Positions 1-64,000 of a DNA stretch of 64,000 nt are shown here, piece by piece. The stretch is from Umbilicaria muhlenbergii (taxonomy: Eukaryota; Ascomycota; Lecanoromycetes; Umbilicariales; Umbilicariaceae). Where the stretch lies: assembly GCA_000611775.1 (NCBI GenBank), contig KK106983.1, forward strand, positions 827,875 to 891,874, read 5' to 3'. Positions within the stretch are counted from its first letter, which is position 1, and the number at the start of each line of letters is the position of its first letter. The notes below the pieces were generated by a model. That model was not told the origin of the DNA. It was given only the letters and a program-made list of their open reading frames with translations, and did no database searches. The position numbers and the translations under genes were made by a program.

Positions 1-14
1 GTCTAGCGAGGACA

Positions 15-1396
15 ATGGCTAGTTTCTTTGATAACAAAGCCCGAGCAGCAGCAGCGGCAAACGGCGCATCTTCCTCCAAAACTCCAACCGCTAAAGACAA
101 CACAAGACTCCAGCCGTGGGTTGAGAAATAGTTTGTGACTGGTTAGCGCAAACACAGGATGCTTATGGGCTGACGACTCGTAGTCGACCGAAGAGTTTGA
201 ACGACGTTACCGCACAAGACCACACTATCACTGTATTGCAGCGTACTCTACAAGCAACCAATGTACGGAGACCAAGCGTCAGCTCCCAATGAATCCATGG
301 TCTCCATTGCTGATCATTGACATCAAGCTCCCACACATGCTCTTCTACGGCCCTCCAGGAACTGGCAAGACATCGACTATTCTCGCCCTTGCCAAGGAGC
401 TCTATGGCCCTGAACTGTTCAAGACTCGCGTTCTGGAGCTCAATGCGTCCGACGAGCGGGGCATCTCCATTGTGCGCGAGAAAGTCAAGGACTTCGCTCG
501 AATGCAGTTATCGAACCCACAGCCAGGGTACAAAGAGAAATATCCATGCCCGCCGTACAAGCTTATTATCTTGGACGAAGCAGACAGTATGACACAGGAT
601 GCGCAGAGCGCGCTAAGAAGGACGATGGAGACATACAGCAAGATCACGCGGTTCTGTTTGATTTGCAACTACGTTACGAGAATCATCGACCCTCTTGCAA
701 GTAGGTGTAGCAAATTCCGGTTCAAGAGTCTGGATCAGGGAAACGCGAAGAAGAGACTAGAAGATATTGCGGAGCATGAAGGAGTCAAGCTGGAGATTGG
801 AGCCGTCGAAACGTTGATCAAGTGCAGCGAAGGCGATCTAAGAAAAGCCATCACCTTTCTTCAGAGTGCAGCGAGATTGGTGGGTGCTGTGCAGGCGCCG
901 CAGTCGAAGGCGAATGGACAGTCGAAGATGAGAAGTATCGAAGACGATGATGAAGACGACGCTATGGATTTGGACGGAGGCGACACCGGTATTGTGACCA
1001 TCAAGAGCATAGAAGAGATTGCCGGGGTCATTCCTAACGCTGTGGTCGACAATCTGATACAAGCTATGCAACCAAAAACGAAGGGAGCAGTCTACGAGGC
1101 TGTGGCAACCGCAGTCACAGATATGGTAGCAGATGGCTGGAGCGCCACTCAGGTAGTTACCCAGGTACGTTGCAGTCCTTCCTCTCGTGTATGTAATTGT
1201 ACATCCTGATATACTAACGCGATTTATACAGCTTTACCAGCAGATAGTGTTCAATGATACAATACCGAACAAACAAAAGAATAAAATTGTCATGGTATTC
1301 TCCGAGGTGGACAAACGGCTTGTGGACGGTTCCGACGAACACTTGATGATTCTGGATCTAGCGTTGCGGATTTCTGGGATATTAGCAGAATCTTGA
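15..1396 (+). CDS. rfc2: Replication factor C small subunit (Rfc2-type clamp-loader ATPase)
   Basis: This AAA+ subunit of the RFC clamp loader opens PCNA at primer-template junctions in the nucleus. Exons are 15..130, 184..262, 328..1164 and 1232..1396, giving 398 aa; all junctions keep frame and the last intron has a TACTAAC branch site. Walker A (GPPGTGKT) is at about residues 73-80, Walker B (LDEAD) at about 147-151, and the RFC-box SRC arginine-finger motif at about 190-192. The [16 protein letters not shown] and [14 protein letters not shown] blocks match yeast Rfc2 (human RFC4) better than Rfc3 or Rfc4. An acidic linker (about 268-284, [12 protein letters not shown]) separates the ATPase from the C-terminal collar domain and is absent from the yeast protein as I know it. 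The start is the first ATG of an alanine-rich N-terminus that leads into the conserved PWVEKYRP block, which is split by intron 1. Confidence 0.95.
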
Positions 1397-2509
1397 TCAC
1401 ACCACGAATATGCGAATACTGAACCGGCTAAGTACGCTCGATTTCACAGACAAGGACCCCCGTTGTAACAACACGGGCACCTGCACGGTTCTACTTTCTG
1501 GGTTATGCCACCCTTTTGCAACACAAAAAAGCTGTAGCTTCCTGCAAGGGTCGAAATTGAGATACCGGGCAATGTCAGTAAGTGCTGCAGAGGGATGTAC
1601 CTCCTCAAACTGAGGAGGCCTGAAAGCACCTCGCTCTGCTGCCTTGCTACTCTGGTGTCCACCATTCTCAAAGCTTCCACTCCAGCTTTGACAAAAGACA
1701 TGGCGTTGCAATATTGCTCGGAGATTGATCCTCTACGACTGAAGAAGAAGACTGACATGGTTGTGATGCCTGAAGAGCCAGATCGAGTGTCAAGTAAATA
1801 TATTACGAGTAGAATGAGATAGAACGAAACGGAATGCGAGAGTGAGATACAATGCGACAGAGTGAACTGGAGTGAGTTACAATACAATGAAATTGTGGGC
1901 AGCAGACTCATATGGCCGGCACACTAAGCGGTACTACAATAAAGGCATGGTTATGGGGGATCAAGCGACCATAGGCCCCATTGAGCGCTTGATGGATAGG
2001 TCAACTACGAAGTGCCTCAAAGGCCTATAGTAACTAGGGCTACTGATTGCTAAGGAAACAGGTGTGTTCACAGAAGCCAGCTATATTCGCACCTGCTAGA
2101 GGCCCCTGACGCGATTGGTTTCGCATGCTCAACAGCCGCTAGGCATTTGAACAAAGCCAGTGACATTATCCAGCTGCTGAGGCCTCTCTCTATATCACAA
2201 CAACGAAAGCGCCGTAGATAAGTTCTTGAAGTGGATCGTCTCCAGATCAAGGACTGCTACTGTCTCCTACATCACATCGTCCTCGTATTGGTTTTGGTTG
2301 TTCAATGGTTGAGGAGACAGTATGTCTCTTATTTTGTCTATACACATGCTACTCAGCTGCCGCCTGACGCAGACCAAGGTGTCTATTAGAATAAAATTCA
2401 GGCCCTGAAGATAAAACTGATACGTATCAAATGCAAAGATGCATATCAGATTGGAGACGGTGCTGGTTTGTGACTGGCATTAACTGAGTTGCAGAAGTCC
2501 CTCTTAAAT
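1397..2509. other. Intergenic region between rfc2 and a convergent membrane-protein gene
   Basis: About 1.1 kb between two convergent 3' ends. It holds only short open frames without conserved-looking peptides. The longest (minus, about 1444-1911) lacks coding character and overlaps the likely rfc2 3' UTR. No repeat or RNA gene was recognised. Confidence 0.5.
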
Positions 2510-3889
2510 TCACTGATCGCCGGTGTTGATTCGCCGCTGCCGCAGGACTGGCTCGGGCTCCCATGGATATATTGGAGGACCCTCAGTATCAAATGTCATT
2601 TCAACGTCTTGTGTAGGGTCCGCCAGTGGCTTAATCCGATCCAGGACTGTGGGCGCCAACTCTGAGGATCGCCGCTTGATCACTTCATCTGCTTGAATCA
2701 GCAGGGCAGCACTTCATTAAGCGGTCTTGAAATCACATACCGACATAGGCTTCCCGAAACGTCAAGATAGTAGAGGCTAGGAGTAAGATAGCTACTATCT
2801 GCCCGAAACCCATTTCGTTCTCGTTTCCAGCCATATCCGAAGACGCGCTCGCACGGTCCGTGATTATACCCCAGAGGCCGTAACCAAACCAGAGGATATC
2901 GACATAGAGGCTGAAAACGGTTGAGCCCAATAAGGCTGCTATAACAACATAGATTACCAGGATCACAGCTAGCAAGATCTCTACGCTACCGAGCACGAGC
3001 CAAGCCGGGAATGCTGCAACAGAACTAGAAGCTCTCAGGTCCGTTCGTTTCTGATGAAGAGAAACAATGCCGCTCCGTGTTTTTCTAACCGGTACCGTCC
3101 AGAAATACATCTCAAAGTATGTCCAGAGCGGTTCGTAAAGATAAATAAACGAGGTGCCATAGCCAAAAACAAGCAAGAAGATGTTGAGCTCCATCCAGAA
3201 GGCTGGGCTTCCCGAGACATTTCCCAATAAATCATCAAACAAGCATTGCGCGTCACAGTTATAGCTATCATACCAGGCCCAGTGGCCCTGCAAAACCGTG
3301 GCTGCCAGCATCATGACGAGCGTAATCATCATGAGACAGACTCGCCCATTTCGCAGTGAGGGGCGGGCACGATGATATCGCGTGAGAACATTCAGAGTCG
3401 TCAGGTGCACATTGGAGGAAAACCAAGCTAGATCAGTAACAATCGAAAAGTGATACACCGATATTGAGCAGTGTTTTAAGAAACCGGCGGTCAAGATCGC
3501 TAGACCGGCGATCAACTGCTGATCGCTGAGGCTCAGTACGACCTTTTCCATCACCGGTCTCCAAAAGTCTTTCCGCTTGTCGCTGATCCTCAACAAGTTG
3601 GTCTTCTTGATCATGCGGGCTGCCCAAGCATCAATAGCATTGTCGTTCCAATTTTGAATCATGTCGAGTAAAAGGCCGGTGTGAGAGACAACAAGAGTTA
3701 AGGCAGCACTGGCAATAAAGGCACCTATAACCTGTGAGTATTGTCAGCTGTGCAGTCGTGCTCGAATGCTGGCCAGAGGGACAGTCATACCCCGCTGCCT
3801 GCAATATCAGGGTCCGCCTGATAAGGGCTGTAGTCGATGCCCAGAGCCCAAAGCGTGCAATTTGGGGCGCTTTTGCCACAAAGTACCAT
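2510..3889 (-). CDS. Multi-pass membrane protein of unknown function (fungal family)
   Basis: I do not recognise a function. The spliced protein is 422 aa from exons 3791..3889, 2741..3731 and 2510..2688. The long middle exon alone gives a misleading 309-aa frame; adding the flanking exons supplies the N-terminal block with a PDIAGSGVIGAF motif and a charged cytosolic-looking tail (DEVIKRRSSE then EVPIYPWEP-like acidic and proline residues). About seven or eight hydrophobic segments are visible, including the DQQLIAGLAIL and HFSIVTDLAWFSSNVHLTTL blocks. Both blocks are typical of a widespread Pezizomycotina membrane family without a known role. A short cysteine-containing N-terminus precedes the first membrane segment. 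It faces rfc2 tail-to-tail. The start at 3889 is inferred from the frame and is less certain than the exon joins. Confidence 0.8.
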
Positions 3890-4292
3890 TGTCGCCGTCA
3901 GCACAGGGTTTCATAGCTGTCGAGAAACAACTCATAATGCGAGGGAATGCCCGTTTATATCAAGTGTTGGAAGAACAAGATAGCCTTACGCTACATGCCA
4001 AGACTAGTGCATTCAGCTGTGTCTAATCCCGAGCAATTCTAACCAGTACTAGAACGCTATGGCTCTCAACCCTGCAACTGGTTCGAAGGTGTGCAGAGTC
4101 GGTAATGCGACCAACCAACCAAAACGATCTCTAGCAGGCAGGCTAAGCTTGTGCTTGAATTACTGTGCGTCCACACATCAGCCCTTAAACCGTGCCGCAA
4201 ATGGAGAGGAAAAAATTAATGTACCTTTGATGCTGCAGTTCGCATATGTAAATCTTCCATATTCCTTCGTCCTCTCAACAGCAAATAGGATC
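3890..4292. other. Intergenic region upstream of the membrane-protein gene
   Basis: About 400 bp containing the presumed promoter of the minus-strand membrane-protein gene and the 3' flank of dus2. I see no gene, repeat or clear regulatory motif. Confidence 0.4.
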
Positions 4293-5540
4293 TCAAACTG
4301 CCAGAGCCGGCGCGACACCCGTTCTCCTCTCAGATAGATGGGTGTGCTTTCCGACGTCAACAAGATTTTTCTCCATCGGCCCACCTGCCGCTCGTGCACT
4401 TTCGTTCCTGGTTTTCGCCTTCTCAACAGCGTTATCCAAGTGCGCCGTTATGCCTATTTGCTGATCAACATCTCGGGCCTGCTCATACAAATCCTCTAGC
4501 CCCAGGATCTCGCATGCTTCCACGTAGCCTTTCGCTCTCATGATCCGCCTGAATTGCTCCACTCTTCCGGGCATCAGCTGCTGCAGTAGGAATTTCGTAT
4601 TGCCCCATCGGTTCTGTACCTCCAAAGCAGTCTTGATGTATTCTCTTGTGACCTCTCTCCACGGCAAGAGACCGCCGTCTTCCTTTGTCCTGAAGCAGCT
4701 TGGATTCGACTCGGCTGCCGTTGCAATCATCGCTCCATCGACTCCAAACTCTTGTACCAGCGCAAGCGCTTCGTCTCTGTTTTTCACGTCCCCATTCATC
4801 AAGCACGCTACCCCTTCCTCCCTACAAATAGAGGCGATCATCTTCAGCTGGTCACGTATAGCTCGCTCCCGCGGCCGCATAGGAGTCGTTCGACAGTGGA
4901 CAGTCAAGCCAGTAATCCCCGTTTTGCACAGCCTTCTTACCAACGCTTCCGTCTTCTCTGCGGTCTCCAGAATCCTGATCTTGACACTGATGCCAATCTC
5001 CCACACTTCACCCACTTCTTTGACCAGTGCCTCCAGTATCGATGCTAACAGCTCGGGTGTTTGCAACAAAGCAGCTCCCATGCCACCAGAGGTGGAGAAG
5101 GGCTTGGGGCAGCCAGCGTTCACATCGATGCCGGCAACATCGGGGGCAACGAGCTTGGCTGCTTCAACCGCATGTATGGGCGAAGAAGTGCCGATTTGGA
5201 AGATCAGGCGGCCGTTTTCGCGGGTAGGATGGAGGCGATATATGAGGCTCTCCTTTTGGACGGGGTGGTAGAGTCGGGAGCCGTTTGAGGGCAGGCGGGT
5301 GAAATCGATGGTTGACGTTATTGGGTTGAAGCGCTTCACGGTGCCGATCATGGCCTTGTCGACAGTCTCCGGGCCCCATACAAGGTCTGCACCGTAGTGT
5401 AGGGCAAGCAGACGAGAAGGTAGTTCGCCGGAGCGGACCATGGGCGCGAGGACAACTTTGCCTCTGTAGTCGACACCATTTTTGGGGATGGGCACCCACT
5501 TCGGAGTGGAGGTCATGATGGCGGTAAGTTGTCGTAGCAT
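4293..5540 (-). CDS. dus2: tRNA-dihydrouridine(20) synthase, Dus2/Smm1 type
   Basis: This FMN-dependent enzyme reduces uridine to dihydrouridine, in this subfamily at position 20 of tRNAs. It is an intronless gene of 415 aa from the ATG at 5540, or 407 aa from a second in-frame ATG at 5516. The TIM-barrel start VVLAPMVRSGELPSRLL, the catalytic-cysteine motif NAGCPKPFS (cysteine near residue 150), and the HCRTTPMRPRERA and LMNGDVKN blocks are all Dus hallmarks. The long WGPETVDKAMIG insertion and the HPVQKESLIYRLHP segment point to Dus2. There is no visible double-stranded RNA-binding domain, unlike the human enzyme. The frame stays open upstream of 5540 only through non-ATG codons, so 5540 or 5516 is the start. 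Confidence 0.92.
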   Translation of the reverse strand: MLRQLTAIMTSTPKWVPIPKNGVDYRGKVVLAPMVRSGELPSRLLALHYGADLVWGPETVDKAMIGTVKRFNPITSTIDFTRLPSNGSRLYHPVQKESLIYRLHPTRENGRLIFQIGTSSPIHAVEAAKLVAPDVAGIDVNAGCPKPFSTSGGMGAALLQTPELLASILEALVKEVGEVWEIGISVKIRILETAEKTEALVRRLCKTGITGLTVHCRTTPMRPRERAIRDQLKMIASICREEGVACLMNGDVKNRDEALALVQEFGVDGAMIATAAESNPSCFRTKEDGGLLPWREVTREYIKTALEVQNRWGNTKFLLQQLMPGRVEQFRRIMRAKGYVEACEILGLEDLYEQARDVDQQIGITAHLDNAVEKAKTRNESARAAGGPMEKNLVDVGKHTHLSERRTGVAPALAV

Positions 5541-5883
5541 AACATGCTTGAGTTTGATATGAGTCTGAATGGAAGGTGTTTGTGTGACGTTTGGTATGTG
5601 ATGTGAACTGTGAGTCAAGAAGTTTTACAAAATTACCTGAGCCAATCAATTTGGTGGATCTTCGAAATGCTCACGAGTAGGTAAGGTAGCGTGGGTAGGG
5701 AGGAAAGGACATCCTCAAGCCGGTAAATCACGAAGCTTCCCCTTCATCGGACTGCCGGGATCCTCTCCGCAAATCGGGACACCACACGAAGTCGCTACAA
5801 GATTTTATAAACCCGAAAATAGCGTCACCGCCATTTGGTGATTGAGGGGATTACTACCAATTGATTACTTGCTACCATATCGT
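5541..5883. other. Divergent promoter region between dus2 and the pyrophosphatase gene
   Basis: About 340 bp separate the two divergent starts. A shared or back-to-back promoter is likely. No specific site was identified. Confidence 0.4.
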
Positions 5884-7275
5884 ATGCTCGCATTTAGAGC
5901 GACTCCAAGCCTTCTGCATTTCACCCGCAGCTCGAGTTATCGTCTTCAGCTCCACCGCCCCACTCTGGCTTCCCACCTCAACAATTCTTCTTCTCGCGTA
6001 CAACAGGTAGCTCGACACCTGACAAACTCACCACCAAAACCGTCCGAGATGTCTCAATTGCCCATCAGCGAGAAGGGGTACCATTCTAGGGCTCCGGCCG
6101 TCTACACCGTCCGCAAGAACGGTGCGCCCAATACCTTGGAGCACCGCATCTTCATCGAGAAAGATGGAGTGCCTCTGTCTCCTTTCCACGATATCCCACT
6201 GTACGCCAATGAGCAACAGACCGTGCTCAACATGATCGTGGAGATCCCCAGATGGACCAATGCGAAGATGGAGGTGAGTCGGTCATTTTGGCCTCAAGGC
6301 TGCGAATCTGATTTCTCTCCCCTTTACTGGAGAACCTGACATTGTTCGACATCAATCTCACTAGTCACCCAACACTGACCGGCCCCCTCTAGATCTCGAA
6401 AGAGGAAACCTTGAATCCCATCAAGCAAGACGTGAAAAAGGGCAAGCTTCGATTCGTCCGCAACTGCTTCCCCCACAAGGGCTACCTATGGAACTATGGT
6501 GCTTTCCCTCAGGTTCGGCCTACCCCCAAATGACGCTCAGGGTCCTCAACTACTTACTCGCTAAATCAGACCTGGGAAGACCCGAACCAAGTTCACCCCG
6601 AGACAAAAGCTAAAGGTGACAACGACCCACTCGACGTGTGCGAAATTGGCGAGCTCGTAGCCAAACCTGGCGAGATCAAGCAAGTCAAGGTTCTTGGTGT
6701 GATGGCCTTACTTGACGAAGAGGAGACCGACTGGAAGATCATCGTCATTGATATCAATGATCCATTGGCGCCCAAGCTCAACGATATCGAGGATGTGGAA
6801 CGCCATTTGCCGGGGCTGTTGAGGGCTACGAACGAGTGGTTCCGCATCTACAAGATCCCAGATGGAAAGCCAGAGAACCAATTCGCGTTTTCGGGCGAGT
6901 GCAAGAACAAGAAGTGGGTTGAGCTACGAGATTGCCGGTATGCCAGCTGACCTAGGTTGTGCCAGATACGCCACAGATATCGTTCGTGAATGTGCGGAGG
7001 CCTGGGAGCGCTTGATCACCGGCAAGACCAATCCAGGGGATATTTCGCTGTAAGTTGTGTCTTTGAAAAGCACAGCCATGCTCCTTGTTCCAGTCCTCTT
7101 TTGCCTTGCGGAAAGTAAGCTAACAAAACCCTAAAGTAAAAACGTCTCCGTGCAGCACTCCAAGGACCGCGTAAACCCTAGCGACCTCAACATCAAACGC
7201 AACGAGGACCTCCAGCCCGCACCGATCGACGGTAGCATCGACAAGTGGTTCTTCATCTCCGGTGCGGCCGTATAA
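5884..7275 (+). CDS. ipp1: Inorganic pyrophosphatase with a probable mitochondrial leader
   Basis: Hydrolyses pyrophosphate to phosphate and so drives biosynthetic reactions. Exons 5884..6273, 6393..6512, 6570..6913, 6966..7049 and 7137..7275 give 358 aa. The family I core is complete: the GAFPQTWEDP block and the metal-binding DNDPLDVCE motif are both present, as is a C-terminal KWFFISG. The first ATG adds about 55 residues ahead of [14 protein letters not shown], where cytosolic homologues begin. That leader is rich in Arg and Ser with almost no acidic residues, as in a mitochondrial presequence. Initiation at 6049 would give a 303-aa cytosolic form. The gene may therefore encode both compartments' enzymes by alternative initiation; that is inference. 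Confidence 0.93.
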
Positions 7276-7486
7276 GTCCGAGCTTATATATCGCACTAAC
7301 GCTCTTTTGGTAGTCGGCTAGATATAGATTCGAAAAAACGATGATCTTCGGTCAGAGCCATAGTCTTTCCATAGCGGAGACGTAAATACAACAAGAAGTT
7401 CCACTGAGACTCACTGGGACCGAAGATGCCTGGTGATGTCCTTCGCATGTAATCGCTAGAGCAATATCCAATATAGAACTGCCCCT

Positions 7487-8536
7487 CTAACATACCATTC
7501 CGCCGTCGATAGTGTACACCGCCCCAGTAACAAAACTACTCTCATCGCTCAACAAAAAGGCAACCAGTTTCGCGACCTCCTCCGGCTGACCGATCCTATC
7601 CAGAGGTGTAGCCACTGCCATCCTGTCGCTGACGTCTGCCGACATCGAGCGCACCATCGGCGTATCAATGGCGCCACTGCGGGTTTGCTCCGTCAGCGGC
7701 TTGACTCTCCACGAGGGAGCACGCACACGGTAGCCATGAGGCGGGGCTGGACGGGGCCGGGTGGGACGACTTACGGAGCGATAGCGTTCACCCTGATATT
7801 CCTGGCTCCAACCTCTTTGGCCGCAGTGCGGGTGAGGCCGATGACCCCGTGCTGTAATAACGGACAATCAGAATTTCCCCATCCACTTCCTTTTCCAACC
7901 AACGAAAAGCAAAACGGACTACTCCGCCCGCCCCGCGTAGAGCCCATTCTCCACCCACGCCCACCGCCCAATCCGCTATACGCGCCCCTAACCCCCCTCA
8001 TTTCCCTCCATCCACCACTCCTTTTCAAGATAAAACCCACATACCTTCGAGGCCACATACGGCGCACACCACCTCATCCCAATCACCCCCGCCACACTCG
8101 CCGCATTAACCACACTCCCCCCCTCCCTCATAACCCTCAACTCCGCCCTCAAACAATAAAACACTCCCGTAAGATTAACCCCGACCGTCCCCTCCCAATC
8201 CTCATCCGTCACCTCCGTAATCTTCACCTGTCCCGACGTGCCTCTCACGCCCGCTAGATTGGCCGCGCCGTCTAGATGCCCGAACTCCTCGATCGTGGCG
8301 GCAAGCCAGGCGTCGACGGAAGGGGCGGAGGCCGTGTTGACGGTGGTAGTGAGGAGTTTGGTCGCGTTGTGCGGGTTGGCGGCTGAAATGGCGGAGGCGG
8401 CGGAGGCGAGGGGGGCGGGGTTTATGTCGGCGAGGGAGAGGGTGGCGCCGCGGGAGAAGAGGAGGTGGGCGGTTGCGAGGCCGATGCCGGAGGCGGCGCC
8501 GGTGATGGCGATGACTTTGCCTTGGAGGAGGGCCAT
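7487..8536 (-). CDS. Short-chain dehydrogenase/reductase (classical SDR)
   Basis: NAD(P)-dependent oxidoreductase of unknown substrate. Exons 8045..8536, 7775..7851 and 7487..7676 give 252 aa, the usual classical-SDR length. Cofactor motif TGAASGIG is at residues 12-19, NLAG replaces the canonical NNAG, and catalytic Ser lies in VVNAASVAG. Tyr160 and Lys164 form the YxxxK pair, and intron 1 falls directly after that lysine. The NAIAPGAIDTPM and [10 protein letters not shown] blocks are typical of FabG-like and quinone or diketone reductase members. The first intron is unusually long for this window (193 nt). The coding strand is C-rich at its 5' end and G-rich towards its 3' end. There are no specific neighbours that hint at a pathway. 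Confidence 0.9.
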
Positions 8537-9444
8537 TGTGGTCTGTTATTTAGTCTGGACGTTTGGTTTTGGCGAGGGGGCCGGGGTGGAGAGTTGAGGA
8601 GAGGGAAGGACGAGAGGATGCTTGAGAGGGGGAACTGGGACAGTTAAAGAGATGGGAGGGAAGCAGTGGAGGGTTAGGGAGCTGGGAGGGAATACGTGGG
8701 AAGGGGTGATTGCAATCGAACGATGCGGTGCCTCGTGGGCGCGAGGTATCGAGTCGCTGCTGAACCCAGTGGGGCAAAACAGACCAATGTGATGGTGTGG
8801 GGAATCGCGGGGGTGTATCTAACCCCGCCGCGATGTCCCCGTGTCAAATGGGATTGGACCCTTATGCACAGTAAAGCATGGTGTCGTAAGTGGCTGCCAC
8901 ATGGTCGGGCTGCATGATAAGCAGCTTGCATGTATAAGAGATGATAGTGGATGCGTTTGGTGCCACCGGAATAGAGCTTCAACCGAGCTGTGTCGGCACT
9001 ACCTCTCTATCTCCGATGCCACCATTGTGCTTCTGCCACACCGTGATATATGACTCAACACGCATCTACTGCATGATCAGCACAAGAGCAGGGACACCAA
9101 CAGTGGTAACTTGGAGCGGCAAGAAGATAGTGAAGCCTGATCACGCTGTGCTTGCCCTAGCGGCCCATGATCCCTTTTCGACCTGACCTGGAGAAGCAGA
9201 TGTATCCAGTATGTGCATTGAACGCATACGCTGCATATTGCCGCTTCCCTGCTCAACCTGACCGAAAATTCTTTCGAGCTCCAGATCTTTTGATACACAT
9301 CCCCAAACGCCGCAGATGAAGGCACACCACACGCCAATGCTCTAATAGGAACAACTGACCAAACTGATAGGGAATCTTCGGAGCCAATTCAAAAAGATAA
9401 ACTTGCCAAAAACTAGATGCACAGGATGATTGCAGGACTGCCAA
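8537..9444. other. Intergenic region between the SDR gene and bub2
   Basis: About 900 bp holding the SDR promoter and the bub2 3' flank. The first 150 bp are strongly G-rich on the plus strand. Short open frames on both strands show no recognisable domain. Confidence 0.4.
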
Positions 9445-10933
9445 TTACTTGGCATGGTTGATCATCTCCTCGTAAACCGCAGGTGGTATCTTTCCAACGA
9501 ATGCCAAAGCAAGATTTCGAACGTCTTTTCCTTGCAGTGGAGGGAAAGATCTTAGTATCTTGGTGGGACTATAAGCTGGGTCAGCAGTCCTCTACAGCTT
9601 TCTTGAGGCTGGACTATTACCTAGGACTAGCGAATATCGTTTCTCTAATCATGTAAAGTTGCGCCACAATGCACAGTATGTTCAGGTGAGCGCCGTAAGA
9701 AAAGAGGAAATCCCATAAGTGGAGTACTTCGGGCAGTGGAGGCGTACAAGCACACAATGTTAAGACGGAGGGAAAAGCGTAGATTTCGGCGTGCATGCCT
9801 TTCGACAGTAGGTAGTCGGCCAACTTTGGATCAACAATCGCAAGGCACTTGTCGACAAGAGCAAGCCCTTTGTGTACGCCGTCCATGGCTCCTCGCACGT
9901 ATCCGGGACATTCCTGTGTCAGAAACTGGTGAAAAGCAACAAAAGCCTCCGCTTCACTCCTGGCAGCGTAGAGGAATGGAGCACACAAAACGTTCATCCC
10001 TTGAACATAGATGCCATTTTCAGCTCCACCGCTCTCGGAACCTTCAGTCACAGATGCCGGAGGCTCTTGCGAGAGCGCCCTGACTGGAGACACATGTTGG
10101 AGCTCTGGACTACCCTCTCCCGTAGCGGTATTCGTAATCCTACTAGGTTCCGTGATCTTTGTATTTTTGGCGTCTTGTAAGGTCCACGCAACAGCGTTAA
10201 GGAGACGGATAAGAGACGCCTCACTAACGCGGCGCTTGAACAATGGGTCAGTAGCTAGGGTGCGAAAGGTGTCGTTACGAATCTTGTTGTAAGCGGGTGA
10301 TGGTCCTCGATGGATAAGATCGAGGTATGTGTCCGTGGCAATTGGGGGTGCGTTGAGGAGAATCAGCCAGATGTATATACGTAGGGTAGACTGCGGACGA
10401 TCAGCTCTCGGTCTTTGACTGTAGATTTCAATCTTTACCATTCCATCATTGTCCGCATCCATTGCATCAGTCAAAACCAAACGTCTTAGCTCAGTAAGGC
10501 TGCCAACCAGGTCCCCTCTCGGCCCAATCTTTACCAGGCTTTCTAGTTGACTCTTCAGGGAAGTGTTAGGAGCAACCGACTTTTTTGCCATCGCGCTTCT
10601 CTTCAATACAGGACCAAGATGGGAGAAGCTTGTTATAGCAGCATCACTATTTGAGCGCGAGCGATGGTGGTCTTTCACAGCTTGCGCATTCAATTGGGAG
10701 GAAGGTGCAAAGTCTTTCTGCCCGTTCGAATTATTGCGTTGTTGTTGCTGCTGCTGCTGCCGTTGTTGTGAGATGAGCGACGGTGTATTCGAAGGTGCAA
10801 AGTTCGAGGGTAGGGTCTGCGCGGATTGCAATCGTCGAATTGTGCGTGTGGTTCGAGGCGAGGAAGGTTGCGTTGTTACAGGTATAGTCGGTTGGGCAAC
10901 GTGGGGTGCATTCTTTACGGGAGAGTTCGCCAT
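9445..10933 (-). CDS. bub2: Bub2 spindle-position checkpoint GTPase-activating protein (TBC domain)
   Basis: With Byr4/Bfa1 as partner, Bub2 (Cdc16 in fission yeast) inactivates the Tem1/Spg1 GTPase and restrains mitotic exit or septation at the spindle pole body. Exons 9621..10933 and 9445..9568 give 478 aa. Both TBC catalytic fingers are present: the arginine-finger motif IRNDTFR and the glutamine-finger motif YVQGMN. The blocks ECPGYVRGAMDGVHKGL, LWDFLFSYGAHLN and the C-terminal SPTKILRSFPPL are characteristic of Bub2. The N-terminal extension of about 100 residues is serine- and proline-rich with a glutamine run (CAG/CAA repeat near 10738-10761) and is not part of the TBC fold. Confidence 0.93.
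10738..10761. repeat. Trinucleotide (CAG/CAA) run in bub2
   Basis: Interrupted GTT/GCT triplets on the plus strand encode a glutamine tract in the N-terminal extension of Bub2. Such tracts vary in length between strains. Confidence 0.7.
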
Positions 10934-11875
10934 CTGAAGGTGAAGCCTTGCTCCGTGGGCTGATGGTAATGGTCGATGGCAAGTAAACGTACACCTCTTC
11001 GAAAAGTCACACCGTCAACGGACTGGTAATTATATAAGCCCAGCAAGTGCTCACACAGCTAGATACAAGGAAGAGCAGCTCCTGCGCGGCACAGCGGTGC
11101 TTACTAGAAAGACAGAGACTTGGTACATTATGAGACGATATTGGAGCCCTACAAGGCGCAAGCTTCGAATTGGACGCGATAATCACGCGTTGCCGCTAAC
11201 GAATAAGGTTGCCGCTCCCATGACGCGGATATGCGGGTCATGGGCACGTGACAGGATTCTGGGGTAAAGTCAACTGCCACGCGAACGATTAAAAGAACTG
11301 GCACTTCTACGTGGTAAAGCAGGCCAGTTTGCGGTGTTCCTCGGCACCAACAGCACAACCCGATGAATCAAAGCGCAGCTTCTTTCAGTCAAACCAAGGA
11401 GTGTAGATGGCAGAGCTCAATTACATTTACATTCCGCAACTGCGCACTTAAATCTCCTCGAAATGTACCTCGTGTTCAAACATCAAGGGGGCTTCCTGGT
11501 CTGCGAATCGCCAGTTTTAAGGGTGCGCCTGCTACTGCCTTCAGATACCGTAGTTCTAGCTTTCCTGCTTTGCAGCTACAGTGGCTCAACTAAGGAAGCA
11601 ATGTATGGCAACCTTTGAGTGAAGATCCTAATATTGAATGGCTAGCTTCTAGTGACGTTACATTGTCAACATATCTCCTGGCCATGGAGTACTCCAGTAG
11701 ACGCCCCGCTGCAGACTCCCACTTGTTCTGCCCGTACGCCTGCAAGATACCGCAAAAGAAAACACCGAGCTCAGACGATAGAACACTAATTAACCCTTAA
11801 AACCTGCTCGCCGCTACACCCGAGGAGTCGCCGGCACCTGGTCAAATTTCTCCTGTCCCTTAGCGTCCTCAACCT
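10934..11875. other. Intergenic region between bub2 and mex67
   Basis: About 940 bp with the bub2 promoter and the 3' flank of mex67. A 76-codon plus-strand frame (11363-11593) shows no family resemblance and is not called as a gene. Confidence 0.4.
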
Positions 11876-14232
11876 CTATGTGAAGGCCTCTGGTGGCAGA
11901 TTGGCCTAAAATCTTGATCAGTAAGTTATTCCTAACTCAGACCCATGGGGCATTGCCATACCTTCGCCAATCCGAAAGCCTTCATCGCCTCTGCCAAGTT
12001 CCATCCACTCTGCTCCAGGCACATGCCAGAGTACTCCAATGTCATACCTGTTCCCCTACTCAGCTCCAACGCCATGACTTCCTTCTGCAACTGCTCATTC
12101 GATTTGCCGGGCACCGGTATTCCGAAACCCTGCGGCACTTGTGGCTGCGTCGGCGCCGATGGTTGTGGAGCCGGTGGAGGAAGTGCTTCCCCTCCTTGGG
12201 GTTCCCACGCACTGCTTCCACCATATGCTCTCAGGACAAGGATGTCGCTAACAACTCTTATTCCTCCAATGCCTGCGCCGGGTCCGAGGACAAACGTGCG
12301 ATCAAAACTACGTAGCGCGGTGGCTATCCCCGTTGAGACGTCAACTTCCTCATATTGGCCATGGACCATGGCAATCAGCCCTCCCACACCGCTCACCGAC
12401 TGTCCTGACGGATCTGGTAGACCAGGTATTGAATGACATTCAATACACCACTTCTGAGTCTCCGATAGGAGATCCGGATGACGTGAGCTTGGTAAGGTCA
12501 ACCAAAAGTCTCGGATGCTCTCACTACCCGTATAAATACGAGACACTTTGGCTGGTAAGTGACTGATCCTTGTTAGATTCCGGCTCCTCTTGATATACGA
12601 GTCCCAAGACACAGAAGCTTGATGATCATCCGGCGCGCGTGGTGCGGAAGTGTTGACACTCAGTGAAAATGATGACTGGGCGTCATAATAGCCCTTTGCC
12701 AAGGCAGTGCGGTCGGTGTCGAAGGCAGGGAAAAACCGCTTGAGGAAAGTTTCGCCAATGGTAGCTTCGTCCCGGAAACTCGCCGTGAGGATAGGTATCG
12801 GCATTTTCACTGTTGACGCAGCCTTGACAGTATCATCGGATCGTACCTGCATGTTGTTGATCAGGCGTAAAGTAGGATACCACTTTAGGATTTCGTCCTG
12901 ATACGTAGGAACTGCTGTTTCCAAAGGGTTTCCGGTAAGCACTAGGTGGTCAAGATGCCGGAACTTCCAGCGCCAGCCTTCAAGCGCGCGAAGGTCTCTG
13001 AGTTGGTTGTTCGAGAGGTCGAGGTTCTTGATCTCCGGAAAGGTTTGAGATAGTGCAGTGACCGAAACTACGCTAGTGAGTGCATTGTTGGCCAGGGTGA
13101 CACTAATAACGGCTTCGCGTTTTTGTTGGGCGCTGCTGAAAATTGTATCGCAGACCTTCATAAGCGCTGGGAAGAATTTAGACTCTCTGGCATTGGCGGA
13201 GAATGTTCCAGTGTCGGAAAACTCAGGATCAGTGGCAAGGAAGGACAAGTCCAAGAACTTGATTTCCGGATCATAGCGCCGGTTGAGCATGGCCTTCATC
13301 TTCCCTACTAAATCCTGGGTTGCTGGTGTTGCTTCCGGATTAACCTTGCTATTGTGCTGTTCTGCATTTCCAGGACGTTCCTCAATGACGAGAGCTGCTC
13401 CAGCAAATGTGAAGGAGTTGAGTCTTAATATAGATGAAACGTCATCGGGCCTCACAGAGACTATGAGAGTGTCACCCTCAGATCGTGACTAGACAACGTT
13501 AGCAAGGCATATAGACCTTGAAGTTGCAAGTCACCCATGAGCGATGGCGGCAGATTTCGAATGTCTCGGTCGTCGTTCTGAGATATTGGCATGAAACGAG
13601 AGCGGACCGGAGAGGGCGAAAACGCGGTGACGCTGGTGACCGACAAACGGTGATGTCAAACATACCTTTCTGATCCTCATAGCCTCATTGGCCGACGAGT
13701 TCGGTGCTGTTGCTTTACGCTCCAGGAAAGCGACGAGATCTTTGATTCCACCATCCGGATTGGAGGCGGCTTTGCTTCCTTTCCAGCCCCGCACTGAGAT
13801 TTGTACCAGTCCATCTCTTCTTCCGCGGCCGTTGCCTCTCCCAGCGGCCTCGTCCAATATCCCTATCATACGCAGTCCGTTCCTTGGTCCTCGCACTACC
13901 GCATTGCCCGCACCCATGCCACGTAAGAGAGCTTTTTGCAAGACTGTGGAATTCAAACCACCGTTGCTCGGACCATTTCTTGAAGCGTCACGACCACCAG
14001 AAGAACCGCCGTTTTGTGCTTGGAACGGCCCTCTTCCACGGCCACCACGGCCTCTGCCCCGAGCTGCACCCCGAGCTGCAGCCGCAGCTGCGTCCATATC
14101 CAGATCGCCATCTTTGTCCACACGAACAAGACCTCCGCGACGTTTTTGTATACCCCCTCGGCTGGGATTGAAAGAGTGCCGTGTGTCGCGTGCTGCTCGT
14201 GGGCCGCTTGGCGGTGTTGAGTTTCGATGCAT
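11876..14232 (-). CDS. mex67: mRNA export receptor Mex67 (NXF1/TAP family)
   Basis: Carries mRNPs through nuclear pores as a heterodimer with Mtr2. Exons 13666..14232, 11962..13488 and a 30-nt terminal exon 11876..11905 give 707 aa. Order of parts: an Arg/Gly-rich N-terminus (RGRGRGGRGRG), an RNA-binding RRM-like domain that begins at the first splice junction (SEGDTLIVSVRPDD), leucine-rich repeats (NLDLSNNQLRDL, LVLTGNPLE), an NTF2-like domain (GETFLKRFFPAFDTDR) that would bind Mtr2, and a C-terminal TAP-C/UBA-like domain (GMCLEQSGWNLAEAM). The small last exon adds the conserved ANLPPEAF ending, which the unspliced frame lacks. The start is the first true ATG; the frame continues upstream only through GTG. 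Confidence 0.94.
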
Positions 14233-15528
14233 CGTCACAACGAGGCGTTGATGTGTTGGGATCGGAGCTTATGTAGACGGCGGAGGGTACGGTGTGGTTG
14301 TGTAGGAGCGACCTGATACGAATCAGGAACACGGCTTTGTGTGCTTATTCGTAGCCATGAAACAATGAAAAGATCCGCCGGAAGGTAGGTAGGGAAGGAA
14401 CCTAAGCTGGAATCTCAGATAATGTGCTGGAGGGTCGTCACGGGTAAGAGCGCACTGGATAGATCTGTCTCGGGTACAGTAGATGTATCAGCCGCACGAA
14501 GGAGAGATGTTGTTCAGGAAGGGTGTCGGCAGTTGGAAAGATGACTTATGGCGTGGTTGTAGCCTGCAGAGTGATAAAGCTGAGGTGTGTCAGAATATTT
14601 AAGATTCCGGGCTAGCTCTTTCCGGTTAAGTCTGATCTTCAATAGCGTTTCGCAAACCTACCGTACCAGTGGTTAAATATCTCCCGTGAAAACATACAGA
14701 TTGTGGACTAGACACTTCAAGACCTTCTCTGACTGCAGCAAGAATCGGGCTAGAGACTCCTCTTAAGCCGGTATCGTCATCTCAGAATTCCACCTGATGA
14801 ACCCCTAGATTCTCCTTCATCCGCTTCTTACTGCTGAGGTTTATTATTCCCCATCCTTGCATCCCTATCAATATCACCGTCGGCTTCCCCCTCAAGGCTA
14901 CCATTGACTAATAATTCCATGCCTGTTACTGGAGCCTTCTCTGCGCTATGTATCCTGACGGCCGAAGTAATTCATAAGTTGGTGGTTCTGGGTGATTGCT
15001 ATTGAGTGCAGTACGAGGATATGAGATCCTCCTTTGTGAGGAAGCTATTTTATCGGCATCAATAACGCACTCATTATACACTATGAATAATCATGTGCCA
15101 CGGACTCTGAGACAACGAAGCCGGATGCAAGACTTCTCTGACTTCAAACATAATGTATCTGCCGAAGAGCAAAAGCAGAACATGAAGTTCTATTCATGAT
15201 ATGGACACCCACACGTGCCAGGCTCCTCAGACCTTACCGCTTTGGGTTAGGGCACTCCATAGTCATTATGTGGCCTTCTTCCAAAACACATGGGTGTATT
15301 ATTGAAGAGCGGCGCGAAGATCAAGCATTGCGTTCTGTACCAGGGTCAGAAGACACCTCATGTCTCCTCTTTTCCCCTGCATCACAGCCTTTCCTCTCGT
15401 GCTCAGTCGCCACCATCCTTCCTTAGGTCTGTACCCCTATTCGCCCACGTGCTCAGTACTCCTACAACGACGCAGCCCAGGGCATTTGTAGCTGCTGTTG
15501 GTGTCAGTCGAGCTTTCTCGGGGGCGCA
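14233..15528. other. Divergent intergenic region between mex67 and erv46
   Basis: About 1.3 kb, AT-richer than the genes. It contains only tiny open frames, the most peptide-like being 38 codons at 15083-15199. It presumably holds both promoters. No repeats or RNA genes were recognised. Confidence 0.4.
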
Positions 15529-17001
15529 ATGCCTGCCAAATCCCGCTTCACGCGTTTGGACGCTTTCACCAAGACTGTGGAAGATGCCCGGGTACGGACG
15601 ACTTCCGGAGGGATAGTCACGATAGTCTCGCTACTTGTCGTCTTCTATCTTGTATGGGGAGAATGGTCGGACTACAGGCGGATAGTGGTGCATCCAGAGC
15701 TCATAGTGGACAAGGGAAGAGGTATAAGAGCTGCGGAGAACCTTCGGCCTTGCTCTGACGTACTAATGGAGGCCTCGACTAGGGGAGAAAATGGAGATAC
15801 ATTTGAACGTCTCATTCCCTCGGATACCGTGCGAGCTGTTGACCCTGGATGTCATGGATGTATCCGGCGAGCAACAAACGGGAATCAAGCACGGTGTCAG
15901 TAAAGTCAGACTTGCGCCCCAAAGCGAAGGTGGTCACGCCATTGATGTGAAGGCCCTAGATCTGTGAGTATACTGAGCTTCTACTCCATACGAATGGAGC
16001 CTGATATGCTGTAGTCACTCAGAAGACGACATAGCGACACACCTGGACCCAGAATACTGCGGTCAGTGCTACGGTGCGCCATCACCACCTGCGGCCATAA
16101 AGAAAGGCTGCTGCAATACCTGCGAGGAAGTCCGCGAAGCGTATGCCTCGGTCTCGTGGGCATTTGGACGCGGAGAAAACGTGGAACAATGCGAAAGGGA
16201 ACATTACGGCGAGCGCCTCGACTCGCAAAGAAAAGAGGGCTGCCGTATAGAAGGAGGCTTGTGGGTAAATAAAGTTGTTGGAAATTTCCACATCGCTCCC
16301 GGGAGGAGTTTCAGTAATGGAAATATGCACGTCCATGACCTGAACAACTATTTCGAGAGTCCGATCGAAGGCGGACACACATTTACGCACCAGGTCCATC
16401 ATCTGAGGTTCGGGCCCCAGCTGCCAGAAGAGGTGACGAAGAACCTGGGTTCAAAGGCTTTGCCGTGGACCAATCACCATCTAAACCCCTTGGACGAGAC
16501 ACACCAGGAGACGGATGATCCAGCTTATAACTATATGTACTTTGTCAAGGTCGTCTCAACCTCGTACCTGCCGCTTGGCTGGCAGTCGAACGGTGGTCAG
16601 GGAGAAATCCCACATGAGCTAGTTGCCATAGGAGGGCATGGTCATAGAGGAGATGGGAGTGTCGAGACACACCAATACTCCGTGACTAGCCACAAGAGAA
16701 GCTTGAGTGGTGGTTCGGATGCGGGAGAAGGGCACAAGGAGCGGCTCCATGCGCGGGGAGGCATTCCAGGGGTTTTCTTCTCTTACGTGGGTTCAGTTTC
16801 TAAAACACTGAGGACTCATGCTGATTCTTGCAGGATATATCGCCGATGAAAGTCATCAACCGTGAAGAGCGCACGAAGACTCTGGCCGGCTTTTTTACCG
16901 GTGTTTGCGCTGTCATTGGCGGTACTTTGACCGTTGCGGCTGCGATTGATCGAGGTGTGTACGAGGGTGCTCAGAGGGTCAAGAAAATGCATCAGCGATG
17001 A
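15529..17001 (+). CDS. erv46: Erv46/ERGIC3 cargo receptor of COPII vesicles
   Basis: Cycles between ER and Golgi with Erv41 as a retrieval receptor. Exons 15529..15721, 15783..15963, 16015..16786 and 16834..17001 give 437 aa. The N-terminus is cytosolic (RFTRLDAFTKTVEDARVRT), followed by a first membrane segment near residues 27-46. A large luminal domain follows with the conserved cysteine cluster YCGQCYGA ... GCCNTCEEVREAY, the MHVHDLNNYF block and SPMKVINREER. A second membrane segment near the C-terminus is FFTGVCAVIGGTLTVAAAID. The single open frames in the region are fragments; only the spliced model restores the family architecture. Length is close to the usual 400-430 residues. Confidence 0.94.
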
Positions 17002-17744
17002 TGTGTTTCTTTGTGCAGTAAAAATTCTATAAAATCGCATTATGGAACCCAAATACTGTCATTGTTTGTTCCAGTGGAGACCACAGATGGTGGCTCTTAT
17101 TGGCCTAATCCGGCGGTTATTAGAAGCGCTAGCGTGAAGTGCTGGCGTGCTATCTGGACAAGTAACGGTTCTGCTGTACGCAATTCAGCGGATCTTGAGG
17201 CACCAATTCGAGCGTAACACGCAGAGTGTGCCTCTTCGCGTTGCTGAGCTACTAAGAAGGCCCTCGAACTGAGAATTGCCAACTGTATTGACCCCATATG
17301 CCCAGAAAGCTGAGCATTTGTGCTGTTAGTCATGCCAGAGCTTAACGACGCAGGGCTCTATGGGTTCTCGGAGTAATTGGGAAATCTTAGAGCTTAAAGA
17401 GTGCTGAGAATCCTAAGAGCACTAAGAGTGGGCTCAGGAGCACAAAGAGTACTAAGAACACTAAGAGTGCTAAGAACACCAAGATTGCTAGCACGAAAGG
17501 ATTCAAAGACCCGTTCAAGGAGATCTTCAAACATTTACGCTGCTTTGAAGCTCGTCCCATTGCTGATCCCTTGGTATCTTACATTTTCTCCGCACGGTAA
17601 AACGCTACTACAGGGTTAATGATAGCGGTGACATCAGACCAACCAGCCTCTTAACAGCGTAATTATTATGCCATCCCATCAATGTAATCTTACATCAGAG
17701 CCATGTCCGAAGCCCCAAACTTACCCCCAGCGGCACCGGCCCTG
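17002..17744. other. Convergent intergenic region with a short in-frame repeat
   Basis: About 740 bp between erv46 and the PLP-enzyme gene. It includes an imperfect 9-bp repeat (separate entry) inside a 70-codon open frame at 17391-17600. Confidence 0.4.
17397..17484 (+). repeat. Imperfect 9-bp tandem repeat (GAGTGCTAA-like)
   Basis: Units such as GAGTACTAA, GAACACTAA and GAGTGCTAA alternate with slightly longer diverged units. Because the unit is three codons long, the frame starting at 17391 stays open and would read as Lys-Ser/Asn-Thr/Ala triplets. Whether it is transcribed is unknown. Confidence 0.75.
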
Positions 17745-18869
17745 CTAAGAAGTGGGAACGACATACTCCCTCTTGCCCTCCGTCGAAAGCAACACCACCA
17801 CCGCATCTCTCCCCAACCCCAACGTAGAAACACCCCCCCCATCCCCCACCACCCTCCTCAACCCCGCCAAGCCCGCCGCCCCACACGGCCCCACCTCCAC
17901 CCCAAGCGACCCCAGCACCCCCACCGCCTCATGCGCCTCTCCATCCGTCACAACCACACTCCCCCCCACCCCCCTCTGCAACACCGGCCACGCAATCGTC
18001 GACAACGTCCCGCAACAAAGCCCATTCATGATCGTCTCTCCCGCAACCACAGCCGTCGCTTCGCCCCTCTTCAGACTCTCATGCAAACACGCCGCCGCTT
18101 CCGCCTCCACCGCCAACACCTGCGTCGAGCTACCTTGGCGTCGATAATGCGTCACGACCGCCTGCCCGAACGAGCCCGACCCGATCGGCACAACCACTAG
18201 ATCCGGGGTGCGGCCTACGAGGGCGAAGGCTTGGGAGTCGATCTCGTGGAACATGGTCGAGTAGCCATCGACGATCCGTTGGGGGATTTGTTCGTAGCCG
18301 GACCATGCTACGTCGAGGACTAACACGCCGTTCGGGTCGCGGCGGGCGGCTTCTTCGGCTATGCGGATACTCTCGTCGTAGTCAGTTTGGACGGGCGTGA
18401 CGGTGGCGCCTTCGGAGCGGATCTTTTCCTGCGTGGCGGCGTCGACGAAGCGCGGGACGAAGATCTGGGCTTCGATGCCGAGGTACTTGGCCATTCGCGC
18501 GACGGCGCGGCCGTGGTTGCCGTCTGTGGTGGCGTAGAGTTTGATGTTGGCTGCGGCGGCGGCGGCGGCTAGGTCTTCTAAGGAGACTTTGGCGGGGAGG
18601 TTGAGTTTGGTGATCAGGGCGCGGTAGATGCCCCATGAGGCTCCGAGAATTTTGTACGCGGGCAGGCCGAAGCGGTTGGCTTCATTCTTGAGGAGGACGT
18701 GGCCGACGTTGAGCTCTTTCGCTAGTGAGGGGAAGGGGATGAGGGGAGTGGGTGCGTAGTCGGGGAGGGTTCGGTGGAACTCGATTATGGCGGGGTCGTC
18801 TTTGCCTTCGCATGTCCAGGTTCGGGCACTGGGATTGAGGAATAAGGTCGGGTCGTCTGATGTGGACAT
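17745..18869 (-). CDS. PLP-dependent fold-type II enzyme, diaminopropionate ammonia-lyase-like
   Basis: Related to diaminopropionate ammonia-lyase and threonine dehydratase, enzymes that eliminate the amino group of small amino acids. The gene is intronless, 374 aa from the ATG at 18869. The PLP lysine is in RFGLPAYKILGASW. TTDGNHGRAVARMAKYLG is the conserved substrate-binding stretch and PIGSGSFGQAVV the phosphate-binding glycine loop. The C-terminal half carries the GLCCGTLSTIAWP block typical of the ammonia-lyase group. The exact substrate cannot be told from the sequence; serine or threonine dehydration is the alternative. The coding strand is markedly C-rich at the 5' end and G-rich at the 3' end. 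Confidence 0.88.
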   Translation of the reverse strand: MSTSDDPTLFLNPSARTWTCEGKDDPAIIEFHRTLPDYAPTPLIPFPSLAKELNVGHVLLKNEANRFGLPAYKILGASWGIYRALITKLNLPAKVSLEDLAAAAAAANIKLYATTDGNHGRAVARMAKYLGIEAQIFVPRFVDAATQEKIRSEGATVTPVQTDYDESIRIAEEAARRDPNGVLVLDVAWSGYEQIPQRIVDGYSTMFHEIDSQAFALVGRTPDLVVVPIGSGSFGQAVVTHYRRQGSSTQVLAVEAEAAACLHESLKRGEATAVVAGETIMNGLCCGTLSTIAWPVLQRGVGGSVVVTDGEAHEAVGVLGSLGVEVGPCGAAGLAGLRRVVGDGGGVSTLGLGRDAVVVLLSTEGKREYVVPTS

Positions 18870-19949
18870 TTCGGGAGGATTCAAGCAGTGCAAGATGAAA
18901 ATGAAACGAAGGGAAAGCAACAACGCGAATGTAATAGCAACTGAGTAAAACCACTGTTTTGCAAGAGACGTCCGGAGCAGGAAAAATAGCAGTCTTCAGC
19001 AGGTAACCTTCCCAAAACGTTTAATAATGAAGACAATGTCCCTTCAAGGATAGGAGCTAACAAAGATCTAGTATTTACATATCATAAATCCTCCACGACC
19101 CTTCTTGATGTTTGGGTGAGAAGGTATCAACCCGGCCGAGGCCAGCCACTTAGTTTGTCGCTGCTACCCAGCACCAAGTGCCATCCAGCACCACTCCTCC
19201 GGAACACCATTGTCGACAGCCACATCCAGTACTCACTGAGGATAGAGTATGAATATGACTGTCGAAATTGGTGTCCCCGAGCAGTTCCGGAGATTCAGCC
19301 TCATCGGCCTTGAACCTTGTCCCGCTTCCCTGTGTCACTAACATGCCGTGACATTGGTTTCCAAATTACTTGATTGAATAGTAGAAATGTCGTGGATGCG
19401 ACGTCCACATATCCAAGAATAACTGGACATCCTGTAATACGGATTTTAGGAGAAAGAAGAAGTCAGTCAAGGTGGAGACAATCCAAACAAACTAGGTTTC
19501 CAGCGCGCAGAGAGGGACGGATGTAGCGGTTACTGCACCTCGCGCCAAGTACGGTCATAATATCCGGGTGGGAATTGCTAAGCATCCATGACACCACCGA
19601 TCCCCACCCTTGGACGCCTCTGCAGACGCCTTTTTGCAAGGCACCGTCTCTCAAAAGAATACCTCCGTACCCTGATTCTTATCGTCAGTGTTACACCGAG
19701 CTTTCTAGAAGGATCCTTACTGCCGGCATGATGTGTAAGCAAAAGTCAATTCGATAGGGCAAGGATTACGATATCAAACTTATTGTATTAACAATTATCT
19801 GAATCCACTGTTGACTGTTTAATAATCCTTCTGCGTCGTTGGAAGATACATATTGTCTGCTGTCCTTGCTTGTCGTCTTGTCCTCACTTCCCCCCATACC
19901 CATCAATCCATTCTCCAATCCCCACAACTCTCAATCGCAACCCCTCAAC
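18870..19949. other. Divergent intergenic region between the PLP enzyme and the old yellow enzyme
   Basis: About 1.1 kb that probably contains both promoters. A pyrimidine-rich leader (about 19860-19945) lies immediately before the OYE start. No gene is supported. Confidence 0.4.
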
Positions 19950-21047
19950 ATGGCCAGCAAACTCTTCACCCCCCTCCAGGTCGGCAACTGCCAACTCCAG
20001 CACCGCGTAATAATGGCGCCCTTAACCCGCTTCCGCGCCGACGATACCCACGTCCACCTCCCCATCGCCCAAGAATACTACTCCCAACGCGCCTCCGTCC
20101 CCGGGACCCTCCTAATAACCGAAGCAACGGTGATCTCCCCCCGCGCCTCCGGCTACAACAACGTCCCCGGCATCTGGTCCGCCCCCCAAATCGCCGCCTG
20201 GAAAGAAATCACCTCCGCCGTGCACGCCAAGAACTCCTTCATCTACCTCCAACTCTGGGCGCTCGGCCGCACCGCCGTCCCCGACCTCGTCGAGCGCGAC
20301 GGCGGCGACTTCCTCAGCAGCAGCGCCGTGCCCATGAGCGACAACTCGCCCACCCCGCGCGCCATGACCGAAGCCGAGATCCAGCTCTTCATCGCCGACT
20401 ACGCGCAAGCGGCGCGCAACGCCATCGCCGCCGGCTTCGACGGCGTCGAGATCCACGGCGCCAACGGCTACCTGATCGACCAATTCACGCAGGACACCTG
20501 CAACAAACGCACGGACGCCTGGGGTGGCAGCGTCGAGAAGCGGGCGCGCTTCGGCCTCGAAGTCGCCAAAGCGTGCGTGGACGCCGTCGGGGCGGACAGA
20601 GTCGGTATGAGGCTCAGTCCGTTCAGCAGTTTCCAGGGCATGAAGATGGAGGATCCGCATCCGACGTTTACGTATCTGGCGCGGGGGCTGAAGGAGTTGA
20701 AGCTGGCGTACCTGCATTTGGTGGAGTCGCGCATTGATGGGAACGCGGATACCGAGGCGACGGAGAAGATCAACTTTTTGGTCGAAGTTTGGGATAAGAC
20801 GAGTCCGGTGTTAATGGCTGGGGGGTTCAAGCCGGACTCGGCGAAGAGGGCGGTGGATGAGGAGTTTACGGATAAGGATGTGGGGATTGTTTTTGGCCGA
20901 CATTTCATCTCGAATCCGGATCTGCCGTACCGGATAAAGGAGGGCATCGCGCTGACTCCTTATAACCGCGAGACTTTTTACAAGGCCAAATCTACGGATG
21001 GATATACTGACTATCCCTTTAGCAAGGAGTTCGAGGCAAAGTTATAG
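19950..21047 (+). CDS. Old yellow enzyme family NADPH:flavin oxidoreductase with PTS1-like AKL end
   Basis: FMN-dependent ene-reductase, reducing activated C=C bonds of unsaturated carbonyls; the physiological substrate is unknown. Intronless, 365 aa from the ATG at 19950; the frame is open upstream only via TTG. The OYE catalytic set is present: Thr in MAPLTRFRA, and His169, Asn172 and Tyr174 in EIHGANGYL, equivalent to His191, Asn194 and Tyr196 of yeast OYE1. The flavin-binding GGSVEKRARF, VMAGGFK and VGIVFGRHFISNPDLP blocks are intact. The last three residues are AKL, a standard peroxisomal PTS1 signal, which suggests peroxisomal import. The coding strand switches from C-ending to G-ending codons near 20600. 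Confidence 0.93.
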   Translation: MASKLFTPLQVGNCQLQHRVIMAPLTRFRADDTHVHLPIAQEYYSQRASVPGTLLITEATVISPRASGYNNVPGIWSAPQIAAWKEITSAVHAKNSFIYLQLWALGRTAVPDLVERDGGDFLSSSAVPMSDNSPTPRAMTEAEIQLFIADYAQAARNAIAAGFDGVEIHGANGYLIDQFTQDTCNKRTDAWGGSVEKRARFGLEVAKACVDAVGADRVGMRLSPFSSFQGMKMEDPHPTFTYLARGLKELKLAYLHLVESRIDGNADTEATEKINFLVEVWDKTSPVLMAGGFKPDSAKRAVDEEFTDKDVGIVFGRHFISNPDLPYRIKEGIALTPYNRETFYKAKSTDGYTDYPFSKEFEAKL

Positions 21048-21902
21048 ATTATAGACTTGGGTTATAGCCATAGAGCATAGAGCACAGAGTCTAGTGCATA
21101 GAATCTAGAGTAATTTATTCATGAACAATAGATGACATCAATCATGCGTCCTCTGAATCTGTGGCTGTCTTGTCATTTCGAAGGTATCATAAACTATGAA
21201 CAGCTGCGCGCCGCAGTAAATAAATCGCCGGAGGTTGAGGATAAGGCCAGGCATAGGGTCAGAGGAGTGGCAGTTTCAGGTAGCAGGATCCAGGGCGGCT
21301 TGCATAGAGAGTTCAACAACAAAGTACAAGTCTTATTAACCCTAAAAGCGCGAACATGGACCTTCATGTCATCTAGAACTTGCTCAGTTCTTGATCCGCA
21401 GAATGTTGGGTCGATGTTGACATGCTGAGGAGTCTCTTCGTAGAAACTACCATCTACTCTACCCTACGCCTGAGGGCTGGACTACGTATTTCGAACTCAA
21501 GTTTCCTGTGGTGATACCGAATTAGCCATCATAACTTCGCTGAAGGCTTATTACAAAAATGTAAACGTAGATAGGCGTCATGAAAAAATTAGAGTGTATG
21601 TTGTTGCTTTTTTATTCCTCATAGGAAATCAGGGTTAAAAAAGATTAATCTTCCGCCGCGAAGAACAAGGGTATAAAACCACGACAATTGGGGAAAAACT
21701 TACCAGATGAGAGTGCTGATAGTGCCCGCATGCAGGGGCATAGCTGTGTCATCAGCATAAATTCGCATTGCATATAGATTTTGAGTCAAGTAGGTCGCAC
21801 TGTGTGCGCATTCTTCTGTGGTTACTGGTCTAAAGCTATTCAAGCATGCGGAAACCTCCATGAGAATCATGACATTTCCGCGCGTGACACGTGCTATGAT
21901 AT
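21048..21902. other. Convergent intergenic region between OYE and rpp0
   Basis: About 850 bp, AT-rich especially at 21500-21700. No gene or repeat is recognised apart from an AGAGCATAGAGCACAGAG-like purine stretch near 21070. Confidence 0.4.
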
Positions 21903-23058
21903 CTAATCGAAGAGACCACCGAACCCTAGACTTACGTTAGCATGATTTTGTAAAAGTTTTTATACGATTAAACTGACCTTCATCCTCACTCTCTTCTTTC
22001 TCGGACTCTTCTGCCGGTGCGGCTGCGGGTGCATCCGTTGTGGTTTCCTCAGCAGCTGGGGCAGCTGGGGCGGCCGAAGCGTACGCATCTGGGTTCGCAA
22101 TGCGGTCTTTCAACTCCTCAATCTCCGGCCAGCTGTAATCCGTCTCAACCGCGACAGCCAAGACCTTCTTGTAGCCGTTGACCAGGGAGTGCATGATCGA
22201 TGGGAGGGTGGGGTAATTGGCGGCTAAGGAAATGGTCGTGATGGTCTTGATCGCAGAGTTGAGTGCAGCAAACAGCTGACTCTCCTCAATGTCAAGAACC
22301 TCTGGTGCGAAAGTTTGTCCTTGGTCGTACACTTGAGAAATGCTCATGCCGTAGGTGAAGGGAGAGATGTTCAGCATGTTGAGAAGTGTAGACTCGGATG
22401 CTCCAACTTTGCATCCAGCCTCGACCAGCTTCAAGTCCGTGGTGATTTCAATGGTACCACGAGCAATCTTGGTAGGAACACCGAGAGCCTGGAAGAACGA
22501 GGTCTTTCCGGGTTCCATACCGGTGTTACCAGCAGGTACGAAGACATCGGCAGGGGCGACAGCACCAGCTCTTGCGGGTGCAGCGACTTTGTTAGCCAGG
22601 ATTCTCTCACGTGTCTTGTTCAGGTCGGCATTGGTGAAGATGAAGCCCACGTTGCCTGGTAACTGTCAGCTTGTCGCTTCCTTGCACGATCGACATGGCG
22701 GTATTCGATGTACCTTTGATGTGTGGCAGTAGGCGCTCGTACTCCGGGAAGTCGCTGATGAAGCCCTTGATAGCTCTACGGACCTAAGATGAAGACAAAC
22801 CTGTCAGTAAGATCCTATGATGATCTGAACTTCGCGCTCAAAGCGAATGGATCGGGTAGGTGGAAGTGAAGACTTGCGCCGTACCATTGTGTTTTTACCC
22901 ATGAGCACAACGCCATCTCCTCTCAAGCTGGACCTGATCTCGTGCATTTGCTGGGAGCTGACATTGTCGACTGTAACGATGAAGATTGACTTGTACTCCT
23001 CCAAAAGCCCCTTGAGCTTGTCGAAGTAGCCGGCCTTGTTGGCAGTCTTGCCCCCCAT
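21903..23058 (-). CDS. rpp0: 60S acidic ribosomal protein P0 (stalk scaffold)
   Basis: P0 anchors the P1/P2 stalk to the 60S subunit and helps recruit translational GTPases. Exons 22885..23058, 22714..22783, 21978..22655 and 21903..21925 give 314 aa. Conserved blocks include [13 protein letters not shown] across intron 1 and the central [15 protein letters not shown] and [13 protein letters not shown]. An Ala/Pro/Glu hinge precedes the acidic end. The final 23-nt exon encodes the stalk tail GFGGLFD; without that splice the protein would end in an unrelated [12 protein letters not shown]-type tail. The intron has a GCTAAC branch site. Divergently paired with trm82, with 261 bp between starts. 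Confidence 0.96.
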
Positions 23059-23319
23059 GTCTTCTTTGGAACGAAGATAGGATATTTAAGGGTCAAGTTC
23101 GTGGAATAATGTAATTGAGTGCTCTGCTTGGGCACTTGTGTCGTTGATGATATTCTACAAAGACAGGCCGGTGGACGAAAATGGGTTGTGCGTCTACCTC
23201 GCTTGCTAGGGCCTAGTAGCTCTTCATGTTAACAGGGGTCATCTCAGGCATATGATATCGCAACTCGACCTCATATAAACCTTCTGGGCTGTTTGTAAGA
23301 CTTGCTCTACTACGACAAG

Positions 23320-25072
23320 ATGCTGAATCCATTTCAATGTCTATACTACTGTTCTTTACGCGATAGCAACAAGGCTGCCATTCTACTTGCTGCGTCTGGA
23401 CCGCGGATATTTTCATTCAACATCTCAGATGGCTCTTTACTTTCTACATGGCCCTTCAGTGCAGTTGTAGAGGGCACAGAAAGATTTCTGCAAAGCGATT
23501 TCAATGTTGCCCACAAAAGCGGAGCGAATGGCGTCGAGGAAGGATCTGTTTCGCAGGACAAAGATGCCGAGAGGCCTGGAAAGCGAAGAAAACTGTCACC
23601 CCATGCAAGCGGTTCTGATAGTGCTTTAACAGAAACTGTTGTCCAAGAGCAAAATGAAACCATTGATAATGCATCAGCTACACCAGCTATACCAGCTGTG
23701 ATCAGATTGACCGGTTCGTCGGACGGCAAATATGTAGTGGCAGTCACTGGCGAAGACAAATGCATTCGAGTCTTTGAGCTTCATACAAATGGTACTCTTG
23801 TTGAAAATAGCAAGCGGTAAGTTTTAGAGTCTACTTGGAGGTAGTCTGCTAAACATCCTATCAGTTACATGCCAAAGAGGCCTTGTGCTATTGTGCTCAC
23901 TACGGATAATTCTACAATTCTGTGTGCCGATAAGTTTGGTGACGTCTATTCTTTGCCTCTTCTGGGGCCCTCATCCGAAAAAGACCCACAGACACCCAGC
24001 ACCGATAGCACTGCGATCAATGGAGACTCGGAGATTTCGCATAAGCCATTTGTGCCCGCTGCCAGTACGCTTACAGTGCACACGCGGAGAAACCAGCAAG
24101 CCCTTAAAAACCAGCAGAATGTTACTAATCAACCAAAGACGAAAAAGCCCCTAGAGTTCAAACATCAACTTCTCTTAGGGCATGTTTCCCTCCTCACCGA
24201 TTTGGCATATGTTACTTTAAGCGCTTCGAAGTCCACTCTGGGGAGGAAACGAAGCTACATACTTACCTCCGATCGTGACGAACATATTCGGGTGTCTCGA
24301 GGCTTGCCACAAGCTCATGTCATAGAGGGTTACTGTTTGGGCCATACAGAATTCGTGAGCAAACTATGTGTCCCGCACTGGCAGCCTCAGCTGCTGGTCT
24401 CTGGTGGCGGAGATGACTACTTGCTACTTTGGGATTGGATTTCGGGAACTACTCGATTCCGGATGGACTTGAAAGGACCACTCAATGAACTCTGGAAATC
24501 GCATGGAATGAGCATTCCAAAGGGACAAAAACCTGTTCCTGAGGATGTATTAGAAAAGATTGCAGTGTCGGGAATATGGAACATGCAGCATCCTGAGACC
24601 CCAGTAGACAGTATTCAAGGAGAGATTATTATCGCCTGTGAAGGGTACGTTTTGTCCACCCTAAGTGCCTGTGTAGACCCACTGACCTTGATTTCGAAGG
24701 ATTCCTGCGTTATTGTTCTGTTTACTCGATGCGCAGGGAGGCTTGACCTTCCGCCAATGTCTCTATATTGCCGGCAATGTCTTGGATGTTGCAGTCCTAG
24801 AAAATCGATCCACGCTATTGTATTCCATGGATAACATCCACGAGAAGTGGTCTACTAAGGATGTAGACAAGGGCCCGTTGCGAAGTTCGGTTGGAGCTGT
24901 AACGTTTTCTAGAAGTGCACAGAGCTGGAGTGAGGAAGCCAACTTCGAAGATATCATTACGGTCATGAACCAGGAAATACTGGCGCAGGATGGAAGTAAG
25001 GGAGCGGCGTTGAGCGAACTCCTATACAGTATTGAGAATCTTAGAAAAAGGGGTCAAGGTCAAGATGATTAG
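23320..25072 (+). CDS. trm82: tRNA (guanine-N7) methyltransferase non-catalytic subunit Trm82 (WDR4)
   Basis: WD40 partner that stabilises the Trm8 methyltransferase, which makes m7G46 in tRNA. Exons 23320..23816, 23865..24644 and 24700..25072 give 549 aa. WD-type strands are visible (SSDGKYVVAVTGEDKCIRVFEL, TSDRDEHIRVSRGLPQAHVIEGYCLGHTEFVSKL, LVSGGGDDYLLLWDW). The blocks YMPKRPCAIV, LLGHVSLLTDL and CEGIPALLF match the Trm82 family. A low-complexity linker rich in Lys, Arg and Ser (about residues 75-115) interrupts the first blades, as is common in filamentous fungi. The start is the first ATG in frame; the upstream continuation has only TTG. The next gene, hem12, starts about 210 bp downstream on the same strand. 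Confidence 0.92.
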
Positions 25073-25280
25073 TCAATGGACATATCGTTGGTATGCTGCT
25101 CCTGTAGTATCATGGTCATGTCTAGCTGTAGTGTTGCGCTTGAACATTTGTTTCGGAGGAACTGGCTGAACACCATCGGTCTCCCCCAATAGCTTAGCGA
25201 GACCCTGCATAATTGGCTGGGTTCCGGTATGGTACATTATACATGACGTTCGAGCAGCACACTGACTCCGATCTTTAACA

Positions 25281-26549
25281 ATGACGAGATTTGAACCCTT
25301 GAAGAATGATCTGCTACTCAGAACAGCGCGCGGTATGTTTGTGCCATGGCTGGGAATGTAATACTCCACAGAGACATAAGCTAAGACCTCACATAGGCGA
25401 AAAGGTGGAGAGACCACCGATGTGGGTGATGCGCCAAGGTACATGCAATCGCACGCAGTCCATTAAGCCCACGTTGAAGCTAAGTAGTGGCTATCAAGCT
25501 GGCAGATACCTTCCAGAATATCACCAGGCCAAAGGCAACCATGACTTCTTCGAGTGCTGTCGTTTCCCGGAAATCGCATCCACCCTCACCCTCCAGCCCA
25601 TTGAACGTTATGAAGGCCTCATTGATGCGGCCATCATCTTCTCCGACATCCTGGTCATACCCCAAGCCATGGGGATGACAGTCGAGATGGTAGACAAGAA
25701 GGGCCCTGTTTTCCCAGATCCCCTGAAATCGCCGAGCGACCCGCAATATAAAGAGTTGATGGCAAGAGATGTGGATGTGGAAAAGGAATTGGATTACGTT
25801 TATCAAGCTATTACGATGACGAGGCGAAAGCTGAGGGGTAGAGTGCCCTTGTTCGGGTTCTGTGGTGCTCCTTGGACGCTGCTCTGCTACATGGTAGAGG
25901 GTGGAGGAAGCAAACTGTTCGTTCAGGTCAAGACGTGGATCTACAAATACCCGGAAGAAAGCAAGGCGCTATTGAAGAAGATCGCTGTGTTATGCGTGGA
26001 GTATCTGGCGCTCCAGGTCCAGGCCGGGGCGCAGATTGTTCAGGTCTTCGATTCTTGGGCCGCAGAACTTTCGCCTTCGTCTTTCCAGCAATTCTCCCTT
26101 CCATACCTTCGGTACATTTCAGAACATTTACCAACTCGGCTGCGTCAGTTGGATCTAGATGTAGTCCCGATGGTCGTGTTTGCCAAAGGGGCGTGGTATG
26201 CTTTGGACAGCTTATGCGATTCGGGCTACGACGTTGTCGGACTTGATTGGCTTCAGGATCCAACAGAGGCAGTTAAGATTGCCAAAGGTCGAGTTGTACT
26301 GCAGGGCAATGCTGATCCCGGAGTCTTATATGGAAGCAGAGAAGCCATCACGGCTGTTGTGGAAGAGATGGTTAGAGGATTTGGCGGCGGTAAACAGGGG
26401 TGGATTGCAAATTTGGGCCATGGTGAGTGTCCAGGCCACTCATTCAGAACCTTTCTGACTTGCTCTTAGGCATCACGCCGTTCGTCAACCCTGACGATCT
26501 GAGATTTTACTTCAAAGAGATCCATCGTCTCGGCGGAAGTACCAGCTAA
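25281..26549 (+). CDS. hem12: Uroporphyrinogen decarboxylase (haem biosynthesis)
   Basis: Cytosolic enzyme converting uroporphyrinogen III to coproporphyrinogen III, the fifth step of haem synthesis. Exons 25281..25332, 25397..25438, 25499..26422 and 26470..26549 give 365 aa, matching the usual length of about 360. The N-terminus [37 protein letters not shown] is recovered only after splicing two small introns. Other signatures are the [26 protein letters not shown] and [11 protein letters not shown] blocks, [13 protein letters not shown] and the closing [19 protein letters not shown] across the last intron. Its 3' end lies 170 bp from the convergent fcy1 gene. Confidence 0.96.
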
Positions 26550-26719
26550 ACCGTTTACGAAGTCACGCTGCAAGGTTCGAAACACGAATTGAGAGCTCTG
26601 TATAATAGCGAGTCTATATTCTAATCTTCCGAGGTGTACAAAAGCACGACCCTTGGCGTTTGCCTGTCTTTGCTGCTTCAGTAGACTAGACACTGTACAG
26701 TGGAAGGAAATCTAGAACT

Positions 26720-27303
26720 TCACACGCCAATGTCTTCGTTCCTATCATTTGCGGTCACGTTTAGTAAAGGACTTCAGTTCACATGAGGTCGGACAGCGTC
26801 GAAGAAGAGGAGAGGACATACCAGACATCAGGTTTCTCCTCGATAAATCTCTTCATAAGAGCTTCACATTCCTTGTCTTGGAGTACGACAACCTCGATCC
26901 CTCGTTGCTTGAGATACGCTTCACCGCCGACAAAGGTTTGGTTCTCGCCAATGACTACACGGGCGACTTTGTACAGCACACAAGCGCCAGTACACATGTC
27001 GCACGGAGACAGGGTCGTGTACATGGTAGCGCCTCGATACGCCGAAGCCGGAAGCCTACCCGTGTTTTCAAGGGCTGAGATTTCTCCCTGTGATATTACA
27101 CCAGTCAAGCTGTATACAGATCTATCTCAAAGACTGCGGCCTACATGAAGAGTTGCGCTGCCTTTCTGGACTCTCATATTATGACCTCTGCCCAAGATCC
27201 GGCCATCCTTTGACACTAGACAAGCCCCAATTGGTATCCCGCCCTCCTGCGCACCTTGCTTGGCTTCTTCAAGAGCAGCGATGAATCCAGGGTCTTGGTT
27301 CAT
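26720..27303 (-). CDS. fcy1: Cytosine deaminase (fungal Fcy1 type)
   Basis: Zinc enzyme of pyrimidine salvage that converts cytosine to uracil. Exons 27145..27303, 26822..27087 and 26720..26741 give 148 aa. Zinc and catalytic residues fit yeast Fcy1 with a constant offset of nine: His53, Glu55 (HGE, split by intron 1), Cys82 and Cys85 (SPCDMC). The GGIPIGACLVSKDG and GRGHNMRVQKGSATLH blocks and the ending WNEDIGV also match. The last intron splits the tryptophan codon, so the small 22-nt terminal exon restores the family C-terminus. Divergent from ydj1. Confidence 0.95.
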
Positions 27304-28176
27304 TTTCAGCTGACGGTGGTGTTGAGCTCTCTACAAAATAGCAGACTTTGCTGCTTTCCCATTTCTGCTATTTTCAGGGCCCTACAAGGATTGAATTATC
27401 GGACTAGCGGACTGAGGGACTAGCCTAGGTCTTGGTGTAGATAAGCGACTGGGAGATCGTGATAGCGATAGCGATATATTTAGCGTCTAGACGTTCTTTT
27501 CAAGCCCAAGCAGAGCCATGCGAATCCATGCAAAAGCGTCCTGCGGTTCAAGTGCGTCGGTATAATTTCGTCATAGATATACGATGGTAGTTTTCTACTG
27601 AGTTGACCATCTCCGTAGCCTTGAATTCGCGCCCACGTGGCATTGGCAGTGAATAATTGTACTCTAGAGCGGCGGTGGAATAGAACAGAACCCCAGCGAA
27701 AAGTTCGCTGACCAAACAGGCATAGTCTTACCGACCTTCAATCCTCAGGGTTCATCGTTTTTTCGAGCCATCCACGCCATCCAACTCTCAGCCTGACAAA
27801 CAATTCTTTGAATAACGCCTTCGCTACCTCATACCATTCCATCCTCCAAGATCGCTCATCAGGGTCTTGAACCGATATTATTGTTTGAAGTTTTCAGGTC
27901 TGTCACGGATACTCGTAGCCTCGCTATAGGCAACTACCATCCTCAGGTGAGTGCGCTTGTCACTTACACTCGAGCAAGTCGTGAAGACTGCGTTCCTGCT
28001 CTCTTGCCTTGCGACATTGTTATCAGGCTTGAACGAGGCTCACATTTTGCTTAGAACATTCCCAAGCAGTGTTCTACATTCCTGGGCTGATTATCCGCGC
28101 CGCATCAGCTTCGACACACTCCTCACGGGATTACCCAACTGACTTCACATCCACCTAATATCTACTCGTCGACAAA
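27304..28176. other. Divergent promoter region between fcy1 and ydj1
   Basis: About 870 bp. It contains a short GATAGC triplicate near 27460 and a GAAnnTTC heat-shock-element-like dimer at 28054-28061. A GTGAGT donor-like site at about 27944 suggests an intron in the ydj1 leader. These regulatory readings are tentative. Confidence 0.35.
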
Positions 28177-29578
28177 ATGGTCAAGGAAACCAAGTTCTAT
28201 GACACGCTCGGGGTAGGTGGATACCTATGTAATGCGCGTTCGTAAAACGAAAACTAAATCCACTTCAGGTTGCTCCCACAGCTTCGGACGCCGAGCTTAA
28301 ATCGGCATACAAAAAAGGAGCGCTGAAGCATCATCCAGGTCAGTCGAGGTTTGAGAAGCGGCCGAACTATTTAGTGCTAATGGTGACAACCACAGACAAG
28401 AATGCCCACAACCCAGAAGCGGCCGAGAAGTTCAAAGACCTATCACATGCGTACGAGGTTCTATCCGATCCGCAGAAACGCTCAGTTTATGACCAATATG
28501 GCGAAGAAGGCTTGGAACAGGGCGGCGGCGCCGGCGGCATGAATGCAGAGGATCTCTTCTCACAATTCTTTGGTGGCGGTGGAGCTTTCGGAAGCATGTT
28601 CGGTGGTGGCATGCGTGAAACCGGCCCGAAGAAAGCCAGAACTATTCACCACGTTCACAAGGTCACCCTGGAGGACGTGTACCGTGGTAAGGTTTCGAAA
28701 CTTGCGCTGCAAAAGTCGATAATCTGTCCAGCTTGTGAAGGACGGGGAGGCAAAGAAGGTGCTGTCAAGGCTTGCAGTGGTTGCAACGGAGCGGGTATGA
28801 AGATGATGATGCGCCAGATGGGACCGATGATCCAGCGCTTCCAAACAGTCTGCCCCGATTGTCAAGGCGAAGGAGAAATCATCCGGGATAAAGACAGGTG
28901 CAAGAAGTGCGGTGGCAGGAAAACTATCAGTGAAAGAAAGGTTCTTCACGTCCACGTTGACAAGGGCATGAAGACCGGTGCCAAGATCGACTTCAAAGGT
29001 GATGGGGATCAGATGCCGGGCGTTCTTCCTGGAGATGTGCAGTTCGAGATTGAGATCAAACCACATTCACGGTTCCAGCGCAAAGATGATGACCTCTTCT
29101 ACCACGCTGAGATCGAGCTGCTTACCGCTCTTGCGGGCGGAACTGTTCACATAGAACACTTGGATGAAAGATGGTTGACTGTCCCCATCTATCCTGGCGA
29201 GGTTATCAGTCCAGGTAAGGGAATCCTATCCGTTCGAAGTTTGTCAAGCTCACTGCTGTAGATGAGGTCAAAATGATCCGAGGCCAGGGTATGCCATCTC
29301 TTAGGCACCATGAGTTTGGCAACCTTTATATCCAATTCGGTGTCAAATTCCCACCACCAAACTTCAATACACCGGAGAACATCGCCAAGCTCGAAGGGAT
29401 TCTGCCTCCTCGCAATACCCAAAGTGTACCTCCGGAGGATGCAATGATGGAAGATTTTGAACTTGAGGAAGTCGACTCAAGCGGTCAGCGAAGAGCTCAT
29501 GGTGCCACGTCGATGGATGAAGAGGACGAGGACGGTGTTCCAGCAGGCGCTGAGAGGATGCAATGCGCTTCCCAGTAA
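28177..29578 (+). CDS. ydj1: Hsp40 co-chaperone Ydj1/DnaJA type, farnesylated C-terminus
   Basis: Type I J-domain protein that stimulates Hsp70 ATPase in cytosolic folding and protein import. Exons 28177..28212, 28269..28338, 28396..29214 and 29262..29578 give 413 aa. The J domain carries KHHPDKN with the HPD motif split by intron 2. A Gly/Phe-rich stretch ([13 protein letters not shown]) follows, then four CxxCxGxG zinc repeats ([30 protein letters not shown]), and the two substrate-binding domains. The protein ends in CASQ, a CaaX farnesylation box that recruits Ydj1 to membranes. A heat-shock-element-like GAACATTC lies about 120 bp upstream of the ATG. Confidence 0.96.
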
Positions 29579-30291
29579 TTGGGTCCTCAGAACGGCTGAT
29601 GAGTAACAACTACATGTCTTGCTCCTAGATATAAGGACATGCGCGTCTGGATATTGTCCCGCCGTGATCGTGTCTCGAGTGGCTGCGTGCTTTGATGTTG
29701 TGTTCCGCATCTTCGACTGCAGCCACTCGATGTGCTCTATATGAGAAGCATTGCTCCATTTACTCCGACCGATAGAGATACTGGCATTCACAGCTGGTGG
29801 TTTTCCCTTTGTCCTATTTTTCACTAGTGGCGACATCTTTGATATCATACCAAGGCGATAGATTCGGTGGCGGTTGGGTCATATGAGGCTGTCTTTTGCT
29901 GCTGTGTCCACCCAGTCATCTTTTCTTGCATGCATGGCGTTTTCTGAGTATAATACAATCGATCAACATTGATCCGCTACGAGGTCCATGCTCTCCAACG
30001 AATGGCTGCTTTAGTGTAGAGTTAGAGGATTAATACACGTACTCTTGGACCGCGGCAGTAGAAGCAGTAAACCCTGGTCCTGTATAGTATCCCAGGTCCA
30101 TGTCTTATGCCAGAGGCCCCGGCAGAACCCCTTTTTCGTAGCGTAGTTGTCGGGCATCGGCGTTCGAGCGCGTTCTTCCTCCGGCGTCAAACCCAAGAAT
30201 GAGCTATGTAGCTCGTTATAGGGGCTGCCTCCATGTATTTTATCGACCATGTCAACCCTTTTCGCCTACCAGAGGCATTGGTATCCTGCAC
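29579..30291. other. Intergenic region between ydj1 and msh1
   Basis: About 710 bp (620 bp if msh1 starts at its upstream ATG at 30199). It holds the ydj1 3' flank and the msh1 promoter. Nothing else is supported. Confidence 0.4.
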
Positions 30292-33200
30292 ATGAGGACG
30301 CTGTGCTCTCTGAATCGTCTCCATTATCTCCAGTCATGGCGCCTCGTCCTCCCCAGGCTTCACGTTCGAGGAGCGAAGTCGAAGACAACCTTGCAGCTCA
30401 AAGACCTCCCTCAGGGCATTCTTACGACTGACAATGTCGCTCACGAGGAAGAGGATGAGGGTCTTACATATCCCACTGTGGTGCAGCAGGCCAGGAATAA
30501 TATGCGGAAGTTTGAGAATTGTGTACTGTTGACACGAGTGGGAGGGTTCTACGAGGTTCACCCAACCCAACTTCACGGCAGCAGAACCGCGCTGATACTT
30601 CTGTAGCTCTACTTCGAGCATGCCGAAGAGTATGGACCTCTACTCAACCTTAAGATCGCTCAGAAGAGGACAACGGCCGGACCGGTTTCGATGGTTTAAC
30701 CTCTCTGGAAGCCCGCTACTACAACATTCAATACTGACCGTTCACTAGGCAGGATTTCCTTACTTCCAACTGGACCGGTTCCTAAAGATCTTGGTGCAAG
30801 ACCTCAACAAGTATGTGGCCATCAGCGAGGAGTACGCCAACAACGCTTCAGGCAAAGTCAAATCAGGTGGACTGCTATTTGACCGCAAGGTCGCGAGGAT
30901 CATATCGCCGGGAACATTGATTGACGAGAAGTTCATGGACCCTTATGATAACAACTTCCTCTTGGCCATACATCCTTTGGATAATGGTACCGATGTGGAT
31001 GCGAACATTGATGGGCTTCCAGCGGAGCTTATCAAAGATGCTCCAATGCCCAGACTCGCATCTATACTCGTCGGTCTTGCCTGGCTTGATCTTTCTACTG
31101 GTGATTTTTATACCCAACCCACGACTATGGGGGCATTGTCGTCTATTATTGCTCGGATTGGAGCGAAGGAGATAGTACTCAACAAAACTCTCGATAGTGT
31201 CGTCGAGGGACACATTTTAGCAATACTTGAGCATGATCGCCACCTGGTGACATACCACCGTGCTCACCTGGAAGCGCCGTCAATGTCCGATTGGGTGCCT
31301 ATGCTGGAGGTTCCTGTATCTGCTGAGACGCAAGCGGCGTTCAGTGGAGAGGAGGTGGCAGCCGGGAGTCTTCTCTTGAGTTATGTTGATGAGCGGCTGC
31401 AAGGCCTGGGAATCAAGTTGCAACCACCGGTTCAGAGATCTGGTAAAGAGACGATGGGCATTGACAGGAATAGTATGCGGGGATTGGAAGTACTGGAAAC
31501 CTCGAGGGACGGGATTAGCGGGGGCAAAGGTAGCTTGTTGCATGTTATACGGAGAACTGTCACGAAAAGCGGTACACGTCTACTGAAAGATTGGCTTGGT
31601 ATGGTTTATGTCCCATTTCACCAACAGAGAGACTTCTTTACATGAGTCCCACATCTGCGTCTGTTTCTATCCGTTGAGTATATCAAGATCACTGACTGGT
31701 ACACTGTAGCTTCCCCCTCTACATCGCTCTCTATAATCAATTCTCGATTAGACCTTGTCGAAAATTTTTTCGATGATCCATCATTGAGAGAGGAGATTGT
31801 GAGCATGCTCCGCCGTAGCTACGACGCACAGCGTCTCGTTCAGAAATTTGCTTTGGGCAGAGGTGACGCCGATGATCTTGTTAGCTTACAGCGAACGATT
31901 GAAGCGACCAGAGGGATTGCCAACATTCTTCATGGATACAACTCGTCCCCCGGATCGCCTTCGAAAGCACCAGGTGACGATGTTGACAGAAATTCATGTT
32001 TGCAGAAGTTGAGCAGCCGTTTATCTCTTAGCGGCCCAAGTGCCCTTGCTGCACGAATCGCCGAGGTCATCGACGAAGAAGGACTCTCAGAGAGTCATCG
32101 TATGGAAGAAAGCGAAGGTACAGACATGTTATCGTTGGCGCAAGAAGTGCTGAGCAGCGAAGGCTCTTCTGAGGACATGGAAGCTCTGTCTCGGGTTGTG
32201 CGAAGCAAAGCCAGCACCAAAGCCGCCAAAGAGCAAGACGTGGAGTCTGAAGATACGTGGATCATGCGCACAAGTGCAAGCCCTACATTGCAGCGCCTTC
32301 ACGACAACCTAGCGGAGTTACGTCAAGAAAAGGCCAGCCTCACAGCAGAGCTGAGACAGCAACTAGGCGCACAGAGCTTATCCTTACGATGGACACCCGG
32401 ACTTGGGCACATCTGCCACATCAAGGGCGCCAAGGACGTCCGCACATCGCTCGAATCCTTCGCCAACGTTCGCAGCGTCAGCTCCTCCAAATCCACCCGT
32501 TCCTTCCACCTCTCCTCCTGGACCACCCTCGGCACCACCATCGACCAAACCAAACTCCAAATCCGCGCCGAAGAACAACGCGTCTTCCAAGAGCTACGCC
32601 AGCTCGTCATCCGCAACCTAGTAAAACTCCGCCGCAACGCCGCCGTCCTAGACGAACTCGACATCGCCTGCGCCTTCGCCCTCCTCGCCCACGACCAATC
32701 CTACGTCCGCCCCCTCCTCAACCTCACCACAACCCACCAAATCATCGCCGGCCGCCACCCGACCGTCAAACAGGGCCTCCAAGAACAAGGCCGCGAGTTC
32801 GTCAGCAACGACTGCCTCGTCGGCTCCCCCGACCGCATCTGGCTCATCACCGGACCCAACATGGCCGGCAAATCCACCTTCCTCCGCCAAAACGCCCTCA
32901 TCACCATCCTCGCGCAAACGGGCTCCTTCGTCCCCGCCGCCCACGCCGCCCTCGGCATCGTCGACCAGCTCTTCAGCCGCGTGGGCGCGGGCGACAACCT
33001 GTTTGCGGACCAGTCGACGTTTATGGTCGAGATGCTCGAGACGGCGCACATACTGCGGCATGCGACGCAGCGGTCCTTTGTGGTCATGGACGAGGTGGGC
33101 AGGGGCACGACGCCCGAGGATGGGGTGGCCGTCGGGTTCGCGGCGCTGGAGTATTTGTGGAGGGGGGTGCGGTGCAGGACGCTGTTTGCGACGCATTTTC

Positions 33201-33547
33201 ACCGACTGGCGGATATGACGGCGGGGTGGGAGGGGGTCGGGTGTTTTTGTACGGATGTGAGGGAGGGGGAAGGGGGGGGGTGGGCGTATGTGCATCGGTT
33301 GAGGAGGGGGGTGAATCGGAAGTCGCATGCGCTGAAGGTGGCGAGGTTGGCGGGTAGGTCGTTCGTGGGGAGTGAGTTTTTGTGGGGTTGCATGGCTGAT
33401 GGTTGAATAGGTATTCCGGAGTCGGCTATTGAGAGTGCGAGGCGGGTGCTTGAATCGTTTGAGTCGACATCGCGCGGGGGTATACATGAGACCGCTGGTG
33501 AAGACGCAGCGGATGTTCGACGAGTGGCTGGGGAAGAAAAGAGTTGA
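30292..33547 (+). CDS. msh1: Mitochondrial MutS homologue Msh1
   Basis: DNA mismatch-binding ATPase acting on mitochondrial DNA. Exons 30292..30555, 30607..30693, 30749..31598, 31710..33353 and 33411..33547 give 993 aa. An upstream in-frame ATG at 30199 would add 31 residues. The N-terminus MRTLCSLNRLHYLQSWRL looks like a mitochondrial presequence. The mismatch-recognition motif is VGGFYE, followed by LYFEHAEEYG after intron 1. The blocks GGLLFDRKVARIISPGTLIDE and KSGTRLLKDWL match Msh1. The ATPase has Walker A GPNMAGKST near residue 780, Walker B VVMDEVGRGT, and FATHFHRL. Introns 1 and 2 use weaker GTTCAC and GTTTAA donors. Codon use shifts abruptly to C-ending near 32430 and to G-ending near 33000. 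Confidence 0.94.
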
Positions 33548-33838
33548 CGGTATCGGCGGCTTTTTAAGCCGGCTGGGGATGAGTTATGGATTGAACCGCT
33601 ACTTGGAACACTCTGCGTGGAAGAAAGGGGGCAACATGTCAGGATATGTAGAGCCGAACTACCTCAAACTTGAAGGGCCCTGGACGTCTGTTGGCGCAGA
33701 TTCAAAAACAAATGGGGAAGAGGCGATGACCATTCACTCTACATCACGAAGCGAACACCGCCATCCATGTGACGTTCAATGCACAATTTGATAGGAAAAC
33801 GAGTCGGCAAAATACGCTGCTATTGCCAATGAAATAAA

Positions 33839-34075
33839 TCACTGAACCTCACACTTGTCCTGGAATTTCTTCTTCTTCTTGTCCTTGCCGCTTTCTTTCT
33901 CCGTCATCCGCTGCGGGTACGATTCCGCAGCCGCACCCTTCGCCATCGCACCGCCCGAAGTACCATTACTGGCCGCTCCAGCTCCAGCCCCAGCCCCGGC
34001 ATCATTCCTCACCGTCTTCTGTTCCGCACCCTGCGCTCCTCCCGCCGCCGCAGCCCCGCTCTCAGGACCATCTAG
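33839..34075 (-). other. In-frame extension after a leaky-type TGA-CTA stop in the flavodoxin-like gene
   Basis: Directly after the TGA at 34078-34076 the same frame stays open for 78 codons and ends at a TGA (33841-33839). It begins CTA GAT, so the stop context is TGA CTA G. The tail is alanine- and glycine-rich, then turns charged (ESYPQRMTEKESGKDKKKKK) and ends FQDKCEVQ. Codon composition is as coding-like as the gene itself. It could also be joined in frame by removing 34122..34072, a 51-nt segment with a GTAAGG donor and a CTAG acceptor. A recent nonsense mutation is the third explanation. Confidence 0.6.
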
Positions 34076-35008
34076 TCATGTGGAGAAGTTGACCTTGGAG
34101 ACAGCCTGGTAAAAGGCCTTACCCTGAATCTGAGCGAGCTCGAGTTCCTTGTTGGTGGGTTGGCGAGATCCGTCACCGCCCTATCGGTCCCAAACAACCA
34201 AACGTCAGTATTCAGTCATACATTCTCACCCGGTCGACATCGGCCGCATGTGGGAGAGACCACCAACCGCAAAAGTGCCCGCTCCCCACGGACTCCCGCC
34301 CCTGACCTCGCTCAAATCGCCCAAGATCGGAAACGCAGTCTTATACCCCAACGGCACATAAATCATGCCATGATGCGCCATCGTGCTCATGGCCGCAATC
34401 ACGGTGCTTTCCTGCCCGCCGCCCATGGTGCCGGTGCTGACGAAGACGCCGGCGTATTTGCCCCAGTAGGCGCCGCTGGCCCATTGCGCGCCCGTGTGGT
34501 CCCAGAAGGCTTTCCATTGCGCGGGGAAGTTGCCGTAGCGGGTGGGGATGCCGAAGAGGAAGGCGTCGTATTTTTCAAGGGTTTTGGGGTCGATATTGGG
34601 GATCGAGGAGTCTTTGGGGGCGGCGTGCATTTTGGCCAGGACTTCTTCGGGGAGGGTCTCGGGGACTCTGAGAGGGAGAGAGGGGTGGAGGGTTAGCGGG
34701 TGGGTGGGGGCTTGGTTTGTTGGGTGTGTGGTTGATGGTGCGCGGAGGGGAAGAGGTGCTCACTGGAAGAGGTCGGCGGTGCCGCCTGCAGCTTCGATGC
34801 CGGCTTTTTCGGCTTCGGCCAGCTTGTGGATGTGGCCGTACATGGAGTACTGGGAGTTTGGTATAAGCGTTAGTATTGAAGATGAAAAGACGGGGAACAG
34901 TCTTGCGCCGCGATTGAGGGGCCAACTAGACGAGGAGTCGTGTTCCTGGATAGCGGGGTGCCTTGGAGGGGCAACACTCACGAAGATGATTGCAATCTTG
35001 GGCGCCAT
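34076..35008 (-). CDS. Flavodoxin-like NAD(P)H:quinone reductase (WrbA/Pst2/Alt a 7 family)
   Basis: FMN protein that reduces quinones by two electrons and protects against oxidative stress; yeast relatives are Pst2, Rfs1 and Ycp4. Exons 34982..35008, 34764..34849, 34268..34667 and 34076..34180 give 205 aa, the usual length. Family blocks seen are [16 protein letters not shown] across intron 1, [40 protein letters not shown] and [19 protein letters not shown]. The C-terminal helix ends [15 protein letters not shown] at the TGA, just where short homologues end. That stop lies in a TGA CTA G context and is followed by an open tail (separate entry). A TACTAAC branch site marks intron 1. Confidence 0.94.
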
Positions 35009-36189
35009 GATGATTGGGGAGTGATGAGACGGGTGCGTATAGCTTGTGAGGCAAAGAAGACAATTGCTTTGGAAGCGGCAGGTATGTGCTATATGTTGTT
35101 GTGGAGGAATGCGAAAGAATAACAGCACGAGGAGGGTTTTATAGAACCGTTATGGCGGCAACGGCCGCGCTGGGCCAGGCCACCCAAACGGGCTCCATGT
35201 TTAAGGTAACCTCGACGCTAGGGCTCGCGATGACCGGGGAGATGGCGCAGGCTGAGCAAGCGAACCCTTACGCAATGCTGACACGTCTCCACCGAGCATT
35301 CGGTCGATGATTTGTTCAGCAAACCAGCAGCACCCGCCCACGCCTTGTCGTCGAGTCACTCGGTGGCTTGGAGCTCCAACTAAGGCCCGCATTGTCGCAT
35401 CATCTGCTTTCACAGCGTCCAGGTTGTTTGACAAAGCGTTTGTCACAGGCTCCTTCGCCGGAAAAGATGCTGAGAAGATGAGAATAAGGTGTGGCACCCC
35501 ACAATAATCCGGAATCCGGAATCCTGCCGGAATCCTGCACATCTCCCACTCGCTTAACCTCGGATTTGTCTCGTATTATCCAACTTTTACCAAGCCGATT
35601 AATCTTTAATCTTTTCATGCAAGGGCGGCACGACCAGTGGAATTAAGGTTAAGCAAGCCTTGCTGAAAAATCAGACCCTACCTTACCTTATTGCCGGGAC
35701 GTGCTCCGCAGCCGGCTCACGCCGGCCTTCCGCGGTGGAATTGGTGCAGGGCGGCAGGGCGGGGTAAATGCACGTTGACTTCGAGGTAAGACATCGCTGA
35801 TCATATACGTAGCAAGGTGATCAGGTCGTTATATACCCTACGTTGCTGCTGGCCGCTGAAGCTTCGAATCGTGTTAACAAAGCCAACAACATCGTCACCA
35901 ATCGAAAGACTAACAACAAGTCGCTTACCAGTATCCGCCTCAGATCTTGGCAGGGCCAACGGGCGTCTTCTATAGTAACCAACACCATCGATCACTGCTC
36001 AATCCCTTAATAATTCTCTCCTCGATGCTCGTTTGTTAGAATACCGATGACCACTGCCCTGAGTGGAGGCCTTCCTTGGTGCTCGCTTCGACCCGACATC
36101 GCAGGCGTGTAGATTGCCCACACTGGTCGCGCAAGGTCCAGGAGGCCCAGCCAAGGCATGGGAATGACCACTGACCGGATCGCATGCCT
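35009..36189. other. Intergenic region between the flavodoxin-like gene and the helicase gene
   Basis: About 1.2 kb. It includes a small cluster of CCGGAATCC direct repeats at about 35510-35540 and AT-rich sequence around 35580-35690. Open frames here have no recognisable domain. The 5' part presumably holds the flavodoxin-gene promoter. Confidence 0.4.
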
Positions 36190-39436
<3,247 letters not shown>

Positions 39437-40032
39437 ATGGTCACCACTCTGACGAGATATGTGCAATCAAACAAATGCGCCTGATCTTATACAGGCAAAC
39501 CGAGTAAATCTCTTCCCGTCGTTTTATCATTGTCGTTGTCTGTTTTCCAGACTTGCATTACTGTAAGAGCAGACGTCTTAATGTTTCGAGATAAAGTTGG
39601 CACTAGGCTAGGAAGGGCAAGGTCTGACATGGTCGATCGTTTAACCCGAGCAGAGCCAAGGTACTCGAAAACGGCCCTGACGTCCGCGGTGCTTCCTCCC
39701 TGCCCTCCAGCTGCGAGTGTGCACAGTCGGACTCGGCTCAGACCCCCTTGGGTGCAAGCACAGTAAGATCACCCATCTGTCCAAGGCGGAAGCTTGTCCT
39801 CTCTGGCTTGGTGGAGCTTGCACCACTTCCTGTGGGTCTTTGCGAAGGATGTGGGGGGATACCGGGTAGTCGTGCTCTCTTTCCCCCAGGAGCCGGCCGC
39901 CTCCTGGGAAGAGCCGGGAGAGCACACAAGAACAAGGTACGGAAATACCTTACCTAACCTCAAGCGTGTGAAGTTATCGGTCTCTCGTCATCAAGGTCTG
40001 GTGTCCACGATGTGCCCATCTTCACGTATTCC
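39437..40032. other. Intergenic region upstream of the helicase gene
   Basis: About 600 bp between the helicase start and a small convergent-side gene. Overlapping short frames at 39640-39960 on both strands look non-coding. Confidence 0.35.
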
Positions 40033-40605
40033 CTAGGCTTGATGCATTAATAAATTGGAGTCGTCGTCGAAATAGAAGCCGAACATGGACTCGCTCCAAG
40101 AGGACGGAGAAGCGTAGATGTACGGAATAGGCACGTTACCTTGGCCGAAAAGCATTATTCGGATGCCCGTTCTTATTGGCGTCCCGCCACAGGCTTCGGC
40201 AGGTAGCATGCTGAAAGGCACTGGCGCAGAATCCCAGTCGGCCCTGCGTAGCACCGTAGACGGGATAGATATCTTACCCAAACTGAAGTTCGCCCACCTT
40301 TGCATCTTGTCATTCTTCGCCCTCACCCTCACCCTCGCCCTCATCTCATGCTCCCCACTCTCGGACGTCTCCACGGTCATTGGCCGCTACTTTGCTCGAC
40401 GCTCTCGCCCTTGTACAATTTATTCACTCTTACTCGTCCTCTTGGAGAGCCGGGTTCTTCGACGCATACAGCTTCTGATTCTGTGCATCTTCCACTTCCC
40501 ACGCCTCGCCTTACTGACTGCAGCGGCTTGGGGCCGGGTTAGGTCCATCTTGCTTCCACAACACGAGGCTGTCCTTCCAATGCGGCATACCTTACACTCC
40601 CGCAT
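40033..40605 (-). CDS. Small hypothetical protein, three-exon model
   Basis: I do not recognise this protein. The solid part is the 3' exon, 40033..40357, whose frame reads KMQRWANFSLGKISIPSTVL through to FYFDDDSNLLMHQA. A second block of coding-like sequence (40434..40509) reads WEVEDAQNQKLYASKNPALQ. Joining a 10-nt first exon (40596..40605), 40434..40509 and 40033..40357 keeps frame and gives 136 aa with GT-AG introns. The first intron has a CCTAAC branch-like site but a weak AAG acceptor, so the first exon is uncertain. No signal peptide or membrane segment is visible. It is divergent from snt2, with 170 bp between starts. Confidence 0.5.
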
Positions 40606-40775
40606 CAAATCCCGCCCGTCTCTTTATTCGTGACCTGGTATATTAAGCATATGTAGCCGAAACCCAAGTTTGTCGCTCCGCCTCAGTACATAGCAGCATT
40701 AGCTCTGTGGGGGCTACTTCTACAAAGACGACGGCACTATATTTGTAGGGGTCCTTCGTCGGCGCCGCTGGCATC

Positions 40776-43700
40776 ATGGCGGACGAGAGTGATAACGACA
40801 ACGACACAACCTCACCGGGTCATATCACTCCGCAGCCGCCAGACCAGTCCGCGGCTATTACACCTCCTTCCACCACAAACGATGCACCATCAGACTCTGT
40901 GCCACCACGTGCTTCCTCCGGCACACCACATCCACCCGTCGCTCTAACCGCGGCGACAGAGGCATCCACAAAAGCGACACCTCTCGATTCGCAACCAATG
41001 ACCGCTACTTCATCTACTTCGTCCGCGCCCTCAATAAAGGTCACGTCGGCCAGCGAAGCAAACGGACCGTCTCCATATGGCACGAGATCGCGGAATAGGA
41101 CGGGGACTGCGCGAATAAACTATGCGGAGGACCGAGACATGGACGTGGATGTGGATTGGGGCTCCAGCTCCAAGAAGGCCCAATCTTCCTCAAGCTCCGC
41201 AGCTCCTGGCTCTGCACAAGCGGGTGAGAGTGAGAAGTTCTTGGGTGTCAGCACACGCCGATCCTCTACCAGCACCAATGGATCGGTGGCACCAAAGTCT
41301 ACGGTACAGGCCGTACCGATGCCTAAAGACTACATACCTGGAATGTCAACCTTCTCGGTCAACGCCGACACCAGCGCGGTCTCTCATGCACCATCCAAAA
41401 AGCGCAAAGCGCCAGGAGGAGTGCCAAATGCCACAAGTGCATCTACTGCTCAGGCCCACCCCACGACCTCGAGGAGGACGAGCGCCGCCATACCGGCTGC
41501 CGGCGGTTCTCGGGAGACTAATATGCTGAGTTTCGAATCGAGTCAAGGGTTTTTAAAGAATGGCAAACTGCGGGCGGACGATGGCACATTGCTTGGGCTC
41601 AATGGTATGCATATCCTTGGAAACAATCTGGCTTTGGCAATTTTTCAAAAGCACAAAGCGCATATGAAACTCCCTACTTTCTGGAGGTTCTTCTTTCTAA
41701 TGTGATGGTAGAGCACGTATATCTTATATGCGAACCACCGGGAGAGCCTTACTACGTAGCTCGCATAATGGAATTCTTACATGCGAAAAATGATCACAGC
41801 TTACCTATAGACTCCTTGCGCGTCAATTGGTACTATCGCCCACGAGATATACAGCGGAAGGTCAACGACACCCGTGTGGTATTTGCATCCATGCATTCTG
41901 ATACTTGTCCTCTCACCTCACTGCGGGGGAAATGCAGGATTCTCCACAGGAGCGATATAAACGATCTGGACGAATACAGAAAAACCAAAGACAGTTTCTG
42001 GTACGAGAAGATGTATGACCGCTATATCCATCGTTACTATGAAGTCATACCTACGGCTCAAGTCATCAACGTGCCCGAGAGGGTCAAGAAGGTCTTGGAC
42101 GAACGATGGAAATTTGTGATTGTAGAGATCGGACGCGGCAAGGAGTTGACCAGTGCAGTCAAAAGCTGTAAACGATGCTCAGGGTACTGTGCGAGGTGAG
42201 CAGTCCTATCGTCCCTCTTTCGGTTTTTTAGACTAACTCCTTGTGCCAGTAACGATTCGGTTGATTGTGCGATGTGCAAAAACACTTATCACATGAACTG
42301 CGTCCGACCGCCGCTACTGAAGAAACCCGCGCGTGGTTTTGCCTGGTCCTGCGGTCCATGTAGCCGAAAACAAGAACGCAAGCTTGAAGCTCGCAACACT
42401 CCCATTGTGGGTGAGAGAGCAGTAGATGCCGAGGAAGAGGAGTTATTGGAAGAGGAAGAAGATGACAACGCTGGAGTGTCAGACCTGACAAGTGGGAGTA
42501 GCCCAAGGGAAGCAGACTCTCAAGATCTAGGGACGCGGCCTGCCACAGCCGAGCAGATAGCGCAAGCAAAGCTCTGGCCTTACAGGTATCTAGGCATACA
42601 TTGCCGGGTGGAAGATGCTCTTGATTATGACGACCGAATATACCCACGTGCCAGTTCTCGCCTGGGTCCCCGACATCAAGCAAACGTCACCATCTGGCAT
42701 GGCCGGCCTGTGGAGTTAGTCAAACCGGCCGATATCAAGAAGAAGTACATCAAGGGTAGCAGCCACAAGAAGGATGCTAAGCTCTCCAAAGAAACGATTG
42801 CAGCGCTGGAAGCTGATAAGATCGCAAGGGAGAAGCGGCCAAAGTGGGTTATGGATGAGCCTCTAGGATACGTCCACCGCGGCGAAGATCATCCCAATTG
42901 CGATCCGGCAAATACTGCGAGGCTGCAATTCTGCCTACCTGAGGTCGGCGAAATATCCTCGCGCGGTATGGACGACGAGCAAACTTCGGGTGATCTCAAC
43001 ATCAAGCTCGAGCAACGCGAGAAGTTCATTGATGACTACATGGCTAGAGCCAGGCCGATTGCTAGATCATTTGGGCTGGAAGGATGGTCTACAAATTTCC
43101 TCGACAAGGCGCTCGAGCTACTCTGCAATAACAACTATGCCGTGGAGCCAGCACTTGAGCAGCTCCGGAATGTTGATAAGAGGAAGGATCTGAAGGAACC
43201 GGAGTTGACCAAGGAAGAGCTCAGGAAGTTTGAAGAAGGTGTTGCAAAGTACGGTTCCGAGCTGCGGGATGTCTCGAGACATGTGGGCAAGTCCCAGAAG
43301 CACGCGAACATCGTGCGTTTCTACTACATGTGGAAAAAGACGGACAGGGGGAAGCAAATATGGGGTCATTACGAAGGTCGGAAAGGCAAGAAGCAAGCGA
43401 AGCAAACAGACTCAAAACTAGTGGACGACGTCGCCGATGATATTGATGACTCTGCCTTCGACAATGACAAAGCCGCTCTGCGGAAGCGTGGCTTTGAGTG
43501 TAAATTCTGCGCCACGAGAAAATCTCCCCAGTGGCGTCGAGCGCCTGGGACTGTGCCAGGAACTACCGTCCCAGCGGAGCCCACTCCAAAGAGCAGCAAA
43601 GACAAAGGCGTACACCTTCTCGTGGCGTTGTGTCAACGCTGCGCCGGCCTTTGGCGCAAGTATGGCATACAGTGGGAGAATATCGACGAAGTAGCTAAGA

Positions 43701-46237
43701 AAGTCGCACAAGGAGGCGGCAGGGCCTGGAAACGCCGTGTGGACGAGGAGCTCCTGATCGAGCTGGTCAGTGCCAATGAGGCGAACCAAATTGGGATGAG
43801 CACCGCAGCGGCAGCGGCAGCCGCCTCTGTAGGTCTCGATGTACCTCCGGCGTTGACTATCCAGCCTGGACAAGAGAATGCCAAAAAGAAACAGAAGATG
43901 AATCTTGAGCAGCAGCAGGTACCGAATGGCTTGCCCATTGATCCTCCTAAGAAGAAAGTGATCGAGAAGCCGCCCGAACCACCTTTAATACCGGATCAGC
44001 CGAGGATCAAGGCCCTTCCCTGCGCGGTGTGCTATGAAACGGAGCCAGCGGGCGACCAGCTCGTTTGCTGTCGAGCTTGCAGGCTTACTGTTCATAGAAA
44101 CTGCTATGGCATTGCCGAGGGTCGACCAGCCAACAAGTGGCTTTGTGACATGTGCTTCAACGATAACACTGGTTCCTTGTCTACCTCCTACGAGTGTGTG
44201 CTGTGCCCAGTGCGCTGGAATGAGCACGAACTCATGGAGCCTCCCAGAATATCTCACAAGAAGAAGACCGACAGGGAACGTGAGAAAGAACGCTTGGAGC
44301 GTGAGATGGTCCTGGATGCTACTGAAGTGTATCGCCGTAAGCAGGAAGATACGGGTAGGCCTGTGGGTCCTCGCGAACCATTGAAGCGTACAGCTGGCAA
44401 CAACTGGGTACATGTCGTCTGTGCTATCTGGACAGCTGAGATGATTTTCGGGGATGCGAGGGCGCTGTCGCCGTCTGAAGGCATCGGGTCCATCCCCATA
44501 TGGAGATATCAGCAGGTCTGCAAGCTTTGCAAAACCACCACGGGAGCCTGCGTGACATGCCATCAATGTCCTGCTACGTTCCACGTGGCATGCGCCCAGC
44601 AACATGGGTATATTCTGGGCTTCGACGTTCGTCCGGTGAAAGGCTCCCGGCGCGATGTTAGCAATACAATTGAACTAGGCAATGAGGCTGGAAACGCGAA
44701 GGCGGTCATTTATTGCAAGGAGCATACGCCCAAGGATATTGTCCATCCGATGAATGAACCTGTTGCAAATGAACGCTACAACGCATTGCAGTTGTATGTC
44801 CGCACGTACAAGCAGGCTGATACTTCCATGAGCGGGACGGTGCGAAAAGCTACCCTCATCAACTCCTCTACGAGAGCAATTACGCAACCAGCTTCGTCAA
44901 CATCTGCGTCCGGAGCACTGGTCTCGAACGGATTGAGTGGGGCGAATTCAGCATCAGGAGCTTCTACTCGGAGTTCAAGGGTGTCACCTGCGGCAGTGAC
45001 TGTGAAGTCCGAGGAGGTAGATGAAGATGGAGATCGTGTGGTCCATTTGAGCGCTGTGACGAGCGCAGAACCAAGCGATAAGGAGTGCACTAGCTGTGGG
45101 ACGACCACGAGTCCCAAGTGGCATAAGACAAGGGCCAAGCCGGCAAGGAGAGCCATTTCTCACGGCCCAGATAAACCTATGGCCTCCCCCTCAATTCCCT
45201 CCCAGCCACACTTGGTACAGCCAAATGGCTACGTCAACGGAGATGTCCCGTACGAGCGTGAAAGATCTTCCGACCAAGCTCTCGGCTCCCAATCGGAATC
45301 AGTGGTGGAGGGTTACGCTCAAGGCAATGGTTGTTCACTGGGCCACGAGACGTCTGTGAGGAATGCCGCGCACGCCAACGTGGCGATCACAACTTCGAAC
45401 GGCGGACCGCCTGTATCGACAGTGGATACTCCCATGGTATATCAGTGCCACAAGTGCCACTTGAAGCAGCTCCAGGACCCACCCTCACACCAAACAACTC
45501 GATCGCCATCACAAGGGCTTCGAGCAGAGCCCGATGTTGTCCATGTATCAGACTCACCAAGCTCATCGCATGCGTGGCCTCCAGCGCCTGCGGCGTCTGT
45601 GGCACCCGCTGTGCCTGCCCAGAGTCCGTATAGCGGGTGGTCGAGCCAGCCCCCGCCATCGCAGCACACGGGTCCGATGCGCATGCCCAACGGTCTTTCG
45701 CACTCTCCGCCGCCAAGTATCATCGCACCACCCGTACAACACCACTATGCTGCCGCACCACCGCCGCCGCAATACCACGTAAACGGTTATGGCCACCCTC
45801 CACAAGCTCATGCCTTTCAACAGCACCAACAAGTCAGTAGTGCACCTACGACATATCAGCTGCAGCGCAACACCCCAGGCCTCCACGGTCCCGCGAGCTA
45901 TCCTAGCCCGCGCCAACAACAGTACGGGAATGCGCAACATGCACCGTATGTCCCGCAGCCCACGAATGTGAGCCATTCGCCGCAGACGCACCATCAAGCA
46001 TCGTACGTGCAACATGGCCCAGCCCGGGCGGGCGACAATCCGTTCTCAAGCTCTTTTCACGCGCAATCGTCGCCCAGACCACCATATGCTGGGGTGCATG
46101 GCAGCCCCCAAGGACTGCGTGAGAGGCCAGAGACGCCGACGGAAGGCATCGGCCGCCCCGCGGGATGGTCCGGTAACGAAGGCCAAATGGCCAACGGAGC
46201 AAGTGCTAGTCCGTCGCTGCGAAATTTGTTGTCGTAA
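40776..46237 (+). CDS. snt2: Snt2-like chromatin reader: BAH, PHD fingers, SANT and GATA-type zinc fingers
   Basis: In yeast Snt2 joins Ecm5 and the Rpd3 deacetylase in a stress-responsive complex; in fission yeast it associates with Lid2. Exons 40776..41604, 41712..42195 and 42250..46237 give 1766 aa. After a low-complexity Ser/Thr N-terminus come a BAH domain (about 277-430, EHVYLICEPPGEPYYVARIMEF), a first PHD finger split by intron 2 (CKRCSGYC ... CAMCKNTYHMNC), and a SANT domain (about 760-820). Next are a GATA-like finger (CKFCATRKSPQWRR ... LCQRCAGLW), a second PHD (CAVCYETEPAGDQLVCC), and an extended PHD (about 1090-1270). A further half-finger CTSCGTTTSPKWHK near 1383 pairs with YQCHKCHLK near 1503. 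The C-terminal 250 residues are Gln/Pro/His-rich. Confidence 0.93.
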
Positions 46238-47874
46238 CTACTGGTGGGTACCAAAAGGTCGAGGTTGCTCGCAAGAATGGACGGCGGAAGGCTGGTGGGA
46301 ACGAGGCGGCGCAATGGTGGGCAGGGAACGGTATCTGGAAGGATGCCAAGGCCGGTGGATGGAGAAGGGAGCATCGGTGTACTTCTACAATAATACGTTT
46401 CTTGTATGATATCGTGACGACATGTACAGCGTCTTCTCGTTTCAAACGTTTCACCTTGCAGTCTCCACCCCGGTCGCGCCACGTTTGACGGGGACCAAGT
46501 ACGGCTCGGGGATATTGTGCATAGGAGAAGAAGAAAGCACGGGCGACGAGCGCCTGGGCAATGGCAGCCGTGTAGCACGGACCACAAATAATGATCTTGC
46601 GGCCCTCAGAGGAATCCGCCCATGCGCCCCTCTCTCTTATGCAGTAATAGTATGCGAAGATGCATAAAGACGGCCGGGAAAGTGGAGCGCAGGCACACGT
46701 TGTCCATGATCTCTGCTGTTCGATGTTGACGTTTAACCGCTGTATTCTTCATACACCGATACATGATCTCCTGTACGAGTATTCATCAGGACACTTGGCG
46801 TCCCCCACCTTCGGCAGCGTGGCAAGCGAGGTTCTTTCAGGTGTCAGGGGCTTTGCCGCTCTAGACGAGCACGTCTTGACCAGGGCCAGATGGCACGATG
46901 CGTGGATGCCTCTTAGCCCACTCTCATATTGGTAGGTATACTTCCTGATCCGACCATCTCTTGCCCTACGAGTGCAATTTGCGTGTGTGGCGTTGCTGCC
47001 ATCTGCGGCCCCGGCACCGCTGGACGATTCACGCCGGCGAGACCATACTTTACACTCTAACCGCATCCGGCCTGGCCTGCAGTCACGCCATCGCATTCTG
47101 AATGGTCTCATTCGCAATCAATCTCACCGCGCGACACTCCTTTGCCCCGTGGATCATCATCATGGCAAAGCCGCGTTCAGAAGAATCCACAATGGGGAAG
47201 CTGAAAACCTTGATCGATTGATAATATGGCCCGGTAAATGCCCGACAGAATGGCGTGGCTAAGGCATCTCGGCTGCGCAGCCAGCGATGCAAATGTCCAA
47301 CAGACGCTGGTGGTGTCCACCCCCCATCCCCCATCCCCCATCCCACACCTCTCCCTCTCCATCTATTGATCTAGACGCTGCATCAGCTGCGCACCTGCGT
47401 CTATCCATCCAGATCTCCTAGGAATCGTCTGCTCTTGACCAATCAGACCTCTTTCTTTGACCACCATGCGGGCCAAGCAGGGCTGTCACTAAGGCAGAGC
47501 TGCCGAATCCAATTGTAACCCCAAGCCACCCCCAGTCTCCTGATCCATCAGCAGATACTTTAGGCCAGTCGAGCATATCAAAACCTTGGCTACCATTGCC
47601 CCATACTGAGCATACTAAGCTCCAACTTTCCTGGTGTCAGCAGCCTTGAGGAATAGATCTCTTATATATTGCTGAATCCCACACGCATGAGGTAGATATA
47701 GTTCCCGGGTCGAGCCTAGTACCTTGTGTGTTACCTCGCGTCAACCTCTCAATCTGTTGCGGGATTCCCATCTACCGGCACTTCCGCGACTGCTTCGTCT
47801 CGGATCCTGTTGGGCCCACGTCACGCTTTGGACCTCGCCGCTCTTGGTCATATCTCTGCTGTTCGTGTCTGAAA
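46238..47874. other. Long intergenic region between snt2 and the sulfate permease gene
   Basis: About 1.6 kb. It contains a C-rich repeat with G-quadruplex potential at 47320-47344 (separate entry). Several open frames of up to 120 codons show no conserved features and overlap one another. The 3' part presumably holds the permease promoter and leader. Confidence 0.4.
47320..47344 (-). repeat. CCCCCAT repeat, G-quadruplex-forming on the minus strand
   Basis: Three CCCCCAT-type units plus a final CCC run give four guanine runs of at least three with two-base (AT) loops when read on the minus strand. This fits the standard G-quadruplex pattern. It lies about 530 bp upstream of the permease start. 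Confidence 0.7.
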
Positions 47875-50625
47875 ATGGCATCCACCAGCGGCGCTTCCAA
47901 GGTTGGCCATGGCCTTGCAAAGGCTTTGGGAATCAAGCTTGACTATCGCAACCCTACGGGCAAGGACGATACAACAAGAGGCGAATCGGTCTTCTCAGTT
48001 TCTACCGCCGATTCTTACGTCGAGGAGGAGCCTACTACTGCAGAATGGTTGCGAGAGGTTACCCCCACCCGGGCGACATTCCTCCGGTACCTTCACAACT
48101 TGTTCCCTTTCACTCATTGGATCACTCGGTATAATACCCAATGGCTTTACGGCGATCTTGTTGCAGGTGAGAGCAGATTCTCTAGAAACTAATAACGAGA
48201 GACTTGTTGACGAAACATTTGCATCCAGGTATCACTGTCGGGGCTGTAGTTGTTCCACAGGGAATGGCGTATGCCGCCTTGGCTGAGCTCAAGCCTCAGT
48301 TTGGCCTTTATTCGTCTTTCATGGGTGTTTTACTGTATTGGTTCTTCGCCACTTCCAAGGACATTACCATTGGAGTGAGTATGCTACAAGTGCACGCCCT
48401 GAGTGGGAACTGACTCTCTTTTAGCCCGTTGCTGTTGCATCGACGATCACTGGGAATGTCGTCGGGATGGTTGCAAAGTCTGACCCAGATGTCCCGGGTC
48501 ACGTGGTAGCCTCAGCGCTTGCCCTCATTTCCGGCTCTATCATCTGCTTTATCGGCCTTATTCGCTGCGGGTGGATCGTTGACTTCATTCCGCTGACCGC
48601 CATCTCTGCCTTCATGACAGGTTCTGCCATCAACATTGCCGCTGGTCAAGTTCCTACTGTAATGGGTATCAGCAACCTTTTTAACACAAGAGCTTCTACC
48701 TATCGGGTTATCATTAACACGCTGAAAAATCTCGGACATAGCAAGCTCGATGCTGCCATGGGTCTGACAGCCCTTTTTTTTCTTTACGCCATTCGGAGTG
48801 CCCTCAATTTCGGAGCTCGCAAGATTCCAAATCGAAGGAAGATGTTCTTCTTCCTGTCCACCCTGCGGACTGTATTTGTCATCCTGCTTTACACAATGGT
48901 GAGCTGGTTGGTCAATCGACACCACCGCAAGAAGCCCTTGTTCAAGATCTTGAGCACTGTTCCGCGAGGTAATGGCCTGTCATCATCGGAGCCTTGTGTT
49001 CCATTGTACTGATTGTTCAATAGGATTCCAAAATGCTGCAGTCCCCATTATCAATACCAGGATTATCAAGTCTTTCGCCAGCCAGCTACCCGTGACGGTC
49101 ATTGTCCTGCTGATCGAGCACATTGCTATTTCCAAGTCTTTCGGAAGAGTAAACAACTACACGATCGATCCATCCCAAGAGATGGTAGCAATCGGGTTCA
49201 CGAATCTGTTCGGACCCTTTCTGGGAGCTTACCCAGCCACCGGCTCGTTCTCGCGGACTGCCATCAAGTCCAAGGCTGGTGTGCGTACTCCTTTCGCTGG
49301 TTTCATCACCGCTATTGTGGTGCTTCTCGCAATTTATGCATTGCCAGCTGTCTTCTTCTACGTTCCCAGCGCAACGCTGTCAGCTGTAATCATTCACGCT
49401 GTTGGTGATTTGATCACACCACCCAACACCCTCTACCAATTCTGGCGAGTTTCTCCTATCGAAGTCATCATATTCTTCGCAGGAGTCTTTGTCACCGTGT
49501 TCTCTAGCATTGAAAACGGTATTTACACTACTATCTGTATCTCGATTGCAGTTCTGTTGTTCCGTGTGGTCAAGGCCAAGGGCCGCTTCCTTGGCAAAGT
49601 CAAGGTTCATTCAGTTATCGGAGACCATTATATGGATGGCGCCAGCAAGTACAACCCTTATCAGGATAAGCTGGCCGATGCAAGTGATCCCGACAGATCT
49701 ACCAGAAACCTGTTCTTGCCGCTCAGGCATAACGACGGATCAAATCCTCAGATTGATGTTGATTCACCCTATCCGGGTATCTTCATATACAGATTCTCCG
49801 AGGGCTTTAACTATCCCAATGCGAACCATTACCTTGATTACATGGTTGCTACTATCTTCAAGGAGACCCGTCGAACCAACGTAAATCACTATGAGAAGCT
49901 TGGGGTACGTTCCCGATTTCGACTAGATTCGCCTCAACTCAGTACTGACCAGTGTTTAGGATCGGCCCTGGAATGACCCCGGTCCACGTCGCGGTCGTGC
50001 CGCGCAAGATCACTTGGACCGTCCGACGCTCAAAGCTATCATCCTCGACTTTTCATCGGTCAACAACGTTGATATCACCGTAGTGCAACACCTTATTGAC
50101 GTCCGTAATCAGCTTGACCGATATACATCGCCAGAGAAAGTGGACTGGCACTTCGCCTGTATCAACAACCGCTGGACCAAACGTGCCCTCGCATCCGCGG
50201 GTTTTGGCTATCACGTACCGGCAGACGATGTTCCCCTCTACCACCGTTGGAAGCCCGTCTTTAGCGTCGCTGAGATTGGCGGCAATACTTCTGCCGCAGC
50301 CGCTGCAGAACATCGGGAGAACGAGATGGAAATCCAACGCCAACGGACCCGGGATGTGGAGCAAGCTTCAAGGACCAAGAGTACAGCTCACGAAGGTGCC
50401 ATTTCGCATGACACCGCCAGCTCGAGCAGCGATGGCATCACCAGGCAACTATCGGACAGCAAGGCATACGCGAAAGTGACGTCCAGGCATGCGCTGGTGC
50501 ATAGTCTCAATAGGCCGCTGTTCCACATCGACCTCACCAGCGCTTTGCAGAGCGCCATCGCCAATGTGGAAAGGATAGGCGAGGTAGAGGTGAAGGGAGT
50601 TGGCACCGAAGCCGATCAGAAGTGA
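47875..50625 (+). CDS. Sulfate permease (SLC26/SulP family with STAS domain)
   Basis: Plasma-membrane sulfate:proton symporter, first step of sulfur assimilation. Exons 47875..48166, 48229..48374, 48425..48968, 49024..49904 and 49960..50625 give 842 aa. The SulP signature GITVGAVVVPQGMAYAALAELKPQFGLYSSF spans the first junction. Many hydrophobic segments follow, with NLFGPFLGAYPATGSFSRTAIKSKAGVRTP as a second family block. The C-terminal STAS domain (LKAIILDFSSVNNVDITVVQHLIDVR) and its cytosolic tail close the protein. Length and architecture match fungal SUL1/SUL2 and CYS-13/CYS-14 transporters; which subtype cannot be decided here. Regulation by a CYS3/MetR-type factor is known for the family, but I did not identify a site. 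Confidence 0.94.
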
Positions 50626-51902
50626 TGTGCCGTCGACCGGCATGGATCGGTCTTTGCGTTTGGATAGATGTTTGGATATGATACCAATTTTACTTCAGCG
50701 CTTGATGTATTTGAATAGCATCATTGGAGGAGCGAAATGGGGTTATGTGTGTTGAGGAGCCTTTATGATCATAGAAAATGGAGATCCAATTATATATTCC
50801 TTCGTACAGCATCGAAGCTGTTTCTACGAGTATAGCCTGTTTTCCCATCATCCGTTTCAACATCAATACCTCCTTGCCTTTGTTGTCGTTCCCACCCCCA
50901 GCTCCAGTACCACAATAAGCACGCGTCACAGTACTTACAAACGACTCCTCGTAAAAACCTCACCCCTAATTTTTCACATCAGCACCCCACATGCATACAT
51001 GATCAACCCCAACCACGCAACCGCTCGCCGCGCTCGCACCCTAAACCTAATCCGGTATACGAACGAACCCCAGCATTCTGTTCTTGCCAAAAACTTGTCC
51101 CGCGGAAGTCAGCGTCATGAGTTGAGCACTCAAGCGGTTGTGTGATGAGCACTAGTTTTCAGTCAAGGGTGTTTCGACAGGCCTTGAACGGAGGGTTCAG
51201 GGATTGAGGATGTAGTTAGGGGTGGGTATCAATAGGGGTGGTCATTTTTGTGGAGAACCCCGGTTGCCGATACGACACCGCGCCCATCTCAAACCGCAGA
51301 ACCAGGAAGGATGTCCTCAGCACACTGCGCAGACACCGCAGCCCTATCAACACTCCAATCCGCCACCAAGTCCAGCAATGCGTATTCGAATTCTTGACGA
51401 GGTGGGATCGGCTCCCTGCCCTGCACTGCGAGATGGCTACCTAGGGAGGGGGCGGCTTAGGGCTAAACTTACTTCCTGCGGAGGGAGGTCGCTAGACTTA
51501 CGGCTTCTGCCCACTCAGTCACACGGCCTCGAGTTGAAATGACCGATATGACGTCCCTGGCGAACCGACTGCTTGCTGACGGGGTTCCAGGAAATGGATG
51601 TAAGCTACCCTGCCGCTTCGTCGGTGCCGAGCAGCTGGCGTGTCGATGGTCTGTTGTGTAATCAATAGTGCAGACAGACCCGATGCCACAGCTCCTAGTG
51701 AGCCGGCGAACTAGAAGCATGCTCATTCAAAAGTCACCAAAAAAGCGCAGCGAGCACTCCACAGCGAACATTATGAATCTAGCGCGGCACGTGTTGTCTG
51801 TTCAAACGTATCATCAACGGTGATTGGGTCCGTACCGGAAAAGACACATCTATATCTCCCAAGTCATGCAAGTAGTCTTGGATAGCATCCCACCCCACCC
51901 CG
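50626..51902. other. Convergent intergenic region between the permease gene and vps53
   Basis: About 1.3 kb between two 3' ends. It has short open frames on both strands without family resemblance, and no repeat worth naming. Confidence 0.4.
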
Positions 51903-54704
51903 TCATCTCCCCCCCTCATCCGCCCCCTTCCCCCCACCCCCAAACCTCCCAAACCCGCCCATATCCCTCCTAAAGAACTTTCCAATATTCCTCAAATTAT
52001 CATTCAAATGCCCCTGCGTCGCCGCAGTCCCGGATCCTCCCATGGCCGCCGACTGCTGCTGTGCCGGCGGACTCATAGTTTCAGAAGCGGGCGTGTTGGA
52101 ACCGCCTCCCAACGCGGGCGTACCGAGCCGATCGACACCATCCCTCGCCGCGGTCATGATGGCCGACCCGAACGTCGCGGGGTCGAACCGCCCTGGCAAG
52201 TTCGCCGTGCTGAGAGTCGCCGCGGTGGAGAGGGAGCCGATACCCGCCCCGAGATGAGCGCCGGCCCCGCCGCTACTCTGCACCACGAGCGGCGTCAGCA
52301 GCGGCGATAGGGCCGGCAGATTCTCGTTGCGCGGGCTGGCTCTGTGGGCGTGGAAGAGCTCGACGAGATGGGCGTGGTCGGCCTTGCGCACGCCCTTGAG
52401 GTCGAGGATCTTGCGGAAGTTGGTGTCGGATTTGTCGGCGATGTGGATGAGGTAGGCCTGCACCAGGGCTTCGGGTGGAGAGGGCCGGACTTGGAGGGTC
52501 TTGAGGAGCGGGTCGAGGCGAGACATGGATGCAGAGACGCGTTTGAGGTAGCCGGCGGGGGGGGCGGTGCCGGGGGAGGAGGTGAGGGTGATGAGCTCTT
52601 CGAAGCCCTTTTTCAAGACGTAGGAGTCAAGGAGCATCTGGGACGTGTTGTTAGCGGAGAGTTATTCTGTCGGAGTCCTGCGGGGTGGACATCATACCTG
52701 CTCCGCTCCGACTTCAGATATTGGTCGGCATTGTACAATATTGCCGACATAAGCGTTCGCCAAAGATTCCACCAGATTGTCACAGAACGCTCGGGCGTAC
52801 TGCTGTTTATGTAGCATGCCCAGAATCTCGGCTGTTTTATCCTTGATACGTCGTAGCATCTCGGCCACGTACGAGCTCTGGTCGCCAACGCTTTCGAGCT
52901 TGCTCCAGCTTGTATTTCGCATTTCTCTCCAGCTAGGCTCAATGTCTATCTCCACCTTGCGAACAAGTCCACGAACCGCAGCGCTCGCAATCCCCATAAA
53001 CGCATCGGCCTGACTTTGGAGATCTATGGTCGACTTCAGCGTTTCATCAATTCGACTCCTGATCTTCTCTTCGAGCTGTGTGCAGGTGTTGTAGCAATAG
53101 TCTGCAGTGTTGAGCACAAGTACGATGTCTTCAGTGGAAGGGGTCTTGGAGGGCGTGTGCCCAGTTGCGCGCTCACTAATGTGATAGAACAAGATCTGCT
53201 GTGCATATTGATCGAGGTATTTCGCAAAGACTTTCGACAACTCGACCAACCTCCCGCCAGTTGAAAGCTTAGCACATTGTGCGAGAGTCAACCGGTAAAA
53301 GTGGAACAGCTCTGTAGAAGATGGTATGACCATTTGAGGGGAGAAATCTTCATCAGGCGGCCGAAGAGGTTGTTGGCGATATTTGGGTATCATGGTCGAC
53401 AGTTGCCTGAGTTATCAGTTCGGCGTTTGATACATGCTTCGAAACTTATGGCTTACCGATCTTGGGCTTCGACCCAAACGCTCAGGTAAGGCTCGAATGC
53501 CTCTGAGATTGCGTGGCTAAACAACGGCAACTTTTCATCGGTCGAAGTCATGGTATCTATCGAAGCACGCGACTACGAACACGTTAGGCAATTAGATTCG
53601 GTCAGCAGAATAATCAAGCTTACTGTGGTGACAAAACGCCTTTCAAGACCGTGTTCAAAGTCTAGCGTCTCCTGAAGGCAGGAGAGGAGCAGATTGACGT
53701 CCAGAGACTGGCCATCAGCTCGGCGTATGGATCGAGAGAGAATGCCTTTGAAATCATCCCTCGTCGCCTCACAGAATGCGTTGGCAAGCATCTCATTTAC
53801 TCGCCAGGAGGACGGGAATATGGCCGCATGTTCATCGTCATACGTCTTGAGCATTCTTTTGAACCAAGAGTATCTCCTCGAGATATTATCCAAGGAGCCA
53901 GCCTCGTCGTTCCCCCGGAAAACTTGCCGATATTCTCGCAACTGCGTGTTGCAATACCACGTGATGAGTCTGGATCTCGCGTTGTCACCTAGGGCATCCA
54001 TGACCAAGCAAGCTTCGGCGAGCATGCCTTTTCGCTGCGGGATCTCGCTCTTGGCGAACGTGACCTCGAAATCTTCACACACCTGCTCCAATAGCTCTCG
54101 TTGTAGGTCCGCAACGTTTTTACTCAGAGTAGCGATCTGGTCGATGGATCGGTAGGACTTGAAGTGTGCCATAAGTTGGATGACCGCCTGCAGTAGTTGT
54201 GCGCATTCCCTGTACTGCCGAGTATTGCTTAAGCCCCGAAGTTGCTCATACGCCGTAGTCAGCATCTGTAGCCTCTTCAGAGCCGTCATCGATAGTGTGA
54301 GGTTTCGCTTCGTATTGTCGAGCCGCTTGATGTCGGCCGTCATCTCTGTTATCGCCTGCTCCGTCTGCAACGCCCGCTCTCTAACAGCCTCAATCTTCTG
54401 GAAAAGGTCTGCGAGCTCGGCCTTGGCTGACTGTATACGCTGGATGCTGTCAACGTCCGAAGCCGACTGCTGTGAGACCACTTCGGTAATCTCATTGTCG
54501 AGCTCATGTTGGTAGCTCTGAAGAGCCCGGGAAGCTTTTGCAACTGACGAGAGGGTCGAGGGATGAGAGAATATGGCATTGAGATGCTCGATGGGGTCGT
54601 AGGCAGCTTCATTCTTCGTCAGCTTCGGTTCTGAGGAATTTACGCGGTCTGTGAACAATACCAGAATCCAAGGAGCTTGATGCTATGCCATTCACCTGCG
54701 TCAT
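51903..54704 (-). CDS. vps53: GARP complex subunit Vps53
   Basis: Part of the Golgi-associated retrograde protein tether that captures endosome-derived vesicles at the trans-Golgi network. Exons 54662..54704, 53624..54606, 53457..53572, 52698..53406 and 51903..52637 give 861 aa. The 55-nt first intron removes a stretch that would otherwise give a false start; splicing yields LDSAAYDPIEHLNAIFSHPSTLSSV, the conserved N-terminal block. Coiled-coil heptads follow (about 40-110). The ISEAFEPYLSVWVEAQDRQLSTMIPKYR block crosses two introns and is a Vps53 hallmark. The C-terminal 100 residues are low-complexity Gly/Ala/Ser with a GGFGRFGGGGKG end and look disordered. Confidence 0.93.
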
Positions 54705-55469
54705 GAGGCTTGTCAATTTCCTTACGCACAGCTGTTTGACTATACACTGCCTAGCTAGTGATTCCGCTCTTTGGCTCTTTTGGAGACGGTTTCGAGCGTG
54801 CCCACATCAGAGTTGAGGAGAGACGATGTTGTAGAGTACCCAGGTAGCGTTTGTAGCCCCGGTTATGGCTCCGGGCCCGAAGACGCGAGCTTTTGGGGCT
54901 CACAGCGGAAGCACCAGGCACCCCTGGCCCGCCCTGACCGCATGCATGCTGGCGTGGCCGGGGGCGGGGAGTAAGCGAGCATTTCCCCCTGAGCCTTCCA
55001 TTGAGCCTAGCACTCCTAGGTAGCTTGTTTGATATTGGCCTAACACGCGTGCCACTCACGGGACTTGGATTGCACAAATTGCATGTACAGCCTGCATTCA
55101 TACGTGGACCTTACTGTACATGCAAAGAATGTAAATAGATGTTGGAGGATTACTTCATTCCGCTCTCTGGCCGCTCTCTGGCCGCTATGTGGATGTACTT
55201 CAGCAATGGAGCAGTTCGCCGTGTTTTTGAGTGCTCAAAGAATAAAATATCTGCCAACAATAGAAGATTGCCTAAGGAGTGGAGTATCAAAGTACGCAAA
55301 ACAGTAGGATTCCAATGACTAGCCCCTTGATGGCCAAAATCTCCATATTGACAGAACACTTGACCTCTACCCATGTATCAGTAGCTTAAAGTATGTATGA
55401 CTGCTTCCACCATTCGCCACATACGATCATATGCCCAGCGCCATATATGGACCTACTGAACCGGATCCA
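54705..55469. other. Intergenic region between vps53 and the chitinase gene
   Basis: About 765 bp containing the vps53 promoter and the chitinase 3' flank. The sequence CTCTCTGGCCG is duplicated near 55163-55185. No gene is supported. Confidence 0.4.
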
Positions 55470-56774
55470 TCAAAGATCATGCAGTGCGTTATAGCCCGTC
55501 TCTACCAAGCTCCGTGGGCTCTGTGCATCGGCCGTGCCAGTCCAGTAGAACAAGCCTCCAAGTTGGTTTTGCGCAACATAGGTTGCCTTCATCTGCACCG
55601 TTCGAGGGTTGTCATATGTTACAAACCCACCATCTCCACCTACGCAATAGGCGGCGCCAACTAGGGTATCCACATACTCTTGCGCCCCCGGTCGAGGCAA
55701 GTCGCGGTACTCGAAGGTCCCTCCTTCACCTCCGTGGCCCGCGTACTGCTGAGCAATGCTGACAGCCCCAGCAAATGAATGTCCATAGACGGGAATACCA
55801 AGAAGGATCTTCGACGCTGGTACGCCTCTCGAGCGCATGTAGGTCACCGCGCTGTGTCCCGATACCCTCGCGGCATCGTTATGCGGTCGTTGAGGCGTAA
55901 ACAGTTGTGCTTGATGACCGGTAGTATCTAGCCACGGGCCAGCAAAATCGTACGCCATAAGATTGATGAGATCGAGATAAAATGACGCGTGGCTTAGATC
56001 AATGTGCTGCAAGGCCCAAGCACCGGCGGGTAAGGCGGACGTGAGGATGTAGACCGGAGACGGTAGGTACGCGCGAGCAGCTGCGAGAAGATGGATATAG
56101 TCAAGCCCTTGTTGCGCGTCAAATGGATGCTCCCAGTCAACTAGATGTGTTAGTAGCTGTACACAACTACGGGTAAGGGACGACTAGAGTACTGTCAATG
56201 CCGTCTAGACCATATTCATCAACGAGGGCTCTTGCACTCATTGCGAATGTATTCCTCTTCGTCCCATTGCTTGCAACTCCCGCGAAGGGTGCACTTCCTG
56301 GACCGCCACCACCGATGGACAGGATGATCTTGAGAAGCGGGTATTGCTGCTTCAGATCGTTCAAGGCATTCAGACAGCCAGTTGTGCCATCCACTGCGAT
56401 TTGAGCATCGGCATACTCATCGCTAAGCTGCGACTGTTTCAACGATCGGCACGAATGTACAGCAGGCTTCAGTCAACGTACGAATACCCTTCCGTCAGTA
56501 GTGAGCCTGTGCTTGTGATGAGTGCTCAGCCATCAAACCACACGCTAGATGATACTTACCCGGCAAAAGCGTAGAAGACATGGGAGACGTGTCCCAAGCT
56601 GAGCGACGAGGGTGGTTGTTGACGGTAGATCCTGTAATTTGGATAGTAGACGGCGTTTGCGAAGAGAGAAACCCTTGAATCGGAAGAGACCGGGAGGATC
56701 CTCGACTGCTGACCAACACCTCGAAGAGGACGTCTGAACCAACTTGGCAATGACGGCCCTGAGGAAGTAGACAT
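55470..56774 (-). CDS. GH18 chitinase without a signal peptide
   Basis: Hydrolyses beta-1,4-linked N-acetylglucosamine polymers. Exons 56560..56774, a 25-nt micro-exon 56482..56506, 56193..56433 and 55470..56140 give 383 aa. The substrate-assisted catalytic motif is intact as DGIDIDWE, created by splicing the third intron (TACTAACAC branch site). The SIGGGGPGSAPFAGVAS strand, LMAYDFAGPW and a C-terminal GGLFYWTGTAD are further GH18 blocks. The N-terminus SSGPSLPSWFRRPLRG is not hydrophobic, so the enzyme is probably intracellular or exported unconventionally. Upstream continuation of the frame lacks an ATG. The micro-exon contributes LTTDGRVF, joining two conserved strands. Confidence 0.9.
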
Positions 56775-57492
56775 TAGGGGGCAGTAGTGGATTCCCGATG
56801 TCGCGGCAGGCACGTTGAACCTACAATCGCCGAGTCTATGGACACTGCCGTAGCTTCACCTCTCTGTTTTGTTTTGGGGCAGTGCAAACAAGACGGGCTA
56901 AAGCGAAAGACAGGCGCACATTGGCGGAACGGAGACTGCAAGTGAACCAATGTGTACGGTGAACAGATGGGGATTACTGTCATTTTTCGACGAGAGAAGC
57001 CATCTTCATAAACTCATGGAACAGTCCAGGCAACAAGAAGTAAGCATCATCGGCCAGTATCAGACCTCATCTACACAAGGGGCAGCTGGTGTGACCGACT
57101 GCATTCGGCAAGACACGTAGGCAGCCCTCTCCGCAATCGTACGGCAGTTATTGGATCTCCTATTGGAAAACGGCTTCAAGATGTCTTGCATCGAGAGCAC
57201 TATGGCTGAGCGAACCACGAGGCGATCCCAAGCCCTAGACGGAAAGCAGCAAGAGATCTGCGGCGACCTGGCTTTCCTCAGGCCTCCCCAGCCGTCCATC
57301 CCGCACTCTTACCCCGACTTTTGCTGGTCTACTCGTTGCTATCCGAGCCTAATGCAAACGACAGCGCCGAACCAGGTAAAACCGGTCTCGAGACGTCCTA
57401 GACTGGCTTCCCGAGGCATTTTGGGACTGGCGTGCCTGATGTGCCGGTGCTTGTGGGCATGACGCCAGGTACTATCGTACGCTAGAGATATC

Positions 57493-57547
57493 ACCATCTC
57501 GCCATCTCGCCATCTCGCCCTCGCGCCCTCGCGCCATCTCGCAATCT
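57493..57547. repeat. Tandem octamer repeat (CATCTCGC / CCTCGCGC)
   Basis: Seven adjacent eight-base units of the form CATCTCGC or the variant CCTCGCGC. Length is likely polymorphic. No function is apparent. Confidence 0.8.
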
Positions 57548-58140
57548 ACATCTTGCCTCCTCGGCGCCGCCGAGCTGCATCCGTCGCTGGATCTGGACTT
57601 GCCCCTCTCGCCCGGTGCCACCTCGATCGAAAAGGCAGAAACAGGCGGATGATGGAAGCGTCCGCGGGCAGGGGCATTGGGTTTGGGCGCGGGCGTGGGC
57701 TTTGCCAGAACGACCCCCGCGGCGCATGTAGCTGTCATCGCAGCAGGTAGCTGTCAAAGTAGCATAAAGTAGCATAACGGATGTAGGCAGGAGAAAAGCT
57801 CTCCTCAGCGAAGTGCATGAGTCGATAGCGGTCTGGGGTTGAACTCAAAGCAATTGCTCGCTTGTGGAACGAACCGGGGCCGCATTGACGCCTTCAGGCG
57901 TGATCAGGCGTGCGGACGCCTCTACGCTCCAGCAGTGACCTCGGCACTCCAATAGCTACGTAGCCCGCCCCGGCCGCGCTGCCTTCCCCCACGCTACAAG
58001 GAGGTAAGGAGGTACTAGTACCTACGCACTGGTCATTCCGCCTGGAGCAGGTCGAATCGCCGTCGTCACCGTCCGTCGGGCCAGCCGTGTACCGAAGTCT
58101 AAAGACGTCTGCCGAAGGCGGCCACAGGTCCAGCTTGGAT

Positions 58141-58184
58141 CCTCGTCTGCTCGTCTGCCCGTCTGCTCTCTGCTCGTCTGCTCG
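58141..58184. repeat. CTCGTCTG / CCGTCTG-type tandem repeat
   Basis: Five degenerate repeats of CTCGTCTG within the upstream region of yth1. A simple pyrimidine-rich repeat. Confidence 0.65.
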
Positions 58185-58490
58185 AACCTGATCCCCTCCC
58201 GCGGCCAGGCCGTCTCCGCCCCCTCAACCTCCGGCTGAACTCTCAACACGGCTTCTTGCCGCAGGGCTCTCAAGACCTTGGGCTTTACAGCGTCGGGGGG
58301 TATACCCGTCCATCCGCACGCGGTGCCTTAACGCCTTCTTATCTGCCCGACGTCCTATTGTCGTCTCTCGCCAAAACCCGGCAAAACGAGGGCTGGGTTC
58401 AAGGTTTGGATCCAAGGAAAAATACATGCAACCAGGCCCAAACCCCTATCCCCACGAGTTTCAAGCATCGAGATTGTGTTCCCTCAACCG

Positions 58491-59299
58491 ATGGCTCTCG
58501 CCATCGATCGTGCGCCAGCAACGCCGCTGGATCCCGTCGACCAGATCCTGGATCCCTCACGTTCAACCCCCGCGTATTCCTTTGCCTTTTCTGCCTTTCT
58601 GAAGAAGGAGTACCGGTTTGGCCTCGATCCGAGCCGTCCCTACTGCAAGGCTTTCCGTGAGGGGCACTGCCCGTTGGGCAATGCATGTCCCGACAAACAT
58701 CAGGTGACGCACTCGTTCAACAACTTGGTATGCAAGCACTGGCTACGAGGCCTGTGCAAGAAAGGGGACCAGTGTGAATTCCTGCATGAGTACAATCTGT
58801 AAGATCTGCCGCTGCTCAAATCTCACTACATGAATTAATTGAGGCAATCCGTGTCAGGCGGCGTATGCCTGAATGCAATCACTACACGCGCTCCTTGTAC
58901 TGCCCCAACGGTGACGAGTGCCTCTACTTGCATATCGATCCTGCCTCGAAACTCCCCCCATGCCCACATTACGAGAAAGGCTTCTGCCCGCTTGGACCTC
59001 GCTGCAGTAAGAAGCACGTCCGTAAACCCATCTGCAAGTTCTATCTTGCCGGGTTCTGCCCCTACGGGCGACAGTGTAAGGAAGGCGCGCATCCCAGATG
59101 GCCAGAAAACCTCCCCAAACCGACCATTAAGGTAGAAAGGAGTGCGGAGGAGCTGGAGAGAGAGAGGCAAAGGATCAGAGAGGAGGGGGAAAGAGAGGAA
59201 GAGAGAGAATGGGAGAGGCGCGAGGGGAATAGGAGGGATGGGCGAGGTAGAGGAAAGGGCAGATACGGCCAAAGGAGAAGGGGTGGATACGATAGGTAA
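58491..59299 (+). CDS. yth1: mRNA 3'-end processing CCCH zinc-finger protein Yth1 (CPSF30)
   Basis: RNA-binding subunit of the cleavage and polyadenylation factor, contacting the poly(A) signal region. Exons 58491..58798 and 58858..59299 give 249 aa. Five consecutive CCCH fingers are visible: [61 protein letters not shown]-type, [20 protein letters not shown] and [21 protein letters not shown]-type. The intron lies between fingers two and three. The C-terminus is a charged Glu/Arg segment ending in [18 protein letters not shown], an RG-rich tail longer than in yeast. There is no zinc-knuckle as in the human protein. The ATG at 58491 is the first in frame. Confidence 0.96.
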
Positions 59300-60068
59300 A
59301 TAATGACACCACACGATCACTGGCCACCACGATCATCAACAACGGTATCCTGAAACGCTGGGCGCATGCGAATCGAAACGGGACGAAGAAAGTTATCCCT
59401 CATCACCATGATCCACGAGCAACTCCGAGTTCCGCCGTGCACGAGAGCTGGGCCTTGGTAGAATAGCTTACCAATATCGGTTACAGATAATTCCGGCGCA
59501 GCAGTGGGGCCTTTGGGATGATTGTCTTGCGATTCAGGTCTTCATACAAGCATCATGGGGATCTTGACACTCGATATGTGAGATCTTTGAAGAAATCTCT
59601 ACAGATCGAACCACCACCAGGCAAATCTCTTGCTAGACCACCTAAGTATCTGCTCCGCGAACCGTTTCGGGGACATTAGCGTGCTTGAGAGACAATTCTC
59701 AACCCACAGCGCACGGAGCTGCCGCTATGTATAGAGTGGATACAGAGAATATGAAAGTTCAACATAGCGAGCGTACCCATGTGTAACAGATACCTGTCCC
59801 TGCATATCATCAAACTAGTTCTCCTAATGTCATGAGTTTCATTCATGTAACCGAAAGTGATGTGAGACGGTAAATCCATGCCAAGAAGCCAAGAGTCCGA
59901 AAACAGCCCTTCCCTCCCGTCCATCCCATACTCCATCCAACGACCTTCAAAAGGGCCAATCACCATTACCGAAAATCTACCAATCCCTCCTTTGAGCCTA
60001 CCCAACCCCCCAAACATCTTCCCATCTATCAGTACCACCTTCCAACCCATCCCCATTCCAACTCCCCA
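59300..60068. other. Convergent intergenic region between yth1 and the DUF1776 gene
   Basis: About 770 bp between two 3' ends. Strongly C-rich on the plus strand from 59900 onward. No gene is recognised. Confidence 0.4.
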
Positions 60069-61541
60069 TCAACTCACAGTCTCCACCTCCTCCCAATCAC
60101 CACCGCTTTCGCCCACCTCCTCCACTTCCCCCACCACCGCCCCCTTCCCCTCCCCCTGCAACCCCAGCATCCACCCCACCAACCCATGAGGCACCCACGT
60201 GCCCACAAAATCATAAATCCTACTCCCCCTCCCCACCCACCTGATCTCCCTCCCCTCCCTCCCCGTCAAAACATCAAAAACCCCATTATGCAACTCCCTC
60301 AGCGAACTCCCCTTCACATGCCCGCCACTCACACCGGCCAAATGCGCCTGCTGCGCCATATACTCCCGCGCATACTGCGCTCTTGTCTGCGCATCCCAGC
60401 TCTGCACGTCCTCGCGCAAAGCGAGGTCTCGCGGGCGCTGAAGTTGCGATTTCGGGAAGCCCGGGATGCTGCTGTAGTCGAAGTTGCCGAGTTTGAACTG
60501 GTGGACGCGGAGACCCTGGCTCGCGGCTTCGGCGCGGAGAGTGTGTGCGTAGGCGGAGATGGCGGCGGCGATGACGCTTTCGGGGGCGTGGAAGGCGGGC
60601 GTGAGGGAGGGGATGATGCTGGGGGTGAGGATGAGGACTTTGCTTGATGGGGAGGCGGTGAGGAGGGGGAGGAAGGCGTGGAGGGTTGTGAATGGGGCTA
60701 GGAGTTGCGTGTTTAGGATGTCGGACCAGGTTGAGGCGGAGAGGGCTGGGAGGGGGCCGGTGGGGATGGTGCTGGGTGGGGGTGGAAGGAGAAGTAGGCC
60801 GCTGAGGTGGAGGGTGTGGGGTGGTGCGGAAGGGATGGGGATGTGAGATGCGGAGAGGTGGGCGGAGAAGCGAGAGATGGTTTCTTCGGTTGCTGATGGC
60901 TGAGGGGAGGATTTTAGATAAGGCTAGTTGGCGGGAAGGAGAGACTTACGGATGTGATGTCCAAGTGCAAGGGGTGGATATCAGCCCGTGATTCGGCTTG
61001 GACAAGCTGTTCTTCAGAAAGTGTGCTGACGGGGATGTAGACAATGAATCCCCGACGCTCCAGATCCAAGGCGATGGACCTTGTTAGGGGCGAGTGTGGA
61101 GAACCTGCCACAACAACGACCTCTGTCCTAGCGCCGTTGGCTGCTCGGCGTACTCGTCTCTTCTTGTGATATGACCTTCTTCGCCGCCATATAATGAATG
61201 TTCCGGTCCCCACGAAAGCGATGACAGCAGCAGTGACTGCTCGATGTTGCGAGACCCAAACTTGAGCGCGCTCAAGGTAACCGAGCGGAACCGGAGGAAC
61301 GAAGCGCTTTGGAGCTGGGGCGGCAGGTTTCATGGAATTGGGAAGCCATGAGGACGCTTGAAGAGCCTCTCTCAACGACGACGCGACGGACTCAAAGTGT
61401 CGGTCTATGGACTCGGCGATTTCGAGGGAGTAATGCTTGACGTCATTGGGTATGGAGGAAAGCTAGGGTATCTTTAGCATGGCCATATTCTAGGCGTGGG
61501 TTACATACGATATCAAGGAAATACTGATCGTCACTCGACAT
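60069..61541 (-). CDS. DUF1776 fungal protein (Rossmann/SDR-like, membrane-anchored)
   Basis: Fungal family related to yeast Ysc83 with no settled function. Exons 61509..61541, 60950..61462 and 60069..60899 give 458 aa. A hydrophobic segment (AVTAAVIAFVGTGTFIIW) near residues 95-113 is flanked by basic residues (RRRRSYHKKRRVRR), which fits a single membrane anchor, perhaps mitochondrial outer membrane. The following VVVVAGSPHSPLTRSIALDLERRGF resembles the Rossmann dinucleotide loop of short-chain dehydrogenases, but the glycine pattern is degenerate. SVIAAAISAYAHTLRAEAASQGLRV replaces the SDR catalytic helix without a clear YxxxK, so enzymatic activity is doubtful. Divergent from wss1. Confidence 0.85.
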
Positions 61542-61962
61542 ACTTGAAGAGCGGTAGTTGTATTTAGATCCGATCTTGTCGAGCCTTGTCAACTGAAGGG
61601 AGTGGTGGGGGCAAGGGGGGTTCACTGGGCGGAGAACCGTGGCAGTATCGAGCCCGCTTTGTGCACGTGCTCCGAGTGATCGAAGTGCACGAGGGTCTCA
61701 CTTGCTTACACAGGAGTGGGATACTTGTAAGAGGTACGGACCAATCTCCGGTACGGAGCAGTAACACAATGCAAGATACTCGAATGAAGACAAGCTCAAA
61801 CGCATAAGCGCCTTTCCAGCAACTTCTTCGCTTTGTGAACCTGCGCCATGCATTCACTGATCTAACTGGTCTCGTACTGCTTTGCATGATCTACATTGCC
61901 GCCCTTATCGTATAGATTTCTATTTTGTGCAGAAGGTGTTGACAGCATAGCCACTTGGAAAG
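61542..61962. other. Divergent promoter region between the DUF1776 gene and wss1
   Basis: About 420 bp likely serving both genes. Short antisense frames only; no motif identified. Confidence 0.4.
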
Positions 61963-63271
61963 ATGAGGGAACACGACCCGGTCATCGGCGAATATGAGCA
62001 TGAGAAGTTCAGACCTCGAGAGGCTGAAGCTCTACAAACCCTCCGCAAGGTCGCCTCTCTGGTCAAGCCCATCATGAGGCAACGCGGGTGGAATGTTGGG
62101 ATACTCACAGAGTTCTGGCCTCCGGAGAAGACTCTGTTAGGTTTGAATTGGAACAGAGGCCAGAAAATCTGTCTGAGAATACGGTATCCTTACGATGAGA
62201 GGCAGTTTTTACCACTTGAAGATGTTGTGGACACCATGTTGCACGAGTAAGGATATGTGTATACTGTGACATGTACAGATCGGTCTGCTCACAGTTATAC
62301 GCAGGTTATGCCACATCGTTCACGGCCCGCACGACGAGCCCTTTCACGCGCTCTGGAACCAGCTTCGCTCCGAACACGAGAATCTCCTCAGCAAAGGCTA
62401 CACTGGTGAGGGCTTCCTCTCCACCGGCCACAAGCTAGGCGGTGCTCGGATTCCCATGCATGAAGCACGCCGCCGTGCTCGTGCCTCGGCCGAGAAGCGC
62501 CGGACTCTCACCGCAGGAAGCGGCCAAAAGCTTGGGGGCACACCCGTCCAGCGTGGCCAGGATATCCGCAAAGTGATTGCAGACGCAGCAACTAGACGAG
62601 CGACGGTAACCAAGGGTTGTGCAAGTGGTACGGAGAGGGGAAGGGGCATAGTAGAAGAGACGACGAAGAATGGAACCAGGACGAAAGCGGAAGAGGAAGA
62701 TGCGGACGAGGAGGCTATCATGCAGGCGTATATCGAGATGATCCAGCAGGAAGAGAGGGAGAAATATGGAGATGCATATCTACCACCTAGTAGTGAGAAC
62801 CCTGCTGGTAGTCAAGGTGGTGGCATCGGGAGCGCAGGACCGCCAATACCAACGAGCACGAAGCCAGGCAACGGGCAAAAAGCGCCGGTCGTCGACCTGA
62901 CAGATTATGACGACCCGGAGGAAGTGCGCCCCTCTTCAAGACCGTCTCGCCAAGACATCTGGACATGCGATATCTGTACCCTCGAAAATCCATCCACGTA
63001 CCTCTGCTGCGACGCCTGCGCCACCGAACGGCCTGGGAGCTCGTTCCGCAGCCGATCGTACTCGCCTTCTCGGCAAAGTGCTCCAAGATCTTCGACACCA
63101 TCGAATCGGCCGCAGCCGAATCAAAAAAACAAATCTATCAATGCACTATCATCGCTCACCAACGAGGCGAGCAAGAAGCCCATGGGCTGGCTATGCCATC
63201 GCTGTGGCACCTTCATGGAGAGCCAATGGTGGACATGTGCGCGCTGCGGGGTTATGAAGCTCTCCTCATAA
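61963..63271 (+). CDS. wss1: DNA-protein crosslink metalloprotease Wss1 (WLM domain)
   Basis: SPRTN-like protease that degrades proteins crosslinked to DNA and acts with SUMO and Cdc48. Exons 61963..62246 and 62305..63271 give 416 aa. The WLM zinc-protease motif HELCHIVHGPH (His94, Glu95, His98, His104) is formed across the intron. After a basic middle region the sequence VVDLTDYDD (about 290-298) fits a SUMO-interacting motif followed by acidic residues. A RanBP2-type zinc finger follows (WTCDICTLENPSTYLCCDAC, about 315-335). A second C4 finger closes the protein (LCHRCGTF ... WWTCARCGVMKL, about 389-413). Yeast Wss1 instead relies on SIM and SHP motifs at its end. The start is the first ATG. 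Confidence 0.94.
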
Positions 63272-63592
63272 CATTAGGCGCTGGGGCACGGAAAGGGAAT
63301 TATGGGACATTTTGCATAGCGTGGGTGTTGCACTACTTGGAGGGACTTGGATCATGGCCGCGCCCGTCGTGTCGAATCACGAAATGGGAACGAGATATGG
63401 CAGGTCAGTAGATGAGCAATGAAAATAGATGACTGCGAGTAGGGCGTAAAGAGAGAGTGGTATACTCCTCTAAACCCCTATTCACTCAGACCCTCCCCTT
63501 CCATCCACAGATCCCAGACTGACTCCCAACCTGGCCGCCTTCGTCCACCCCGTTCTCCTCTCGCCTCATCCACCTCTCTCCCCCCACCCAAC
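63272..63592. other. Convergent intergenic region between wss1 and the edge gene
   Basis: About 320 bp between the two 3' ends; pyrimidine-rich on the plus strand from 63470. No feature recognised. Confidence 0.35.
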
Positions 63593-64000
63593 CTACCCAA
63601 TCGTCCCCGCCCCCACCTCCCTCCCCACCCCATCAAACACATAAAACGTCGCGCCCACCACCCCCCTCACCCTCATAAAATCCCTCAACGCCTCCACCGC
63701 CGCCCCCACCACCCCATACGTCTGCTGATGGTTATTCGTATTCCAAGCATGGAACTCGACGCCGTGGTCCGGGGCGTAGAACTCGATTGCCCCCGTCCGT
63801 AATAGCCTGTCACCCGTGTGGGTGATGGACGAGGTTATAGTGTCGGAGAGGGTCGAGAGGAGATGGGTGATTGTGAGGGAGATGGCGGTGGGGACGGTGT
63901 AGGTGGTTGTCAGGAGGATGTAGGTTTGGCTGCCGGGGGCGCACCAAATGATTGTGGGGGTGCTGTGGCGAGGGGGGAGCGAGGGGGGGAGGGTGCGGCG
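63593..64000 (-). CDS. 3' part of an unknown gene running off the window edge
   Basis: An uninterrupted minus-strand frame enters from beyond 64000 and stops with TAG at 63593, giving at least 135 residues. It contains no usable start here, so only the C-terminal part is visible. The peptide reads as genuine protein (IIWCAPGSQTYILLTTTYTV, GAIEFYAPDHGVEFHAWNT, then GATFYVFDGVGREVGAGTIG). I do not recognise the family. Codons end mostly in C in the upstream half and mostly in G in the downstream half, the same switch seen in other genes of the window, which supports it being coding. Introns within the visible part are not needed. Confidence 0.65.
   Translation of the reverse strand, partial: RRTLPPSLPPRHSTPTIIWCAPGSQTYILLTTTYTVPTAISLTITHLLSTLSDTITSSITHTGDRLLRTGAIEFYAPDHGVEFHAWNTNNHQQTYGVVGAAVEALRDFMRVRGVVGATFYVFDGVGREVGAGTIG

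Follow-up and report, generated by a model that had tools for sequence, protein, structure and literature searches.

The quinone reductase gene described here lies on the minus strand of a 64,000-nucleotide stretch of Umbilicaria muhlenbergii DNA (contig KK106983.1, positions 827,875 to 891,874; hereafter the window), and it raises a question: does the protein always end where its first stop codon says that it should? The stop is TGA at 34078-34076 on the minus strand, and 78 sense codons separate it from the next in-frame TGA. The original prediction for this locus observed that the stop is followed by CTA GAT and by a frame that stays open for 78 codons, and proposed that a small fraction of ribosomes reads through it; the coordinates and counts proved exact (Table 1). 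What, then, would a cell gain from a stretch of protein placed behind a stop, and by what route would it be reached?

The enzyme that terminates at this stop is the natural point of departure. Joining four exons of the minus strand gives a protein of 205 residues, which matches over its full length the family models NF002999 (218 bits against a cutoff of 141) and TIGR01755 (214.3 bits against a cutoff of 132.5), and which aligns with yeast Pst2 (PDB 5mp4, 198 residues) at E 6.3e-79 and 62% identity such that residues 3-200 of the query face residues 2-197 of Pst2. These full-length matches above curated cutoffs place the predicted gene product among the WrbA/Pst2-type NAD(P)H:quinone oxidoreductases, and homology suggests that the 205-residue enzyme would carry out FMN-dependent quinone reduction. 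The statement that homologues end at this same helix holds for yeast Pst2 (5mp4), and it fails for Candida Ycp4, a flavodoxin-like quinone reductase with a C-terminal extension of ~90 residues that ends in a CAAX box (PMC4556627). Searches of bacterial, archaeal and viral collections, whose misses carry no information about fungi, gave the following: the 121-residue protein of exon 3 found one locus in viral contigs (60% identity over query residues 99-121) and 0 of 55 candidate stretches were kept in bacterial and archaeal genome contigs; a query built from a two-sequence alignment retained 0 of 56 stretches in viral contigs and 0 of 506 in bacterial and archaeal genome contigs. Plasmid records gave 270 matches, every one below 60% identity, and the matches listed are bacterial WrbA.

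Table 1 Features of the quinone reductase locus and of the Ydj1 orthologue, in window coordinates.
Feature	Positions	Strand	Basis or remark
Exon 1, start ATG	34982..35008	-	joined-exon translation matches Pst2/WrbA models
Exon 2	34764..34849	-	flanking introns with donors GTGAGT and GTGAGC and branch sites CTAAC
Exon 3, bulk of flavodoxin fold	34268..34667	-	
Exon 4, TGA stop included	34076..34180	-	the gene model has its last exon begin at 34180
TGACTAG, stop in weak-termination context UGA CUA G	34072..34078	-	context as described in PMC4207609
In-frame tail, 78 codons	33842..34075	-	coding score and codon-position bias
Lysine stretch GKDKKKKKFQDK, with seven Lys among 12 residues	33854..33889	-	
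CEVQ, candidate CaaX prenylation box at tail end	33842..33853	-	rules as given in PMC1175975 and PMC10320760
TGA stop closing the extended frame	33839..33841	-	
Rival candidate intron, 51 nt, GTAAGG...CTAG	34072..34122	-	in-frame donor and acceptor, no YTRAY
Ydj1/MAS5 orthologue ending CASQ	28233-29578	+	

The three introns of the gene carry branch sites CTAAC at -21, CTAAC at -26 and CTGAC at -25, respectively. Intron 3 (34267-34181) has the unusual donor GTTGGT, which was selected because it is the sole choice that keeps a Pst2-like frame and length. A donor closer to consensus, GTGAGA, lies downstream at 34229, and splicing from it (alternative intron 34229-34181) would produce a form of 219 residues whose C-terminus is frameshifted and stops at the TAG within TGACTAG, which means that the heptamer closes two frames.

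What distinguishes the stop of this gene from an ordinary one? It matches the context UGA CUA G at all seven bases. UGA CU is described as sufficient for efficient readthrough in U. maydis, and an A after it raises readthrough in HeLa cells, with the subsequent G called common (PMC4207609). Moreover, the base at -1 is A, which is reported as favourable for readthrough in yeast (PMC12233894). The heptamer itself is not enriched in the window, where five copies were found against 5.86 expected by shuffling, and downstream of the other four the frame stays open for 3, 6, 10 and 45 codons. Just 5 of the 2137 TGA trinucleotides on the two strands of the window continue as CTAG, and therefore the chance of finding the context at a given TGA stop is about 1 in 430. 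No stable RNA structure was found downstream of the stop (three overlapping folds gave z of 0.84, -0.03 and 0.65 against shuffles), and an RNA structure as readthrough enhancer was set aside since no fold was more stable than shuffles. Sequence features expected of functional readthrough are found together at this locus: a stop in a UGA CU(A)(G) context, an open frame of 78 codons behind it, and the end CEVQ.

One hypothesis is that the TGA arose lately by nonsense mutation, or reflects a miscalled base of the assembly, and that the tail is the constitutive end of a Ycp4-like protein, in the past or in sister strains. The CAAX-ended extension of Candida Ycp4 is indeed described without such a stop (PMC4556627). 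However, a random nonsense change would seldom land in a seven-base context that so few TGAs of the window share, and the stop falls just beyond the end of the Pst2 alignment, which makes a chance lesion or error improbable. Another hypothesis is that A-to-I RNA editing turns the stop into a sense codon during sexual development; in F. graminearum and N. crassa, editing that removes stop codons is reported for hundreds of genes (PMC11156358). The editing described there strongly prefers U before the edited A and turns UAG into UGG. In the quinone reductase gene, by contrast, the A of the stop UGA follows a G, and TGACTAG contains a UAG only out of frame. We give editing next to no weight.

Is the tail itself protein? 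The open frame alone is weak evidence, because one antisense frame across the tail is also free of stops (score -0.082). It could be argued that the tail is merely a GC-rich, untranslated 3' region that is open by chance and ends in a CaaX-like box by coincidence: the tail is G-rich and of low complexity, an antisense frame is open as well, and TGACTAG occurs at chance frequency. What speaks against an accidental opening is the frame-specific signal that the region carries. Codon usage for the score was derived from 23 long ORFs of the window, each read from stop to stop; 19 of these match Pfam at E up to 0.001, one weakly, and the other four may include non-coding sequence. The tail's own frame has a mean codon log-odds of 0.147 and the remaining five range from -0.141 to 0.031, in agreement with the coding-like composition first noted for the tail. 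Base shuffles of the tail (2000) have a mean of -0.025 and a standard deviation of 0.037, which puts the tail ~4.6 standard deviations higher. The codon-position bias of the whole tail is matched by 0 of 5000 shuffles, and that of its last 40 codons gives p=0.001. By comparison, the 234 bases beyond the tail contain two to three stops in each of the six frames and none of the coding signal of the tail. Pfam and NCBIfam yield no match to the tail, and the idea that it is a separate gene was set aside by judgement, as it carries on the frame of the enzyme. The tail is likely a genuine C-terminus of the quinone reductase that is expressed conditionally.

What would such a C-terminus contribute? 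The tail ends in GKDKKKKKFQDK-CEVQ, that is, in a lysine-rich stretch followed by a candidate CaaX prenylation box. Membrane proteins like K-Ras4B have a lysine stretch followed by a CaaX box in this arrangement. This ending went unnoticed in the original prediction, and the tail is better supported than was known then, because both elements stand at its very end. Within CEVQ, the Cys is fourth from the C-terminus, V occupies a2 and Gln occupies X, as in CASQ, and the segment KDKKKKKFQDK that precedes the Cys is hydrophilic save one Phe, in keeping with the flexible linker of ~11 residues described in PMC1175975. The a1 position is taken by Glu, and this counts against prenylation by the rule of the PrePS authors, for whom negative charges at a1 and a2 are apparently incompatible with the modification (PMC1175975). 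A full yeast CXXX screen describes wide tolerance at a1; Asp was restrictive there in the Ydj1-based set, and in the Ras-based set Glu at a1 counted as a negative pattern when combined with a2 (PMC10320760). We consider the predicted prenylation of CEVQ plausible, in a box that is not ideal, and the tail a candidate membrane anchor.

How often would such an ending arise by accident? The counts that follow are descriptive only, because the CaaX rule was drawn up after the tail had been seen and would miss the CASQ of Ydj1: the six frames of the window contain 1920 stretches that run for 20 codons or more up to a stop, of which 65 have a Cys at -4, three have a strict CaaX box and one, namely this tail, has a strict CaaX box together with at least six basic residues in the preceding 12; under a relaxed rule, with Cys at -4, at least six basic residues and a2 and X left free, three stretches pass, and the two besides this tail end in CMRV and CARP; and 200,000 residue shuffles of the tail give strict CaaX in 0.048% and CaaX with the basic stretch at the frame end in 0/200,000. 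The shuffles speak against a coincidental CaaX, as the coding score and codon-position bias speak against a chance-open frame, and an untranslated origin of the tail is quite improbable.

Does the fungus make use of boxes of this kind? The window itself offers a control. The product of an ORF at 28233-29258 (+) is a DnaJ protein; among solved structures, human DNAJA2 (7zhs) and yeast MAS5/Ydj1 (1nlt) come closest to it, and removal of a 47-nt intron (29215-29261) yields an ungapped alignment to 1nlt across the junction and a protein that ends in CASQ. Yeast studies use Ydj1 to report on farnesyltransferase, and CASQ is given as one example of a box (PMC10320760). Since the orthologue in the window ends CASQ, a Cxx-Gln prenylation box is plausibly in use in this organism. 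The orthologue contains, in addition, a 57-nt intron (28339-28395) that can be read in frame without a stop.

The short intron of the Ydj1 orthologue also bears on a different route to the tail. An alternative hypothesis is that the stop is not read through at all and is instead spliced out as an exitron, such that removal of a 51-nt intron from some transcripts deletes the TGA and its retention gives the short enzyme. The acceptor of this candidate coincides with the CTAG of the stop motif, a feature that was overlooked when readthrough was first proposed. Both the donor, G|GTAAGG, and the acceptor, CTAG|AT, are in frame, and the removal would join ...LAQIQ to DGPESG... in frame to give a CaaX-ended protein of 267 residues. 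In the training ORFs, an in-phase GTAAG 45-110 nt upstream is found for only 4 of 585 YAG sites, and fungi are described as employing splicing as well as readthrough for dual targeting (PMC4207609, PMC9549241). The candidate has no YTRAY branch site and only a YTNAY at -39, whereas the 47-nt Ydj1 intron has CTCAC at -10. Nevertheless, the homology-supported Ydj1 intron shares the same donor hexamer, has a TAG|ATG acceptor and likewise lacks YTRAY, so that the objection that the candidate is too short and without YTRAY is weakened, and we do not use it alone. Around the stop there are 34 GT/AG pairs with lengths of 40-200 nt divisible by three, and the detailed analysis covered the 51-nt pair. 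The rest, among them four pairs that join this GTAAGG to acceptors lying 84 to 147 nt downstream of it, were discarded by eye for a weak donor, a purine-rich acceptor or the loss of the GDGSRQ part.

What decides between leaking past the stop and splicing it out? Splicing would delete a conserved C-terminal segment that readthrough would keep: the spliced form aligns with NF002999 over 187/200 positions at 211.7 bits, against 198/200 at 218 bits for the 205-residue form, both far above the cutoff. Moreover, the donor sits on Gly-Lys codons that are common to Pst2, and GGT AAG has a probability of ~0.135 under the codon usage of the window; the pair would then be in phase with the stop context, and the presence of a splice donor is for this reason not very surprising. 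Finally, splicing leaves the exact TGA CTA G context unexplained. We regard the exitron as possible, if unlikely, and weigh readthrough as roughly three times as probable as splicing, which is a judgement and not a computed posterior. All explanations outside readthrough and splicing are, taken jointly, distinctly unlikely. Readthrough at UGA CUA G thus stands as the best explanation, as originally proposed, with new support for the tail and with a CaaX signal and a rival intron that the proposal had not considered.

We hypothesize, with somewhat better than even confidence, that one gene gives rise to a short Pst2-like form and, by UGA readthrough, to a minor prenylated, Ycp4-like membrane form. 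Most ribosomes would terminate at the UGA and release the 205-residue Pst2-like NAD(P)H:quinone oxidoreductase, while a minority would decode the UGA of UGA CUA G and add 79 residues: first the one inserted at the UGA, next a flexible linker rich in Gly and Ala, and finally a lysine-rich patch and CEVQ. The Cys of the tail would be prenylated, most likely farnesylated, and the prenyl group together with the lysines would tether the enzyme to the plasma membrane or to another acidic membrane, where it could maintain ubiquinone in the reduced state. In its full form, with programmed readthrough and a single gene that supplies both a soluble quinone reductase and a prenylated, membrane-anchored minor form, Pst2 and Ycp4 in one, we put the model at an even chance. 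One gene would then furnish the two enzymes that are encoded by separate genes in yeasts. The oxygen-dependence of termination discussed in PMC4207609 prompts the speculation that oxygen or oxidative stress might increase the leak, at a time when the need to reduce membrane ubiquinone is greatest. A splice variant could do nearly the same as the leaky stop, namely provide a soluble and a membrane-bound enzyme.

How does this arrangement compare with known systems? Ycp4 of Candida albicans and Saccharomyces belongs to the same enzyme family, and its C-terminal extension ends in CAAX in Candida (PMC4556627). It is, however, a separate gene with a constitutive tail, whereas here the ordinary product is not CAAX-extended, a stop codon parts enzyme from tail, and the tail contains one Cys only, besides its lysine-rich stretch. 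In yeast, Ycp4 figures in a list of proteins that Erf2 S-acylates (PMC5364179). Candida flavodoxin-like quinone reductases are tied to oxidative-stress resistance and are reported, as a family, to act at the plasma membrane (PMC4556627), which is in line with a membrane-anchored form of this enzyme and yet implies that the tail may be dispensable for that location. Two homologues, Pst2 and Ycp4, are reported in Alternaria brassicicola (PMC6916069), and the fungus studied here may therefore own a separate Ycp4 gene too.

The same UGA CUA (G) context with a hidden C-terminal signal is described for U. maydis PGK and for mammalian LDHB and MDH1, several of which are dehydrogenase- or oxidoreductase-type enzymes, and in these cases one gene gives dual localisation (PMC4207609, PMC9549241). 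Their signal is the peroxisomal PTS1 and their readthrough is measured, whereas the signal here would be a CaaX box with a lysine stretch and readthrough is predicted. In Drosophila, the readthrough extension of Syx17 carries a predicted farnesyltransferase signal, as proposed here; Syx17 is an animal SNARE and no enzyme, and its signal was predicted by PrePS (PMC3840789). Fungal SKI7/HBS1 and PTC7 are cases in which one gene makes two proteins where other fungi use two paralogues, and they rely on alternative splicing, unlike the readthrough proposed here; the main text of that source makes no mention of PST2, YCP4, CaaX or readthrough (PMC3597508).

Literature searches joining readthrough with quinone and flavodoxin-like proteins, or farnesyltransferase and CAAX with Aspergillus and quinone oxidoreductase, returned nothing, and a readthrough-derived or CaaX-tailed quinone reductase of a filamentous fungus was absent from the literature matches listed, a scope that excludes most subscription journals. 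The nearest precedent found is the Syx17 extension (PMC3840789). Human readthrough extensions have been screened for prenylation sites, in work that focused on PTS1 (PMC4359377). The hidden signals described for fungal UGA CUA readthrough are peroxisomal (PMC4207609, PMC9549241), and a hidden prenylation signal, if true, would carry the principle beyond organelle import, to the anchoring of proteins in membranes, and would account for a membrane quinone reductase supplied from the gene of a soluble enzyme. Dual targeting through a hidden CaaX tail would still hold if splicing were the route, and the 3' regions of fungal genes are worth screening for hidden CaaX boxes.

Several neighbouring genes were recognised in the window. 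A MutS-type mismatch-repair gene (30749-33403, +; two ORFs with domains I, II, III and V) adjoins the 3' end of the quinone reductase gene and is oriented towards it. On the other side, ORFs at 36416-39466 (-) contain a POLQ-type helical domain, DUF7898 and a DEAD helicase domain, and probably form one DNA helicase/polymerase-theta-like gene. Further away, 60072-60923 (-) encodes DUF1776, in line with a fungal origin of the window; Pfam describes DUF1776 as a fungal family of unknown function.
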